Below, in pieces: positions 1 to 64,000 of a DNA stretch of 64,000 bases (its first letter is position 1; every line of letters begins with the position of its first letter). A program made the position numbers and the translations under genes. The stretch covers positions 1,922,001 through 1,986,000 of the forward strand of contig JAALGZ010000007.1 in assembly GCA_015227615.1 (NCBI GenBank), in the 5' to 3' direction. The notes beneath the pieces are model-generated. The model was not told the origin of the DNA. It searched no databases and saw only the letters and a list, made by a program, of their open reading frames with translations. The DNA comes from Labyrinthula sp. Ha (Eukaryota; Sar; Bigyra; Labyrinthulida; Labyrinthulaceae).

Positions 1-3000
1 ATGATCAGTTTGCTGTATATATTACTATGAATCCTGGGTATGCTGGTAGAACTGAGTTGCCCGACAATCTTAAAGCGTTGTTCAGACCGGTTGCAATGAT
101 GGTTCCTGATTATGGCCTTATTGGGGAAATTATGCTGTACTCCTTCGGGTATTCAAAGGCGCGCAAATGCGCAAAAAAAATGGTTGCTACTTTTCGATTA
201 TGTAGCGAGCAGCTAAGTGCTCAGGATCACTATGACTATGGTATGAGAGCAGTTAAGACAACTATCGTAGCTGCAGGAAATCTGAAACGCGCAGAGCCGG
301 ACACAGAAGAAGAAATTCTCTTACTGCGCGCCCTTCAAGATGTTAACTTTCCAAAATTCTTAAGTCATGATTTGCCTCTGTTTCGAGGAATAATCTCAGA
401 CCTTTTCCCGGGGTTAGAAAGACCTTACATAGATTATGGTGAATTAAGTCTTTGCATAAAACTAATCTGTGAGCACAACAACCTCCAATGCGTTGAGTTC
501 TTCATGAAAAAAGTGATCCAGCTCTATGAGACTGTAGTCGTGCGACATGGTTTAATGCTTGTTGGCCCTTCCGGAGGTGGAAAATCAAGAAATGTCGAAA
601 CCTTAGATGAGACCCTGTCTCTTCTAAAGAAGCGAGAATGTTCGGGGTTTGCTTTTGAGAAGGTACAAAGGTATTCTCTCAATCCAAAATCAATCACCAT
701 GGGTCAGCTTTACGGAGAGTTCGACCCTAACACACATGAGTGGCAGGATGGAATATTGGCTTTCATTGTACGAAATTGTGCAAAGCAAGCAAACCCAGAT
801 AGGAAATGGGTCATGTTTGATGGACCAGTAGATGCTATTTGGATAGAAAATATGAATACTGTATTGGATGACAACAAGAAGCTTTGTCTAAATTCAGGGG
901 AAATTATTGGCCTAAGTGACGAGATGACTATGATGTTTGAAGTGGAAGATTTAGCTGTTGCTTCTCCAGCTACTGTTTCTAGGGTGGGCATTGTTTATAT
1001 GGAACCGGCCACTCTTGGCCTAGATGTGGTACAGGAATCATGGTTAAACTCGTTGCCCGAGGTGTTCGAAAGGTATACACTTGAGGGGGAAAAGAAGACA
1101 AGCAAGAATAGTAATATTTCTTGCCTGACTTTCTTGAAGAAGTCCTTAAGACACCTGTTCGATTCATATGTTTCGAATACAATTGCTTTTCTAAGAAGAA
1201 ACTTTAAAGAACCTGTGATAACTTGTGATAATAATTTGAATAGCAGCATGCTCAAGCTACTTGATTGTTTTTTAGCTGAATTTCAGCTTCTAGATGGTGT
1301 AAAGGAGAAGGATCTCGTCCCTAGAATTGTCAAGTTTTGTACAGAAGACTTCCCTAGCTATTTCATATTTTCTCTTATCTGGTCTCTGTGCGCTACTGTT
1401 GGTAGCATAGAAAGAAAAATTTTGGATGGATTTTTGCGTAAACTAATGTTTTCTAATTGCTTTGAACCGTCTCTACCACTCGACGGTTTGGTCTATGAAT
1501 ACTTGTGGGGACATCCCTTTTTAGCAACAAATAAGGATGGCGCTGAAGGAACGTTGTCATCAAAAACCTGGGTAAAGTGGCTAGATAGTACTAAATCATA
1601 TGAGTACGACCCCTCCCTCAACTTCACGGAAACCATAATACCAACTACAGATTCGGTTTGTTACTCGTACTTAGCTAAGACTCTTTACATCAGTAAGAAA
1701 CATTTCATAATGGCTGGGGCTACAGGAACCGGAAAGAGTTCAAATATTAACACACTACTCGGATCAGGGCTGTCTTCTGTGTTTATACCTCTTTGCATCA
1801 ACTTCTCCGCACAAACTAGTGCTAACCAAACACAAGATTTCATTGATTCTAAATTAGAAAAACTAAAGAAGGGAGTATTTGGTCCACAACTTGGAAAGCA
1901 TTTTCTTTGTTTTATAGATGATTTAAATATGCCAAAAAAAGAAGAATATTTTGCCCAACCACCGATAGAGCTGGTTAGGCAACTTTTCAATTATGAGGGT
2001 TGGTATGATCGCAAGCTCTTACAATTCCGGAAGATTATAAACTTTTCTGTCATTGGGGCGCTGGGACATCCAGGAGGCGGGAGAAATACCATTACAATGC
2101 GAATAAAGAGATACTTTAACCTCATCAATTATACAAAGATGGAGCGCGAGTCCATGCAAAAAATATATAATACAATACTTCAAAATTTCCTGAGGGACGG
2201 TCCTATGGATCTTGGGGAATTGACCTCATTAATTGTTACCTCCTCTATTAACATATTCTATAAGATATCCGATGAACTACTTCCCACACCAGAAAAATCA
2301 CACTACATGTACAATATGCGAGATTTGGGAAAAGTTTTTCAAGGTATTCTCCTGTGCTCCAAGAGAGCCTTAACATCGGAAAGTTTGCTGATAAGGATCT
2401 GGTGCCATGAAGTAACTCGGGTTTTTGGTGACAGATTAATTAATGATGATGATAGGAACTGGTTTGACTCACGGATTCTAGAGGAGATTGGCCGCACTAT
2501 GAAGCTTGGAGTGGCGGAACTTGCACAGATACAAGGAGATCAAGCTACCATTATTTATTGTGATTTCCTTAATCCTACAGGTGACAAAGTCTATGAGCAA
2601 GCCTGTAACATAGAGGGCTTGGTGCCACTTGTAGAGGAGTATCTGTTGGAATACAACTCCGAATGTCACCAACCTATGCCCCTAGTTATATTTTTTGATG
2701 CCATTATGTACATCACCAGGATTGACAGGGTGCTAATCCAGCAGTTGGGCAATTGTTTGTTGCTTGGTGTTGGTGGATCTGGACGCCAATCTCTTACCAA
2801 ACTTGCCTCATTCATATGTAATTACCAATGTTTTCAAATAGAGATATCAAAGAACTATGGATTAGTGGAATGGAGGGAAGATGTTAAGAAATGCCTTTTA
2901 TCTGCTGGTATTGAGAATAAACCAGTAACATTTCTCTTTGTAGATTCCCAAATTATTGATGAGCAGATGCTTGAAGACCTGAATGGCGTGCTCAACGCAG

Positions 3001-6000
3001 GCGATATCCCAAATATCTACGCTCCGGATGATCTTGAAAAAATTATGAGCACTTGTCGCATAGACTGCCAGAAGAAAGGTATACAGCCTACAAAAATGAA
3101 TGTGTTCGCCCAGTATTTGTTGAGAGTAAAATCTAACATTCATCTTGTGTTGTGTATGAGTCCAGGAACACCTGTATTTAGAGACAGACTTCGAATGTTC
3201 CCTTCACTTATCAATTGCTGTACCATTGTGTGGTTCTCAGAGTGGCCAGATGAAGCACTCAGATCAGTCGGGCGTGGAGTATTGTTAGAAAGCGGTTTAG
3301 ACTTAGGCAACCAATCGGACAACGTGGTTGAGCTCTTTAAAGTTTTTCATCAGAGCGTAGCAAAGGCAAGTGTAGACTATATGAACAATTTACGTAGATA
3401 TAACTATGTTACACCCACAAGTTTCTTAGAACTTCTAAACATTTTTAAGAGTCTTATGAATAAGAAGAAAAAGGAAATTGATTTATCAGTGTCACGTCTT
3501 CAGGTTGGTTTGGATAAACTGCAGTCCACCAGTAAGATGGTGGCGAGTCTTCAAATTGATTTGACAGAAATGCAACCTCAGTTGGAGAAAACCCAAAAAG
3601 AAGTTGGAGAAATGATAATACAGATAAACAAAGATAAAGAAGCTGCAAAAAAAACAGAAGATAGAGTGAAGGTGGAGGAGGCAGAAGCGGAGAAAAAAGC
3701 GAAGGAAACAAAAGATATCGCTGACGATGCCCAAAGAGATTTAGATGCTGCTCTACCTGCCTTGGATGAAGCTGTAGCCTGCCTTAATAAATTAAAGAAA
3801 GCGGATTTAGATGAGGTAAAATCTCTCAAGACTCCACCTAAAGGTGTAAAGTTGACAATTGAAGCGGCATGTATTATGTTCAACATTAAACCTATTATGG
3901 TAAAGGACCCAAACAAACTTGGGGCCAAACTAAAAGATTATTGGGCAGCTGCACAGAAAACCTTACTCGTGGATGCTAAACAGTTGTTGGCCGATTTAAT
4001 GAGTTTTGACAAGGACAACATCAGCGACAAAACAATATCAGAAATTGAGCCCTATATACAGATGGATGACTTCACTCCTGCTATTATAGAAAAGGCTAGC
4101 AAGGCGTGTACTGCTATCTGTATGTGGGTACGAGCAATGCATACGTATAACGGGGTTGCAAAAAATGTCGAGCCAAAGAAAAAACTACTCGAGGAGGCGC
4201 AAGAGCAGCTAGAAATAACCATGAAATCTCTTGAAAATGCAAGAAATACTCTAGAACAGGTAAAAAACAAAATTAGAACTTTAGAAGAGGACTTTGAGTC
4301 ATCTAATAAGAAAAAGCAGGCCCTGGAAGATGAAGCATATCTGTGCAGTGGAAGATTAGAACGGGCGCATAAACTGATGAGTGGTTTAGGTGGTGAAAAA
4401 GCCAGATGGGAAGAAACAGTTGCACTCTTAAAGAAGCAGATTAATTGTCTTACTGGCGATATTCTGCTATCAAGCGGGAGTACAGCTTATCTTGGGCCCT
4501 TTACTTCGCAGTTTAGACATAGTCTAACTAAAGATTGGTTGAAAAGGCTTGCAGACCTGAATATCCCGCACTCTGCTGATACCAATATTGTTGAAATATT
4601 GGGCGACCCAGTGAAAATTCGCCAATGGAACGTATTTGGATTACCAAATGATGAGCACTCCACCGAGAATGGAATCTTCATGAGTGAAAGTCGACGATGG
4701 CCCTTGCTAGTTGATCCTCAAAACCAAGCAAATAGATTCATTAAATCAATGGGAAAGGATAGACGTCTTTGTGCTAATGGGTTAGAGGTTGTTAAACAGA
4801 GCGACAAAAATTTGCTTAGAATATTGGAAAACGGAATTCGTTTTGGTAGATGGGTGCTTTTGGAAAATGTTGGTGAGAAATTAGATGCTTCCCTTGAACC
4901 TGTTCTGCTTAGGCAAACTTTTGAGCAAGGAAACCAGTTATTGATTAGATTAGGGGAGAGCAACATTCCATATCATTCTGATTTTAATTTTTTTATGACT
5001 ACGAAGCTTCCAAACCCTCATTATCAACCCGAAATTTTTGTAAAGGTAAGTCTCCTGAATTTTAATATAACACCTAAGGGATTAGAAGAGCAGCTCCTTG
5101 GAGTAATTATGCAGAATGAGCTACCTGAGATGGAAGCTAAAAGAAATGAGTTGGTGATAAACAATGCAAGAATGGCTCAGGAGCTGAAGGGTATAGAGGA
5201 TACTATCTTGCATATGCTGAGCTCATCTCAAGGGAACATTTTAGATGATCAGGAACTTATTGACACATTATCAACATCCAAAGTGAAGTCTAACAGTATT
5301 AATGCTAGAGTAGCTGAAGCAAAAATAACACAAAGTGAAATAAACGAAGAAAGAGAAAGATATAGAGCTGTTGCTTTCAGAGGTTCCATATTATTTTTTT
5401 GTATAGCTGATTTGCGAGCGATAGATCCAATGTACGAATATTCGCTCCAATGGTTTACTCAGCTTTTTACTCAAGGAATATTAAACTCGGAGAAGGCTGA
5501 AGATGGGAAGGTTCAACGAAGACTTGAAATCTTGAATGATTTTATTACATACTCCATTTACTCAAGTGTTTGTCGAAGTTTGTTCGAAAGGCATAAGTTG
5601 CTGTTTAGTTTCTCTCTAATCACTCGTATTCTTCAAGGAAGAGATCTCGTGAATCCTGAAGAATGGCGGTTTCTTCTAAGTGGGCAGGTCACAAGAGAGA
5701 AAAATAAAGACCAAAATTTTAATAAACCAAACTGGTGTCCAGATCGAACTTGGAACGAGCTTTGTATTCTTAGCGGCCTTCCTGCTTTTGAAAATATTTT
5801 ATATTTCCTTGGGGAAGGCAGCATGGAAGCAGAATGGGAAGCCTTTTATGGATCTGATACGTGTTATCGGGATCAATGGCCAGCTGATGCGAGGCACGAT
5901 TGGAACTCCTCCTTTTCACCTCTTCAGAAGCTCTGCCTGTTAAGGTGTTTTAGACCTGACAAAATGATCCCTGCTATCCAGTTATTCATTGTAACGGATG

Positions 6001-7892
6001 AAGTGTATGGTCAGCGCTTCATTGAACCTCCGCCTTTTGATATCTCAAACTCATTTGCTGGGTCTAATGTAATTACTCCATTAATATTTGTTCTTACAAG
6101 TGGTACAGATCCTACCAAAGACTTCATGCAATTTGCGGAGCAAATGGGACGAAAGGTAAATGCCATCTCTCTTGGACAAGGACAGGGTCCATTGGCAGAA
6201 AAGCAAGTGGAAGTAGGGTGCGATACTGGATGTTGGGTCCTGCTTCAGAACTGTCATTTGGCATCTAGTTGGATGCCCAAGCTGGAAAAGATAGTGGAAG
6301 AACTTGACCCTACAACTGTACATAGAGACTTTCGCTTATGGTTAACTAGCATGCCTAGTAAAAATTTTCCAGTTTCTGTTCTTCAGCAAAGTGTGAAGTT
6401 GGTAAAAGAACCGCCGAGTGGATTAAGATCCAACTTGAAATCTGCCTATTATAATCTTACTAACGAGGCAATAAATGTTACTAATAAACCTGAAGTATTT
6501 AGAAAGCTAATTTTTGGGCTATGTTTTTTCCATGCATTAATACAAGAGAGGAGAAAATTTGGTCCACTTGGATGGAATATTCCATACGAGTTCAACGAAA
6601 CTGACTTGGAGATAAGCATTCGGCAGTTGGAGCTGTATATTAACAAGTACGAAGAGCCACCTTATGAAGTTGTAAATATTCTAACAAGCTATATCAACTA
6701 TGGGGGAAGAGTAACCGATGCCATAGACAACCGCACAATTGACATTATTCTTAGACAGTTCTATTGTCCAGAAGCTCTTGTACCAGGATATAACTATAGT
6801 GCGTCTGGCATATATCATACGATACAAACTGATCGAGACCTCTCTTATACTCAATATTTAGAATATATTGAAAGTCTGCCTGTAAATGCCGAACCAGAAG
6901 TTTTCGGTATGCATGAAAATGCAAGTATCACTTGTGCACTGGCGGAAACCTATGATCTCTTCGATACCCTCCTTCTGTTGCAGCCCAAATCAGGATCCGG
7001 GGCGGGCCAAAGTATGGAAGAGGTCGTGGATATCCTAGCAACCAAAATTATTACCCAATTGCCCAGGATCTTCAACTTAGAGAGCATAGCAATGGAATAT
7101 CCTGTGAAGTATGAGGAGAGTATGAATACTGTGCTGGTGCAGGAGGCAGGGCGTTACCAAAAACTCTTAATTGAAGTAAAGAAGACACTGTTTGATCTTG
7201 GGAAAGCCCTTAAAGGACTTGTTGTCTTATCTTCTGAGTTGGAGAATATGGCTAACAGCATGTTTGCTCAAAAAGTACCCTCTCTTTGGGAAGCAAAGGC
7301 GTATCCTTCTTTGAAACCGCTTAATGCATGGGTTGACGAGTTCCTGCAAAGATTGAACTTTATTTCAGAATGGGTAAGGCACGGAAATCCTAGCGTATAT
7401 TGGATTTCAGGATTTTTCTTTCCACAAGCTTTTCTTACTGGTCAGATGCAGAATTTTGCTAGAGCAAAACAATACCCTATAGATACAATTTCGTTCGATA
7501 CACAATACATGAAGGCGCCGATGGACAACTTGACCGAAGGTCCATCGTGCGGCTGTTATGTTCATGGCTTATTCTTAGAAGGGGCTAAATGGGACTACGA
7601 GAGGATGGAGCTTTGTAATTCTGATGCTAAGGTATTGTACACCAAATTACCTGTAACTCATTTCCTCCCAGTAAAAGATTTGAAACCCCGGGTCGAGGGA
7701 GTGTATCGTTGCCCCATCTATAAGGTCTTGTCACGACGGGGTACTCTGTCCACTACAGGTCATAGTACAAACTTTGTTATGTGGGTTGACGTTCCTGGGA
7801 CGGGAACTAACATAAAAAACAACAGAGGCCTAAGTGATATAAAGGAGTGGATAAAAGCGGGAGTCGCAGCTTTTTGTTCTTTAAAATATTAA
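1..7892 (+). CDS. Axonemal inner-arm dynein heavy chain, DNAH1-like, C-terminal part (5' end outside window)
   Basis: Motor subunit that drives microtubule sliding in a cilium or flagellum. The frame is open from base 3 and continues upstream: bases 9-50 read FAVYITMNPGYAGR, the conserved end of AAA1, so the first in-frame ATG (base 27) is not the start. About 2,629 residues are visible of a usual 4,000-4,500. In order: AAA2 with P-loop GPSGGGKS (about 563-586), AAA3 with GATGTGKSS (about 1716-1742), AAA4 with GVGGSGRQS (about 2767-2793), coiled-coil stalk (about 3430-4440) flanking the microtubule-binding tip (about 3800-4080), AAA5 (RRWPLLVDPQNQA), AAA6 and the C-terminal cap. The end (SGFFFPQAFLTG, PIDTISFD, CPIYKVLSRRGTLSTTGHST) recalls DNAH1 more than DNAH3/7/12, from memory. 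No intron is needed in 7.9 kb, although other genes here are split by tiny introns. Confidence 0.96.
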   Translation, partial: DQFAVYITMNPGYAGRTELPDNLKALFRPVAMMVPDYGLIGEIMLYSFGYSKARKCAKKMVATFRLCSEQLSAQDHYDYGMRAVKTTIVAAGNLKRAEPDTEEEILLLRALQDVNFPKFLSHDLPLFRGIISDLFPGLERPYIDYGELSLCIKLICEHNNLQCVEFFMKKVIQLYETVVVRHGLMLVGPSGGGKSRNVETLDETLSLLKKRECSGFAFEKVQRYSLNPKSITMGQLYGEFDPNTHEWQDGILAFIVRNCAKQANPDRKWVMFDGPVDAIWIENMNTVLDDNKKLCLNSGEIIGLSDEMTMMFEVEDLAVASPATVSRVGIVYMEPATLGLDVVQESWLNSLPEVFERYTLEGEKKTSKNSNISCLTFLKKSLRHLFDSYVSNTIAFLRRNFKEPVITCDNNLNSSMLKLLDCFLAEFQLLDGVKEKDLVPRIVKFCTEDFPSYFIFSLIWSLCATVGSIERKILDGFLRKLMFSNCFEPSLPLDGLVYEYLWGHPFLATNKDGAEGTLSSKTWVKWLDSTKSYEYDPSLNFTETIIPTTDSVCYSYLAKTLYISKKHFIMAGATGTGKSSNINTLLGSGLSSVFIPLCINFSAQTSANQTQDFIDSKLEKLKKGVFGPQLGKHFLCFIDDLNMPKKEEYFAQPPIELVRQLFNYEGWYDRKLLQFRKIINFSVIGALGHPGGGRNTITMRIKRYFNLINYTKMERESMQKIYNTILQNFLRDGPMDLGELTSLIVTSSINIFYKISDELLPTPEKSHYMYNMRDLGKVFQGILLCSKRALTSESLLIRIWCHEVTRVFGDRLINDDDRNWFDSRILEEIGRTMKLGVAELAQIQGDQATIIYCDFLNPTGDKVYEQACNIEGLVPLVEEYLLEYNSECHQPMPLVIFFDAIMYITRIDRVLIQQLGNCLLLGVGGSGRQSLTKLASFICNYQCFQIEISKNYGLVEWREDVKKCLLSAGIENKPVTFLFVDSQIIDEQMLEDLNGVLNAGDIPNIYAPDDLEKIMSTCRIDCQKKGIQPTKMNVFAQYLLRVKSNIHLVLCMSPGTPVFRDRLRMFPSLINCCTIVWFSEWPDEALRSVGRGVLLESGLDLGNQSDNVVELFKVFHQSVAKASVDYMNNLRRYNYVTPTSFLELLNIFKSLMNKKKKEIDLSVSRLQVGLDKLQSTSKMVASLQIDLTEMQPQLEKTQKEVGEMIIQINKDKEAAKKTEDRVKVEEAEAEKKAKETKDIADDAQRDLDAALPALDEAVACLNKLKKADLDEVKSLKTPPKGVKLTIEAACIMFNIKPIMVKDPNKLGAKLKDYWAAAQKTLLVDAKQLLADLMSFDKDNISDKTISEIEPYIQMDDFTPAIIEKASKACTAICMWVRAMHTYNGVAKNVEPKKKLLEEAQEQLEITMKSLENARNTLEQVKNKIRTLEEDFESSNKKKQALEDEAYLCSGRLERAHKLMSGLGGEKARWEETVALLKKQINCLTGDILLSSGSTAYLGPFTSQFRHSLTKDWLKRLADLNIPHSADTNIVEILGDPVKIRQWNVFGLPNDEHSTENGIFMSESRRWPLLVDPQNQANRFIKSMGKDRRLCANGLEVVKQSDKNLLRILENGIRFGRWVLLENVGEKLDASLEPVLLRQTFEQGNQLLIRLGESNIPYHSDFNFFMTTKLPNPHYQPEIFVKVSLLNFNITPKGLEEQLLGVIMQNELPEMEAKRNELVINNARMAQELKGIEDTILHMLSSSQGNILDDQELIDTLSTSKVKSNSINARVAEAKITQSEINEERERYRAVAFRGSILFFCIADLRAIDPMYEYSLQWFTQLFTQGILNSEKAEDGKVQRRLEILNDFITYSIYSSVCRSLFERHKLLFSFSLITRILQGRDLVNPEEWRFLLSGQVTREKNKDQNFNKPNWCPDRTWNELCILSGLPAFENILYFLGEGSMEAEWEAFYGSDTCYRDQWPADARHDWNSSFSPLQKLCLLRCFRPDKMIPAIQLFIVTDEVYGQRFIEPPPFDISNSFAGSNVITPLIFVLTSGTDPTKDFMQFAEQMGRKVNAISLGQGQGPLAEKQVEVGCDTGCWVLLQNCHLASSWMPKLEKIVEELDPTTVHRDFRLWLTSMPSKNFPVSVLQQSVKLVKEPPSGLRSNLKSAYYNLTNEAINVTNKPEVFRKLIFGLCFFHALIQERRKFGPLGWNIPYEFNETDLEISIRQLELYINKYEEPPYEVVNILTSYINYGGRVTDAIDNRTIDIILRQFYCPEALVPGYNYSASGIYHTIQTDRDLSYTQYLEYIESLPVNAEPEVFGMHENASITCALAETYDLFDTLLLLQPKSGSGAGQSMEEVVDILATKIITQLPRIFNLESIAMEYPVKYEESMNTVLVQEAGRYQKLLIEVKKTLFDLGKALKGLVVLSSELENMANSMFAQKVPSLWEAKAYPSLKPLNAWVDEFLQRLNFISEWVRHGNPSVYWISGFFFPQAFLTGQMQNFARAKQYPIDTISFDTQYMKAPMDNLTEGPSCGCYVHGLFLEGAKWDYERMELCNSDAKVLYTKLPVTHFLPVKDLKPRVEGVYRCPIYKVLSRRGTLSTTGHSTNFVMWVDVPGTGTNIKNNRGLSDIKEWIKAGVAAFCSLKY

Positions 7893-10800
7893 GTTGTACT
7901 GCGCTTTGAGGTTAGGAAAGTGCATCCTCTTACAGTTGTTGAAGAGACTGCTGGTCTTTGCAACTAAAAAAGCATCATTCCACATTAAGCCACATAGCTT
8001 TCAGTAACTTCATAGTCATTTGGTTCCAGGAAATGAAACTATGGCACAAGTTTCATTCTCTGCAATACTTGTTCCTACTTTTCTAATATTATTGTGCTAA
8101 TAATGATGAATTTCTAGACTAAATCTATGTGTTAGGTATCATTGAAAGGTATCAATACTTTCTTCAACCAGTTAGTTTTGTACTTTTCTTGTATCAACTT
8201 CTTGTATTCATTCTATATTATAGACGACTCTTTGATTTTCTTTACCGTCTTGACCCTTCTACTACTTTGATTAAATGTACAGACATTTCAAGTTCCTTAA
8301 CAATGAACTCTTAACGGCCACTTGAAAATGTAATATTTAAATTTCACAAACGACTAAATGAGTAACATTGCTACAACCAAATTTATTAAATACTTTCAGT
8401 TCATAAGAGAACCAACTACAACATATTTCAATTACTTAATTGTTAATATTGTACTAACAGCTAATGTAACATAATATTGCATAAGATAGAGTAATGACGT
8501 GGAACGATGTAAGTGTCAATACGGGTATATTAAAGTCTCGGGAGAGTTCGCTTTAGTTAAGAGGAATAATATCCATAGTATGAAACAGAGAGTACTTATT
8601 TTGTCGACACCTATAACACGAAAAACGAGACGAGTAGAATGGAGAAGGAATGCTTTATGGTACTAAGTATTTAAGAGTACCTATGATGACAAGACCAAAG
8701 GTTTCTATACTTAAACTCTTACTCTAAACCTTACCATTCAATATAACAACTGTAGTGCTTTGTTTTAGCGCTCTCATCCTTCTTTATACAATTTTATCCC
8801 TCTGTCAATTGTATTACTGCTTAAGTATCTAAAGTATAGCAGTAACCGCAATGTGACATCTCACAGTGTTGTAACTAGCCTGATATTTTTCTTATGGCTA
8901 GTTCTATATCCTTGACGCTTCCTTTGGTTTACTAACCGGTTTCTTCTTTTCGCAGGATAAATGATGACTCTTTAAACATGATCTCTGCATCGTTGCACAC
9001 TGTTTTCTACTACAACCCGTGTCTCCGCTTCATTTTTCACTGCTTTCAATATTTCTCCTATAAATAAGAATTATATATTAGAATAATATCTCCGCTTAAT
9101 ATAGTCAAAACTTCTGGTTATACATTAAATTTGGTAAAGTTTATGGAGAATTGTCTAATAATTCTCTTGATTCTAATTATCAATAAAAGAGTTGGGATTT
9201 GATTTCTATCAACTGATTCTGATTTTAATATGGTTATCAACTTATAATCTATAATAAATTGAAAAAGTTGAGGAGCTATCAGAACCAATCAATAAGAAAA
9301 ACATGGGTAAATTTTCCATAGATAAATCACCAATAAATCAAATCCGATCCCTACTTGTGATACATAGCTTTTAACTTTTTCAGCTTGGCTGATTATCTCC
9401 AACCTCTAGTGTCTTTCCCAAGATTTTCGACTTTTTAGAGAAAATCAATAACAAAATCAGGCTAGAGTAAACTTATTGTGATGAAGTCTTCGCTATTTAG
9501 GAAATGACGCAAAGACTTGGGCCAATTTCTTTCTAGTTAAGACTAAGCTAAGATGAACCATTAACGAGCTTTTTTCTCTATATCAATGATACAATTTTTT
9601 ATGCTTCCTCCAAGAAGGGCTACTTTATTATCTGATGTAGAGTTGCATAAGTGAATATAATAAAAAGTAGAATTTAGACTCACTTTTCAAGTAGAATTCG
9701 CTAAAAGCCATTTGAAGAAACGGCTGCAACCAGTTCCTTTAAAGACTAAGCCCTGGTAATATGCTATAAAGAGCTACTTGGTCCATTTGTAAAGTTTAAC
9801 AATGAATGAATTGTTCGTTCCGAGGAAGATTCAACAACTTCAGTTAAAATTTTTCTTTAGTTTAAGGTAAGAAAATAATTTTACAAATTCAACGCTGGAA
9901 ATAATTTTAACACCATAAAAAATACAACGGAACTTAGCCTTTCATATCATATTCTAAATCTGAAATATTTTTGTGTTATTTAAATTTCTTTTTCAGATAG
10001 AACGTTTCTTGAAAATCCAAATACGCTGCATTATTGTCTTAGTGTTAAAGGTTATTTGTCCAACCTCGATCTTTTGGTAAACTTCATGTACTTGGCTTGT
10101 TAGTAGGTTGTATGTATGGCTATTCTTCTGGTACATCCATTTAAATATGCCCGTAGTTATCTGTTGTACCTAAGTACTGCTACTGCTTTTGCATTGTTAT
10201 ATCATTATCCCAACAATTCTTAACTATACTCAATATATGTTCTTTTTCTTTGATCCGTGGTAAACTATAGCTAGTAACAGTTTTTTAAATTTCACTACTA
10301 TGCTACTCTATGTTGCTGCAATTATGGTTGTCCTAGTTGTATAGTACAAGTTAGGTTCTAGAAGCATAGTTTCATTTTTATGTGATAAGCACCCAGACAT
10401 TGTACTAAATATCGTTGATTTATTTTTCAGTTTCGAAACTGTTCTCTTAACTTATACCCAGTTAGACTGCAGCTTCTGATACCTTGATCTTTGGCTGTGA
10501 CATGATTTTGAGGCATTGCTGCTGTTATATCATCAGAAGGTGTGATGAAAAAAATCAGTAACACCTATTGCTGAAAATTTTACTGGAAGTGAAACTAGAA
10601 TAATGGTGAAAGGGATGAATCTTTAGAAAGGTTTACTTATATAAATAAAAAATGGGAAAAGTATAACTGTAAAACAAAGAATATAAAACTGAGAAAAGGA
10701 AGAGTTAAACCTTGCTTTATTTTATAATATTTTGTGTTCAGCGAAAAATTAAATCATTTCTGCAGATGTGTAGTGTTTTTCATTCCACAGGTTAAAGGCT

Positions 10801-11548
10801 TCACATGAAACTCTTAATTCGCAGTTTTAAAGATTTTGATTACCAAAATATGCTATTTGTTTAGAAATAAGAACTCAAACTTCAGGGTATCACGTACATC
10901 TATTGGAAGTACGCTTGATATTAGAGCATAAAGGCAACAAGTTACAATTCCCAAATTTCCGGAGAAATATAAAAGGGTAAAGGCAACTTTGAAGTTATAC
11001 AGTTTAGTTCAGCTTTTTCTTCTTACATCTCTTTTTTTTCGAATTGCCACAAAAAAACAAATTGTTCTAGAAACAAAATGGTGCTTTAAAGTGAAGATTC
11101 TTGACTTTGGATGAGCTTTAGTATGGAGCACAGTTAAAATCGATCATTTTGTCCCCATTTATAACCTTCGCGCCGCTTTTCCTAAATAACATTTTTTCAT
11201 CAGTGCTCCCGTTACTAGCAATTGAACTATGTTAAACGATATAAAAGAAGATGTTACTGCATGGAAAAATAATTTGGCAAGATAACTTTTCCGAATTAAA
11301 CTCTGATGCACAGTTGCCATCCCTTCAACATAATTATTGAAGGGTTTTATAGGTGATGCACCCTTGCTTTATGGCCATAATTTTCTATTTTTTCTTAATA
11401 GCAGTTTGTATGCGTAAATGACTTGGCAAAAGAATACTAGAAGATACAAATCCATCTTAACAATAGGTAAAAATAATAGTAGGAAGTCAAAAGCATGTAG
11501 GAAAATGGAGTTAGTAGTATTCTTATACTTACTTGTGCTATAGTCAAG
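7893..11548. other. Non-coding interval with one dispersed-repeat copy
   Basis: AT-rich, with no reading frame that resembles a protein; the longest open frames are short and low-complexity. The region about 9140-9240 holds an inverted copy of a dispersed repeat also found near 30246 and 44500. The first few hundred bases presumably contain the dynein 3' UTR. Nothing else is recognisable. Confidence 0.6.
9140..9240 (-). repeat. Dispersed repeat, copy 1 (inverted relative to the others)
   Basis: The reverse complement of about 9169-9227 aligns with 30246-30304: both contain AATCAGAATCA, then TTGAT, then GAAAATCAAA or GAAATCAAA, then TCTTTT followed by TTGATAAT. The match is diverged but continuous over about 60 bases. 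No coding capacity and no clear terminal repeats, so the family is unknown. Confidence 0.55.
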
Positions 11549-11675
11549 TGACGCACTCTCCGGATTCTTTCTTAAACTTTTATAAATCTCAGGTTAAGTT
11601 CTTAACGCTTAGTTTTACATTAGCTCTTCTTATCTCAAACGATTAAACTATGTTACGTCAGGCACGACCGTGCCA
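11549..11675 (-). repeat. Ty3 element 3' LTR (left in window)
   Basis: 127 bp, near-identical to 18725-18851 (two differences). Its right tip carries GGCACGACCGTGCC, a 6-bp inverted repeat with a 2-nt loop, which lies at the start of the LTR in element sense. Preceded by CAAG, the target duplication. Confidence 0.95.
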
Positions 11676-11692
11676 TTGCCCCCCTCCCCATA
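11676..11692 (-). other. Ty3 polypurine tract
   Basis: Read on the minus strand this is a purine-rich run (ATGGGGAGGGGGGCAA) directly abutting the 3' LTR start TGGCAC. This is the expected position and composition for the plus-strand primer of an LTR element. Confidence 0.8.
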
Positions 11693-11693
11693 G

Positions 11694-12540
11694 CTACTCA
11701 ACTGGTCCAAGTCTTTCAGCTACTTCCGGGGTACTGAACGGTAGATCCAACCCAATACTCGTCCAGTTTCTCCTAACATTTGCTCTTCTCGCAAACAGGT
11801 CTAGCTTCCGCGTTCCACCAAACACCCTCTCAATCCGCTGGTATACCTCTTGTGGCTTCTCCGAATTTCTTAACCTCTCCGCTAGTATCACATTAACACC
11901 AAGCGAAAAAATTCGCTGCGATGGCGGCACCTCGCCTTTCCTCTATACCATAAGCACTTCCACCGCACTCATCAGTGTTGACCCCGTGTTGCTTTGTAAA
12001 CGTCATTTCCTTGACATCTTCATCCTGTAGAAATCACCTTCGAATCGAAATCCACATGCTATCAACCACGCCTCGACGACGTTCCTCACTCTGGGCGTAA
12101 CCCAGATAAATAAATATCCATTCTTCAAGATCCTCTCCACCGGTATGGCTTTTATCTCCTCGAACCTCATAGTCGGGTACGGCAATGCAAGTCTTCTTGT
12201 CGGGTCTTTACCTTCAACCCTCCACCGAGGGTCCATGTGTACTACCTCCGGCAATCCCCCATGCAGCTCTATGTACACCTTGATAAACCTCATCCAGTCC
12301 ATTTCTCGAACATCAGTTTTCAAAACCCACGACCTGTGAGGTGGAAACCAGACATCGAACGACCTCTGGCCCGATCGTAGCTTCCACATATCTTTTTCCT
12401 GCCACGTCAACTCGCACTCCTTTCCTTCCCACACTATTCCTCTCAACGATTCCACGTTTCCAGCAGTCCTTCTTTTCTCACAGAGCAGACTATACACAAA
12501 CGTCTCCAGTTGGACCCGTGCAAATCCAAGCATCAGCACT
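11694..12540 (-). other. MT-A70 (METTL3/METTL14/IME4-type) adenine methyltransferase module inside the Ty3 element
   Basis: Two blocks match the MT-A70 fold in the right order. The first (about 12003-12540) has a WVLKTDVREMDW segment, then MDPRWRV in the place of the catalytic DPPW motif (about 12222-12233), then LPYPTM and GYLFIWVTPR, which in the family read LPYGTM and GLLFLWVTGR. The second (about 11694-11930) has ERLRNSEKPQEVYQRIERVF, then GGTRKLDLFARRANVRRNW. This is the classic C-terminal MT-A70 block, of the type KPDEIYGMIERLSPGTRKLELFGR..N..PNW. The family transfers a methyl group from S-adenosylmethionine to N6 of adenine in RNA or DNA. The module lies on the element's coding strand, between the chromodomain and the polypurine tract, within the LTRs, so it belongs to the element. 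It is broken, like the rest. Whether its target was RNA or DNA cannot be told. Confidence 0.88.
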
Positions 12541-13030
12541 TTCTCATCCCCTTTACTCCTTTCCAGTCATATTTCCTGCTCCCTCCTGAGGTTTCTAACT
12601 GGTGACGATAGCCTCGCAAAGAATTACTTGTCACTCTCCGCTCTCCTGAGCCACTTAAGCCATGTCCTCCTCGCTTCTGGTGTATCCTTCCTAGAAAACA
12701 ACGGGATGGCTGTCTTTCGCTGTGCCTTCGTTAATCCAAACCTTCTTTTATTGAACTATCTTCGCACCAGCTTCTCTGCCTGCGGTACCACGTGGCTTCT
12801 TTCCACATAGTAGCACGTTCCCCATCGCTTCCTATTATACGCTGCAACCTCCCTTACATCCAGCACTATCCCATTAAATTCTGAAATCGACTGTTGACCG
12901 GCGAGTTTCTGGGTTCTATTATAAAGCTGCTGCTTTGTTTTCCCTTGCAACAATGCTTCCCTCTGTATCTGGTCATATCATCCAACTCCAAAATTCCAGA
13001 TGCACAGCTTCAAAACTTCATCCTCGATAG
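12541..13030 (-). other. Unassigned Ty3 stretch between chromodomain and MT-A70 module
   Basis: Coding-like in composition on the element's sense strand and possibly the N-terminal part of the methyltransferase-bearing product. A recognisable stretch near 12760-12950 is basic (ISEFNGIVLDVREVAAYNRK), but I do not recognise a domain. Confidence 0.4.
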
Positions 13031-13034
13031 GGAG

Positions 13035-13490
13035 TCACCATCTATCAGCTTTCGGTGCACTTCTCCTTACCCTTGCTAGACAAACCGTGAACTTATTCAA
13101 ATACTTCTTCACTCGAACGCGTTCCCTCTTATCCGCCTTTAGTGTATCCTCCAAAAATAACTCAATCATCTCCGGCAGGTCCTGTGCAATAACGTGGAGG
13201 GGTTCCCATGACATGTCCTCTACCTTGAACCCACGCCATTTAACCAAGATTTCATATACTCCTGCCCTTCTCCGCAGCTTCTCGAACCTTTCTACTTCTA
13301 ATTCACCATAGTCTGACATGAACACGTCCCTAACTGCGCCAGACGGCCTCCAATCAGAACTCTCATAAAACCACAGTCTACTCGCGTGGATCACCGATAT
13401 CTTCCCGTGCATGGACTTCACCCGATATACATTCGGGGACAACGTCTCCACGACCTTATACGGCCCAACCCATCGCAACTTGTACTTCAA
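13035..13490 (-). other. Ty3 integrase C-terminus and chromodomain
   Basis: Contains KYKLRWVGPYKVVETLSPNV, the integrase C-terminal GPF/Y-like segment, followed by a chromodomain (about 13130-13320) with YEILVKWRGFKVEDMSWEPL. The aromatic and WxGF..E.(S/T)WEP pattern is that of chromoviral targeting domains, which in known elements direct integration to modified histone H3. Confidence 0.88.
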
Positions 13491-13505
13491 CCTCTCCGAT
13501 GGCGT

Positions 13506-14696
13506 TCATTTCCGACTAACCATCACCCAATCGCCTGGGATAAACTGCATCACACGGACTGTCCTGCCCTTATTGTACTTCGAGTTCGCGCGATTTCTTG
13601 TTTCCTCCACAAATGAATAAACCTCTAACCACTTCGCCTCTAACTGCTCCGTAAGCTTCTCTAGAGTATCCAAGAACAACCTCACATCTCTCGGCTTCAC
13701 TAGTTCCTCTGACAGCTTTCTAAACGTTGTCCATTCCTCAGGCTCCAGCACCAACTCCCTGTGGCTTCCTTTTCCCATAACCAGCTCGTTTGGCATTAGC
13801 CCAAGATTCCTCTCTGTCAGTCGGTTATTCATGTAGTGGGCTATTGTAGGTGTTAAATCCTCCCGCTCCGTCATCTCCAGCCTCAGTTCCGACACTAAAA
13901 CTCTGACTGCTCGAAGAATGCGAGAATTAGCCACCTCCACACCACCGTTCGTCCATGGTTCATATGAAATCGCATAGTGATGCACGAATCTTAGTGCCTT
14001 CCCAAGTTCCTTCAATAGGTTAGATACAAAGTGACTGCCTAGGTCGGTAAAGACCATGAACTCCTCAATAAGACCCACTGAGAACCTCCATTCCAGAAGG
14101 GCTTTCACCGCGTTTGCACTAATCGGTTTCCTCACCTTCGACAGATGCACTTTTCTGGAAAAAGAGTCCGCTAGCACCAACAGGTACCCATCCTCATTTA
14201 TGTACAGGTAATCCATTAGCAGTATCTCCCGTGGTTTGGTTCCTAAAACGGTGATATCCGTCGGTCTACGAATGAGAGCCGGTTTCCTAAGGCAGTGTAG
14301 ACACTTCTCTGCGATAAGCTTCAGCTTGGCATCTACCACTCCCTCTTTCTCGTAGCAATAATCCCGCACCAGTCCTCTCTTCTGATCCTTCATCGTGGCG
14401 TGTATCGATGCTACGGGGTAATGTATCAGCACCCTATCCATTAACTCCTCGGGCACAAAAACTCTATGCTCCTTATCTCTCAGAAATCCATCCTCGTCCT
14501 CTTTCAGCTCGATAGTGGAACCTGAGTCCGACTTCCACCTTAACTGGGCCTTCTTTATCTCTCCCAGTGTTACCTTCTTCCACGATCCCCTGAACACTGG
14601 CGACAGGAACGAAACCCTCATTTGATCCACCGCCTTCATCACTTCTAGATCCTGTGCAGAGAACCTCGGTGCTCCCCTTGTCTTTGCTCTTTTCAC
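13506..14696 (-). other. Ty3 integrase core
   Basis: Zinc-binding HHCC region (SIHATMKDQ ... CLHC) followed by the DDE core: LLMDYLYI, VFTDLGSHF and NGGVEVANSR carry the three acidic positions in the expected spacing. The product inserts the cDNA into the genome. Fossil, part of the broken element. Confidence 0.9.
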
Positions 14697-14714
14697 CTGG
14701 ACTACATTCTCCTC

Positions 14715-16150
14715 CTAACTAGCTTCTGGGTTCCCCCATCGGCTCAGCATGTCAGCGAACAGGTTCACTTCGCCTGGCAGATGTGAGACTTCAATATCCG
14801 CTTCCTGGAAACGTAGCACCCATCGGTGGAGCCTATCTACATGGCTCTTGTTCGGCATAGCTCCAGGCTTCAGAATAAACGCCAAATTCCTATGGTCAGT
14901 CAGAAACTTCACTGGCCTCGGGTTTCCATACACCAGGAAGTCCAGCTTCGTGATTACCTCCAACATCGGATACAGCTCCTTCTGCGAAATGTGTCAGTTC
15001 TTCTGTGACCGTGTAAACTTTCCCGATAATGTCATGAGCGGGTGATGTTCTTGCTTATCAAAGTCCTTACTCTCGAAGTCTGCTACCGAGCACTGGCTAA
15101 CCACTGCTGCCCAATACTTCTTCGACGCATCTGTGGTGACTACTAGCTCCTTCTCCCTATCATACAACTTAAGGTTCCGCGACATCGCCACCGACACAAT
15201 CTCCAAAAACTTTTTCCAGGCTTCTTTCCGCTTTTGTGTCCATTCCAGCACCTTTTTCTGTTTCTTCATATCACGCATTCTCATGCCCATCTGCGCATCT
15301 TTCGCTAACACTTCTCTCAGCGCTACCAGCTCGGGTATTGTAGGTGCTAACCAAGTTGCAAGATAAATAACCTCTGCCATCTGATAATGAAAATATGGCA
15401 TCTTCGTATCCCTGATCTTCTGGTAGTAGACTGGTGAATACCTCCACTCCCCCGGCTGCATCATTCTTCCGTAGAACTCTGCTTGGCGTGTAAAAAATAC
15501 GCAATTATCTACTCGAAGTCTCACTTTCTTTTCTATTAATTTATCCAGGTACTTCTTCACCATGTCAATGTAGTTTTCCTTCGTTTGTGAATACAACAAG
15601 CGATCATCTATCCACTGTAGAGCTCCACTAGCCGCGGTTTCATATATTCCCTGGGGTTTCAGGATCTCACCCACCATCCTTTCCTGGAACAACATTGGGG
15701 AGTTCACCCAACCCTATGGGGCCCCCTGTATTTCATATATCTCCCCCCAAGGCATCAGCAAGGTAAAATACTGCTTCGCGTTCTCTGTAGCTCTGAGAAA
15801 ATCATATCCACTTTTCATGTCGAAGCATCCAAATATCTGACTCTCCCTACACAGATGAAGTTGGTGATCCAATAGCGGGAGCGTAAGCGCTGTTTTCTGC
15901 GTGATAGAATTCAACATCCTCATATCCATTACCATCCGGTACTTTTCTGGTCCCTTCTTCGGTACCACAAACACCTGCGACGTGTAATTCGCAGATGTGA
16001 CCTTCCTCAGCAGACCTCCCTTAACCGTCGACTTCACCTTCCTTCTCAGCCAATCCTCCCTCAGAGCTCCTAATGGCCTCGTCTTCACTATCAAAGAGTC
16101 AGGCGCAGTCTTCTTCAGTGTGCCATCTATAGGTTCCAGGTTGCTCATAC
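14715..16150 (-). other. Ty3 reverse transcriptase and RNase H
   Basis: RT segments include VKGGLLRKVTSANYTSQVFV, FGCFDMKSGYDFL, TLLMPWGEIYEIQGAP, SPMLFQERMVGEIL and WIDDRLLYS, the last at the catalytic x-x-DD position. RNase H follows (LVVTTDASKKYWAA, then PVKFLTDHRNLAFIL). This group of Ty3 RTs resembles ones I remember from oomycetes, but that is recall, not a search. Fossil sequence. Confidence 0.9.
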
Positions 16151-16964
16151 GTCCCTTCGATCTTGATAAAGCAAAAGCTTGCCATCGTTTCTGTATTACC
16201 TCATACAGCTCATCTCTAAACTTCTTGTCGAAAAAGGTATCTTCCTCCTCACCATAGATCTTCTACCTAATCGTCACTAAAATCTCGTCTTTCTCTCCAG
16301 GAACCGTCTCTCCCTGCTCCAGGCTTTCTAAATCTCCACCCCCCATCTATCTCATCAGGGCTTTCAGATACTGCATACGCTTTCACTCTTAGCGTCTCCT
16401 CCAAGTTATCGCCTTCATACTGCTGTTCCACAGCTTCCACACTTTCAGACGTCCTTTACCGAAGAGAAAGCTCTTCAAAATAGGCCAGCTGGCTATTGAT
16501 ATATCCTTCAATAAAATCAGCATCCAGGCCTCCAGGCTAAATAACTTCAAATTCTCCATCTACCTTAGTATCCTTAAATTTAGCATACAGGATTTCGTCT
16601 CCGCCAAATCCTCTCTCTTTATCTGGATATGGTTCCTCGTATTCATTAGTTTGGAACTTTATCGGCTCACGAGGCGGTAGATTAAGCTCCTCCACTGTTT
16701 CCTTGAACACCTTGTCCATAATCTCTTTCTGATCTTTATAGGGAGCATCTTCTGACTTTATAACAATCTCAGCTTGATTCTCCCACTGGCTTCCCCCAAC
16801 TCCCCCTTTCCTATTACAACCGGCGAGTCAGCATCTGACAAGTGCATGTCACTTACTTCATTTGGACCTTGATCCAGTTTCTTCCCGACACGTCTCGATA
16901 AATTATTGCAGTTTCCACGTCGTTCAGGTTGCTCCTCGACAATAGTAGCAACCTTCGCCTCATC
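16151..16964 (-). other. Ty3 linker between protease and reverse transcriptase
   Basis: Coding-like but with no recognised domain. A segment near 16540-16719 (PPREPIKFQTNEYEEPYPDK) is acidic and proline-rich, like the spacers that precede RT in some Ty3 elements. Confidence 0.4.
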
Positions 16965-18700
16965 CTACGCGCTCCCCGCTGGCGCATACTCATTCCTCAA
17001 CTCCATTGGGAGCCTGCCCATCACCTGCTCCGACAGCACCTGTAGCTTCCTTAAATTTTCGCGCCCAATAAGTAGGTCTTTCCAATCCTCCGACTCAACC
17101 ATATACATCTTGATCGTTCCGAGGTACACCGGTTCGAAATTATCCACAATTACTCTCGCTTCGATATCTCCAACTTCAGTAGCTCTAACTATCGTTCCTT
17201 CCCCCCACTCTACAATAATCGGGGGTTTCAGCTTCCGTGATGTGCCACAAAACTTCTTGTGGAGCTTCAAACTTCCGATCGTCTTTCCCGCTCCGTTATC
17301 TAGCACCCCTTTAACCCTCGACCAGCTGTTATCATAATTCTGCAATTCGATTATATCGGAGTGCGTAAACTTCGCGTTCTGCACCAGTATATGCTCTGCT
17401 TCGCTGTCGGTGACGTTCTGGGAACCCACTATTTGCGTCCCTTGTTTCCTTTGTCTCTTCGGTTTCGGGCAGTCACGGGCCATGTGGGCCTTTTCCCTAC
17501 AATTGAAACAGGTAACTTCCGGATAACTACGAAACTTGTGCTCCAACGAACCACAGCGGCTGCACTTTGGATTTCCCATGTCACTAACTTTCACTTCCGC
17601 TGACATAATACGGATATTTGGGTCCTTCTGACGTGAGCCCCCTTTTCTTGCTCTTCTAGATCTGTTGTGGACATCCTCAACCGCCGCATACTTCTCCAAA
17701 GCTTGTTCGAAGGTTTCTAGATCTCTTGACTCTGGGAACTCCTCCTTATAATCTTCATAGGTCAGGTTAAAATATGCTGGCAGTGCTTGGATCAAAATCC
17801 TAATCATCTGCTCCTGGACTGGACGTTGTGATATCTTGACTTTGCCCACCAGTGCTCTCGCCTCATGCATGAATACTGCTAGTGCCTCCTCGCCCGTAGC
17901 ACACTCAACAGGCCATGAAAGTTTTTCTCGCAGGAAAACCAAAGCCATCTTCCTCCTGCTCTTATCCAGGAGATCAAGTCGACGACCTAGATGTGCTCTA
18001 ACCGCTACTGTGTCCAGGATATCTACTCCCTGAGCCTCCAGTTGATCCTGAATGGAAATATCTAGCCACTACGCTATCTCCAGCGGCGGGTAGGCTATGG
18101 AATCTGCTCTACTCTGTGCTTTGTCGAACCTCGAAAGAAATTGTGCTAACGGGGTTCGGCGCAAACTGCTCAGTTCCTCAAGTTTTGGTGGACGTATCTG
18201 GGGAATAGAAGGACCTCCACGGTTGCTTTGACGCCTAAATTGCGCCGTCTGAGCCGCTACACCTCCCAAAGGACGTGCTGCTGCTGCAGGTGTGGATGTT
18301 TCACCCTCTCTAGGAGACGCCTCCCTTCCTCCTTCCCCGCTTAATTGGGACCTGGTTTCATTCCCCGTTTCTCTCGGCTGGGTAGCTTCTGTAGGTGAGC
18401 CACCTGTCGCGGACTCTGCCGCTCTCGAAGGACGACCTTGCCTTCTTCTCCTATATTCGGCCTGCGAAATTGGGTTCCCACGGTCATCCAAAATCATCCT
18501 ATTCGCACTAGATCCTCCCTCTGAGTCCCCCTCCTCTTCCTTGACCTCCTCCTGCTCTGGACCACTTGCAGGGTTTGTCTGAGGGTCTTGCTCAGCGAGT
18601 TCATCCTCCCGCGCGATATCATCTAAATTGGTTACGGGATTCACCTTTTCTTGATTCGATTCGCTCTGACTCATATTGCTTAACCAAAGACTCAATTATG
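16965..18700 (-). other. Ty3 gag region with zinc knuckle, plus protease
   Basis: The upstream part (about 18070-18695) is acidic and Ser/Pro/Glu-rich and leads into a capsid-like helical stretch (ALAVFMHEARALVGKVKISQ). One CCHC knuckle reads CFNCREKAHMARDC. Downstream, about 17200-17330, a D-x-G-A segment (GVLDNGAGKTI) marks the aspartic protease. Fossil, part of the broken element. Confidence 0.8.
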
Positions 18701-18724
18701 ACTTCTCGCGCTTTGTTTAAACAA

Positions 18725-18851
18725 TGACGCACTCTCCGGATTCTTTCTTAAACTTTTATAAATCTCAAGTTAAGTTCTTAACGCTTAGTTTTACATTAGC
18801 TCTTCTTATCTCAAACGATTAAACTATGTTACATCAGGCACGACCGTGCCA
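18725..18851 (-). repeat. Ty3 element 5' LTR (right in window)
   Basis: 127 bp, two differences from 11549-11675, followed by CAAG. The internal sequence next to it begins with a perfect 12-bp palindrome, TTGTTTAAACAA (about 18713-18724), where a primer-binding site is expected. No complement to a tRNA 3'-CCA end is apparent. Confidence 0.94.
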
Positions 18852-20182
18852 CAAGTCAAAGTCCCCCTTCCTAAGATCATATAGCTTTTATAATTTCAGA
18901 AGTTACTAGGAGTATTAGACAATTATTCTTACTAACTAATATAATTCGGACTACTGAGTCCACATTTTGACTTCGTTCTCTCTTGATCTAGAATTCTTTA
19001 TGGTCGCTTCAATCACTTTCAATTAAACTTAATGCGCTATATAAATATTTAAATTAGTTTATATATATCTTAGAAGATTATTTTATCCCTTTTATGAAAT
19101 TATTTCAACGAGAAAACTCATCGTCTATTCTTACTACAATATACAAGGCACGCATTGAAACAGTATAGATGCATATATTAAATCAACACGAGCAGTTCTA
19201 AATGTATTTCTTCATGTACTTCAGAAACTCAGAATAGTTGTCATAGCAAATGTAAGATTTGTATTAGAATGCCAATATGAAGCATCTTAACTTTTCTATT
19301 TGTATAGTAAGTTGATGAAGAATACCAAAAGAACCAACTACTTATGTACCAATCCAACCAGCTATTCTGTTCTTTTCTTTTTAATAACAAAAGAGTTCAT
19401 CACAAAGAGGAAGAAATGCCAGAGTTTAACCTGTTATTTTGTTTTAATTGCTGATGAGTTTACTCAGGTGACAATATAGTTCTCGAAGTAACCAACCACA
19501 AGCAAAGATAGAACTTCTCCTTCGGAGATGTTCCTGCAACTGAAAATTAAGCAAACTATTTAATCAGGCAAAATACAATAAAATGCCATTAGTTGATTAT
19601 TGGTAAAACTTGCTGTTCTTTCTCCGCAACAATATTATTTTGTCACCGTTTCAATGTGTTTGCCTAAAGTTACCTAGTACAATCATAGACTCATTCTAGG
19701 CTTATACTCAATACTTCTTGTTGCCAATACGATGAATAGGTACAAATTAAAACCAAGAAAACCTTCACAGAAATTATTAAGGTAACCTGTCGATATAGTG
19801 TGAACTTGCTTCTTAATGAACTAACAAGGTTTCAGTCTTGCAACTTTTATAGGAAGAATATATTTGTCACAAAGATTACTGAATCAAAAAATATCATGCT
19901 TCTCTTGAGAAAAATTAATCAAGGATATTTCAATCTGACGCTAGGTGCTTACCCAAAGTCAAGCACATTATATGTTAATTAATCCGAATGCGGTGGTCAT
20001 GAAAGCCGTCACTATTCGGATGCATTTTACATTTGGTTTTAACTGGAGAATATGTTCATAACGCAATATTAGAATACTTCTTAGTGTTAAGAAGAAGCAG
20101 TGTGAAAAACATATGCAAAAACAAGAATTTGTATTAAAACAAAATAAACAGAAACAACTATTCAAAACTTACAATATTCACT
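18852..20182. other. Non-coding interval
   Basis: AT-rich sequence between the Ty3 target duplication and the end of the Myb-like gene. No protein-like frame, RNA gene or clear repeat seen. The last hundred or so bases presumably include the 3' UTR of the minus-strand gene. Confidence 0.6.
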
Positions 20183-21292
20183 TTACACACCTTCACTGAA
20201 CTTAGACAACTCGTGCTTAACATGACGGGCTATAGTGGCACCAGATAGCCCTTGAACCGTATTATACTGCCTCTTCAAATTTTCGTTTGTTTTCAATCCT
20301 GGTTCTACTTCGGAGAACTTTCTGACTACATTTTCTTGTGGAATATCAAAAAGTTCAAAAATGTTGCTACGTTGCCTTTGAAACTTCATAGGGCTTTCTT
20401 TCTTCTGCTGTATTCCACTAGACACCTTAGGGTTAGAGGTTTCTTCCTCGTACACAAAGGAATCCAAACGATCAAGCCTAGGTTTGCTTCTTTGTTGCTT
20501 ACTGTGAAAATAGTCGACCAAATGTGCACCTTCATCTCCTCGAATCGTATTGTATACATTTATTTGGACACCAGAAGACCTAAATAGGGAATTTTCAGTT
20601 TTATTCTGAGCTAGGAAGCTTCCTTTTCGCTTAGATCCTTTAGAACTACTTGATCGCTTCGACATATCGAGTGGACCTACCTCACTTCCTAGTAGGCTCT
20701 CTTCTTCAAACTTCCATTCAAAGCCATCAAAAATTTCATCACCAAAATTCAATAAGGGTTCTTGGTAGGTTTCGTCTGTCAGTTCTTGAACAAGCTGTCT
20801 AGTTTCTCTTGTTTGCCTGTACCCAAATTTCCCGAAGATAATATTGAAGGCATCAATGTTATATTTCATTTCCCATTCCAAATAGTACTCACGGAAAGAA
20901 ATTTTCGCACTCAGCTTTGACTTCATAATTTTAAAGTGTCTGCCTAGGGCACTAGCTGTCCTTTCAGCTGGTAAAGGCAAATGCTTTAATCTGCAATGAT
21001 TTTGCCAGTTGCGATCATAAATTCCCTTGATTGCCTCCCAACTATCAAGTTTTGTAGGATCTCTTTGATCAACCAAGTCAGGCTCAATCTCGGTCTGATC
21101 AGCTCTAGCTTTGGATTTATTCCGTGTAGGGGCTAACGATCCTGTTGTAAACCAACGCGTGCAAACTGCACCCACCAAGAATACTTCCTCAATATGAGTC
21201 CAGGAGTTCACCCTTTGATTTTGGTTCCTATCTCCCATGGCTCTCTTTGGCTTGGGCCTTTTATCTTCTTCACCATTAGCACTTGACGTCAT
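20183..21292 (-). CDS. Myb/SANT-like DNA-binding protein, 369 aa
   Basis: Single uninterrupted frame of 369 residues starting at ATG 21290-21292. Residues about 30-130 look like a Myb/SANT- or MADF-type fold: SWTHIEEVFLVGAV (W31) opens the first helix, DSWEAIKGIYDRNW (W85) a later one, and RTASALGRHFKIMKSKL a basic recognition-helix-like stretch. The N-terminus is Lys/Arg-rich (KRPKPKRAMGDRNQNQR). The C-terminal half is low-complexity and charged (SKRSSSSKGSKRKGS), as in nuclear regulators. Conservation is weak and the family assignment is inferred from tryptophan spacing only, so a lineage-specific nuclear protein is equally possible. It stands alone, with non-coding DNA on both sides. Confidence 0.65.
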   Translation of the reverse strand: MTSSANGEEDKRPKPKRAMGDRNQNQRVNSWTHIEEVFLVGAVCTRWFTTGSLAPTRNKSKARADQTEIEPDLVDQRDPTKLDSWEAIKGIYDRNWQNHCRLKHLPLPAERTASALGRHFKIMKSKLSAKISFREYYLEWEMKYNIDAFNIIFGKFGYRQTRETRQLVQELTDETYQEPLLNFGDEIFDGFEWKFEEESLLGSEVGPLDMSKRSSSSKGSKRKGSFLAQNKTENSLFRSSGVQINVYNTIRGDEGAHLVDYFHSKQQRSKPRLDRLDSFVYEEETSNPKVSSGIQQKKESPMKFQRQRSNIFELFDIPQENVVRKFSEVEPGLKTNENLKRQYNTVQGLSGATIARHVKHELSKFSEGV

Positions 21293-22114
21293 ATAACTTT
21301 CTTAAACAGTTTTTCTATGAAGCGATGGAGGATATTTATTTGTTTTTCTGTGTGTACGAAATCCTATTATTCAGACATTGGATCTGTTAACGTATCAGAA
21401 AGACATCGATCATAAACTTTCTGTGGCTATTCAGGCATTCAATTTTCAATTCTCGTTTTTTTCTTCTTTTGCTTAAGTGAATAACGGTTAAGTCCGGTAC
21501 AATATGGTCAGATTGCTGACGTGGCGCATTGTTCGGCTCAATTTTTTTTCATTATTGTATGTTTATTCTTGTATGTTCTGTTGAGATAAGTTTCGGCTTC
21601 GAAGACATGTTACCGTATTGAACACAGTGAAAGTAGGGGGTCGTAATATTGGGAGTTTCGGTTATAATATATTCTAACTGGTTGCAGTTGTTCTATGTAT
21701 TATAATTGGACTGAAATAGATTTGTAACATATTCTGTTCAATGTTATTTAAACTGATACTGGAATAACGGTAATAGGGATAAATATTGAGAAATAACGTT
21801 TATTCGTTGAAGAAGATTCGTGCAATAATATAACGGTTAAGAATATAAAAAAGAGAAAAAAGCGAGTTTAAACAATAAAGGAAAGTGTTAAAAAAAGGCT
21901 GCTACTTGAATAGAACTGTATGAATAAAATTCTCTTCCCGGGACGTCTAAACAACAAAGGAATAGTGATGTAAAGGCGATTGAGTTCGACTTATAATATA
22001 CGCCCAACTACGACAAAACCATGCTTCTTAAATGATTATATTTTTTACTACACCAGACATTTTGAGTAGCCGGAATGGACAGAGGGCGCGGTTTCATATT
22101 GAAAGTGGTTCTTA
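21293..22114. other. Non-coding interval upstream of the Myb-like gene
   Basis: AT-rich, no protein-like frame. It would hold the promoter of the minus-strand Myb-like gene, but no element can be named. Confidence 0.5.
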
Positions 22115-23655
22115 TTCTAGAGTATTATCTTGTCCAAGACTGTCCGGTCATCCAGTTCGGCTTTAATAAATATTCGTTGTGTTATTCTCTAGAAAGTTGA
22201 AGGTATACCGAAATTTAGTGGAGTTTTCTTATGGAATATGTTACAGTAGATGTTAGTATCTATAGAGGAAACTGTAGGGAAAGAAGTTTGACTTGAAATA
22301 TATCTCTTTATTCCAGCCTTATACAAATTAGAAAAAAAATATGAAATAACACAAAATGCAGGGGAGGAAAAGGAAAAATTGAATATAAGTTGGGATAGTG
22401 GTAGTGTAAGCCGCGCGTTCATGTTATAGAATCAAGGTCTGTAGTTTACTCTGGTTTGCATCGATGATAATCTTCTGTAGAGGGTGTCATTCAAGATCTC
22501 AAGAATTCAAATGCAATTCTATGAATTATGTTCCAGAAGGTCTCTTTGACAGAAAAATGCGACTACTCCTTTAACCCGAAAACTTCATCGAGCCAATTTA
22601 TGATGCAAATCTATGAGAGTTAACGCGGAGAAAATCATTTTGCAAAATCTTGAGGCAATGTATAGTAGGTTTAACTCATTAGCTACTAATCTAATATATG
22701 AGAATAGCAGCTATTGTTTCGCTTTTCGTTATTTACTCGATAGCAGCAGTATTGAGAAACCTGGACAATGCTCATGATCGCAGCAAAAGCAGCTAAAAAT
22801 ATCGAAGCCAGATGTGATCCATCTGAAAACCCTGTCTCACGAACCCATCGTTCACCTTTATCCTCAACAATTGTATCTATCTCAGCTTGAACCAAATATA
22901 AATTTCTTCCCAAGAACAGAATTCCAGCAAGCAGCGTTATAGCTCTCACAATGGTAGAAACAAGATAACACATACCAAACTTATTCCACAAGTACAAAAC
23001 ATTGCATATAGCCTGCCAGGTGATCATAACAGTAGCAGGAGCAATATAGAACTCTCTATATTTAACAATATAATCTTCTTTAATACTATAGTTTTTTTCA
23101 CAGTTAATTTTAAAAATTTCACGCAACTGCTGAAGAAAGGAACCTCCCGACGCTGAACTGGGGATAACCACATCATGTTGCCAATTGTCATAGTAAGCAT
23201 ATTCAAGATAGAAATCTTCAGACTAATCCAAACATACTATGAACGGTATTGTATCCTGAATTAGCACTAGGTGAATCACAGCAGCAAGGACACTGACAAT
23301 CAGGATTGTTAACATCACACCAAAAGCCCCGTGACTTGCATTCCAGTACGTCTGAACAGTTCTGGGGAAAGGGAGTTTCTGAGTTGGTATACTATCCTCC
23401 TTCAAAGGTTAAATTTGTACAACGGGGGGGGGGAGGGAATCAGGCACCTGTTTCGCATCAACAGCTTCCACATGGTACATTGGCTGTACGTACTGTGGGC
23501 TCTGCTCACTTGTCTCTCCTGTTTGTACCATCTGTGGGTTTTGTTGAACGGATGTAGTCATATTCACTTCTTGGTCTTGGTTCGGGTTGTTCATGTGATA
23601 GTAAATAGTTCTGTTTTACTGTAACTTTCTTGTTTTAGTTTGGTTTTACTGCATT
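22115..23655. repeat. Segmental duplication, copy A
   Basis: Diverged direct duplicate of 28990-31690. Anchors include the stretch near 22141 (GTCCGGTCATCCAG) against 29030 (GTCTGGTCATTCAG), AGAGGAAACTGTAGGG near 22263 against AGAGGAAGCTGTAGGG near 29147, the whole four-TM gene, and its upstream flank. Copy A lacks about 1.2 kb present in copy B. Confidence 0.8.
22686..23606 (-). pseudogene. Decayed paralogue of the four-TM protein gene
   Basis: Colinear with the intact gene at 30738-31640 and nearly the same length, with shared stretches such as NPQMVQ, QSPQYVQPMY, AVDAKQVP, LPFP, LAAVIHL and QASQYCC/QVSQYCC. The frame is kept throughout but is interrupted by a TAA (23409-23411) and a TAG (23223-23225). 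The codon matching the intact start ATG is ATT (23604-23606). A later ATG at 23592-23594, four codons downstream, could serve instead. A nine-base G run (C on the coding strand) lies just before the first stop. The Tyr-repeat tract of the intact copy is absent here. Amino-acid-level similarity remains good, suggesting either fairly recent loss of function or some expression of fragments. Confidence 0.82.
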
Positions 23656-26600
23656 GTTCCCTACAAGTTATGGCTTTTTAACGGAACAAACATCATTTAA
23701 CCAAACTTTATTGCCTCGAAATTGCTATCGTGAAAGAAATATTAAGAATCCTTAACGTTATATCTCTTGTGGTAAAAACTGCTTTGCCGATTGTAACGTT
23801 AAGATTATCCGCTTGAGAAAGCTATCTTGTCTCAGTTCTATAAGGGCGCTATCCCTTCTTAGAGTATTCTCCCTACAAAAATAAAACTGTCGAAACACTT
23901 ACTTAGAATAGGATTGAGGATGCAACAAATACTTGCCTCAAAAGCTCATTTGCACTAAGACTTTATTATTCTTAATATAACACCTCTTGAAGAGAGAACT
24001 GGGGAAATACATAGAATACTCTGTATGTCTCAGGAAAATATACATTTTCATGATGAAGAAACAGCTCTATGTATCCTAAAAATTACTTTCGGAGAGCCTA
24101 AAACACATAATTTAAGAGGTAATTTTGTTCCGTAAGTGCTTATTAGGCATAAAATGGTTTTGTATTATGATAAATTGGGGACAGGTAAGTTTCAATATGC
24201 AAGAGTCTTAAGATAATCCTGTAAATCAGTAATTGCCCGAGTGAAAGTGTTTTCTCTCAGCCAATACTTTGCCTTAATGTACAAGATAATGCTCTAAGAT
24301 ACTTCAAATATTCTGTTCTAAAGTAAAATACTTAGTACTTTATTTTTTAAACCAAAATAACTTTAACTCAAATTTGTCATTTATATGTTTTAAAAATATA
24401 TGCCAATTTTAAATCATTATTTTATTTTCTTGCGTATCTTCATCGATATTCATGTACACCATGATTGTAACCTATGAGATTTATTATTTGAAAATACATG
24501 TTTAACAAATCACGCTTCAATTATGAAGATTTCAAAAAATGTTAAATTAACCTTACAACCTATTCTTTCCAGGTGAAACTGCATTTTGGGTGAAATACAT
24601 CAAATGTACATAGCTCTTTTCGCAACAAATTTTAAGATTCATAATTAAAATAAATCTAGTATCTAGTATATCTCTGAAATACTTTTGACTAATAACAAAA
24701 ACAATCCTTGATTTCATGTATTTAATAAATAGGACACCAGATGCAACCAATTTTAGTATATCCATTTCATATAAACTATCAAGCATTGCAAAAATATACT
24801 ACAGCACTTCTGTCAATAGGCGAATTTAGTTTTAGTATAGATTTTAAGGCATATAGCAAAAAATATTTGCTTTCCCGGTAACTTTTTTTGCTTGACGTTC
24901 ATGGCTATATCAACGTTCTTTTGGAAAATTCAGTATAATGGCTCTATACTGTAAACCGCATACTCAGTTCTTCTTCGATGCTGCAAGCATCTTTAAAGCC
25001 TAACCTTAAACTATCTAGTATAAAAATTAATAAAGTATGAACAATCTAAACTTCAAAAACAAGACCAGTGAAAATAACGAATATAGTATATCTTAACTGT
25101 TGTCATCAAATTTTCCTCAAATAAAATATTGTCACCCATCAATGCACCAAATTTAAACTTTTTCGAGTATTTTTTGTCGGCGTTTTGGATAAGGATAGGT
25201 AATTTAAGCCCTATATAATGCTAATTTCAGGTGTTCTTGTCACTGAGCTTATTGACTTAAAAAGTATACATTCAGACATATCATCATCTAGAACTGCTCT
25301 ATTGCAGGAAAGATTTTACTAAGTCTTTAGAAATCTACTAAATCTAAAATTCTAAATAATTTTCAGAGTACAGCTACTCTGGTGAAGTACGATCCCGCTA
25401 AGTTTTATTCAGAAAGTCAAGAGTGTAAGTCTGCGCATTTCAGGATACCAAAGTTTTCAGTCTTGCTATAATTACATAGCTTTGTGCTGTGCACAACCTT
25501 GGAAAATTAAGAAGCAAGGGTCGTAGCCTCTACAATACCTTATGTGCCGACTTTGAATATTGAAAAAAACGACTGTACCAGGAGAACATCCGTTCTTGTT
25601 AACTACATTTAGTATAATACTTCCAGAAATACTCGTATAAAACCCGAACAGGTACACCTGAGCAAAGAGGGTCTCTTTTAAGTTCACACTCGTAGTCATA
25701 TCCAGTTTTTCTCAAGCGGAGCTGCCCACACATATACATGACCAGGATACCCTCTACTCAACCCCCCCATTAATTCTTTGTTATTGGCCAGCCATGAAAC
25801 TGTGTGGTTGCCGGGCGTCCAAAATTTTGCCCAAAATATTCTTCAAATACTAGTTATGTCCATTCATAAACCACCAAAAGTATGTTTTTGACCTCAAGGA
25901 TAAGTACTTGCGCACGTTTAAACTTTTCCGGTGAGCTCGTACAGTGCAGAAAGGCTTTTTAGCCAATGTAAGCTGATTTTTCTGGATAAAAGAAACATAA
26001 TGTTTATGCCACTTTAAATAGGATCTCTTTCTTAAAGGTGTTTTTAATGAGTTGATGAGTATCAGTATTCATTTTGCTATAACATAATCAATTAAATTCT
26101 TTGATGAAGAGGAAGAAGAAGAGATGTATCTAGAAAAAGAAGAATCGCTTGAGGGAATTTGTTTCTTTGACAAGAATGTTTCTATGAGCAGTTCAGAATA
26201 TGAAACTGAAACTCTAAAGTCCTCGAAAAAACTTACTGTTTCCTTTATATAAGCAAGTATTGCAGTTTAAAGGTTTACACACTACTTAGCATCGTTTCGG
26301 ACCTGTTTAACTCTTGAGAATAAGATGTAGTTTAAACAAGAAACCCATTTAGCTTGGTCAATTTGTGGAAAAGATTGAGCCCCTGGTGCCGGCATGCCCG
26401 TCTGTCTCCAAATAATAGTTTTTCTGGTTTTCAGACCTCCAAATCCGGTGGCTCCCTATGGAGATTCAGCAAAATTCATGTATTTCTATTTCAGTATTAC
26501 TGGTCATATACACATATTTTTATAAGGTTCATAGCAAGGTATCTTATTTTTAAAATCTCAAAAAGTTTAAATAATCTTCTCTAATGTTGAACATTCCTCT

Positions 26601-28989
26601 TTACATAATACCAACTAACAAAAACACCTACAAGAATGATTGTTAGCTCAATCTAGTAGTGCTCATGACTCGTCTTGAGTCTTCATCCAGAATACCAAAA
26701 TGGCTTTCCTATTGAGCATAATCATGGAAACTTCGTGTAATTAACCTTAGCTCCAAACTAAGTATTAAAGCACTCGGAAATGAAATTCCAGGTTTAGAAA
26801 TATTACGAACTAAGACTCTATTTTTTCCATAACAGGTTTTCAGTAATATAGAAAATAGTAGTAACATTTTGAAACTCTTGCTTCTTGTAGTTGTGTCACT
26901 CTTTGTTATATTATTGAAAATTCACATAAAAGATTACGTGTCTTTAGCTTTTACACTTAATGGATTGATAAGAGAATAAAATATCTTAACAAAAAACACC
27001 ACTGATTGCTTAAGAGTAATAAGTGTTTATTCTCGTCAAGACAATGATATTTTATTTCCGTCTCTAGTATATCTAAGATTTAAAGCGATACGATGTTTTC
27101 TACTCAAGCAACTTATTCGTTGATTTATAGAAAAATATTGGATTTAACTTACAAAAATCGATATATTAGAATTGTACTATGATATGTTAAGTACCTATGG
27201 TGTATGTTACATAACCAAGCTCATGTTTATTGGGTAGGATACATGTTGCTCGTACGCATAGCCCACAATGATCCACGGTATGGCACCTGGCTTTTTATGA
27301 CTTTGAATTAACTAGATAAGATACCAACTGTATCATAATCGTAAGGTCGATGTTAATCTTTTAGGCTGCAGCGTAAACATAAGACACTAGGTCAGTGCGA
27401 ATCCCTTGATATCAGTACCAAGAAGTTACGAATACATAGAGTCGAGAACAATCCATGAGTATGAATAGAATAACCTAGGCAACATTGAAAAATTATTTTA
27501 CGTAGCAGAGAATCTGTTATCAATTAAGTTAGAAAATAAGAAGATGGATTCGCTTACTATAAACTTCGATGTAGATAGCTATGGAGACCAGGATGGAGGG
27601 TTTTTAGTTGGAAAAGAATCCAACTATATAGTCAAGAAGGAATAAATTATAGTAAAAGCAAGAAAGCGAGTAGTATCCATCAAAATCCTATTCAAGAAAA
27701 CTTAGAATCTGTATTTTTAATATTTCATCAATTGATGAATAATTACCGATATTCTACTAGAAATACTACGCATTAAATTTTGAAATACTTATTAGCACCA
27801 AATATAACGTAATTGTCAAATAAAAGATAACAACATAGCTAAGATCAGACAAAGAACATGGAAGTCAAGGCCCTTACCACAGCAAGTTTATTTTGCATTC
27901 AAGAATGTAAGTAGAGTTGGGGTTTGGGGAGAAAATCAAGTTGACTGGTACAAAATCACATCTCTTATGCGTTAAATACTTTGGGTACACTTGATTTATC
28001 CTAAGTAACCGTTTTAATGTAGTGCTAGACCCTGTTATCATATCTTTGCATATTTGGCAACATATTTTTGTCATTACCTCTTGATGTAGACCCTGTAACC
28101 CTCGCCGAGTTCTTCCAGTTTTTAAGAATATGACTTCAAAGGAGAATAGATAAAACGGAAACAAAAATAATTTTACCTTAATTTAACAGAGAAAATAGAA
28201 ATAAACCTTAAAGTTCTCTTAGAAAAAACAACAGTGATCAAATGAGGTTGCAGTTAAGAAAATAAAAGCAAATTTTAACTTTCAATAACTTTCTTCTAAC
28301 TAAGTTAAAAGCTTTAACCCAAACTTAGATGCTTTATAGGCTAAACCTATATGTAATGCGCACTAATATCTTAAATTGAACTAACAAACATAGAAATCCA
28401 ATAGTGAAAGACACTTATCTTAGATCCGTTTTCAAATGTCCACTTAATCATCAGTATACATATCAACCGTGTTCAAGAAGCATGTTAGCATCGCAAGAGC
28501 GAAGTGAAGGAAAGTATTAGTGCTACAGAGGGAACAGGTTTGGTATTGCTACAGACAGCAGCGATTTGTCTCTATTAAATATTTTTTCGTAATATTCGAC
28601 TCTTCTTTTTTGTTTGTATAAGTGTTCTTCGCCGAAATTGGGTGTCTTTAACGTCTAATTGCAAAAGGGGGTTCTAATCTATGTGAAGAACCAAATAGTT
28701 TTTGAATATACCGTTGTTTCATGGTAAATAGTTCCATAGCGCAATATTGCCGCTGAACAGATAGTAGATGAAATTCTGAGAATCTCAAAACTTGAACAAG
28801 TGTTAACAGCTTGAAAAGTTGCTACGAGTTATTTCGATGATAGAGCGCTTTTTTAGTTACCTATAGTTTTAGCCTCTAAGAAGGCACATAATTTGGTCGA
28901 AACCACATTGACAAACATTTATATTTGGTACTATATTAGACATGGTGCATAACCTACATTGACATGGAATGTTGCTTAATATTTTAATA
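23656..28989. other. Long non-coding interval containing one copy of a diverged large repeat
   Basis: No credible gene. About 24190-26700 aligns patchily with 42760-44720 in the same orientation (see the repeat entries). Open frames here are short and of AT-rich random character. Small runs such as TACCAACTAA and GATTGTTAGCTC near 26610-26650 recur near 44600-44636. Confidence 0.55.
24190..26700 (+). repeat. Diverged large repeat, copy 1
   Basis: Direct counterpart at 42760-44720. Shared anchors: TTAAGATAATCCTGTAAATCA near 24206 with TTTAAGATAATCTTGTAAAT near 42767; TTACTACAGCACTTCTGT-type sequence near 24798 with GTTACAGCACTTCTGTGAA near 43352; TACCAACTAAC...GATTGTTAGCTC near 26610 with the same motif pair near 44600. 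Gaps are frequent, so the duplication is old. Function unknown. Confidence 0.5.
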
Positions 28990-30234
28990 CTTCCCTTATT
29001 ACAGAGTACGGTTTTACGTATTACTGTCTGGTCATTCAGCTCTGCTTCAACAAATGTTGTTTGAGTTATTGTCTACACCGTCGAGGGTATACAGAAGCTC
29101 AGTGGAGTGTTCTTATGGGTTATGTTGTAGTTGCTGCTTGCATTTATAGAGGAAGCTGTAGGGTAGGAAGTTGGATTTGAAATATGCATATTTAAGTCAC
29201 TTCCCTACCAAGCAGTGAGAAAACAAAAAAAACGAAATCACCAGGGGATAAAAGGAACAATTGAAAACTTTGAAATATGGTGAGGTACTATCTGTCTCAA
29301 TTCTATTTTTTTGCGGTCGAATTAGAGAGTACGACTAACTCTAGTATGTGTTGTTGATGAGTTCTAATAGAGTAAACCTATTGGTATGAGCTTTCTAAAC
29401 AAGATTATTTATATCGGAAGTTTGTGAATGAGGTAAGCACATTACCGTTGAAGCTAGTTTAGTTATTATCGTCGGATACTTTCAAACCTAGTAAGCGAAT
29501 GAAAGCAAAGCAAAGCAACCGTAGAAACATTTTTTAAGAGGATGTCGTGAGGTTAACTCAAGTCTTGTTTAGCTGGTGTCTAGCCGCTGAAAATCATTGA
29601 TTTACGAATGTGCTAGCTTCGCGTTAAGGGAAGCCAGAAAATGAGCTGGCAATTCCCCTAAAAAATATCAGGATATTTTAATGAAGGCTATGGCTGCAGG
29701 TACCTAGTCTATTTATTTTAGGGAAACACGTAGGCTTATAACTTTATTTTACCTAAACATCTTCATTGACGCAAATGTTTTACCTCCGCCTGGTAACTAA
29801 GTACTTCACCGTTATTTAACTTGCATTGTCTAACTTTTTAGTTCCAAATTTCGTTGCAAATGACAACAGTATTCTTTCTCGTTTATATACTTGGGTCTAG
29901 GGAACGGGTTTGATTTAATGATATTTTTTCAATAAAAGTTCTCCAATATCTAGGTTTTGATTGATTCTTATAATTCTACCATCAATCTGATTGATTTCTT
30001 ATAACCAACTGATTATCCATAACAAACTGGGTCATATAATGTTGGACCAAATGTGAAAAAATATCTTTTCTCATTTTAACGCGGTGCTAAAACGTTCAAA
30101 GAAAAGGTGACATGGCTCAAATGTCTCCAAATCCTGGATTATATGGCCTTTTTATATGGGTCTTCATACGATGCAAAGATGAGATATGAATATTCTCGCC
30201 ATTTGTCCAACTCCGTGTAGCCTAATCTTGTGTT

Positions 30235-30345
30235 GATAATAACAAAAAAATCAGAATCATTTGATGAAAATCAAAATCTCAATTCTTTTTTTGATAATCA
30301 GAAGCAAAACAGCAATCAAATAATTATTGATAATTTTTTATCAAA
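30235..30345 (+). repeat. Dispersed repeat, copy 2
   Basis: Contains AATCAGAATCATTTGATG, GAAAATCAAAATCTCAATTC and TTGATAATCAGAAGC. Matches the reverse complement of about 9169-9227 and the forward sequence near 44470-44560 (AAAATCAAAATCCAGGTTC). Lies inside the extra segment of duplication copy B. Confidence 0.55.
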
Positions 30346-30737
30346 TTCGATGCCTACTTAGATCTCAAGTAGATTGGTTCTTTCCTGTTGAGAACTATCA
30401 GTTTACGGATTTATAAAATGTGGACTTTCCGATTTGTTCTTAGATAACTTATTTTCACTTTCTAAGTTGTTATATGGGCACTCTACTACTAAGCATAGCA
30501 AATAAAGACTGGCTAGTTAACTATCACACACCAAGAACTCCTCTAGTACAACAATTAAAATTTCGCTTAAGAAGCTCTCGCTAAGGGAGAACTACTACTA
30601 ACCTTTCAAGCAAAACTTCCTCGAGGCTAAATATGCTGCCTATCTCTGATAGCTAGCGCCAAGAAAATTGTTTTACAAAATTCTTAAGAAATAAATGTAT
30701 AATATGTTTAGCTAATTGCCTATTAATCTAATACACG

Positions 30738-31640
30738 CTAAGCACAGGTACAATTCGGTTTGTTGTTATTAACTCGACAGCAGCAATATTGGGAGGCCTG
30801 AACAATGCTTATGATCATAGCAACAGCTGCCATAATTATCGAAGCTACATATGGTCCAGCTTCAATCTCCGTACTAGCAATGAATTCATCCCCTATTTCT
30901 TCGACTAAGATATCTATATCTTCTTGAACTACAGTTAGAGTTCCAACCAAGACAAAAATTCCAATAAGCAGCGTTATAGCTCTAATAATGTTGGAAACAA
31001 GATAACACATATCAAACTTATTTCCCATTTGCATGATATTAAAAATAGCCTGCCAGATGATTATACCAGCAGCAGGAACTATATAGAATGCTGTATCTTC
31101 AACAATATACTCTCCTTCAAGAACTGAACCTTCTTGTCTTACATTTTGAAAATTTTGAGGCAGCTTCTGAAGAACAGAATCTCCCATTACTGCACTGGGG
31201 TTTGCTACCTCTCCTTGAGCGTAGTAATAGTAATAGTAGTAATAATAATAATATCCATCGACATCCAAGAATATTTTGAACGCTACTCTATCCTGAAATA
31301 GCGCCAAGTGAATCACAGCCGCTAGGAAACCGATAATTAAGGTTGTGAGCAGCATACTAAACACTCCAGGACTATCATTTCGATAGGATTGAACAGCTTG
31401 AGGGAAAGGGAGTTTGTAAGTAGGTACGTTTCCCTGCTGCACAGGCTGTACTTGAGCAACAGGAGGGAGTGAAGCAGGAACCTGTTTTGCATCAACAGCT
31501 TGCGCAGGGTACATTGGCTGTACGTACTGCGGGGACTGTTGAATTGGTTGTACTGCTTGGACCATCTGTGGGTTTTGTTGAACCGGTGTAGCCATAATAA
31601 CTACTTGGTGTTGGTTCGGGTTGTTTACGTGAGGGTACAT
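30738..31640 (-). CDS. Four-transmembrane protein with Gln/Pro/Val-rich N-terminus, 300 aa
   Basis: Intact 300-residue frame starting at ATG 31638-31640. Residues 1-85 are a soluble Q/P/V-rich tail (NPNQHQ, QSPQYVQPMYPAQAV). Four hydrophobic segments follow at about 94-116, 186-205, 212-238 and 263-283, the last ending in Cys-rich QYCCCRV, a possible palmitoylation site. The pattern is MARVEL/tetraspan-like by topology only; I do not recognise the family and the function is unknown. Between segments 1 and 2 lies a run of 11 tyrosines (130-140) encoded by a TAC/TAT trinucleotide repeat. A decayed paralogue lies 8 kb away at 22686-23606. Conservation of the membrane segments between the two copies supports it as a real gene. 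Confidence 0.8.
   Translation of the reverse strand: MYPHVNNPNQHQVVIMATPVQQNPQMVQAVQPIQQSPQYVQPMYPAQAVDAKQVPASLPPVAQVQPVQQGNVPTYKLPFPQAVQSYRNDSPGVFSMLLTTLIIGFLAAVIHLALFQDRVAFKIFLDVDGYYYYYYYYYYYAQGEVANPSAVMGDSVLQKLPQNFQNVRQEGSVLEGEYIVEDTAFYIVPAAGIIIWQAIFNIMQMGNKFDMCYLVSNIIRAITLLIGIFVLVGTLTVVQEDIDILVEEIGDEFIASTEIEAGPYVASIIMAAVAMIISIVQASQYCCCRVNNNKPNCTCA
31221..31253 (-). repeat. Coding trinucleotide microsatellite (poly-Tyr)
   Basis: Plus strand reads a run of GTA/ATA triplets (for example AGTAATAGTAATAGTAGTAA), giving 11 consecutive tyrosines in the four-TM protein. The paralogue at 22686-23606 has no such run, so the expansion probably arose after the duplication. Confidence 0.85.
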
Positions 31641-31690
31641 AGTTATGTTTTATTGTAAGTTTTTTGTTTTGGTTTGGTTTAAACAGACTT

Positions 31691-32416
31691 TGTTTCCTCC
31701 CAGCAGAAATATTTGTTCCTTAAATAACTTCTGTGAAGTAGTTTTACGGGGAAAGCTTTCAGTAAGGAGTTCCCTGCATGAATGTACAATGAGAAGGATA
31801 TTTGATTCGCAAAGAGAAGTTATAGATGAAAGTATTTTGCATTTTGAAGTGTGATCGGAACAGGGCACGATATTTCTTTGTTTCTAGTTTTGCTGGAACT
31901 TCGGTGTATAAATGAATATTCACAGTATTCTTGAAGGATAAAGTTTAACATATACCACATTCTTGTTTTTTTTATATGAGGTTAAGACTTGTCCTCTAGT
32001 GTCTGAGCGTGGAACAACTGTGCTCATCGTTTGTTGCCTTGTGATGAGTTAACTTTGCTTAGACGTATTTGTTCAAGATTGCTTAATGGCTAAAGAATAA
32101 GGCTACTAGCTGCTATTGTAGCAAACTTTTAAATATAACGCAATTATCAATCCTCATTTAGCTGCTAGAACTTTTTTTCTTATGGCCTGTTGACATTTCA
32201 ACAGTTACTGTCCCGCTGAGTGAAGATGTATTTTTCGCTGACTACAGTGTTTAAGGGTTTGTGTGCAAAAAAGAGGCCTCTCAATATGAAATATATATAA
32301 TCTTTCCTCATAATATAAGCAGTACTGCAGTTAGAAAGCTATACGACATTAAGAGAATCGAATAGGTATCAGAAAGTTGAAAGTAAAACTAGTTTAGTGG
32401 TTGCGTACTGTTCACT
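31691..32416. other. Non-coding interval
   Basis: Lies between the four-TM gene start and the 3' end of cysteine synthase. No coding frame of note and no recognisable element. Confidence 0.55.
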
Positions 32417-33565
32417 CTAAGGGTTCAATGCCATTTCAGTTGCCTTCTTAATCTGCTCTTCAAAGTATTCTATTCCCTCTTCATCCTCATACTCGTGGGC
32501 AAAACGCAGATCCTCTTTGTTTCGCAACCATGGTGCTACAGGTAGACCCTTACCAACCAAGAACTGTTCACTATATATTTTTGAAGCATATCTCTGGCCC
32601 ATATCACATAAAACGGTAACAATATTTCTCCGGCTACCAAAACCTAAGTGCTCAGCTACTTTCAGAGTTCCTGCCACATTAATACCAGCGCTTGAACCAA
32701 CTGCCAACCCCTCTTTCTCTTGGAGTTGGTTCAACGCATTAATCATCTCAGTATCTGTTATTTCAAAGCACCCCGAAGGTTCAAAGCCCTCTAAGTTCCC
32801 TGTGATTCGATTCTGCCCAACTCCTTCACTGATTGACGAACCATTTGATCTTAACTCTCCGGTGTGAAAATAAGATACTAGCCCAGCACCCTGTGGGTCA
32901 GTCAAGAAAATCTTTGTATCAGGACTCTCCCTCCTCATAATATCCGCAATACCAGCTATCGTACCACCAGTCCCTGCGGCACAGGAAAAAGCATCAACTT
33001 TCTCTCCAGTCAACTTAGCTACATCATCAAGAATCTCTTTACCTGTCTGGAAGTGTGCCTTCTTGTTGTCCAAGTTATCCCACTGATTAGCATAAAAAGC
33101 CTTAACACCTTGATCTTTCAAGTTGTTTGAAATTCGCTCTGCGACATGTACATAATTGTTTTCGTTTTTATAAGGAACTGCAGCAACTTCGACGAGATGA
33201 GCTCCTGCCCAACGAAGCACATTCTTCTTCTCTTGTGAGTTAGTATTGGCAATGACAATAACGCATTTATATCCGAATATTCTAGAGGCGAGGGCAAGAC
33301 CAATACCTGTGTTTCCAGCCGTTCCTTCAATAATCAAACCTTCTTGTCCCCGCACAAGCTCGCCTCGTTCTTCTGCCCCTAGAATCATCTTTAACGCTGC
33401 TCGATCCTTGATACTCCCACCTGGATTTTCATATTCACACTTTCCGAATATATTGCATCCTGTCTGCTCACTAAATGACTTAAGATAAACCAAGCTGGTA
33501 TTCCCAACTAGGCTTTGAAATGCCGGAATATCTTTATACGAAGCTGTACTCAAGAATCGCTTCAT
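32417..33565 (-). CDS. Cysteine synthase (O-acetylserine/O-succinylserine sulfhydrylase family), probably mitochondrial
   Basis: PLP-dependent fold-type II enzyme that makes cysteine from an activated serine and sulfide. Full length at 382 residues from ATG 33563-33565, with no intron. The start MKRFLSTASYKD is basic and Ser-rich, like a mitochondrial presequence. PLP Schiff-base lysine K53 sits in NPGGSIKDR; the substrate loop reads EGTAGNTGIG (80-89); the phosphate loop AAGTGGTIAG is at about 196-205; GSSAGIN near 292 contacts the PLP pyridine nitrogen. The about 30-residue C-terminal tail (EYEDEEGIEYFEEQ) recalls the longer fungal mitochondrial-type cysteine synthases rather than short bacterial CysK. 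Head-to-head with the E1 gene, 94 bp apart. A cystathionine beta-synthase is unlikely because no heme or CBS domains are present. Confidence 0.93.
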   Translation of the reverse strand: MKRFLSTASYKDIPAFQSLVGNTSLVYLKSFSEQTGCNIFGKCEYENPGGSIKDRAALKMILGAEERGELVRGQEGLIIEGTAGNTGIGLALASRIFGYKCVIVIANTNSQEKKNVLRWAGAHLVEVAAVPYKNENNYVHVAERISNNLKDQGVKAFYANQWDNLDNKKAHFQTGKEILDDVAKLTGEKVDAFSCAAGTGGTIAGIADIMRRESPDTKIFLTDPQGAGLVSYFHTGELRSNGSSISEGVGQNRITGNLEGFEPSGCFEITDTEMINALNQLQEKEGLAVGSSAGINVAGTLKVAEHLGFGSRRNIVTVLCDMGQRYASKIYSEQFLVGKGLPVAPWLRNKEDLRFAHEYEDEEGIEYFEEQIKKATEMALNP

Positions 33566-33659
33566 CTTTAGAAATACGTCAGAGGCAATGCTGCATTTGA
33601 TTGGTTAAACGTAAGTTGTAGCCCAATGAAATGGAACCTAAATAATGAAAATTGGGTAA
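33566..33659. promoter_or_regulatory. Bidirectional promoter interval between cysteine synthase and the E1 gene
   Basis: Only 94 bp separate the two start codons on opposite strands, so both 5' UTRs and core promoters must overlap here. No TATA box or named site can be assigned confidently. Contains CCAATGAAAT (about 33622) and ATTGG on the other strand, compatible with a CCAAT-type site. Confidence 0.6.
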
Positions 33660-36539
33660 ATGAAATATAATATCTTGCTCTTCCGGAATATCATCAGAAA
33701 AACCCGTATTTTACATTTGAACTGTCGAAACTTCTCACATGATGAGAGAGTGTATAACCTACAAAGGCTAATTGATTCATATCAGTGCCAGGGTCATCTT
33801 GTAGCGAACTTAGACCCCCTTCAAACAGCGAGACAAGTTCCACGACAAGTACCATTTTCCAAGTCAGCGGTTCCAACCTTGCTTCCAATTTTTTACCAGT
33901 TCCAGAGCAAAGATATGGATGACATTTTTTATGTTCCTGATGAAGACTTGCGAACTTATCTTGGTGTTTCGGAAATGAGGCTGCACTCAATTATTTTGCA
34001 CCTCCAACAAATCTACTGCGGAACTTTTGCATTAGAATATAAGCATACACTAAATCATCAAAAGCAAACTTTTCTTCATCAAAATTTTCTCTCGTTGAAG
34101 GCAAGTCCCCCCCCTATTGATAAGGTTGCTTTGCTGCAACTTCTAGTTAAAGGAAAAACGTTTGAGGAATTTTGTGGGAAGAAGTTTTCAGGTGCTAAAA
34201 GGTTCTCTCTTGAGGGATGCGACAGCTTGCTTCCTGGACTGGTCACTCTTCTCCAGATGTGCGAAGATGTGGAGAAAGTTGAAATGGGGATGGCTCATAG
34301 AGGCAGGTTGAATGTTTTGAGAAATGTATTCCAAGTGGGAGTTGGAGCGTTGTTTCCTGAGTTTCAAGCGTATCTCCCAGATGAACTAGATTCAGGATTT
34401 GCGAACTATGCTCCAGATGTAAGATATCATCTAGGAGTTGATAAAATGGTGGCCTTTTCGGAACATGAAATATTGGATTTTAGATATAAGCGAAAAAGTA
34501 AACCAGTAATGGTTTCTTTAGCGTCTAATCCAAGTCATCTAGAAGCAGTCAATGCTGTGGTGTTAGGAAAAGCGAGGTGCTCACAATTTCTTCATACCTA
34601 CGATAATAAGCCAGATGTTCTCCCTGAAGGTCTTGTTGGGAGTAAAGATTATTCTCCCAGCATAGATGGCCAGAGAAACGTGTTACCTATATTATTGCAT
34701 GGAGATGCCTCCTTCTTCCAAGGTACTAATTATGGCTATTCTTATTCTAGGATCTGTTAGAGAAGTATTTGGATTTTCCAAGTTAAGAGACTATACGACT
34801 GGTGGTACCATACATGTGGTCATAAATAACCAAATTGGTTTCACAACAACGCCTAAGGAGGCACATTCTAGCACTCATTGTACAGATGTTGCTAAGACTG
34901 GTGGTTCCCCTGTACTCCATGTGAATGCAGATGATCCAATCGAGGTTTGTGGGGCATTTTCTTTGGCTTATCGATATAGAGAGCAGTTCTTAGATGACAT
35001 TGTTATTAACTTGTGGGGATATAGAAGGCATGGACATAACGAGCAAGATACGCCTGAAGTAACTCAGCCAATTATGTATAGAGCAATTAAGAGACATCTC
35101 CCCGTAGCTGAGTTATTTGCCCGTAAACATAATTTAGTGCAGCAGCACGAAAAGTTCGAGAAAAGTGATATAATGGCATTAACTAAATCTATGCAGAACT
35201 TAGGGCATCAAAAATTTCATTGGCTTACGAAGAATGACTCTATAAACCCAACTCCTACAAAAGAAGTTTCCTTGCAAAGATTGCGTACCCTTGCAAGAAC
35301 CATGTTTACACTCCCCGTGGATGCTTTTGTTTTTCATGATAAAGTTGTTGATATATACAAAGAAAGATTAGCAGCATCCACTGAAGTTGAGGATGCCGAA
35401 AGAACTATTGATTGGGCTACTGCGGAAGCCTTGGCGATAGGCACACTTGTCTCAGATGGACATCATGTGAGGTTGAGTGGACAAGATGTAGAGAGAGGTA
35501 CTTTTGGCCAAAGGCATGCTGTTATTTATGACCAAGAGAAAGAAGTTGATGGAGAAGATGTAATTTACAAGCCATGGACAGCGCTTCAAAATGATGAATC
35601 TGGCATTTGGGAGATCTGCAATAGTCCTCTAAGTGAAGAAGGTGTTCTTGGATTTGAGCTTGGTTACAGTTTGGTTTCTAAAAAAGTGTTAGTGCTATGG
35701 GAAGCACAATTTGGCGACTTCGCAAATGGAGCACAAACTATCATCGACACATTTCTAGCCTGTGGAGAGGAAAAATGGGGAAACCCGAACTCCTTGGTTA
35801 TACTATTACCCCATGGATACGAAGGTCAAGGTCCTGACCACAGCTCAGCTAAAATTGAAAGGTTCCTTCAGCTTACCAATGATCATTTTCCGGAGAGTGT
35901 CTCCGAGGATATACCGAGCCCAGAAGCACAGGTATTACTTCTTATTTTCTTACTGTGTAGTATGAAAATATAAATTTCCTGGTTACCCACCCGTCGACCC
36001 CAGCCCAATATTTTGCTCTACTTCGAGATCGAGCTTATAGCGAGAAGAAAAAAGGTTTGGTGATGTTCACGCCTAAGTGGTTACTACATCACAAGAATTG
36101 TAGATCCTCGTTACTCCAATTAGTTCAAGACCAGTTTCAGCCTGTAATCTTGAACCAATATCCGAAGAGCGATATTCTTATTTTCTGTTCTGGTAAAATT
36201 TACTATAACTTTATCCGCAAAAGGTTAAAGGCGAATATAATCAGGTTAGAGATGCTCTCTCCATTTCCATTCTCACAACTAATTGCAAAGATCAAGCTGC
36301 TGGATCAGAAGCCAACGAAGATTATTTGGATTCAAGAGGAGCCTAAGAACATGGGACCGTTCTCCTTTGTTGAAGGACGAATAAAGTGGTGCTTAACGCA
36401 TACCTTCGGTGATGAAGAAACGGATCTTGTATACTTAGGAAGGGATGCTTCTGCAGCAGCGGCAACCGGGTCCTTTAGAGTTCACAATAGAGAACTTCAG
36501 ACAATTCTGAACAAGCTAAAGGAGTACGTTGACGGCTAG
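33660..36539 (+). CDS. OGDH: 2-oxoglutarate dehydrogenase E1-type protein (OGDH, or the paralogue DHTKD1), three exons
   Basis: Thiamine-diphosphate E1 that decarboxylates 2-oxoglutarate (OGDH) or 2-oxoadipate (DHTKD1) in mitochondria. Exons 33660-34722, 34751-35931 and 35961-36539 give 2,823 nt, 940 residues. Introns are 28 nt (34723-34750, GTACTAAT...TTCTAG) and 29 nt (35932-35960, GTATTAC...GTGTAG). Splicing restores HGDASFFQGSVREVFGF and SPEAQYENINFLVTHPSTPAQ, the family sequence at both junctions. Motifs: GMAHRGRLNVL (209-219), ASNPSHLEA (288-296), LHGDA (346-350), DYTTGGTIHVVINNQIGFTT, GHNEQDTPEVTQPIMY, RLSGQDVERGTFGQRHA, LWEAQFGDFANGAQ, LPHGYEGQGPDHSS, GRDASAAAATG. The N-terminus MKYNILLFRNIIRKTR suits mitochondrial import. 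Length and the NMGPFSFVEGR segment also fit DHTKD1, so the substrate is undecided. Confidence 0.93.
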
Positions 36540-36834
36540 TTTAAACGTGGTTCGTGCAGGGAATGATCTCTATTTAATAAGCATACAGGGAGGCACAGTA
36601 ACTAGAACCACAAAGCAACATATTCTTTGATGCCGTGTGAACCATGGTTTGCTGTTTCTTACTGCAGTAACAACACGTTCATCAGAACTTTGTGTTGGGT
36701 ACATATAAAAACCCAGAATAATTTAAGCAAACAAAAACTGTTATCAAAATTGAGCTTTGTTAGAGTTCTATACATACCAACTTCAAAACTACCACCCTCA
36801 AAAGTTTGCACTTATACCCAGTTTAAAGCCAAAA

Positions 36835-37401
36835 TTACTGGGAGCAAAGCGCACCTGCAGACTGCGCAGCAAACAAAATTTGTGACACGGGGTCACAATG
36901 CTGCGGTACCAAACCTTGCAACGCAAGGTGCATAGTATATTGTTTCATCAGCGCGTTCTCGAACACATCTGGTTTTCCTTTCCATAACCCTGAGATCTCA
37001 TCTTTCATCTCTCTCCAGCGATTAATATCAGGAACGTTTTCAACAACCTAAAAGTAAGAACCATAAAAAACGATGTACCAGCTTCTTCACGCTTGACGAC
37101 TTCTTCTGCTCATGGTATCCAAACAGAGCTTTATACCTAGTAGTCCAAGACCTATATCTTTTTGTTCTTTTACCCTTGCTCTTCATAAAGCACGCCTTGA
37201 AAGGGTCATCACTTCCATCCCTTGTATTTTTCCTCAATTTTTGCAACATGCTGGATTCAACATCTTCTTCGAATGGCTGGCGACCAACTCCGCCGCGCAC
37301 TATCATCAGAAAGGCACAAAAAATGTACAGTGAGCAAGAATTGTTCTTCTGAACGAGTCTTGTGGGTGCTTGATCGCGTTCTTTCTGCTTTTTAACCACA
37401 T
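36835..37401 (-). CDS. Small three-exon protein with an AHLRGG domain shared with the gene at 46841, 168 aa
   Basis: Exons on the minus strand: 37329-37401, 37079-37299 and 36835-37047, joined across introns of 29 nt (37300-37328) and 31 nt (37048-37078), both GTACAT...TAG. The 507-nt product has 168 residues plus stop. Splicing intron 1 gives DSFRRTILAHLRGGVGR, matching DSFKRTVFAHLRGGPGR of the plus-strand gene at 46841-47870. The similarity continues through PFEED.ES..LQ, DGSDDPF, YRSWTTRYKALFGYHE. The second intron lies at the equivalent place and phase in both genes. Exon 3 (VVENVPDINRWREMKDEI...) is unrelated to anything I recognise. The domain is basic and helical, faintly like transposase-type helix-turn-helix domains, but this is weak. 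Function unknown. Convergent with the E1 gene, 295 bp away. Confidence 0.75.
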
Positions 37402-39927
37402 ATGGAAACAGGCTTTCGAAATTACCCTCTCCTCGATTAGTTCCTAAAGAAATTAACCAGAAAATACTGATGAACCTGATTCGAGTTCCTTATAATAAAA
37501 TGTTGAAAAACTTGCATGGATGAAAGCGCTTCATGAGCTACCATATTATTGTAAATCTATTTAAAGTTTGATTACTAAGAGCTAATGTCTTGGCTAGTTT
37601 CCAATTTGCAACCTTCTGCTCTGATGAAGCTTCGTTTGCGATTTTGGATCGAATGTTCGGTGGAGTATTTTAATTTGCGAGAGAACGTACTTCTTAAACG
37701 GTCAAGAAGAAACTTGACCATAGATATTTTGGGCAAGTGTTGGTTAATTACCAGATCAGTTTTGGTGGGTATTTTGATTTGTGAAGGATTATACTCTTGG
37801 GGGGAATACTCTAAGAAATATTGCTTATAGACTTTTGTTTAAACAAAGAAGAGTAAACTTTATTATTCAACTAGATCTTACCAGAACAAAGAGCCCAACA
37901 CTGACAAAAATTGTAAATGATATGCTTAAAGCACATGCTTTTGCTGTTTGTCCTTTCTAGAAAATGCTAGTGGGAGTTCTCTGTGGGAAAAGCGAAAGCA
38001 CAAACACTACTTGTTCAGCTTCTCATGAATTTCCAACTTAATCCAAAAGTTCAAGTGGAAACATTTTGCAGTTACTTACGTAAAAATTCATGTTTTTAAT
38101 TGGATTTACTTTTTTTTTCCATAATTTTGCTAAACAGAATGTTAGAATTGTTTTCGTCGACTTCCTCGCCATTTATCTAGTAAAATTATGTGAAGGCCTC
38201 AGCTACTGGATTTTCCCTTCTAGAAGAGAACAAAATCTCACTCGAGTTCAAGATCACTGTATGGTCGAACCCTTAACTTTTGTGCAATTGAAAAGTTTGC
38301 GGCCTCCTAGTAGTTATGATTAGATTTATACCAAATGTATAATATTGTATGGTGTTTTCCCCCAAGGGCTGAATGGGTCTTTCTGTCTTGAGAGTATCCA
38401 TGACACTTGCAGTCTATTCAGCATATGAGAATAGTTAAAGCAAATTTCTACCTTTTTTTTCACCGACTCTGTAACAGACCTAAGAAAACATCAGACCAAG
38501 AGAAGTATACTAAGTTACAAGGCGATACTAAGCATCATACAATCTAAGTGCTTTAAGTGTTCAAAAGGAGTGTTATTAGCAGGTATCGTTAGATGAGGTA
38601 TGCTTTATTGTTTTCAACAGGAATATTATTAAAGGTTTCTCAAGGCTTGTCTTCTCACATTTTCTCCTAAATCTCAGCATTAGTGTCGCCGAGAAAAATT
38701 ATAATATTTCTTAGCTTAATTTATTGAGACAAAGAATTAAAGGAACTTGAACTGTTGTACTGATTTGAGTAAATTTGACGATAATAACACTTTTTCACTC
38801 ATAGCTAGATTTTCTGTCAGCAACTCTATACTAAGTTAGCCGGTACTTGCTAAGCTTAAGTTTTTCCACCACATTAAAATGAATTCTTCTTTTTTTGCTT
38901 AGATCTTAACTCGTATTACTTTCATACATGCACCGAGCTAATACTCCATTAGCTAAGAATAAGAGTTTATCGGGTTGCCAGATGATGTTACCGTTACCAA
39001 ATCTTATTTCTAAAAATGCTTTTAATGGCCCAACTATATCTGTAGTTTATAGAACAAAGCTTAAATATTTTCACATACCAGTAGGACAGTAGTCTCAGTA
39101 CGGGGCAGACTAATATGTACGAGGAACGACGAAGCTTACATTCTTACACAGCTTCTACATGTTTTATTCTTTAAATTTTGATTTAAACGTCAAAGAATGC
39201 AACAAACTAATTGACAGCCAAGCATGATGCTGAGTCGAATCTCATAACATCTCTTGTATCGGAATGTTGGCAATATTTCTCTTAATTTACACTATTGTTA
39301 TCTGAACGCTACGTTTCTAAAACTCCTACCGCCAACTAAATTTCTTAGCACAATGAAAATGCGCTGAATTAGTATCGTTATTTTGGAACGTTATGAAACA
39401 ACCCTCAAATAATGGTTTTATTATTCAAATTTGAAATCTAGCAAATTAATGCTGGATAAGGGAACCATTTATTTGGTACAGTACCTGATTTTGTAAGAGC
39501 AGCCCATTACATTATCTTGATTTAAATATTTGAGTTGGGTGAAAATTATAAAAACCTAATGTTGTGACTCTTATATGGGGAACTGGCATCCTATTTGCCG
39601 TCCATATATCGATCGCACTCGAAGCCAAGACTTCATATCAAACAGGCTACTTATGTCAATAACTAGACCAAGTTTCAAATGGATGTTTACAATGTATAGG
39701 TAGAGGTGATAGCTGTGATCTAAGAAACTAAATCCGAGGTTATGCAGGAAATTTTATGTCTACAAGAAACGCCATAGCTTAGCTCTATAGACATAAATAC
39801 TCAATTGAGAATTCACTGAATATCTGCCAAAATATGAAAACAAAACATTTTAATGAATCTTAAATCTAATGTAATATTTTTTTGAAGTGAAAAATGTGTT
39901 GAGATACTCAGTTTTGCCGCAGGCCCT

Positions 39928-39944
39928 CAATAATAATAATAATA
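39928..39944. repeat. AAT microsatellite
   Basis: Short run of AAT/TAA triplets (AATAATAATAATAATAG) in non-coding DNA. Confidence 0.7.
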
Positions 39945-41989
39945 GCTCCTGTATGGTCAATGGTTGAAGATAAAACTTCCTCTTTTAGCCGATAGATGAA
40001 GGTAACAGAATACACTTTGCCATATCTCCCCTCTAAGCATCTTACATATTTATTAATTTATTCTAACGATTCCCTTCCACAAAAATGTTTATATTATCTG
40101 TAACTATATTTCTATTGCCTAAATTTGCCAGGGAAAAGCTGCTAGAAACCTACTCCTTTCCTCTTTTATTTTTATTTAAGTGTAGTCATCTGTTCAACTG
40201 TAGAAAGTTACCACTTCAAGGCCCTTGGAAATTTACTTTTAAGTCCGAATAAGCCTTACATAGACTGTGAGATATGTAACACGAAAACCAGGAAGGATAT
40301 GGATCCCCGAGAAATATAATTAAGTTTTTGCAAGATATATGTTAGGTCTTGGTTAGGCTTATATTCACCGCTTGGATTTAAGCAGCATTATCAATATTGA
40401 ACTGATTTTACTTTTGATCCAATACTAATCGCGACATTTCAACCTTCGATTCATCTTAGCTAATTTAAATTCTTCTCTGTTAATGAGATGGAGATCCGTA
40501 ATAAATTGAACTAATTAAGTCAAAAAACATTAAATGCACAGTATCAAGAGCTTCATAAAACCCTTAACGGCAAGAGAATGGAATGTGTTCTAGCTACATG
40601 ATCCATTTGCGAAGGTTTTCAACCGGTGACAATAAAATTATTTTTTTTACTCAGTTGACCCAGAGTCATATGACCTGGCTCACTATTGATAAAGAATTTA
40701 AATAATATAATCAAACAAAGCAGTTAAGAAATTATCAGCGCCAACCAATAAGAAAATTATTGCTTAAAAGTTTTAACTAAGTTACCAACCAGTTCAATCC
40801 AGTCTCGAAATTTATTCAACAGAGCAAAAAAAATGTTGGACGAAATAGGAAAGAAAAATTAAATATATAGGTCCAGCAAAAATAACTCTCTAAAGTGCAA
40901 AACCCAAAGAAGTAACTTGCAAATGTTGACTTTAAGCTTCATTAAATCCTCAAGACAAATTTAACAGTATCAACCCAAATTTAAATTGAAGAATTTCCTA
41001 GAAATTTTGTAGGCTCTTGAATAATACTATACACTTGAGCATAGCCCCTGTATTCTTGTTAAAGTGGTATATTGTTTAAACTCATTCAAGGTTTTGATAA
41101 TATAGAGTTTAAAACTGTTTGTGAAATAACAGAGAATGATTTGAGTACTTTATTTCAATCTTGCAACCATTGTACAATTAAGAAACACAGTACACCTGGA
41201 CCTTTTTTATCCTCTATAGATTTTTCAAGCAAATAGCTTAGATATAAACGATTTTTAGCTGTACCTGGGGTTAAATCTATGTACCTAACCTTCTACGTAA
41301 GTATATGCAACATGGGAAAATAATTGTAATTGGTTGATCGCTGGATCAGAATTAAAAAAGCAAAGATAATATCTCCCCAATTTCAACTGAGCCATCTAGA
41401 TTTATCTAAAGGGAGTAAGACAAAGTAATTGCCGTACCTTCAAACTAAAAACGAATTTTTTTTTGGAGTAAAGAATATGAAGATCACAAAGATTTTAAAA
41501 AGTAAACAGAGCTTGCTGTAAAGTTCTTCTAGTTCTTTGGGTGCTAGAAGACAGGCGCTTAAATCTTAATAAAAAATGGCATCATTTATGATGTTAAGTC
41601 CCTACATCCATTAATCCGAAACTATTCAATTCATCTCAGTTTCAGAGCATTAATATACAGATTTTAGAAATGGATCAGGGCTGTACAGATTAGATACTAT
41701 GGATTGTCAAAATTTTAGGAATGCATTTTATATTCAGGGGCGTGAAAATATCTTTGGAAGCTGCTACTCGTGTCTATTTATCCCATGTTCTTTGCATCTG
41801 GGGTCGCTGCCTCGATTATCCTCGTTAGAGAAACTGGCATGTGGGTATCCTATTTCCGGTGCTACTTACAAGTTCTGACGATTGTCTATATCAACTATAC
41901 GAAGAAATACGATGGCTTAATCTCGGCAAGTGTCACTGGCTCTAGTGAACTGATATTGGTACCCATGTTTCATAGGGTCCGTGTACAAG

Positions 41990-42143
41990 AACATATAGGT
42001 AGGGTTTCTTATCGTATTGTAATTCATGATAGTTAACGTTAATTTCCTATAATTGTACTTAACGTTAATAACGTTAACCAATATTTGGACCTTTATTGTC
42101 AATAGTTAACATTAATCACGATAAGAAACCCTGCATATATATG
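41990..42143. repeat. Foldback (MITE-like) repeat with 15-bp perfect terminal inverted repeats
   Basis: AGGGTTTCTTATCGT at 42001-42015 is exactly the reverse complement of ACGATAAGAAACCCT at 42118-42132. The arms extend imperfectly outward (ACATATAGGT against GCATATATATG) and inward (TAGTTAACGTTAAT near 42029 and TAGTTAACATTAATC near 42103, which are near-palindromes). About 150 bp overall, with no coding capacity. It could be a small non-autonomous DNA transposon or a structured RNA or hairpin element. Confidence 0.65.
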
Positions 42144-42759
42144 AATCCTCCGACAAGCCATAAGTATGATGTTTTCTTACTAGTAGGTTACTGGCATCTC
42201 TATAACAATTCATACAATCGATATGGTATACTAATGTAGTATCGAAACATAATTATAATACTACCGATAAGGTAACGTTAGCGTATATACACCTTTTTAA
42301 GTTACGTGTAAATAACGTTAGGATAGGCTAACGCTGGTACGCTAAGATTTCAAGCTTCTTGAAGACCAAAGAATAAGACGCGTCTAGTCTTCTTTTTATA
42401 TTTCGATTGTTTTATCTCATTTGAACGTATTCCTGAGACAAAATAAATCCATACAAAGGTAAGCTTAGAATAGGATTCAACATGTAAGAAATAAACCATT
42501 CGAATATCCTTGCTTCGTTCCATTTACCAATCAGTTTCTTCATTATATGCAGCAACTTCTTCTAAAATAAAGAAAAAAGTTCCTTAAATTCATAGTTATA
42601 CTGCAGTATCAAAGCAACGAAGGGACTTTGTCTCAACTCAAACTCTGTTTCAGAGCACAACAAATATAACATTAAATAGGTGTTTCGATTTCTAAAAGCT
42701 AGTAAAGAACCAGATAGATTTCGAACAAGTTGAATATGGTTTGTGCTTATTGAAAAATA

Positions 42760-44720
42760 AAAACTTTAAGATAATCTTGTAAATCAATAATTTCCTCAGT
42801 AAAAGTGATTTTCTCAGCGAGTACTTTCTTTCTTACATCAAATAGAATTCTAAGGCAGTCTAAGGAAACTCTTCAAGCACATCATAACCTTATCCTTGCT
42901 TTAAATAAACTTATTTGTACCTTAGGATGTTATTCTTATCTTTCCAAAAACAAAAACAAATACAAATTCAAGTTATAGTTTTGTTCTTTCGGTAACTTAT
43001 ACAATCTAGGGAGTCAGAGTTATTGTGGGCTCTCTGGAAAATGGCTCAAATATATCCAACAGACAAGGCTTAAGTTATTAAGATTTTATATTGTTCAAAG
43101 TAGCTTGCTAATATATCCATTTTACTCTAATCTGTATTTCAGGTGAAATACACAAAATTTTTAATACTCTTTTCTTCCGAAATCTTGAGTGGCACAAAAA
43201 ATTAAACATACTTTTTGAAAGCTCTCTTACGTAAGTCTTGACTCAAATACAACAATTATATGTTAAAAAACTATTTTTAGGTAGGATATAAAAAATCCAC
43301 CAAACCTTGGCAGTTCATTTTGTATGTAATGGAAAATAGCAAGGTATTGTGTTACAGCACTTCTGTGAACCATGAAATTTAGCTAATATATTCAAACTAT
43401 AACAAACACGTAACCATTGCATCTTACATTTTCCTAATTACGGAGTGGTTATAACCTCATTAACAATTTTCCCCAACCAGCAGTATACTGGCCATATACT
43501 CTATGCTACTAACTTAGGTCCTATACAAAGTTAAGAATGTTTTTAGAACTCATTGTAATAGCATCTGATTTGAAACTTATATCGCTGAAATAATTTATTC
43601 AAAGAAAGAAATATGATTACAGAAGATACCTCATATAGTATTTATTAGTTCCTAACGCGAAATCTTCAGCACGCATAATATTTTCATCCACTTGGTGTTC
43701 AGAACTACAAGAGAATAGGAGTCTTGGGTTTTGGGATTATTTGATAAGAATTGACACATTTAGCGCTGAAAATTGTTAATTTAGAAAGCCCTACTCACTG
43801 AGCTTGCTGTTCTCCAAGGAAAACATACATTCGATCGTAGCATCAGGAATAACCACTCTATGAATTATCTTTTTCCTTTCTTATCTTGCAAATTTACTAA
43901 GCCTAATTATACAAATCAGATAGTAACTTTTTTCTACACTATTCTAATATAACGAAATTAGACTTCATTCAGAAAAGTCAAATGTACAAATCGTTACTTC
44001 TCAAATAAGGTATGTCTCAGTTTTGCAATAATCCTATGAAGTTTTATTGCATTCAAAAGCAAAAACTGAAAAGGGGTTCATAGCTTTTAATTTTGTTTTT
44101 GAAGGAACTCTTAATATTTTCAGAGAAAAGCTGATATTGACATAAAATTTTGTTCTTGTAAACTAGAACTCGTGTAAAGACTCCAGAATTACTTACCTGG
44201 GTCTGCAGCAGGCCTTGACAATCAAAAGATCAGATGAATTTAATTCTAAAAGGAAGCACATTTAAGATTTAACGTCTTTTTTATAGACTTCGTAACTAAC
44301 AATCCTATTAACAAAATCTCAGAAATTGAGAGCATGAATACCTTAAGACGTCAAGTATTCCTAAATGAGGTAACTAGGTGTGGGATAGCATTTATTCATA
44401 TTTTTTCAATACGAAATGCACCCATATTTCTTATTGATAGATTCTGATAATTCGTCAACCATTGTTGTAGATTGTTTATAATCAGAATATGGTCGAAATC
44501 ATTTACCAAAAATCAAAATCCAGGTTCTTTCCTTGGTAATAAGAACAAAAATAATTATCAAAACATTATTTATGATTTTATAAAATCTCACACCTAGTAC
44601 CAACTAACCAAATACTATGAACAAAGATTGTTAGCTCCAGGTATGGGCTCCCCAGGTTTTCTCCGAGTTTTGTCCCAGAAAAGTTTAGGAACTTCCGTAT
44701 TAAGCAGTACCATAGGTATT
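42760..44720 (+). repeat. Diverged large repeat, copy 2
   Basis: Direct counterpart of 24190-26700; anchors are given under copy 1. Non-coding in both copies. Confidence 0.5.
44440..44570 (+). repeat. Dispersed repeat, copy 3
   Basis: Contains AATCAGAATATGG, AAAATCAAAATCCAGGTTC and AATAATTATCAAAACATTAT, aligning with about 30246-30345 and with the reverse complement of about 9140-9240. Confidence 0.5.
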
Positions 44721-46840
44721 TAACTTGAGTCCAGTTTAGCTTAGAATAAACCTTAATATAGTCAAGACCAAACTTCTACCTTGCTAAATGGTTTGAACTT
44801 GGACCATAAGATTACCTGTGACCTAATTACAATAGATTGGAATACAGCTCCATCAATTCTTAATTTTTTATGGTTGTTAGTCATGGAAATGGATGCAATG
44901 CTATTTTATATGTCTAAGTTAAACTACATGCCTTTTGCCCTTTATACCTCATCAGACACCTAAAACTTAAGACCCCCTAGTAACACAACTTCTCTAAATA
45001 TTCAAAGGTACTATACCTTCTCGCTTCAAAAGAAAGTCATATTATGTACTTTTCATGTTCTCTTTAAGATTCAGATGTCGTTTCTTGTTTTGAGAATTAA
45101 CTGGCAAGATTCTCCGCAGTTGAAAATTCTACAGTATTATAGCTTACTTTGTCCCTTTCCCAATGTGTATTTTGGCTTCTTCTTCTTCATTTTATCTAGT
45201 TTTGTTGGCCGGGGAACTTGCAGTTTGCATTTTAGGATTAAAGATTTCTCAAAATATAGTGAAATGGCAATAAGCCAATGTTAGTGAAATAACTAATGGG
45301 AAATTATCTATAGAGCCAAATTCACAAATTTCTCTTACGCGTATGCTAACAAATATTCACCTACCGTTAATTTCCATTAAAACACTGTTGATAGCAATTC
45401 CTAGCGTGATATTTCTTTGGGACAAATTTCACAACTTCTACGTTCCCGCCTTTATCCCGGTTTGTTTTAGCCTCGGTATTATTTTTCCGAGACTTATCGG
45501 AAAAAAAGCGAAAGAAAATAACTGCAAGCACAGATTATTAGGTCCACCCTTTCAGTATTTACTCAAAGGTTGGTGTTACCAAAACTCTGGAAGGTTTTAC
45601 CCGGAATATACTTGAACCTTGTACAGTACATGACGCCAAGAAAATCTTCAAGAACGAACGTTTTGCAAACGCTGTTTGACCTGAATCTCACTTTATCCAC
45701 ACGCCCTTAGGTGCAAGGTGATTACCCAAGGTCATTGTTTACAAGCTTTTGTGAGCTTGTACAAACTTACATCCGAACCATGAATGCTTCAGTTATAAGC
45801 ATCCATCTCCAATTTTTAACTTAGAAAGACATACTCATACGGAAAGTGGAGCTTTTACACCATATATTCTTTTATAAATGTTTAAAAAATGAAGCAAAGG
45901 GTTGCAGGTTCCAAGACAAGAAAAAATCACAACCTGTCTTAATTCAAACTGATTTGTTGTCATCATTAGTATTTGATCAGAAAGGGTGTTTTACTAGATA
46001 GTTCATAAATTCTATAGGGGTTGCCAGACTTTTTTAGTGGTTATAAATTAGGTTGGTCTTAACTAGAAAGCCTTCTACAGCATATTCGATCCGCGAAAGA
46101 AGCAGTGCAAATAAAAAACCTCCACCACTGAACTAATGCCCCTCTCATTAAATTCTTTGTCACTACAAGGCAACTGCAATGCAAAATTTCTTTTGCATTT
46201 ACATATGATTGTGTGTAGTATGGTATTTGATTCATTATTGGGTCTAGAACTATGTGATACAAAATTGAAACGAATGTCGTTCTCCACGAAAACTATTTCA
46301 CCAAAGTTTTACAAGCTTTATTTTTTTAATCTAATCACCAAAATTATAATTCAGTGCACATGTAACTGCATTATTACATTATTTCGAACTAACAAATTAA
46401 TCAAAACCTTATTTTCGTAATTCTATCGTTTTATTCTTCAATATACAAAATAGATATTGCCCATATTTTCCGGGCCCTCAGACGTGGCAAATTCAAATTT
46501 CCCAAAATAATAGAATTATGGTATATGCGTTCTTAGGCAATTATTGCCCAGCAAATTTTTAACGGCTCTGCGCTGAAATCTAGTCAGATAAAATTAGAAG
46601 CCAAAAAGTTGTTCAAAAGAAACTCCTTGCAAATAAAGTTGTACGATCCATTCACTAGAACAAAACAAAAACACAAAAGTTTTGGTTATTCAATACTTAA
46701 ATTTCGGAAAAAGGCGGATATTGTTTCTTAACAAGTCGTATTTTCACCAAGCAAAGTTTATTATTAGACCAGTTCCTCCTTAGAAGGCGGTAAGTTGACG
46801 GTATTTTAACGCAGGTATGAAACCAGGGGTACTTTCCTCA

Positions 46841-47870
46841 ATGGAGGTTTTTAAAATATTCATAGAAAAATCTCAAGCAAAAGTATGTTTATACCCTAAG
46901 TTATATTTAGGATCTGGTTGGCGAGAAAGTAATCTCCCAGGAATGTTTTGAACTGTGGATTAAGACGAGACGGAGAAAAGTGAAGTTTCCTTTTGATTCT
47001 TTCAAACGCACCGTTTTTGCCCATCTTAGGGGAGGCCCCGGTAGAAAACCCTTTGAGGAAGAGATAGAAAGCGCTTTGCTGCAGTATATCAGAACATCCG
47101 CTGCGGATGGAACAGATCCTTTCAGCCGCTGTTGTCCTTCATTAGAGAGAGAAAATAAATGTAAACGAAGTTATAAATCCTGGAAAACACGGTATAAAGA
47201 TTTGGAAGGATATCATGAAGCACAGCGTAACTCTCGACATCAACAGGTACATTTGCTTTTCTCTTTATGTGCAGATTGTGAAGAAAGAAGTTCTGCCACT
47301 CTCTACAACAGTGCTCTTCCAGAAGAGTCAATATTCACCTTTATGGGATATGAGTGATCTTGATTTTACTCAGAAACTGGAAATTTCCAGGAAATTTCTT
47401 AAATTTTCGGATACTGCGGTTCAGTATATGCTAAATAATCTTGGAAACGATTGTTTTTTCTATTCGAAGGAATTTGTTGTTCCTTTTCCGGAAAACTGTT
47501 ACTTCAGAGACGATTGTAGATTTTTATATTTTCATTGAATTTAGACCCCGTAATGAGACAAGTTGTTAACCCTAAAACTTGGGCTGTAAAGTATCAAGAT
47601 GATAGCTGTATACAAACTCTAGGAAAATATGATCACGTTTCACAGCTCCAACTTTCTGTCATTGAATACTTCAACAAAATGCGTTATATGCTCCCACTTC
47701 TTAAGAAAAATAAGTCTGTCTGGTTTAGAAGTGTTGTTGATATAAATGGAGAAAAGCGTGTGCTTCTATACTACACAAAGATAATAAACGAGAACGTACA
47801 AGAATCGTTTCTGCAACTAGATCCAAGATTTAATCCATCACAAGAGGGATATCATCAAATGCTCTTTTAG
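46841..47870 (+). CDS. Four-exon protein with N-terminal AHLRGG domain, 314 aa; possibly the N-terminal half of the next gene
   Basis: Exons 46841-46882, 46911-47246, 47275-47515 and 47545-47870 total 945 nt (314 residues plus stop). Introns are 28, 28 and 29 nt (46883-46910, 47247-47274, 47516-47544), all GTA...AG. The start MEVFKIFIEK and exon 2 sequence LWIKTRRRK align with MWLKSRKN of the 36835-37401 gene, which supports the first intron and the start. The shared domain is about residues 42-105 (DSFKRT, AHLRGGPGRKPFEE, YKSWKTRYKDLEGYHE). The rest (KTWAVKYQDDSCIQTLGKYD, LLKKNKSVWFRSVVD) is unrecognised. It lies 153 bp upstream of the cyclic-nucleotide gene on the same strand; no in-frame splice joining them was found, so they are given as two genes. 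Confidence 0.72.
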
Positions 47871-48023
47871 TAGTTGCATTGTTAGATTATCCTTCTGTTT
47901 GCGTTTTTATATATATAGGTCAAACTTAAGTTTTTACTGCATACTTTTAAACTTTGAACAGATTCTGAACTCATATCACATTTTTTGCATGAAACAAACG
48001 GGTTTGAAAGTCTCTATTTAAGA

Positions 48024-49326
48024 ATGACGTTCATTTTAGAACGAGGGATTAAAATTCTCGAGAAAGATCCAGAATATAGAAATCGAAAAGAGCTAAGTAT
48101 TTTAGTACAGATGGCAGATGAAGTTCCTTTCTTTGCTAGACTTACAGAAGCGGACAAGAAAACTTTGTGCAGATCTGCAGGGCTGGAGAAATTCCCCAAA
48201 GGTAAGGATGTGTTCAAGCAGGGTGAGAAAGGAAACAAATTCTACGTGATTCTAAGAGGGAAGGTCGTAGTACTTATTAACCATAAAGAAATCTGTTACA
48301 CTGCTGCTGAGTTAAAGAGCGGACAAAGTTTTGGAGAAATGGCTCTGACAGATGAATCAGAAGGTCAAAGAAATGCTACAATCAAAACAATAAAAGACTC
48401 GTACTTTATGGTGATTACTAAAGAAGATTATGCTGAAATTCTTGAAAGTACTCACTTGAAGATTGTTCGAGAGAAGTTTCGTTTCTTCAAGAATGTTCCT
48501 TACTTTAGTACATGGGGAGAAGCACAGCTTCATCAGTTAGTTCGTGCTTCTACAGTTGTGCGCTACTACTGTAACCAAGTAATCTGTAAACAAGGTACTA
48601 AAGCAAAGTATATTTTCTTCATTAAGACAGGGTCGTGTCGAGTAATCAAACAAATTCCAATTCCTTTTGTTGAGATTGGAAAAGACAAAATCTTGAGGAA
48701 GTACTCCAAAGAAGCGAGAGAGTTGTTTTCCAAAAAGAGGAAATCTGAAAAAAATCCACTAAATCGTACTTGTTACGTTCTTGTACAGGAGTTACCCAAA
48801 TACATGTACATTCTTGTTTTTTCTTTCCAGTAGGTTTTTTGGTGACAGTGCTCTCCTGACAGAAGAATTTGTTACGTACAAATCTAAAATGGCCCTTAGA
48901 AGTGTTGAAGCTCTACGAAAACGGATGAAGAAACCAAATGAGACAAAAAAAGAGCGGCACATTAGATACAAGAACAGATTTTTAGATGCTTACCGGGCAA
49001 GAAGAATGTCCCAACAAACCACATTGGCTGTTGAGAAAAATTTATTCTTCCAAGGCGTTCTTGCAGAGGATGATTCCAACAAAACGTACTTTGCTAGTCT
49101 TGTAGCAAAAAGTACGATGGATGTACTTCAAGTGAAGATTTCAGATTTTGTAAGACTTTCGACAACATTGCAACAACAAAGACTTTTAGAATTTACAGCA
49201 AACAGAACGAGAAGTTACACCTATATGAACGTAAAAGAAGCACTGCTACGAGGATTTCACGCGGAAAAACAGCGCATGCAAGTCCTTTCTAACAATCTAG
49301 CACCAAAGATCAACATCTACCGATAA
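48024..49326 (+). CDS. Protein with two cyclic-nucleotide-binding domains, two exons, 424 aa
   Basis: Exons 48024-48805 and 48834-49326; intron 48806-48833 of 28 nt (GTACAT...CAGTAG), with an alternative 25-nt acceptor three bases earlier. ATG 48024 is the first in-frame ATG, but the frame is open to about 47958, so an upstream exon is possible. Domain 1 (about 34-142) follows the usual lead-in KILEKDPEYRNRKELSIL and has GEKGNKFYVILRGKV and the phosphate-binding cassette FGEMALTDESEGQRNATI with its arginine. Domain 2 starts near 156; splicing creates FFGDSALL (262-269), then an unusual charged insertion of about 70 residues, then YFASLVAKSTMDVLQVKISDF, the normal last strands. Binds cAMP or cGMP, or acts as a non-catalytic sensor; no kinase or channel domain is present. 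Its last 10 nt overlap the lipase gene tail-to-tail. Confidence 0.85.
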
Positions 49327-51017
49327 GTTGAACAAAAATCATCCAAAACTTCCCACTCACCTTCAAGTGAAAGTAAGCTTTTAAATTCTTTACAGTTTTC
49401 CTGGATTAGAAACTCTGCTTGAGCTGAAAGAATTTGAACTTGGGGTTTACTCAGAGAGAAAACTTCACTGTTTTGAAACAAAGTTGAGTAATGAGGGTGA
49501 GACGTGAATTCACTACTTGTTTGTTTCTTCGCAATCTTCATGTAAGTTTCATGCGGAAGTTCAGATTCAAAATTCAAACATCTTTCATTGTACACAAAAA
49601 ACACATCTGCGGAAAAACCATGCCGAATATTCCAAAAATCATTCTCGATCACTTCTAACTTTACTTGAGCGACCGCACCTTTTCCTCTGGCATAATTTTT
49701 CAGCATCAACTTCAAGACGTGAACAAGCTCCTTCGTCTCAAAAACTTGGTTTCTTTTATAGAACCATTGTTGCTCATTATTTTCAAAAACACCAAAGTAT
49801 GAAAGAAACTCAGGTGCAGCAAGATTTAACAACAAACTCTGCTCAATATCATCATCTTCAGCAAGTTCGCGGATCTTTCGTTTCTCCAGTGGGATGTACG
49901 TATTGATAAAACAAGAAATTGATGATATTTTTCTCTGAAGAAGAGGAAGTAATCCTATGTTATCTATTATTCCTCCATCTCCCAGCTGCTCAACTTTCTT
50001 ACTACTTGGTTTCTCCAATGAAGGAACAAACCAAGAAAATCCTGATCCTTCAGTAACATAAGCACAACTACTAGCACCAATGGCATCTTCTAAAGTAAAT
50101 AACTCAGAAGCTACTCTTTCATTAATAGCAGGTTTAGGTTCCCAACTTCTTTTTCGTCTTTTTGTTGAAACAGTTTTTGTCTTAGAGTACAATCCACAAG
50201 TTTCTATAAAATGAGAACCCGAGTTTTGTCTTGTTGTAGTCACTCCAGAATATAGAGGAGTTATTTGGAGATTAAGACCTTGATTAGGTTTACATTCCGA
50301 AGAAGAAAAAACTGTTGAGTTTATTATAAGAAATGGCTTTGAACTTTTTGGAACAATAAATTTTTCTTTTACAAATGGATTTCTCTCCAGGAAACTTTTC
50401 ACATGATCATAGCTTTCAAAAATAAGTCCATTATTTAACCTAAAAGGAGAAAGAAAATTTTCAGCAATAAGATCTGACCAAACTTTTCTTCTAGCGTCAC
50501 ACAGCACCCCAATAAAAAAATCTACAAAACCAACAAAGTTGTTTGTTGTTACAAGATCGGCGATTAAACCTGCGCTCTTCTTTTCAAGGTACTCTTCTGT
50601 AAGCTCACTTGGATTAACATGTCTTCCTAGTATACTGTCATCATCACCATTACTGAATGTGTAAATTGAACTTGCCCAACTTCCTCCAGAAACGCAAGAA
50701 ATGTAATCCACCTTTGAGAGCAGGCCTGTTTGTTTTAATCCCCTCAAGTATCCAGTAGTTAGAGAAGAAGAACGAGCACCACCACCAGAAAAACAAATTC
50801 CAAATAGCTTTTGGTTCTTTGAGTTTTGTTTCACTTGTTCTATTTCGGGAAATTGTAAGTATCCTGATTCTGTGTACTTTTGATAAGTCAGGAATGAGTA
50901 CTCGTGTTTATATAAAGAGGTTATTCTGTTGAAACCTGATGAATGAAGTATCTTCCTAAGCTTAAGGCATACTTCAGTACAAAATCCAATAAAGAGTTTA
51001 ATAAAAATATACATCAC
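49317..51017 (-). CDS. cPLA2/patatin-like lipid acyl hydrolase, 566 aa
   Basis: Serine-aspartate acyl hydrolase of the cytosolic PLA2/patatin superfamily, which cleaves fatty acids from phospholipids or related lipids. Uninterrupted 566-residue frame from an ATG at 51015-51017. The oxyanion loop FSGGGARSSS is at 76-85, the nucleophile motif ISCVSGGSWASS has Ser110, and the catalytic-Asp motif GDGGIIDNIGLLPLL has Asp347. This is the order and spacing expected for the family. Residues 1-20 (MMYIFIKLFIGF...) are hydrophobic and may be a membrane anchor or signal. No C2 domain is present, so it is the shorter, calcium-independent type. Relatives with SGGSW at the nucleophile are, from memory, common in protists. 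Its stop lies inside the last codons of the convergent cyclic-nucleotide gene. Confidence 0.88.
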   Translation of the reverse strand: MMYIFIKLFIGFCTEVCLKLRKILHSSGFNRITSLYKHEYSFLTYQKYTESGYLQFPEIEQVKQNSKNQKLFGICFSGGGARSSSLTTGYLRGLKQTGLLSKVDYISCVSGGSWASSIYTFSNGDDDSILGRHVNPSELTEEYLEKKSAGLIADLVTTNNFVGFVDFFIGVLCDARRKVWSDLIAENFLSPFRLNNGLIFESYDHVKSFLERNPFVKEKFIVPKSSKPFLIINSTVFSSSECKPNQGLNLQITPLYSGVTTTRQNSGSHFIETCGLYSKTKTVSTKRRKRSWEPKPAINERVASELFTLEDAIGASSCAYVTEGSGFSWFVPSLEKPSSKKVEQLGDGGIIDNIGLLPLLQRKISSISCFINTYIPLEKRKIRELAEDDDIEQSLLLNLAAPEFLSYFGVFENNEQQWFYKRNQVFETKELVHVLKLMLKNYARGKGAVAQVKLEVIENDFWNIRHGFSADVFFVYNERCLNFESELPHETYMKIAKKQTSSEFTSHPHYSTLFQNSEVFSLSKPQVQILSAQAEFLIQENCKEFKSLLSLEGEWEVLDDFCSTYR

Positions 51018-54000
51018 TCGTAAGTTTCAAGTTTGTTTTTTTTTATTTGCTTTGAGTTGTCCAAATAAAAAGTGCACGCACTGCTTGTCTTGTTCAACAA
51101 GAAATTTCGCAGTTCAGAATACGTGTGAAACTCTGTTTTAACCCAAATTGTCTAAACTTGTTAATAAAGTATGTGTGGGACGTTTGCCAGCAACACTGTT
51201 CCATGTCACCGCTGTCTTTTACATTATGTTCCGTAAGAACACTTATCCACATTAACAGCTAGTTCTCGCTGTTTAAATAGACCAATAAGGAAGATGGGCC
51301 ATTTGGCCGACGTTGACTTATCTTGGATTATATGTTAATCCCTGCCTTAGATTGACATTTATGGGTTATATGTAGACATTTCATAAGACAATTATTAAGT
51401 ACAGACATTTATATATAGATTACAAAGAAATAATTATAAAAGAATAAATATTTTTTTATATAATTAAATAATTTGTTATTTTTTATAATAGATATATATA
51501 TTTTTTTTAGTTTTATAATGTAAAACACTGTATGTAGAAATTTATAATAAATATTTTTATTAAAAGAAACACGTTCTAATTTTAAAGTACATATTTAATG
51601 TTGTTTTAGTAATCTTGAGTTGTATTTTACTAGTTGGGATCTTGGGGAATTTTTTTGTTATTTGGACATGTTGGTCTTGATAGATTTTTGGATATCAGAT
51701 AGTTCAGTAAAGCCTATCACAGTAGGCAAGGTTATGTTTTACTTCTACAAGTATTCTATCATTGCAGTTGACAAAATCGGACAATTATATATATATATAT
51801 ATATCATAGTAGAAAACTGTTACAAGATATATGATAACAACAAATATATTGTATGTTTTACTTTGAGTGGCTACGAACAGAAAAAACTACAAATTTCACA
51901 TTAATTGAATTTTTTAACTATAGCAAATATTATGTCCCCTTTGCTATATTTTCAACGCTGAACATAGATACACTTATATGTGCTAACCCTTTGTAAATAT
52001 AACAGGGGTTAATTCAAGGCTGAAGAAAAGCTTAGATATATTGTCTACTCAATTATCAATTACTTATGAATTGTTGAGCAATTAATCGTAAAAATTGACT
52101 AGAATTTAGTAATGATGGTTCTTAATATTCTTATAAAAATATTGCGACTAAATTTTTCTATGCGTATCTCACCTGTTTGATAAAATTTGGCTTGGGCATT
52201 CGAGTCTTAATATAGGCCATGTCGCTAAATAGCAGCTGAGCCTGTTCTGACATTTGCCTTTCAAAGATCCAAATGAAATTCTTCCTAATATTAATATAAT
52301 CGATGGGAAACTTCTTTCTTAGAAAAAAACTAAAGCATGCACTCATTTCTAGTTTTGTTTTACTTATCCTCTTTCAAATAATATATTTTCGAAATAAATT
52401 ACCAAACTTCAGCATGAAATATTGTTACGGAACAAATATATCGTGCTCCTATAGTCATGGAACGACAAATGGTATTACTTTGCTAGTTATCATTGTCGTG
52501 ATCATAGTAGGAATTTTTCTCAGTAGCAGTTCAGGATATGATCTCTTTATTAAAATGTACTATAGGTTCATTGCAGAACTGGAACAAACAATTTTAATAG
52601 TGTTTCACCTAATGCAGATGTAAATAAGGTTTTTGGGGACTGAATTGGTCTTAATGGTTAGGTGCAACGTCGTTCGTGTTTTAAAATTAATAAGGGTTAG
52701 GATTATCAATTCAGAAGTTTGACAAGGGACTATAATAAAATGCAGAGGAATCCTCTGCTGCCAGAGAACTCTTAGACCCAAGCAATCTATCGGTCTGTTA
52801 CCGAAATTAATTTTCGCACAGGGTAAATGTTTCTTATTCTCACAGCATACGTTTAGCTTGAGAAATCATTCGAATTGTAGGAGTGTTGAGTTCACCAAGT
52901 CATTTATGACTTGAAATATAAGCAAAGTTTTAGCTCGTCAGTTTACCAGCCCAATAATTGCCAAAAAGAGGTGAATGAGTAATCACAGCTAGCATTTTTG
53001 AGTCAAATCGACTAGTGACTAATACCAACCTATTAATTCATGAAGGACTTGTGATATCAAGTAGTTCATACAGAGGGATGTTGCCCGCCATACTCCGAAG
53101 TATGAAAACTAATAATACAAAGCTGTGGTGGTGCATCTTCGATTGTATGAATACCATGTATATTGTAGCTTTAAAGTGGGGCTCCGTTGAATTTTCCAGT
53201 TCAGCGGGTGTTAAAAGGTATAATATCTCTATCCTGAAGCAAATGACTTAAGATATTTCTACCTGAAACAGATGAACGCAGATAAATTCTATATCTCAAC
53301 TGCAAGAAATGATTCAAGGATGATTACCATATTGGAAGTCGATGATATTAGGCATAGAACCAAGGACTTGTTAACAAGTTTTATCGAATTTGCTTTGTGT
53401 GGTTCTAGTTTGTCTTATTTGGTTTCTGAGCATACTGAACTCAGACCACTTTTATTTTGCAATACTAAATTCAAGCAAACATTTAAAGTGGTAGATTATA
53501 AACTTTAATCGTATTTGGCATGAAAATAGTACCAACTAATAGATTATGTATGTTGCAATCATGCATTCTTTCGGTACAAACCTTCATATTGTGATGCCCT
53601 ATTCGGGATTTTCTTATTAGATTTTTTTGGATATACGATATTAGTCTTCTGCGGGAAATGTGTAGTTTATTTATATGCCTGGGCCTTCATTTGCTTAGTA
53701 GATTTAAATTTTTATATTAAATATCAAATTTGTCATCACATCCTTGCAATCATGCTTATTTACTCTCTCTATGAGTTCTTTTCTTCCTTTATTGACAACT
53801 TGAAACTTCGATATAAAGTACTAGCCCATTTAAACTCGAACCACCCCCCCCCAGAATGGATAAATTGCCCTTCTATAGATCTTACTTATTTGTATCAAGT
53901 TGGTTATTTCAATGGTATTTTCATGTAACTTTCAATGTTTATTTGAATTAATTACTGCAACCAAAAATAATACAAGACATATTATTCTAGTACATTTTCA

Positions 54001-57000
54001 GTTTTAAGGAAACCGAACATAATATGAATGCTGCTTCTTCTTCTATCTTCTTACCTTATCGTAGCCCTTAGTATAGTCTATGTAGTAGTTGTATACTTCA
54101 ACTTTCCTATAACTATTGATTTCAATGCTGGAGTATTTTTGTCTTGGAACATTCAGTTATAGTGAATTATCTTGCAAATATTTAACATGTAACTTGAACT
54201 AATAGCATTTATTTTGCAAAACTGAAATGAAAAGAATGCATCTATTACTAAAGATAACCAAGAAATTTGAAAGTTTTTCCTGCAATTTGTAATGGGAAGG
54301 TCACACTATTCTTTTTAGTTTTCCATTTGGCGATATTCTCTAACTTTAGATTTAACCAATTAACTAGTATTCTGTAAAAATTTCCAATAACAATTCTAGC
54401 CAGGATAACTAATACCAGTATTTCCTCGTGCTTTGAAATGCTTCTCAATTGATATATCTTTTTCTTTAATATGTGACAGGTTTTTTAGGATTAGAAATGA
54501 AGCTTCAATCATATTCTTTTACTTACCTGTAGCACACTATCCAAATATAGTTTGGTGTTGACAATCACCGAGGGTAGAAGGTTTAGAAATGCACTAAATT
54601 TATAGTAGATATTCTTTTATCCCTGCTGTGATTAAGTTTCCGCATTTCAGCGTGAATAACATTAGTATCTATAGGTTCTAAATAATGACAAACCTCACTA
54701 CAACTAACAATAATTTTGCTAGACTGGGCATCCATCTTTGACATTTAACCATATTTGAATTGTTCAGGTATACTAAAGATATAAATTAACTAGTTGTTAA
54801 TTCTATTGATCTTGGCCTTATGAATTTGTATACATAAATTGTTAATAAGATTGCGAGGACTGAGTTAAACGAAAACTTGTTAGGTATCTGTTTTTCTTAG
54901 TAGTAAATCTAAAGGCATACATAGAAACTTGTTCAGTACTGAAAATTAAGGTTAAAAAAAGTTGGTCAGGTAAATCCAGCTAGGGAATGCAAATATTTCA
55001 AAACAATAAAACAAGAAGACCACACCATTGATAATTAGCTTGCTCTATACTCTACCACTGTCGCATAAGTACTCCAATCCAACATGGCTGTAATAATATA
55101 ATCTTTAAACATAAACTCAATACTTACATATTAAGCAATTTTTTCAGACAGCAATCGCACTGAAGTTAGTATACTCTCTAATTAATTGGCAGTACCTTGG
55201 TACGTTTAAACACCTATTATTCAGAGTACTAAGTCCTGTTTTCGGACAAAGAATGATTCTACTCAGCTAAAGACATTGAAACTTGCAAAAATTCGTTACA
55301 GAAAGTGGTATCGTTTAGAAATAGATAAGAAATGAAGTGTAATAATTATAATTCATTTTATTAGTAAAAATCATAAATATTTTTTAATAACCTCAATAGT
55401 TTGCGATCCGCTGCACCATAGATAACCTTTCACAATATATCCCCATATTCTTAATCACAGTTATATATATCTTGATATAGCATTAAGAAGATCTGTGCAC
55501 CTCTTTAATGCACTTTCTCTTATAATACAAGATATTAGAGAGAAACAACAGCTAATGAGAGCTACCCTTACTGTCACTTCTTGTTGTAAGACACTGATTA
55601 ATTTCATTCTGAGCAAATGATAAAATACACTCATCTCTTTCCGTTTTCCACAAACTTTGTGTTACTTGCTTTTTTAGGCAACCAAGAAATGAACTGAGAT
55701 TAAGAATCTGCATTGTTGAATATTGAGCTGTTCAAGGTAGTCCCAATGCATTTTATAGAAAATGTCAGCTGGCTGTACTCATACTTTGTGTTACAAAGTT
55801 TGATCTCTTAACTAAATGGTGTTTATTGTTGAACCTCAGATACCATCATTTATTTAAATTTAATCTAGGAGGATCGAATAAAATTTAGCCCGGAAATGCA
55901 TGTTTCTCGAATGTTGTTTGCCCCAGCGACCTTCAGTATTAACATCTTAATAAAGTTACAGCTGTTGGAAACAAAGTCTCTACTAGACGCAAGTCATACT
56001 TATGAGCAGTAAATTATATAAGAAATTGGTTTAAAAGATACGGCTCGACCAATACTCTGTGATAACAGAAAAAACTCTTCTGTTGTGTGTAAAATCGGCT
56101 GTTTTCTACATATGTTAGTACGAGGTTGAAGGGTATGCTCAAAAGTAGAGGAAATGGAGAACTCTAATTTTCTGTACCCATACACGAAATAAGATTTTGA
56201 ATAAAGTATGTGTGAGTCAGAAAATAGAAAGAGTCGGGAACAATGGATAACTCAATGTGTATGTTTGACCTGCTCTATTTTCATCGAGGCTGATACCAAT
56301 TTAGATTGCTGTAATCGGGTCGCCACAATGAATCGAAGAGTAAGGCTATAACAACATAGGTGATTAAACTAGTAAAATGGATCCATTGAGAAAAAAGTTG
56401 TACCTTACTCGGTGGTTAAAGATTGAATTTCTTAAACTCGGATGAGAGAGTTTGCTTCGGATTCGTCTGGTACAAACACATCCTGAACCATCAGTGGAAA
56501 ATGGAGATTTTCAGCCGCCTCTGTGACAAAGAGCTGCTGCTTCTTTCCTTGAAGTTATGTGGATTAACCACTTGCAAATAATCAAAACAGCATCTAAGAG
56601 CATTGTGATATTAGGAAGTAGATACTTTTGGAAATTAAGATAGAACCAAGCTTAGGACAGAATCTTAATAAAAACAAAAAAAAAAGGAGCAAAACTAACA
56701 ACAAGAAATAGAGTAAAAGAATTAAGACTCATTCAGGGGAACTAGACTTAAGTTAATTTTAGCTGGAGTATCTAAAGACTTATTATATGTAAGAGAAAAT
56801 ATTTCCTAGTTCATAATTAAAGTATCTTAAGAGTTTAGACTTTGGAATGACATATAAGCCTCTAAGGGTACCTTGACCTAGCTTGTTTCACAAACCTGAT
56901 GCTGTTGTTAGAGTTTTCGCCTCACTTCTGAGAATCTAACTATTCGATAGTTCGTCCCGAGCAGATGAAAAGATGAGATTTCACAGACATCAATTATCTA

Positions 57001-58275
57001 AAGGTATCACTGTGCCACAAAACGTGGATAGTGTAACTCGCATATAATCATCCTTCCTAATGAATGAAGAGATTTGGATTCAAGATTGTAACTCATGAGC
57101 ATGTAGTAGTTCTGTAGCAACTTTGAATGACACATGAGACAAATGTAAAACAATAGCAGGTACCTGATTTAGATTCATGCCTGAGGCAAAGTTTCATTTT
57201 TCTCTTCTGCTTAACAGTTCATCCTCTTCTTCAAAAATATATGATAAACAAATTAACAAAGAAATGTTGAACTTTCAGGTTTCAGTTAATCAAAAACAGT
57301 TTAACTCAAACAAGAAAGAGGTAGAAATTAAACTAGAACAGAGGACAATTTCTGAGGAAGAATAGGAGAAATGAAGTGCGTAAGTGCTGACTATAACATT
57401 TTGGTATTCGTCTGTTGTAGGCAACTTTCCCTGGTATTAACCTTCATTCCAAAAGTTTAAACGATATTTACACTAGATAAGAAAGTGACTACTGGTACTA
57501 CTGAACTTCTGATTCTTCTGTTTTCGATTAATTAATTAAATATGATATATCTATATTCTAACTTTTCCTAACCATCTTGAAACATCTTTAGTCAGGTTCA
57601 GCACTACAATAACTGGACATATCCACTATTTTGGTTCTTTTATACTATGTAGTTGACACATATTCTAGCCCAACTGAAACTGGGGTCAGGCGTTTCTCCA
57701 TGTCCAAATTAGGTTTCTACAATATTCCACTTGATGGGTTAATACAGACTTATCACAACATCAATTTACTTTACAAAAGATGTACTGCCCCGAGTATACC
57801 TTTCACTGTCTCTCATTCTGCGAAAAAAAATATTTCGCCAATGTATTTGCTGAGCTCAGCATTACAAAGTACCTCGTTTTATTTTCTGTCAGCTAACCCT
57901 GGATTACTTCCATTGTGGATTATTTCCCCCATCTAAATTGTACAACATTTCTTTCATCCAGTAGAAATGAGGTCCTCAGAGATTCATCCCATAGCATAAG
58001 AAGCTGCTTTGTGATTAGTTTCTAGCTGGTTATTTTATTCCTGTTGATCAGAGCAGCTCACGTTCCTTCTGCTGCTCAAAATTAGTGGTATAAATATGAT
58101 TTTTTCCTTAATGTTTTGCCATTATTCTGGTACTTTCATTGATCTTCTTCAACTTTGTTCTATTTAATGACTAAAATGCAAAGCTGTCAATAAAATATAG
58201 TGTATAATAGACTTAGAAAACTCTTCTATGTGTATTTAACCAGGTTTATGGATAAAAAGCTATCATAAGGGTTAT
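51018..58275. other. Long non-coding interval (about 7.3 kb)
   Basis: Begins with the lipase upstream region, then a very A/T-rich block (about 51400-51600) and an AT dinucleotide run. Frames at 52303-52623 and 53220-53508 are open but show no family resemblance. A run of ten C residues lies near 53846. No RNA gene or element recognised. Confidence 0.55.
51786..51804. repeat. AT dinucleotide microsatellite
   Basis: About nine to ten tandem AT units within a block of very A/T-rich DNA. Confidence 0.8.
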
Positions 58276-58384
58276 TGTTACAAATATAAAGGCGAATAGA
58301 ATGTAACCGCGGACTTAGTTTTTATCTTCTGTCTTGTTTCTATACTAACCGATAACTTATGATACACACAATTTAACTGTAACA
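58276..58384 (-). repeat. Copia 3' LTR (left in window)
   Basis: 109 bp, one difference from 63185-63293, preceded by GTTAT. Confidence 0.95.
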
Positions 58385-58394
58385 CCCTCCCTTA
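58385..58394 (-). other. Copia polypurine tract
   Basis: On the minus strand a short purine run (AAGGGAGGG) abuts the start of the 3' LTR, the expected place for the plus-strand primer. Confidence 0.75.
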
Positions 58395-59965
58395 CTTCGT
58401 AGTAGACGAAGTATTCATATCTTCCAACATCTTGTCATGATGTTTACTAAATAAGCCTTTCGACAATGGCTTTGTAAACAAGTCTGCTGGGTTATCATCT
58501 CCTGTTACATATCTGAGTACAAAATCTCCAGATTTTAATGCATCACGAATAAACCATAGTTTAATGTCCAAGTGTTTAGTTCTTGTATTTCCTACTTCTT
58601 CATTTGCAATGCGAATTGCCGACTGGTTGTCTGTGTAAACTTTAACCGGTAACATCTCAAACTTCATTTCTTTCAACATGTTGAAAATCCATTTTACTTC
58701 TTTGAATCCTAGACACAGTGTCAAATATTCAGCTTCTGTAGTGGACAAGCATACTATGCTTTGTTGCTTGGATTTGTACTGAATAAGAGAATTGTTCAGA
58801 AACACACAAAATCCACAAACTGTTTTGCGCTGTTCTCCATTAGCCCATGAAGCGTCACAAAATAGGTTCAGTTCAAGCTTATCTCCATAAACTAAAGCGG
58901 AGTTGTAGTGAATACCAAAATTCTTTGTTGCTTTCAAATAAGAAATACATCTCTTCGCTTGATTGAACTGAAACTTTGTAGGTTTTACCAATCCACGAGA
59001 TAACACATGAGTAGCATAACAAAGATCTGGTCTTGACATCTGTGCCAAATAGTTCAATGAACCCACAAGGGATCTGTAAAGTCTTGCGTCTTCTAGTTCA
59101 GGAGACATATTTGGTCCAACAGTTGAAGCATCCATCGGAGTTGATCTGGGTTTACTATCTTGCATATCGTAAGTTTTTACCATAGTTTCAATAAACTTCT
59201 TTTGCACCATCTTAAGAGAAGAATCATCTTGTCTAAACTCCAGCCCAATAAATTCAGTTGACACTTCTTTTGCTTTGACTTTATAAATCTGAGAAATCTC
59301 CTCCGTAAATCTTTGTTTAAATGATTTTGTTCCTGTAAAAGTATGTCATCTACATAAATCAGAATGATACCCTTTAAAGTTATTTTGTCTTCAGAGAATT
59401 GAATGAATACACATGGTTCACTTTTCAGTTGCTGCAATTTGTTTTTCAAGTAGCTAGTTAAAGTCTTATTCCAAGTAAGTGGGGCTTCTTTTAAACCATA
59501 AATTGATGAATAACTTTTCCATACGAACTTTTTCTCACGAGTTGAATTAGCATGACCTTTTGGAAGTTCAATAAATACAGGTTTATCCAAACGTCCATAT
59601 AAAAATGCAGTTGACACGTCAAGTTGTCCCACCGGTTCAGGAAATAACCTTGAACGTGTCAGAAATATTCTTAAACTAGTCGTGTTTGCTACCGGGGAAA
59701 ACCAGTTTCTAGTTTTTGGTTGTAGATCTCCTCGCGCTACCACTCTAACCTTGGGAATTTTCTTTTGTAAAATATTATCCGATTTCCACAGGAACAACTC
59801 TAATATGGGAATAACTTTCATCTCTTTCGATCTTTTTACAACCTCCATCTGCCCAACCGAAATGAGAGAAGAAACTTCTTTGTTATAAGCCTGGTACCAT
59901 TCTCGTTTATCACTTCGTTTAGCTATTTGAAAATATGTTTTTTGGAGGGAGTAAACGTCTTGCAA
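58392..59965 (-). other. Copia reverse transcriptase and RNase H
   Basis: RT (about 59250-59960) shows QLDVSTAFLYGRLDKPVFIE, YGLKEAPLTWNKTL and the catalytic IYVDDILL. RNase H (about 58430-58870) shows LFCDASWANGEQRKTVCGFC, STTEAEYLTL, VYTDNQSAIRIA and RTKHLDIKLWFIRDAL, the copia signature ending in DLFTKPL. Fossil, in a young copy. Confidence 0.93.
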
Positions 59966-60566
59966 TTGTAATTTTATAAAAATAAACTGGATTCTTCACT
60001 TTGAGTCTAAACAACAGTCTTGCAGGTGGTTTTCTTACTCTTGAGGAAGTTACTATATTATCTTTATTTACTTCAGCATTCAACACACCAGGTTCGTTAC
60101 CATCCTTTCCTTGTGTAATATTTTCATTGTTTTCATCGTCTGAAACTGTGTAATTCCCTCCCTCAAACGCTGAACCGCTCGGTGAGATAGAAACAGAAAA
60201 AGAAGCATCTGTTGTTAAAGAAATGTCTTCTTGTTCTTTCGTTTTGGATCTTTTCCTTTTATTAAGTATATTCTTAGGACGAAGAGCTTCTCGTTTGATA
60301 CTTACTTTTAAATCAGGGACCTCAGGTAGTAAAGCTTGTAAGCGTTTCTCCGCAGTTTATACAAATCCTTGCTCATCTAATTTGATATCTCTTGCTTTTA
60401 CAATCTTTTGAGATGAGGGTAGCCATAGAAGAAACTGCTTTGAGTCTTTAGAAAAGCCTATAAAAATTCCACTTGAGTTTTTATCCGTAAGTTTCTTGTT
60501 TCCTTTTAACTTTGCAAAGTATCCACGAGATCCAAATATTCTAAAACGTCGTAGATCTTCTTCTCT

Positions 60567-63020
60567 CTATTGAAAATATTCAAGTGGAGACTTGTTCTCA
60601 CCAGCTTTAGGTATCGCGTTCCAAATCCGAACTGCGTAAAGTAATGCATAACTCCAAAGCTTTCCCGGCACTGTCTCTGCAAGAAGTAAGTTCCTACTGG
60701 TTTGCTTCAAAGTTTGAACAAGTCTTTCTACTCTGCCATTTTCTGATTGGTGATAATCTGCACTAAACTGCTGAATTATTCCTCTCTCATCTAAAAACCG
60801 AGTTGTAGCTGTATTTTTAAACTCACTTCCTTGGTCAGACATTACACACTTAACAGTTTTATGTTGTTTTGTCAATCGTTCAATCAGTGAGAAAAGTTTT
60901 GCTTTTACAACCTCTTTCGACTTAACAGGAAAAACCCAACTGAATCTTGAAAACGAGTCGATAACTATAAATGCGTAACGGTTTTTGTGTATGTCTCTTG
61001 GTGTAAAAGGACCGATAGTGTCGCAACATAGTTTTTCTCCACAAGTAACTGCTACAAAACTTGAAGATCCAGTCTTGGAGATCTTTTTCTTATGTGGATC
61101 TGTTCTAATTTGCGATTCACCACATACAGTGCGTGCATTTGTATCAAACTTGTAACCTAACCTACTTAAAGTGTTTCCTGATACATGTCCAAATCTGTAA
61201 TGTTGAAGCAAACTTTCAGCACTTTTTGCATAAAGAACATTTACTGGGATCCTTTTGTCATTAGGTTTATGAGGTCTGCAGTGAAGATAAAAACAATTTC
61301 CATCAGCTTTTACATTGAGTACCTTTACCTTCTTGTATCTAATCTCACATAGATTTTGTAAAAACGTTGCTGTAAATCCTTGTGTGCTAAGTTGTCCAAT
61401 TGACAAGATAGTTCCAGAAACGTTTGGGCAATATAAAACTTCAGGAAACTCCATAACTGTATTATTTAAAAGGGTCACTTTCAGGTTTCCATACACGGAA
61501 TCATATACCGTTTTCTCAAATGCATTTGTGACTGCTATAGTAGTTCCTTGTTTTGTATTTTGTAGTAAAGAATTTACTCCAGTTATGTGTTTTCTAGCAC
61601 CAGAGTCCAAAAGTATCCTTAAACACGTAGTTGAAAGATAACATGAACAAACATCTTCACTTGTAGTTGCAGAGTGACAAATGATGTTTGACGTTTCATT
61701 ATTCTCGGTCTTTGAAGATATTGAAGAACATCTTAAAGCTCCTAATGAAACTTCCTCGACATCAGAAGTATCTTCTTTACTTTCTACTTCACTTTCTTCA
61801 TCGCTTTCCTCTTCTTCTTCATATTCATCATCTTCCTCTTTAGCTAAAACTGCTGCAAGAACAGCTAAAGATACTTTCTTTTTCGATTTACATTCTCTTG
61901 CTAAATGATTCTTTGCTCCGCATAAGCCGCATCGTCTTTCTGTAGTAGGACACTCTTGAGCTTTATGACCGAAAACACTACAAACGCTGCATCTCATTTC
62001 CTTTGTTGCCAGTAAGTTCACTTTTGTACTCTTAGTTCTCTTGGACTTCTTTGCCGGAGACTTTAACTGTCTTCTTTCAATTTCATTAATGTTTAGTTTC
62101 GAGAGGTTTGAAAACCTTTTGGAACTTGAGTTTGTAGTTCTTGTCACATTGTTGAATGAGAAATCTCTGTCAGTGATGTCTTGAAAATACCTAAAAAGCT
62201 GATCAATATCAGTGTTAGGACGTATTTGATTTTTGTAAACTCTGTATTGCATCGGTATAGCTCTAAGAAATATTCTTTTTATTGATGGATCGTCTCTTTT
62301 ACCTCCAATACTGGTAAATTTAGTCAATAGCTTCTTAAACTTTTTGATATATTCATCCATTTCTTTACACTTAAGACTTTCCATTTTTGATAAGAGAGAG
62401 AAACTTTCTAATTCTAAATCTTCAACATAAAGTTCTTTAATCTTCTTATAAGCTTCCATCACTCCAGAGGACGTATCAACCAGATGCTTGTCATCATTTG
62501 TCAGACTACCTCGTAGTATTGACATCACCTTCGAACAGTTTTGGTGATGATCTATTCTAGCATTATCATATTTTTCTGTAGTGGTGTGAAGTGTTATGAG
62601 ACCTTTTGTTTCATCATCCTCTTGTCGTTTAGTAACTACTGTAAGAGAACATGACAATGAAACCTTGAGTAACTCACTAGGAATATCTGACGATGCTCTA
62701 TCATAAAGCCACACTCTTTCCATTTCCACAAGAATATCAAGAGTATGTACAGGTAAACCTTGTAAAAGTCGAAAAACCGAGTCATCTTTTGAGACGTTCT
62801 GCAGTTTTTCCTGTATTTTGGTGTTTTTCTCCTCATCAATTGAGTCTGCACCTATGCGATTCAATAATTGGTTTGGAGGTGAAGTCTCATAAAACATCAA
62901 GTAGGCCAAACTTTTCCCATTCAAATAAGTTAAAATAGCTCTTTCCCAGTCACGGAAATTTACCTTTCCTCGTAACACTGGTATAGTCCATTTTAGTTTA
63001 TCTTTGCTGTCTTTACCCAT
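60567..63020 (-). other. Copia gag, protease and integrase
   Basis: A long open frame opens with a UBN2-type gag (DWERAILTYLNGKSLAYL). Two CCHC knuckles (CSVCSVFGHKAQEC and CGLCGAKNHLAREC, about 61890-62010) follow, then an acidic stretch, a protease with LLDSGARKHITG, a pre-integrase segment (LLQHYRFGHVSGNTLSRL) and an integrase core (IGPFTPRDIHKNRYAFIVID, SDQGSEFKN, ENGRVERLVQTLK). Confidence 0.93.
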
Positions 63021-63170
63021 GTCTGATTAGATGAAACTGAATGCCGTAACTCCAAATGTCTCAAAGAAGTGATCAATTTCCTTGTCAGATGGCCGCTACT
63101 TTTGCTAGACTCCGTGTCTCTGTTCAGTACTCTCTAACTTTCTACAGAAAGGTCGCTCAGAAATAACAAT

Positions 63171-63184
63171 TTAGGCTCTTAACC
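63171..63184 (-). other. Copia primer-binding site, complementary to a tRNA-Lys(CUU)-like anticodon arm
   Basis: The plus strand beside the 5' LTR reads TTAGGCTCTTAACC|TG. This looks like an anticodon arm: stem AGG, loop CTCTTAA with anticodon CTT, stem CC plus T. The element RNA carries the complement. Copia-type elements are known to prime from the anticodon half of a tRNA, so this fits a half-tRNA-Lys primer. Confidence 0.5.
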
Positions 63185-63293
63185 TGTTACAAATATAAAG
63201 GCGAATAGAATGTAACCGCGGACTTAGTTTTTATCTTCTGTCTTGTTTCTATACTAACCGATAACTTATGATACACACAATCTAACTGTAACA
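63185..63293 (-). repeat. Copia 5' LTR (right in window)
   Basis: 109 bp, one difference from 58276-58384, followed by GTTAT. Confidence 0.95.
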
Positions 63294-63661
63294 GTTATAC
63301 AGTTGGAATATGAAAATTGTTCAAAAACAAAACCAAGGACTACAAAGATTTTTGGCTGGTCGTGTACAATTTGATGAGTCGGGAAGAATGTTTACAGTGG
63401 TACTAATGCAGATGGAAAATTATTCCGTTTGTACAGCCCTTTCACTTATGCTTCAGATTTACCTAAAATGAGAGCAAGACCCTATAATCATGTTGCTCAT
63501 ATACTCATGAATGCATCTATATGGAATCTCAAAGTTATAGTGATAAATCTGATCTCAGAAAAAATCATAAACATCGTCGAAAAATGAAAACAATCATATT
63601 TTCTACCAAGCAAAGTTTAAGCAAAAAAACATAACACAATTTTTTAACTAAACTATTTATT
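63294..63661. other. Short non-coding interval
   Basis: Sequence between the copia target duplication and the membrane-protein stop codon; presumably includes that gene's 3' UTR. Nothing else seen. Confidence 0.5.
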
Positions 63662-64000
63662 CTATATTTCAGTTTGTGCAATAAGTATTCCACCATTATC
63701 CGTCTCTACAAAAGTACCTTGATACTGTTGCATTTTTTTCTTATTATTTCGTGCTGATTGAAATCCAAGAAACACAACACTTGCATGAACTGATCCAATG
63801 TTAATCATAATAGGAAACTGATATTTCATAAGCGTCATACCAAAATCAGATATTACAAAAAGAAAACAAGCAAGCAAAATTCCACAGTGTAAAATTCCGG
63901 TTACATATTTTACTAACTTCATCTTGAAAATTATACTTTTGAAATCCATCTTCATTGTAGCAACAGTTCCCAAATTAGAAAGAGCAGAAATATCTGAGAT
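63662..64000 (-). CDS. Membrane protein, C-terminal part (5' end outside window)
   Basis: The minus-strand frame is open to the window edge (ISDISALSNLGTVATMKMDF...) and ends at 63662, giving about 112 visible residues. Two hydrophobic segments are clear, YVTGILHCGILLACFLFVIS and FPIMINIGSVHASVVFLGF, followed by a charged tail (QSARNNKKKMQQYQ). The ISDISAL start resembles the ISD..(A/G) segment of Frag1/DRAM/Sfk1 six-TM proteins, but this is a weak resemblance and the family is not assigned. It could also be the last exon of a spliced gene. Confidence 0.6.
   Translation of the reverse strand: MSDISALSNLGTVATMKMDFKSIIFKMKLVKYVTGILHCGILLACFLFVISDFGMTLMKYQFPIMINIGSVHASVVFLGFQSARNNKKKMQQYQGTFVETDNGGILIAQTEI

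Follow-up and report, generated by a model that had tools for sequence, protein, structure and literature searches.

The window analysed here, a stretch of 64,000 nucleotides from Labyrinthula sp. Ha, contains a 7.3-kb chromodomain Ty3/gypsy-type element on the minus strand (positions 11549-18851) that is full-length but decayed. Its coding part is split over several frames. The features, in the order of the coding strand, are the following:

18725..18851, minus strand: 5' LTR, a direct repeat of 127 bp (98% identity with the 3' LTR) with TG...CA ends; CAAG on the outer sides of both LTRs is taken as a short target-site duplication
18069..18695, minus strand: first open piece of Gag, an ORF of 208 aa that closely follows the 5' LTR, assigned from its position only
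16965..17948, minus strand: Gag zinc-knuckle and retropepsin-like stretch, a 327-aa ORF in which CxxC/CCHC-like knuckles and an LDNGAG-like motif were recognised by eye
15714..16148, minus strand: reverse transcriptase, first part (RVT_1, E 1.2e-05, below the cut-off)
14994..15707, minus strand: reverse transcriptase, second part, and start of RNase H (RT_RNaseH_2, E 3.8e-06; RVT_1, E 0.0014; below the cut-off)
14715..14966, minus strand: end of RNase H (RT_RNaseH, E 5.3e-04, below the cut-off)
13506..14696, minus strand: integrase (rve, E 7.1e-07; 29.9 bits, below the cut-off of 32.6)
13035..13490, minus strand: integrase C-terminal domain (Integrase_p58_C, E 9.2e-09) and chromodomain (Chromo, E 2.9e-07), both over the cut-off
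12828..13025, minus strand: p1-like Myb domain with one in-frame stop (p1 query, E 3.6e-09, 38% identity; dN/dS against the related copy L016, 0.06)
11697..12539, minus strand: AMT1-type MT-A70 module with DPRW for DPPW and two in-frame stops (PF05063, E 2.5e-05; METTL3 query, E 4e-17; dN/dS against L016, 0.10)
11549..11675, minus strand: 3' LTR, 18 nt past the stop codon of the MT-A70 frame

In this broken copy, the reverse transcriptase (RT), RNase H and integrase-core pieces match below the Pfam cut-offs, and a genome scan that read through one stop recovered RNase H over its cut-off at 14802-15161 (E 5.8e-16). The chromodomain reached 30.7 bits (cut-off 25.1) and the integrase C-terminal domain 35.7 bits (cut-off 27).

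MT-A70 is the last coding module of the element. A reading of the sequence alone had proposed an MT-A70 methyltransferase inside a chromodomain Ty3-type element, and this was confirmed: DPRW, LPYPTM, LFIWVTPR, NSEKPQEVYQRIERVF and GTRKLDLFARRANVRRNW all lie in the same minus-strand frame, and the Pfam model matched its first open piece, at about 12003-12539, with 24.7 bits against a curated cut-off of 23.9. The METTL3 query, with stops read through, aligned to 11751-12194. That reading described only half of the module; the MT-A70 part was there, but the p1-like Myb domain upstream of it was missed.

With its stops, DPRW, and PTRR where the element copies have PxRG, the window copy is dead. 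The DPRW noted in the sequence-only reading is present, but it is a change of this copy: L016, a relative with 80.1% identity across 7313 nt, has DPPW. In L016 the LTRs are identical, and the second ORF, of 1756 codons, runs through MT-A70 without a stop.

Elsewhere in the window, ORFs at 58392-63020 (minus strand) resemble a copia-type gag-pol, as read from the ORFs only. Positions 27-7892, which adjoin the element, are dynein heavy chain-like by eye; this ORF is uninterrupted over 2621 codons, so host genes may be intron-poor.

Recurrence of the element in the genome

The search of the 50.8-Mb genome with PF05063 gave 354 candidates; the best 150 were scored and all 150 exceeded the cut-off, 31 of them in frames that run for 1700 or more codons without a stop. 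All genome scan lists hold the best 150 of 275-436 candidates. Pooling three of these lists by hand gave at least 180 distinct MT-A70 sites, decayed pieces and tandem copies counted. Among the matches listed, a Ty3-type RNase H, chromodomain or p1-like match lay at the expected upstream distance in 158 of 180, and the remaining 22 included the host AMT1 gene and the element L023. The module therefore recurs at the same position in other copies, and a one-off insertion is ruled out by this recurrence downstream of Ty3-type domains.

The same arrangement was seen from the other domains. Among the matches listed, an MT-A70 lay 0.5-3 kb downstream of 105 of the 148 chromodomain sites (upstream control, 0 of 148), directly downstream of 114 of 150 p1 sites, and 2-6 kb downstream of 77 of 150 RNase H sites (upstream, 2; opposite strand, 1). 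The other 73 RNase H sites in this list seemingly had no MT-A70. Two usable stretches from such sites were fetched, a third (L043) being left out as it was cut by a contig end: L042 carried MT-A70 and L041 was without it. Since L042 carries MT-A70 despite seeming to lack it, the listed site counts are lower bounds. L041 (C103) represents a second Ty3 lineage of this genome; inspection by eye and the listed matches showed no chromodomain, p1 or MT-A70 in it.

Twenty long copies were fetched for their long frames with MT-A70, whose presence in them is therefore by choice. With L014 set aside, 19 polyproteins were scanned, and each of RVT_1, RT_RNaseH, rve and Chromo was found in 19 of 19, with E values up to 0.5. 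The domains are fused in open frames, and the p1-AMT1 module lies downstream of integrase and chromodomain in all 19 aligned polyproteins. A profile of these 19 had Ty3 Gag-Pol as the best PDB match of its RT part (7.3e-71). LTR pairs, 93-100% identical, were present in 16 of 21 loci; none was found in the fetched stretches of L011, L012, L017, L023 and L042, which may be cut.

Some further traits of the lineage were noted. The usual catalytic box of reverse transcriptases is Y/F-x-D-D (YxDD). Here the box is W-x-D-D, with W invariant in the 19 aligned polyproteins (L009-L028); the window reads WIDD at 14994-15707 and the other Ty3 lineage, L041, reads YADD. A retropepsin-like stretch lies before RT in L018 and in the window (by eye); in L009 (residues 1966-2062), L012, L015 and L028 it comes long after RT, with p1 before it and AMT1 behind it, and in L009 the Pfam gag-asp_proteas match was below the cut-off (E 0.046). 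Single in-frame stops separate long ORFs with no change of frame in L016 (2670, TAG), L028 (2510, TGA), L023 (2055, TAG) and L042 (1016 and 5966, both TAG; one of them precedes MT-A70), and look as if they were read through.

Outside this genome, 5.8 billion proteins were searched by a method that is weak for diverged elements. Among 351 candidates with a suitable length, the only find was P0001, a EukProt gene model of 2328 aa, 98% identical to L009 and with the same Pfam domains as the elements. P0001 presumably comes from the same host, since its name follows the style of P0014, a protein with the same sequence as the host AMT1. With a C-terminal profile, 10 proteins were found among 7994 scored: P0002 (named in the style of P0001), eight MT-A70 proteins presumed to be bacterial, and one METTL4. 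A scan of viral contigs with one element copy as query, likewise weak for diverged elements, gave no match.

Affinities of the p1-like and MT-A70 parts

The profile of 19 polyproteins matched the MTA1 chain in the PDB with 223 bits (3.9e-65), compared with 145 bits for METTL3 and 86 for METTL14, and directly upstream of this match it aligned to p1 (5.7e-21). We take these chains to be those of Tetrahymena, following PMC9174199 and PMC9852454. Subfamily HMMs were built from 9 AMT1, 7 METTL3-type (six of them vertebrate) and 4 bacterial-type proteins. In the HMMs and trees, proteins were labelled AMT1 when akin to the AMT1 of Tetrahymena and to the host gene; the sources often say METTL3 or mRNA m6A methyltransferase. 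All 20 copies scored higher with the AMT1 HMM than with the METTL3 HMM, the difference being 29.5-101.4 bits, and part of this margin is bias, since five control MT-A70 proteins likewise favoured the AMT1 HMM, by 15-22 bits. METTL3 was the closer by score in none of the 20 copies.

All 20 copies have PxRG after the catalytic motif, a feature present in AMT1 and absent from METTL3. The motif itself reads DPPW in 12 long-frame copies, DPPY in four, DPAW in two, and DLPF and DAPW in one each. None of the 19 aligned copies deviates at the D of the motif or at the PxRG, KP..Y and F.R..N.R..W positions. The spacing between the DVR position and the motif is 27 residues in AMT1, and L016 and the window share this length; the 15 remaining element rows have 18-22, and METTL3 has 18. 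By score, the nearest MT-A70 subfamily is AMT1/MTA1, a DNA writer, and not METTL3 or METTL14. The captured METTL3/14/4-type gene of the sequence-only reading needs correction in this respect; its idea of a module inherited within the element lineage stood.

The invariant positions bear on the possibility that the module is a chromatin tether or integration guide, with the p1 and AMT1 folds docking on host 6mA-writer complexes or on target DNA and catalysis secondary. Its place after integrase and chromodomain would suit such a role, as would the four of 20 copies that keep long open frames with altered catalytic motifs, but the invariance is what would be expected of a working SAM pocket, and we consider a tether unlikely.

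A Myb-like domain lies between the chromodomain and MT-A70; of the solved structures, p1 of the MTA1 complex matches it best. The Myb region alone (16 sequences) matched p1 with 79 bits, followed by SNAPC4 with 53, and 77 residues were aligned, including the p1 extension. p1 also came first with a single Myb-region sequence (2.8e-13; next, 1.5e-4) and with seven sequences from the L016, L018-L021, L025 and L027 lineages (3.2e-16; next, 9.7e-4). The full profile aligned p1 residues 10-171 in one chain, and the sub-profile A5 ended near residue 96; the C-terminal HTH of p1, which binds the MTA1 arm, spans 152-183. Some element lineages have a flank such as RRNGVIIN, close to RKNGCLIN in the host p1 and RKNNCIIN in the ciliate one. 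The Pfam Myb model detects the p1-like domain in only 5 of 19 polyproteins.

The host has an AMT1 gene of its own (C91), 54% identical to the ciliate sequence, and two separate p1-like genes (C100 and C1). Its AMT1 groups with those of the thraustochytrids Mucochytrium and Hondaea with support of 89/93, and of 98/92 when three unnamed proteins are included. A METTL3 query of the host genome found nothing closer than this gene (43% identity) in a scan that ignores introns and is therefore weak, and the host may lack METTL3.

MT-A70 trees were calculated with 41 and 33 rows, METTL14, MTA9 and broad METTL4 sets being left out, and none of the tested alternatives was rejected. Grouping the elements with AMT1 gave p values of 0.42 and 0.23, and grouping them with METTL3 gave 0.28 and 0.36; with bacterial-type rows the value was 0.33. 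The element-only MT-A70 clade that the sequence-only reading had named as support for a captured module was neither supported nor rejected (elements as one clade, p 0.22). In the best trees AMT1 and METTL3 stood together without the elements, with weak support (46/74 and 68/57), and in one tree the starred branch (98/94) set six element rows apart from the rest at a point where long branches meet. METTL3 as the source of the module is disfavoured by the scores, the AMT1 HMM being the best in all copies, and not by these trees.

Taken together, the module is very probably a p1 plus AMT1-type pair; the case for AMT1 lies in the scores, in PxRG and above all in the adjacent p1. We stop short of near certainty because the AMT1-like spacing before the motif occurs in only one aligned element lineage. 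A p1-like domain of the same complex, fused beside MT-A70, points to DNA rather than RNA as the substrate, so that among the targets named by the sequence-only reading (RNA, cDNA or chromatin) RNA is the less favoured. An enzyme that methylates the element RNA (m6A), for stability, packaging or evasion of RNA sensing, would agree with METTL3 as the second-best kind of structural match, with the METTL3 kinship that the trees permit, and with the METTL3-like length before the motif in most element rows. This is nevertheless quite improbable, given the scores and PxRG, the METTL3 query that met no host gene closer than AMT1, and a fused partner that resembles p1; passages of PMC12695648 report that p1 and p2 co-occur exclusively with AMT1.

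Co-inheritance and selection

For 16 copies (three near-copies were left out), one tree was built from the polymerase and another from the p1-AMT1 module. The two had 10 of 13 splits in common, compared with at most 3 in 2000 shuffles of the labels. The discordant splits had support of 48/41, 50/17 and 70/50 in the polymerase tree, and of 61/42, 91/89 and 85/86 in the module tree. A tree of MT-A70 only agreed with the polymerase in 9 of 13 splits and lacked the polymerase split, supported at 100/100, that places L022. The module is co-inherited with the polymerase, and the agreement is consistent with one capture that preceded the divergence of the element lineages.

The MT-A70 part is under purifying selection. 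Its dN/dS was 0.10 between the window copy and L016 (dS 1.1), 0.07 between L034 and L035 (dS 1.7), 0.07 between L009 and L010 (dS 0.21), and 0.20 between L018 and L025 (dS 2.4, near saturation). The near-copies gave 0.19 (L025 and L026), 0.27 (L009 and L013) and 0.21 (L001 and L002), values that are unsure as dS was below 0.1 in each; in all other pairs synonymous sites were saturated. For the window copy with L016 and for L009 with L010, RT and integrase had ratios of 0.03-0.08, and p1 had 0.06 and 0.08, respectively. One old capture maintained by selection would fit these results best.

The low ratios also bear on two other explanations. Host genes inserted by chance, with no function for the element, might have been suspected from the stops and DPRW of the window copy, but the recurrent position, the dN/dS of 0.07-0.20 in four diverged pairs and the co-inheritance with the polymerase make a neutral passenger hardly credible. 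Alternatively, the element p1-AMT1 could compete for the host MTA9 and p2 and so alter the marking of host genes or rival elements. The AMT1 and p1-like genes of the host are compatible with this, and the altered motifs of some copies would suit a competitor; DPP[WY] in 16 of 20 copies and the low dN/dS suggest, however, that catalysis has been selected in most of the lineages sampled, and such subversion of the host 6mA seems improbable.

Proposed function and known systems

Our preferred explanation, to which we give a probability of roughly 0.58, is that a Ty3/gypsy-type lineage captured p1 and AMT1, kept them fused, and would use them to methylate its own DNA and so pass as active. A chromodomain-bearing lineage would once have captured the genes for the DNA-binding (p1) and catalytic (AMT1/MTA1) subunits of a 6mA writer complex. 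The pair would then have been retained as a fused C-terminal module, in the order gag - RT - RNase H - integrase - chromodomain - p1 - AMT1; the protease would precede RT or, in certain lineages, separate p1 from AMT1. Probably together with the host MTA9 and p2, p1-AMT1 would methylate adenines in ApT, either in the double-stranded cDNA of the element or in the freshly integrated copy. A new insert marked in this way would be taken for an active gene and withstand silencing, since 6mA accompanies transcriptionally permissive chromatin in AMT1-bearing eukaryotes. The narrower proposal that this two-part writer places ApT 6mA on its own copies, which then pass as active genes, is tentative, and we put it at slightly less than even odds.

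Passages of PMC9174199 report no or weak activity of MTA1c on RNA and single-stranded DNA, and in those of PMC9174199 and PMC9852454 the complex methylates ApT in DNA, with p1, p2 and MTA9 needed for robust activity in ciliates. According to passages of PMC12695648, 6mA tracks transcription and accompanies transcriptionally permissive chromatin, and transposable elements are not enriched in 6mA in the species studied. Several observations count against the preferred explanation: the dead window copy; the altered motifs of four of the 20 long-frame copies (DPAW twice, DLPF and DAPW); the shorter spacing before the motif in most element rows; the MT-A70 trees, in which the elements do not join AMT1; MTA9 and p2, which were not noticed in the element; and the absence of 6mA enrichment on transposable elements in the species studied.

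If the proposal holds, some 180 sites, many of them decayed, in a 51-Mb genome may reshape the 6mA landscape of the host, which raises the question of how much of the 6mA mapped in such genomes comes from elements. An element with its own writer would also offer a way to test whether 6mA causes the permissive state, the host having the cellular enzyme too.

Retroelements with captured cytosine and Dam-like adenine DNA methyltransferases are already known. DIRS elements use a tyrosine recombinase. The DIRS-type combination of a Dam-like domain without rve integrase is not found here; the present elements have both an rve integrase and MT-A70. DIRS elements, as cited in passages of PMC5890265 and PMC6338049, likewise encode an adenine methyltransferase, but a Dam-like one.

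The DNMT retrotransposons of Symbiodinium and charophytes (de Mendoza et al. 2018, PMC5890265) also carry a host-derived DNA methyltransferase in their coding region, and for them passages of that work report de novo activity and propose self-methylation of the retrotranscribed DNA. They encode cytosine C5 enzymes and are LINE- and DIRS-like (PMC5890265) or Ty3/gypsy (PMC6338049), whereas the enzyme here is an MT-A70; the passages of both sources describe neither an MT-A70 nor a fused DNA-binding subunit, and both occur here. The retrotransposon passages of the cited literature, and of PMC13297926, PMC11258239, PMC11441545 and PMC11065753, name no MT-A70, and the PMC open-access literature yielded no report of one in an LTR element. 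In N4CMT of bdelloid rotifers (passages of PMC8885841) a chromodomain is likewise joined to an amino-methyltransferase, but that is a host gene of bacterial origin that writes 4mC, while here the methyltransferase is part of a retrotransposon.

The closest relatives of the parts described here are in the ciliate MTA1 complex, namely the Myb/homeobox-like domain of p1 and the catalytic domain of MTA1 (passages of PMC9174199 and PMC9852454). In ciliates MTA1/AMT1, MTA9, p1 and p2 are four separate proteins, whereas here relatives of two of them are fused to a retrotransposon polyprotein. What is new, as judged from the PMC open-access literature, is that relatives of two subunits of one 6mA writer, the catalytic and the DNA-binding one, are carried together by a retrotransposon and under selection.
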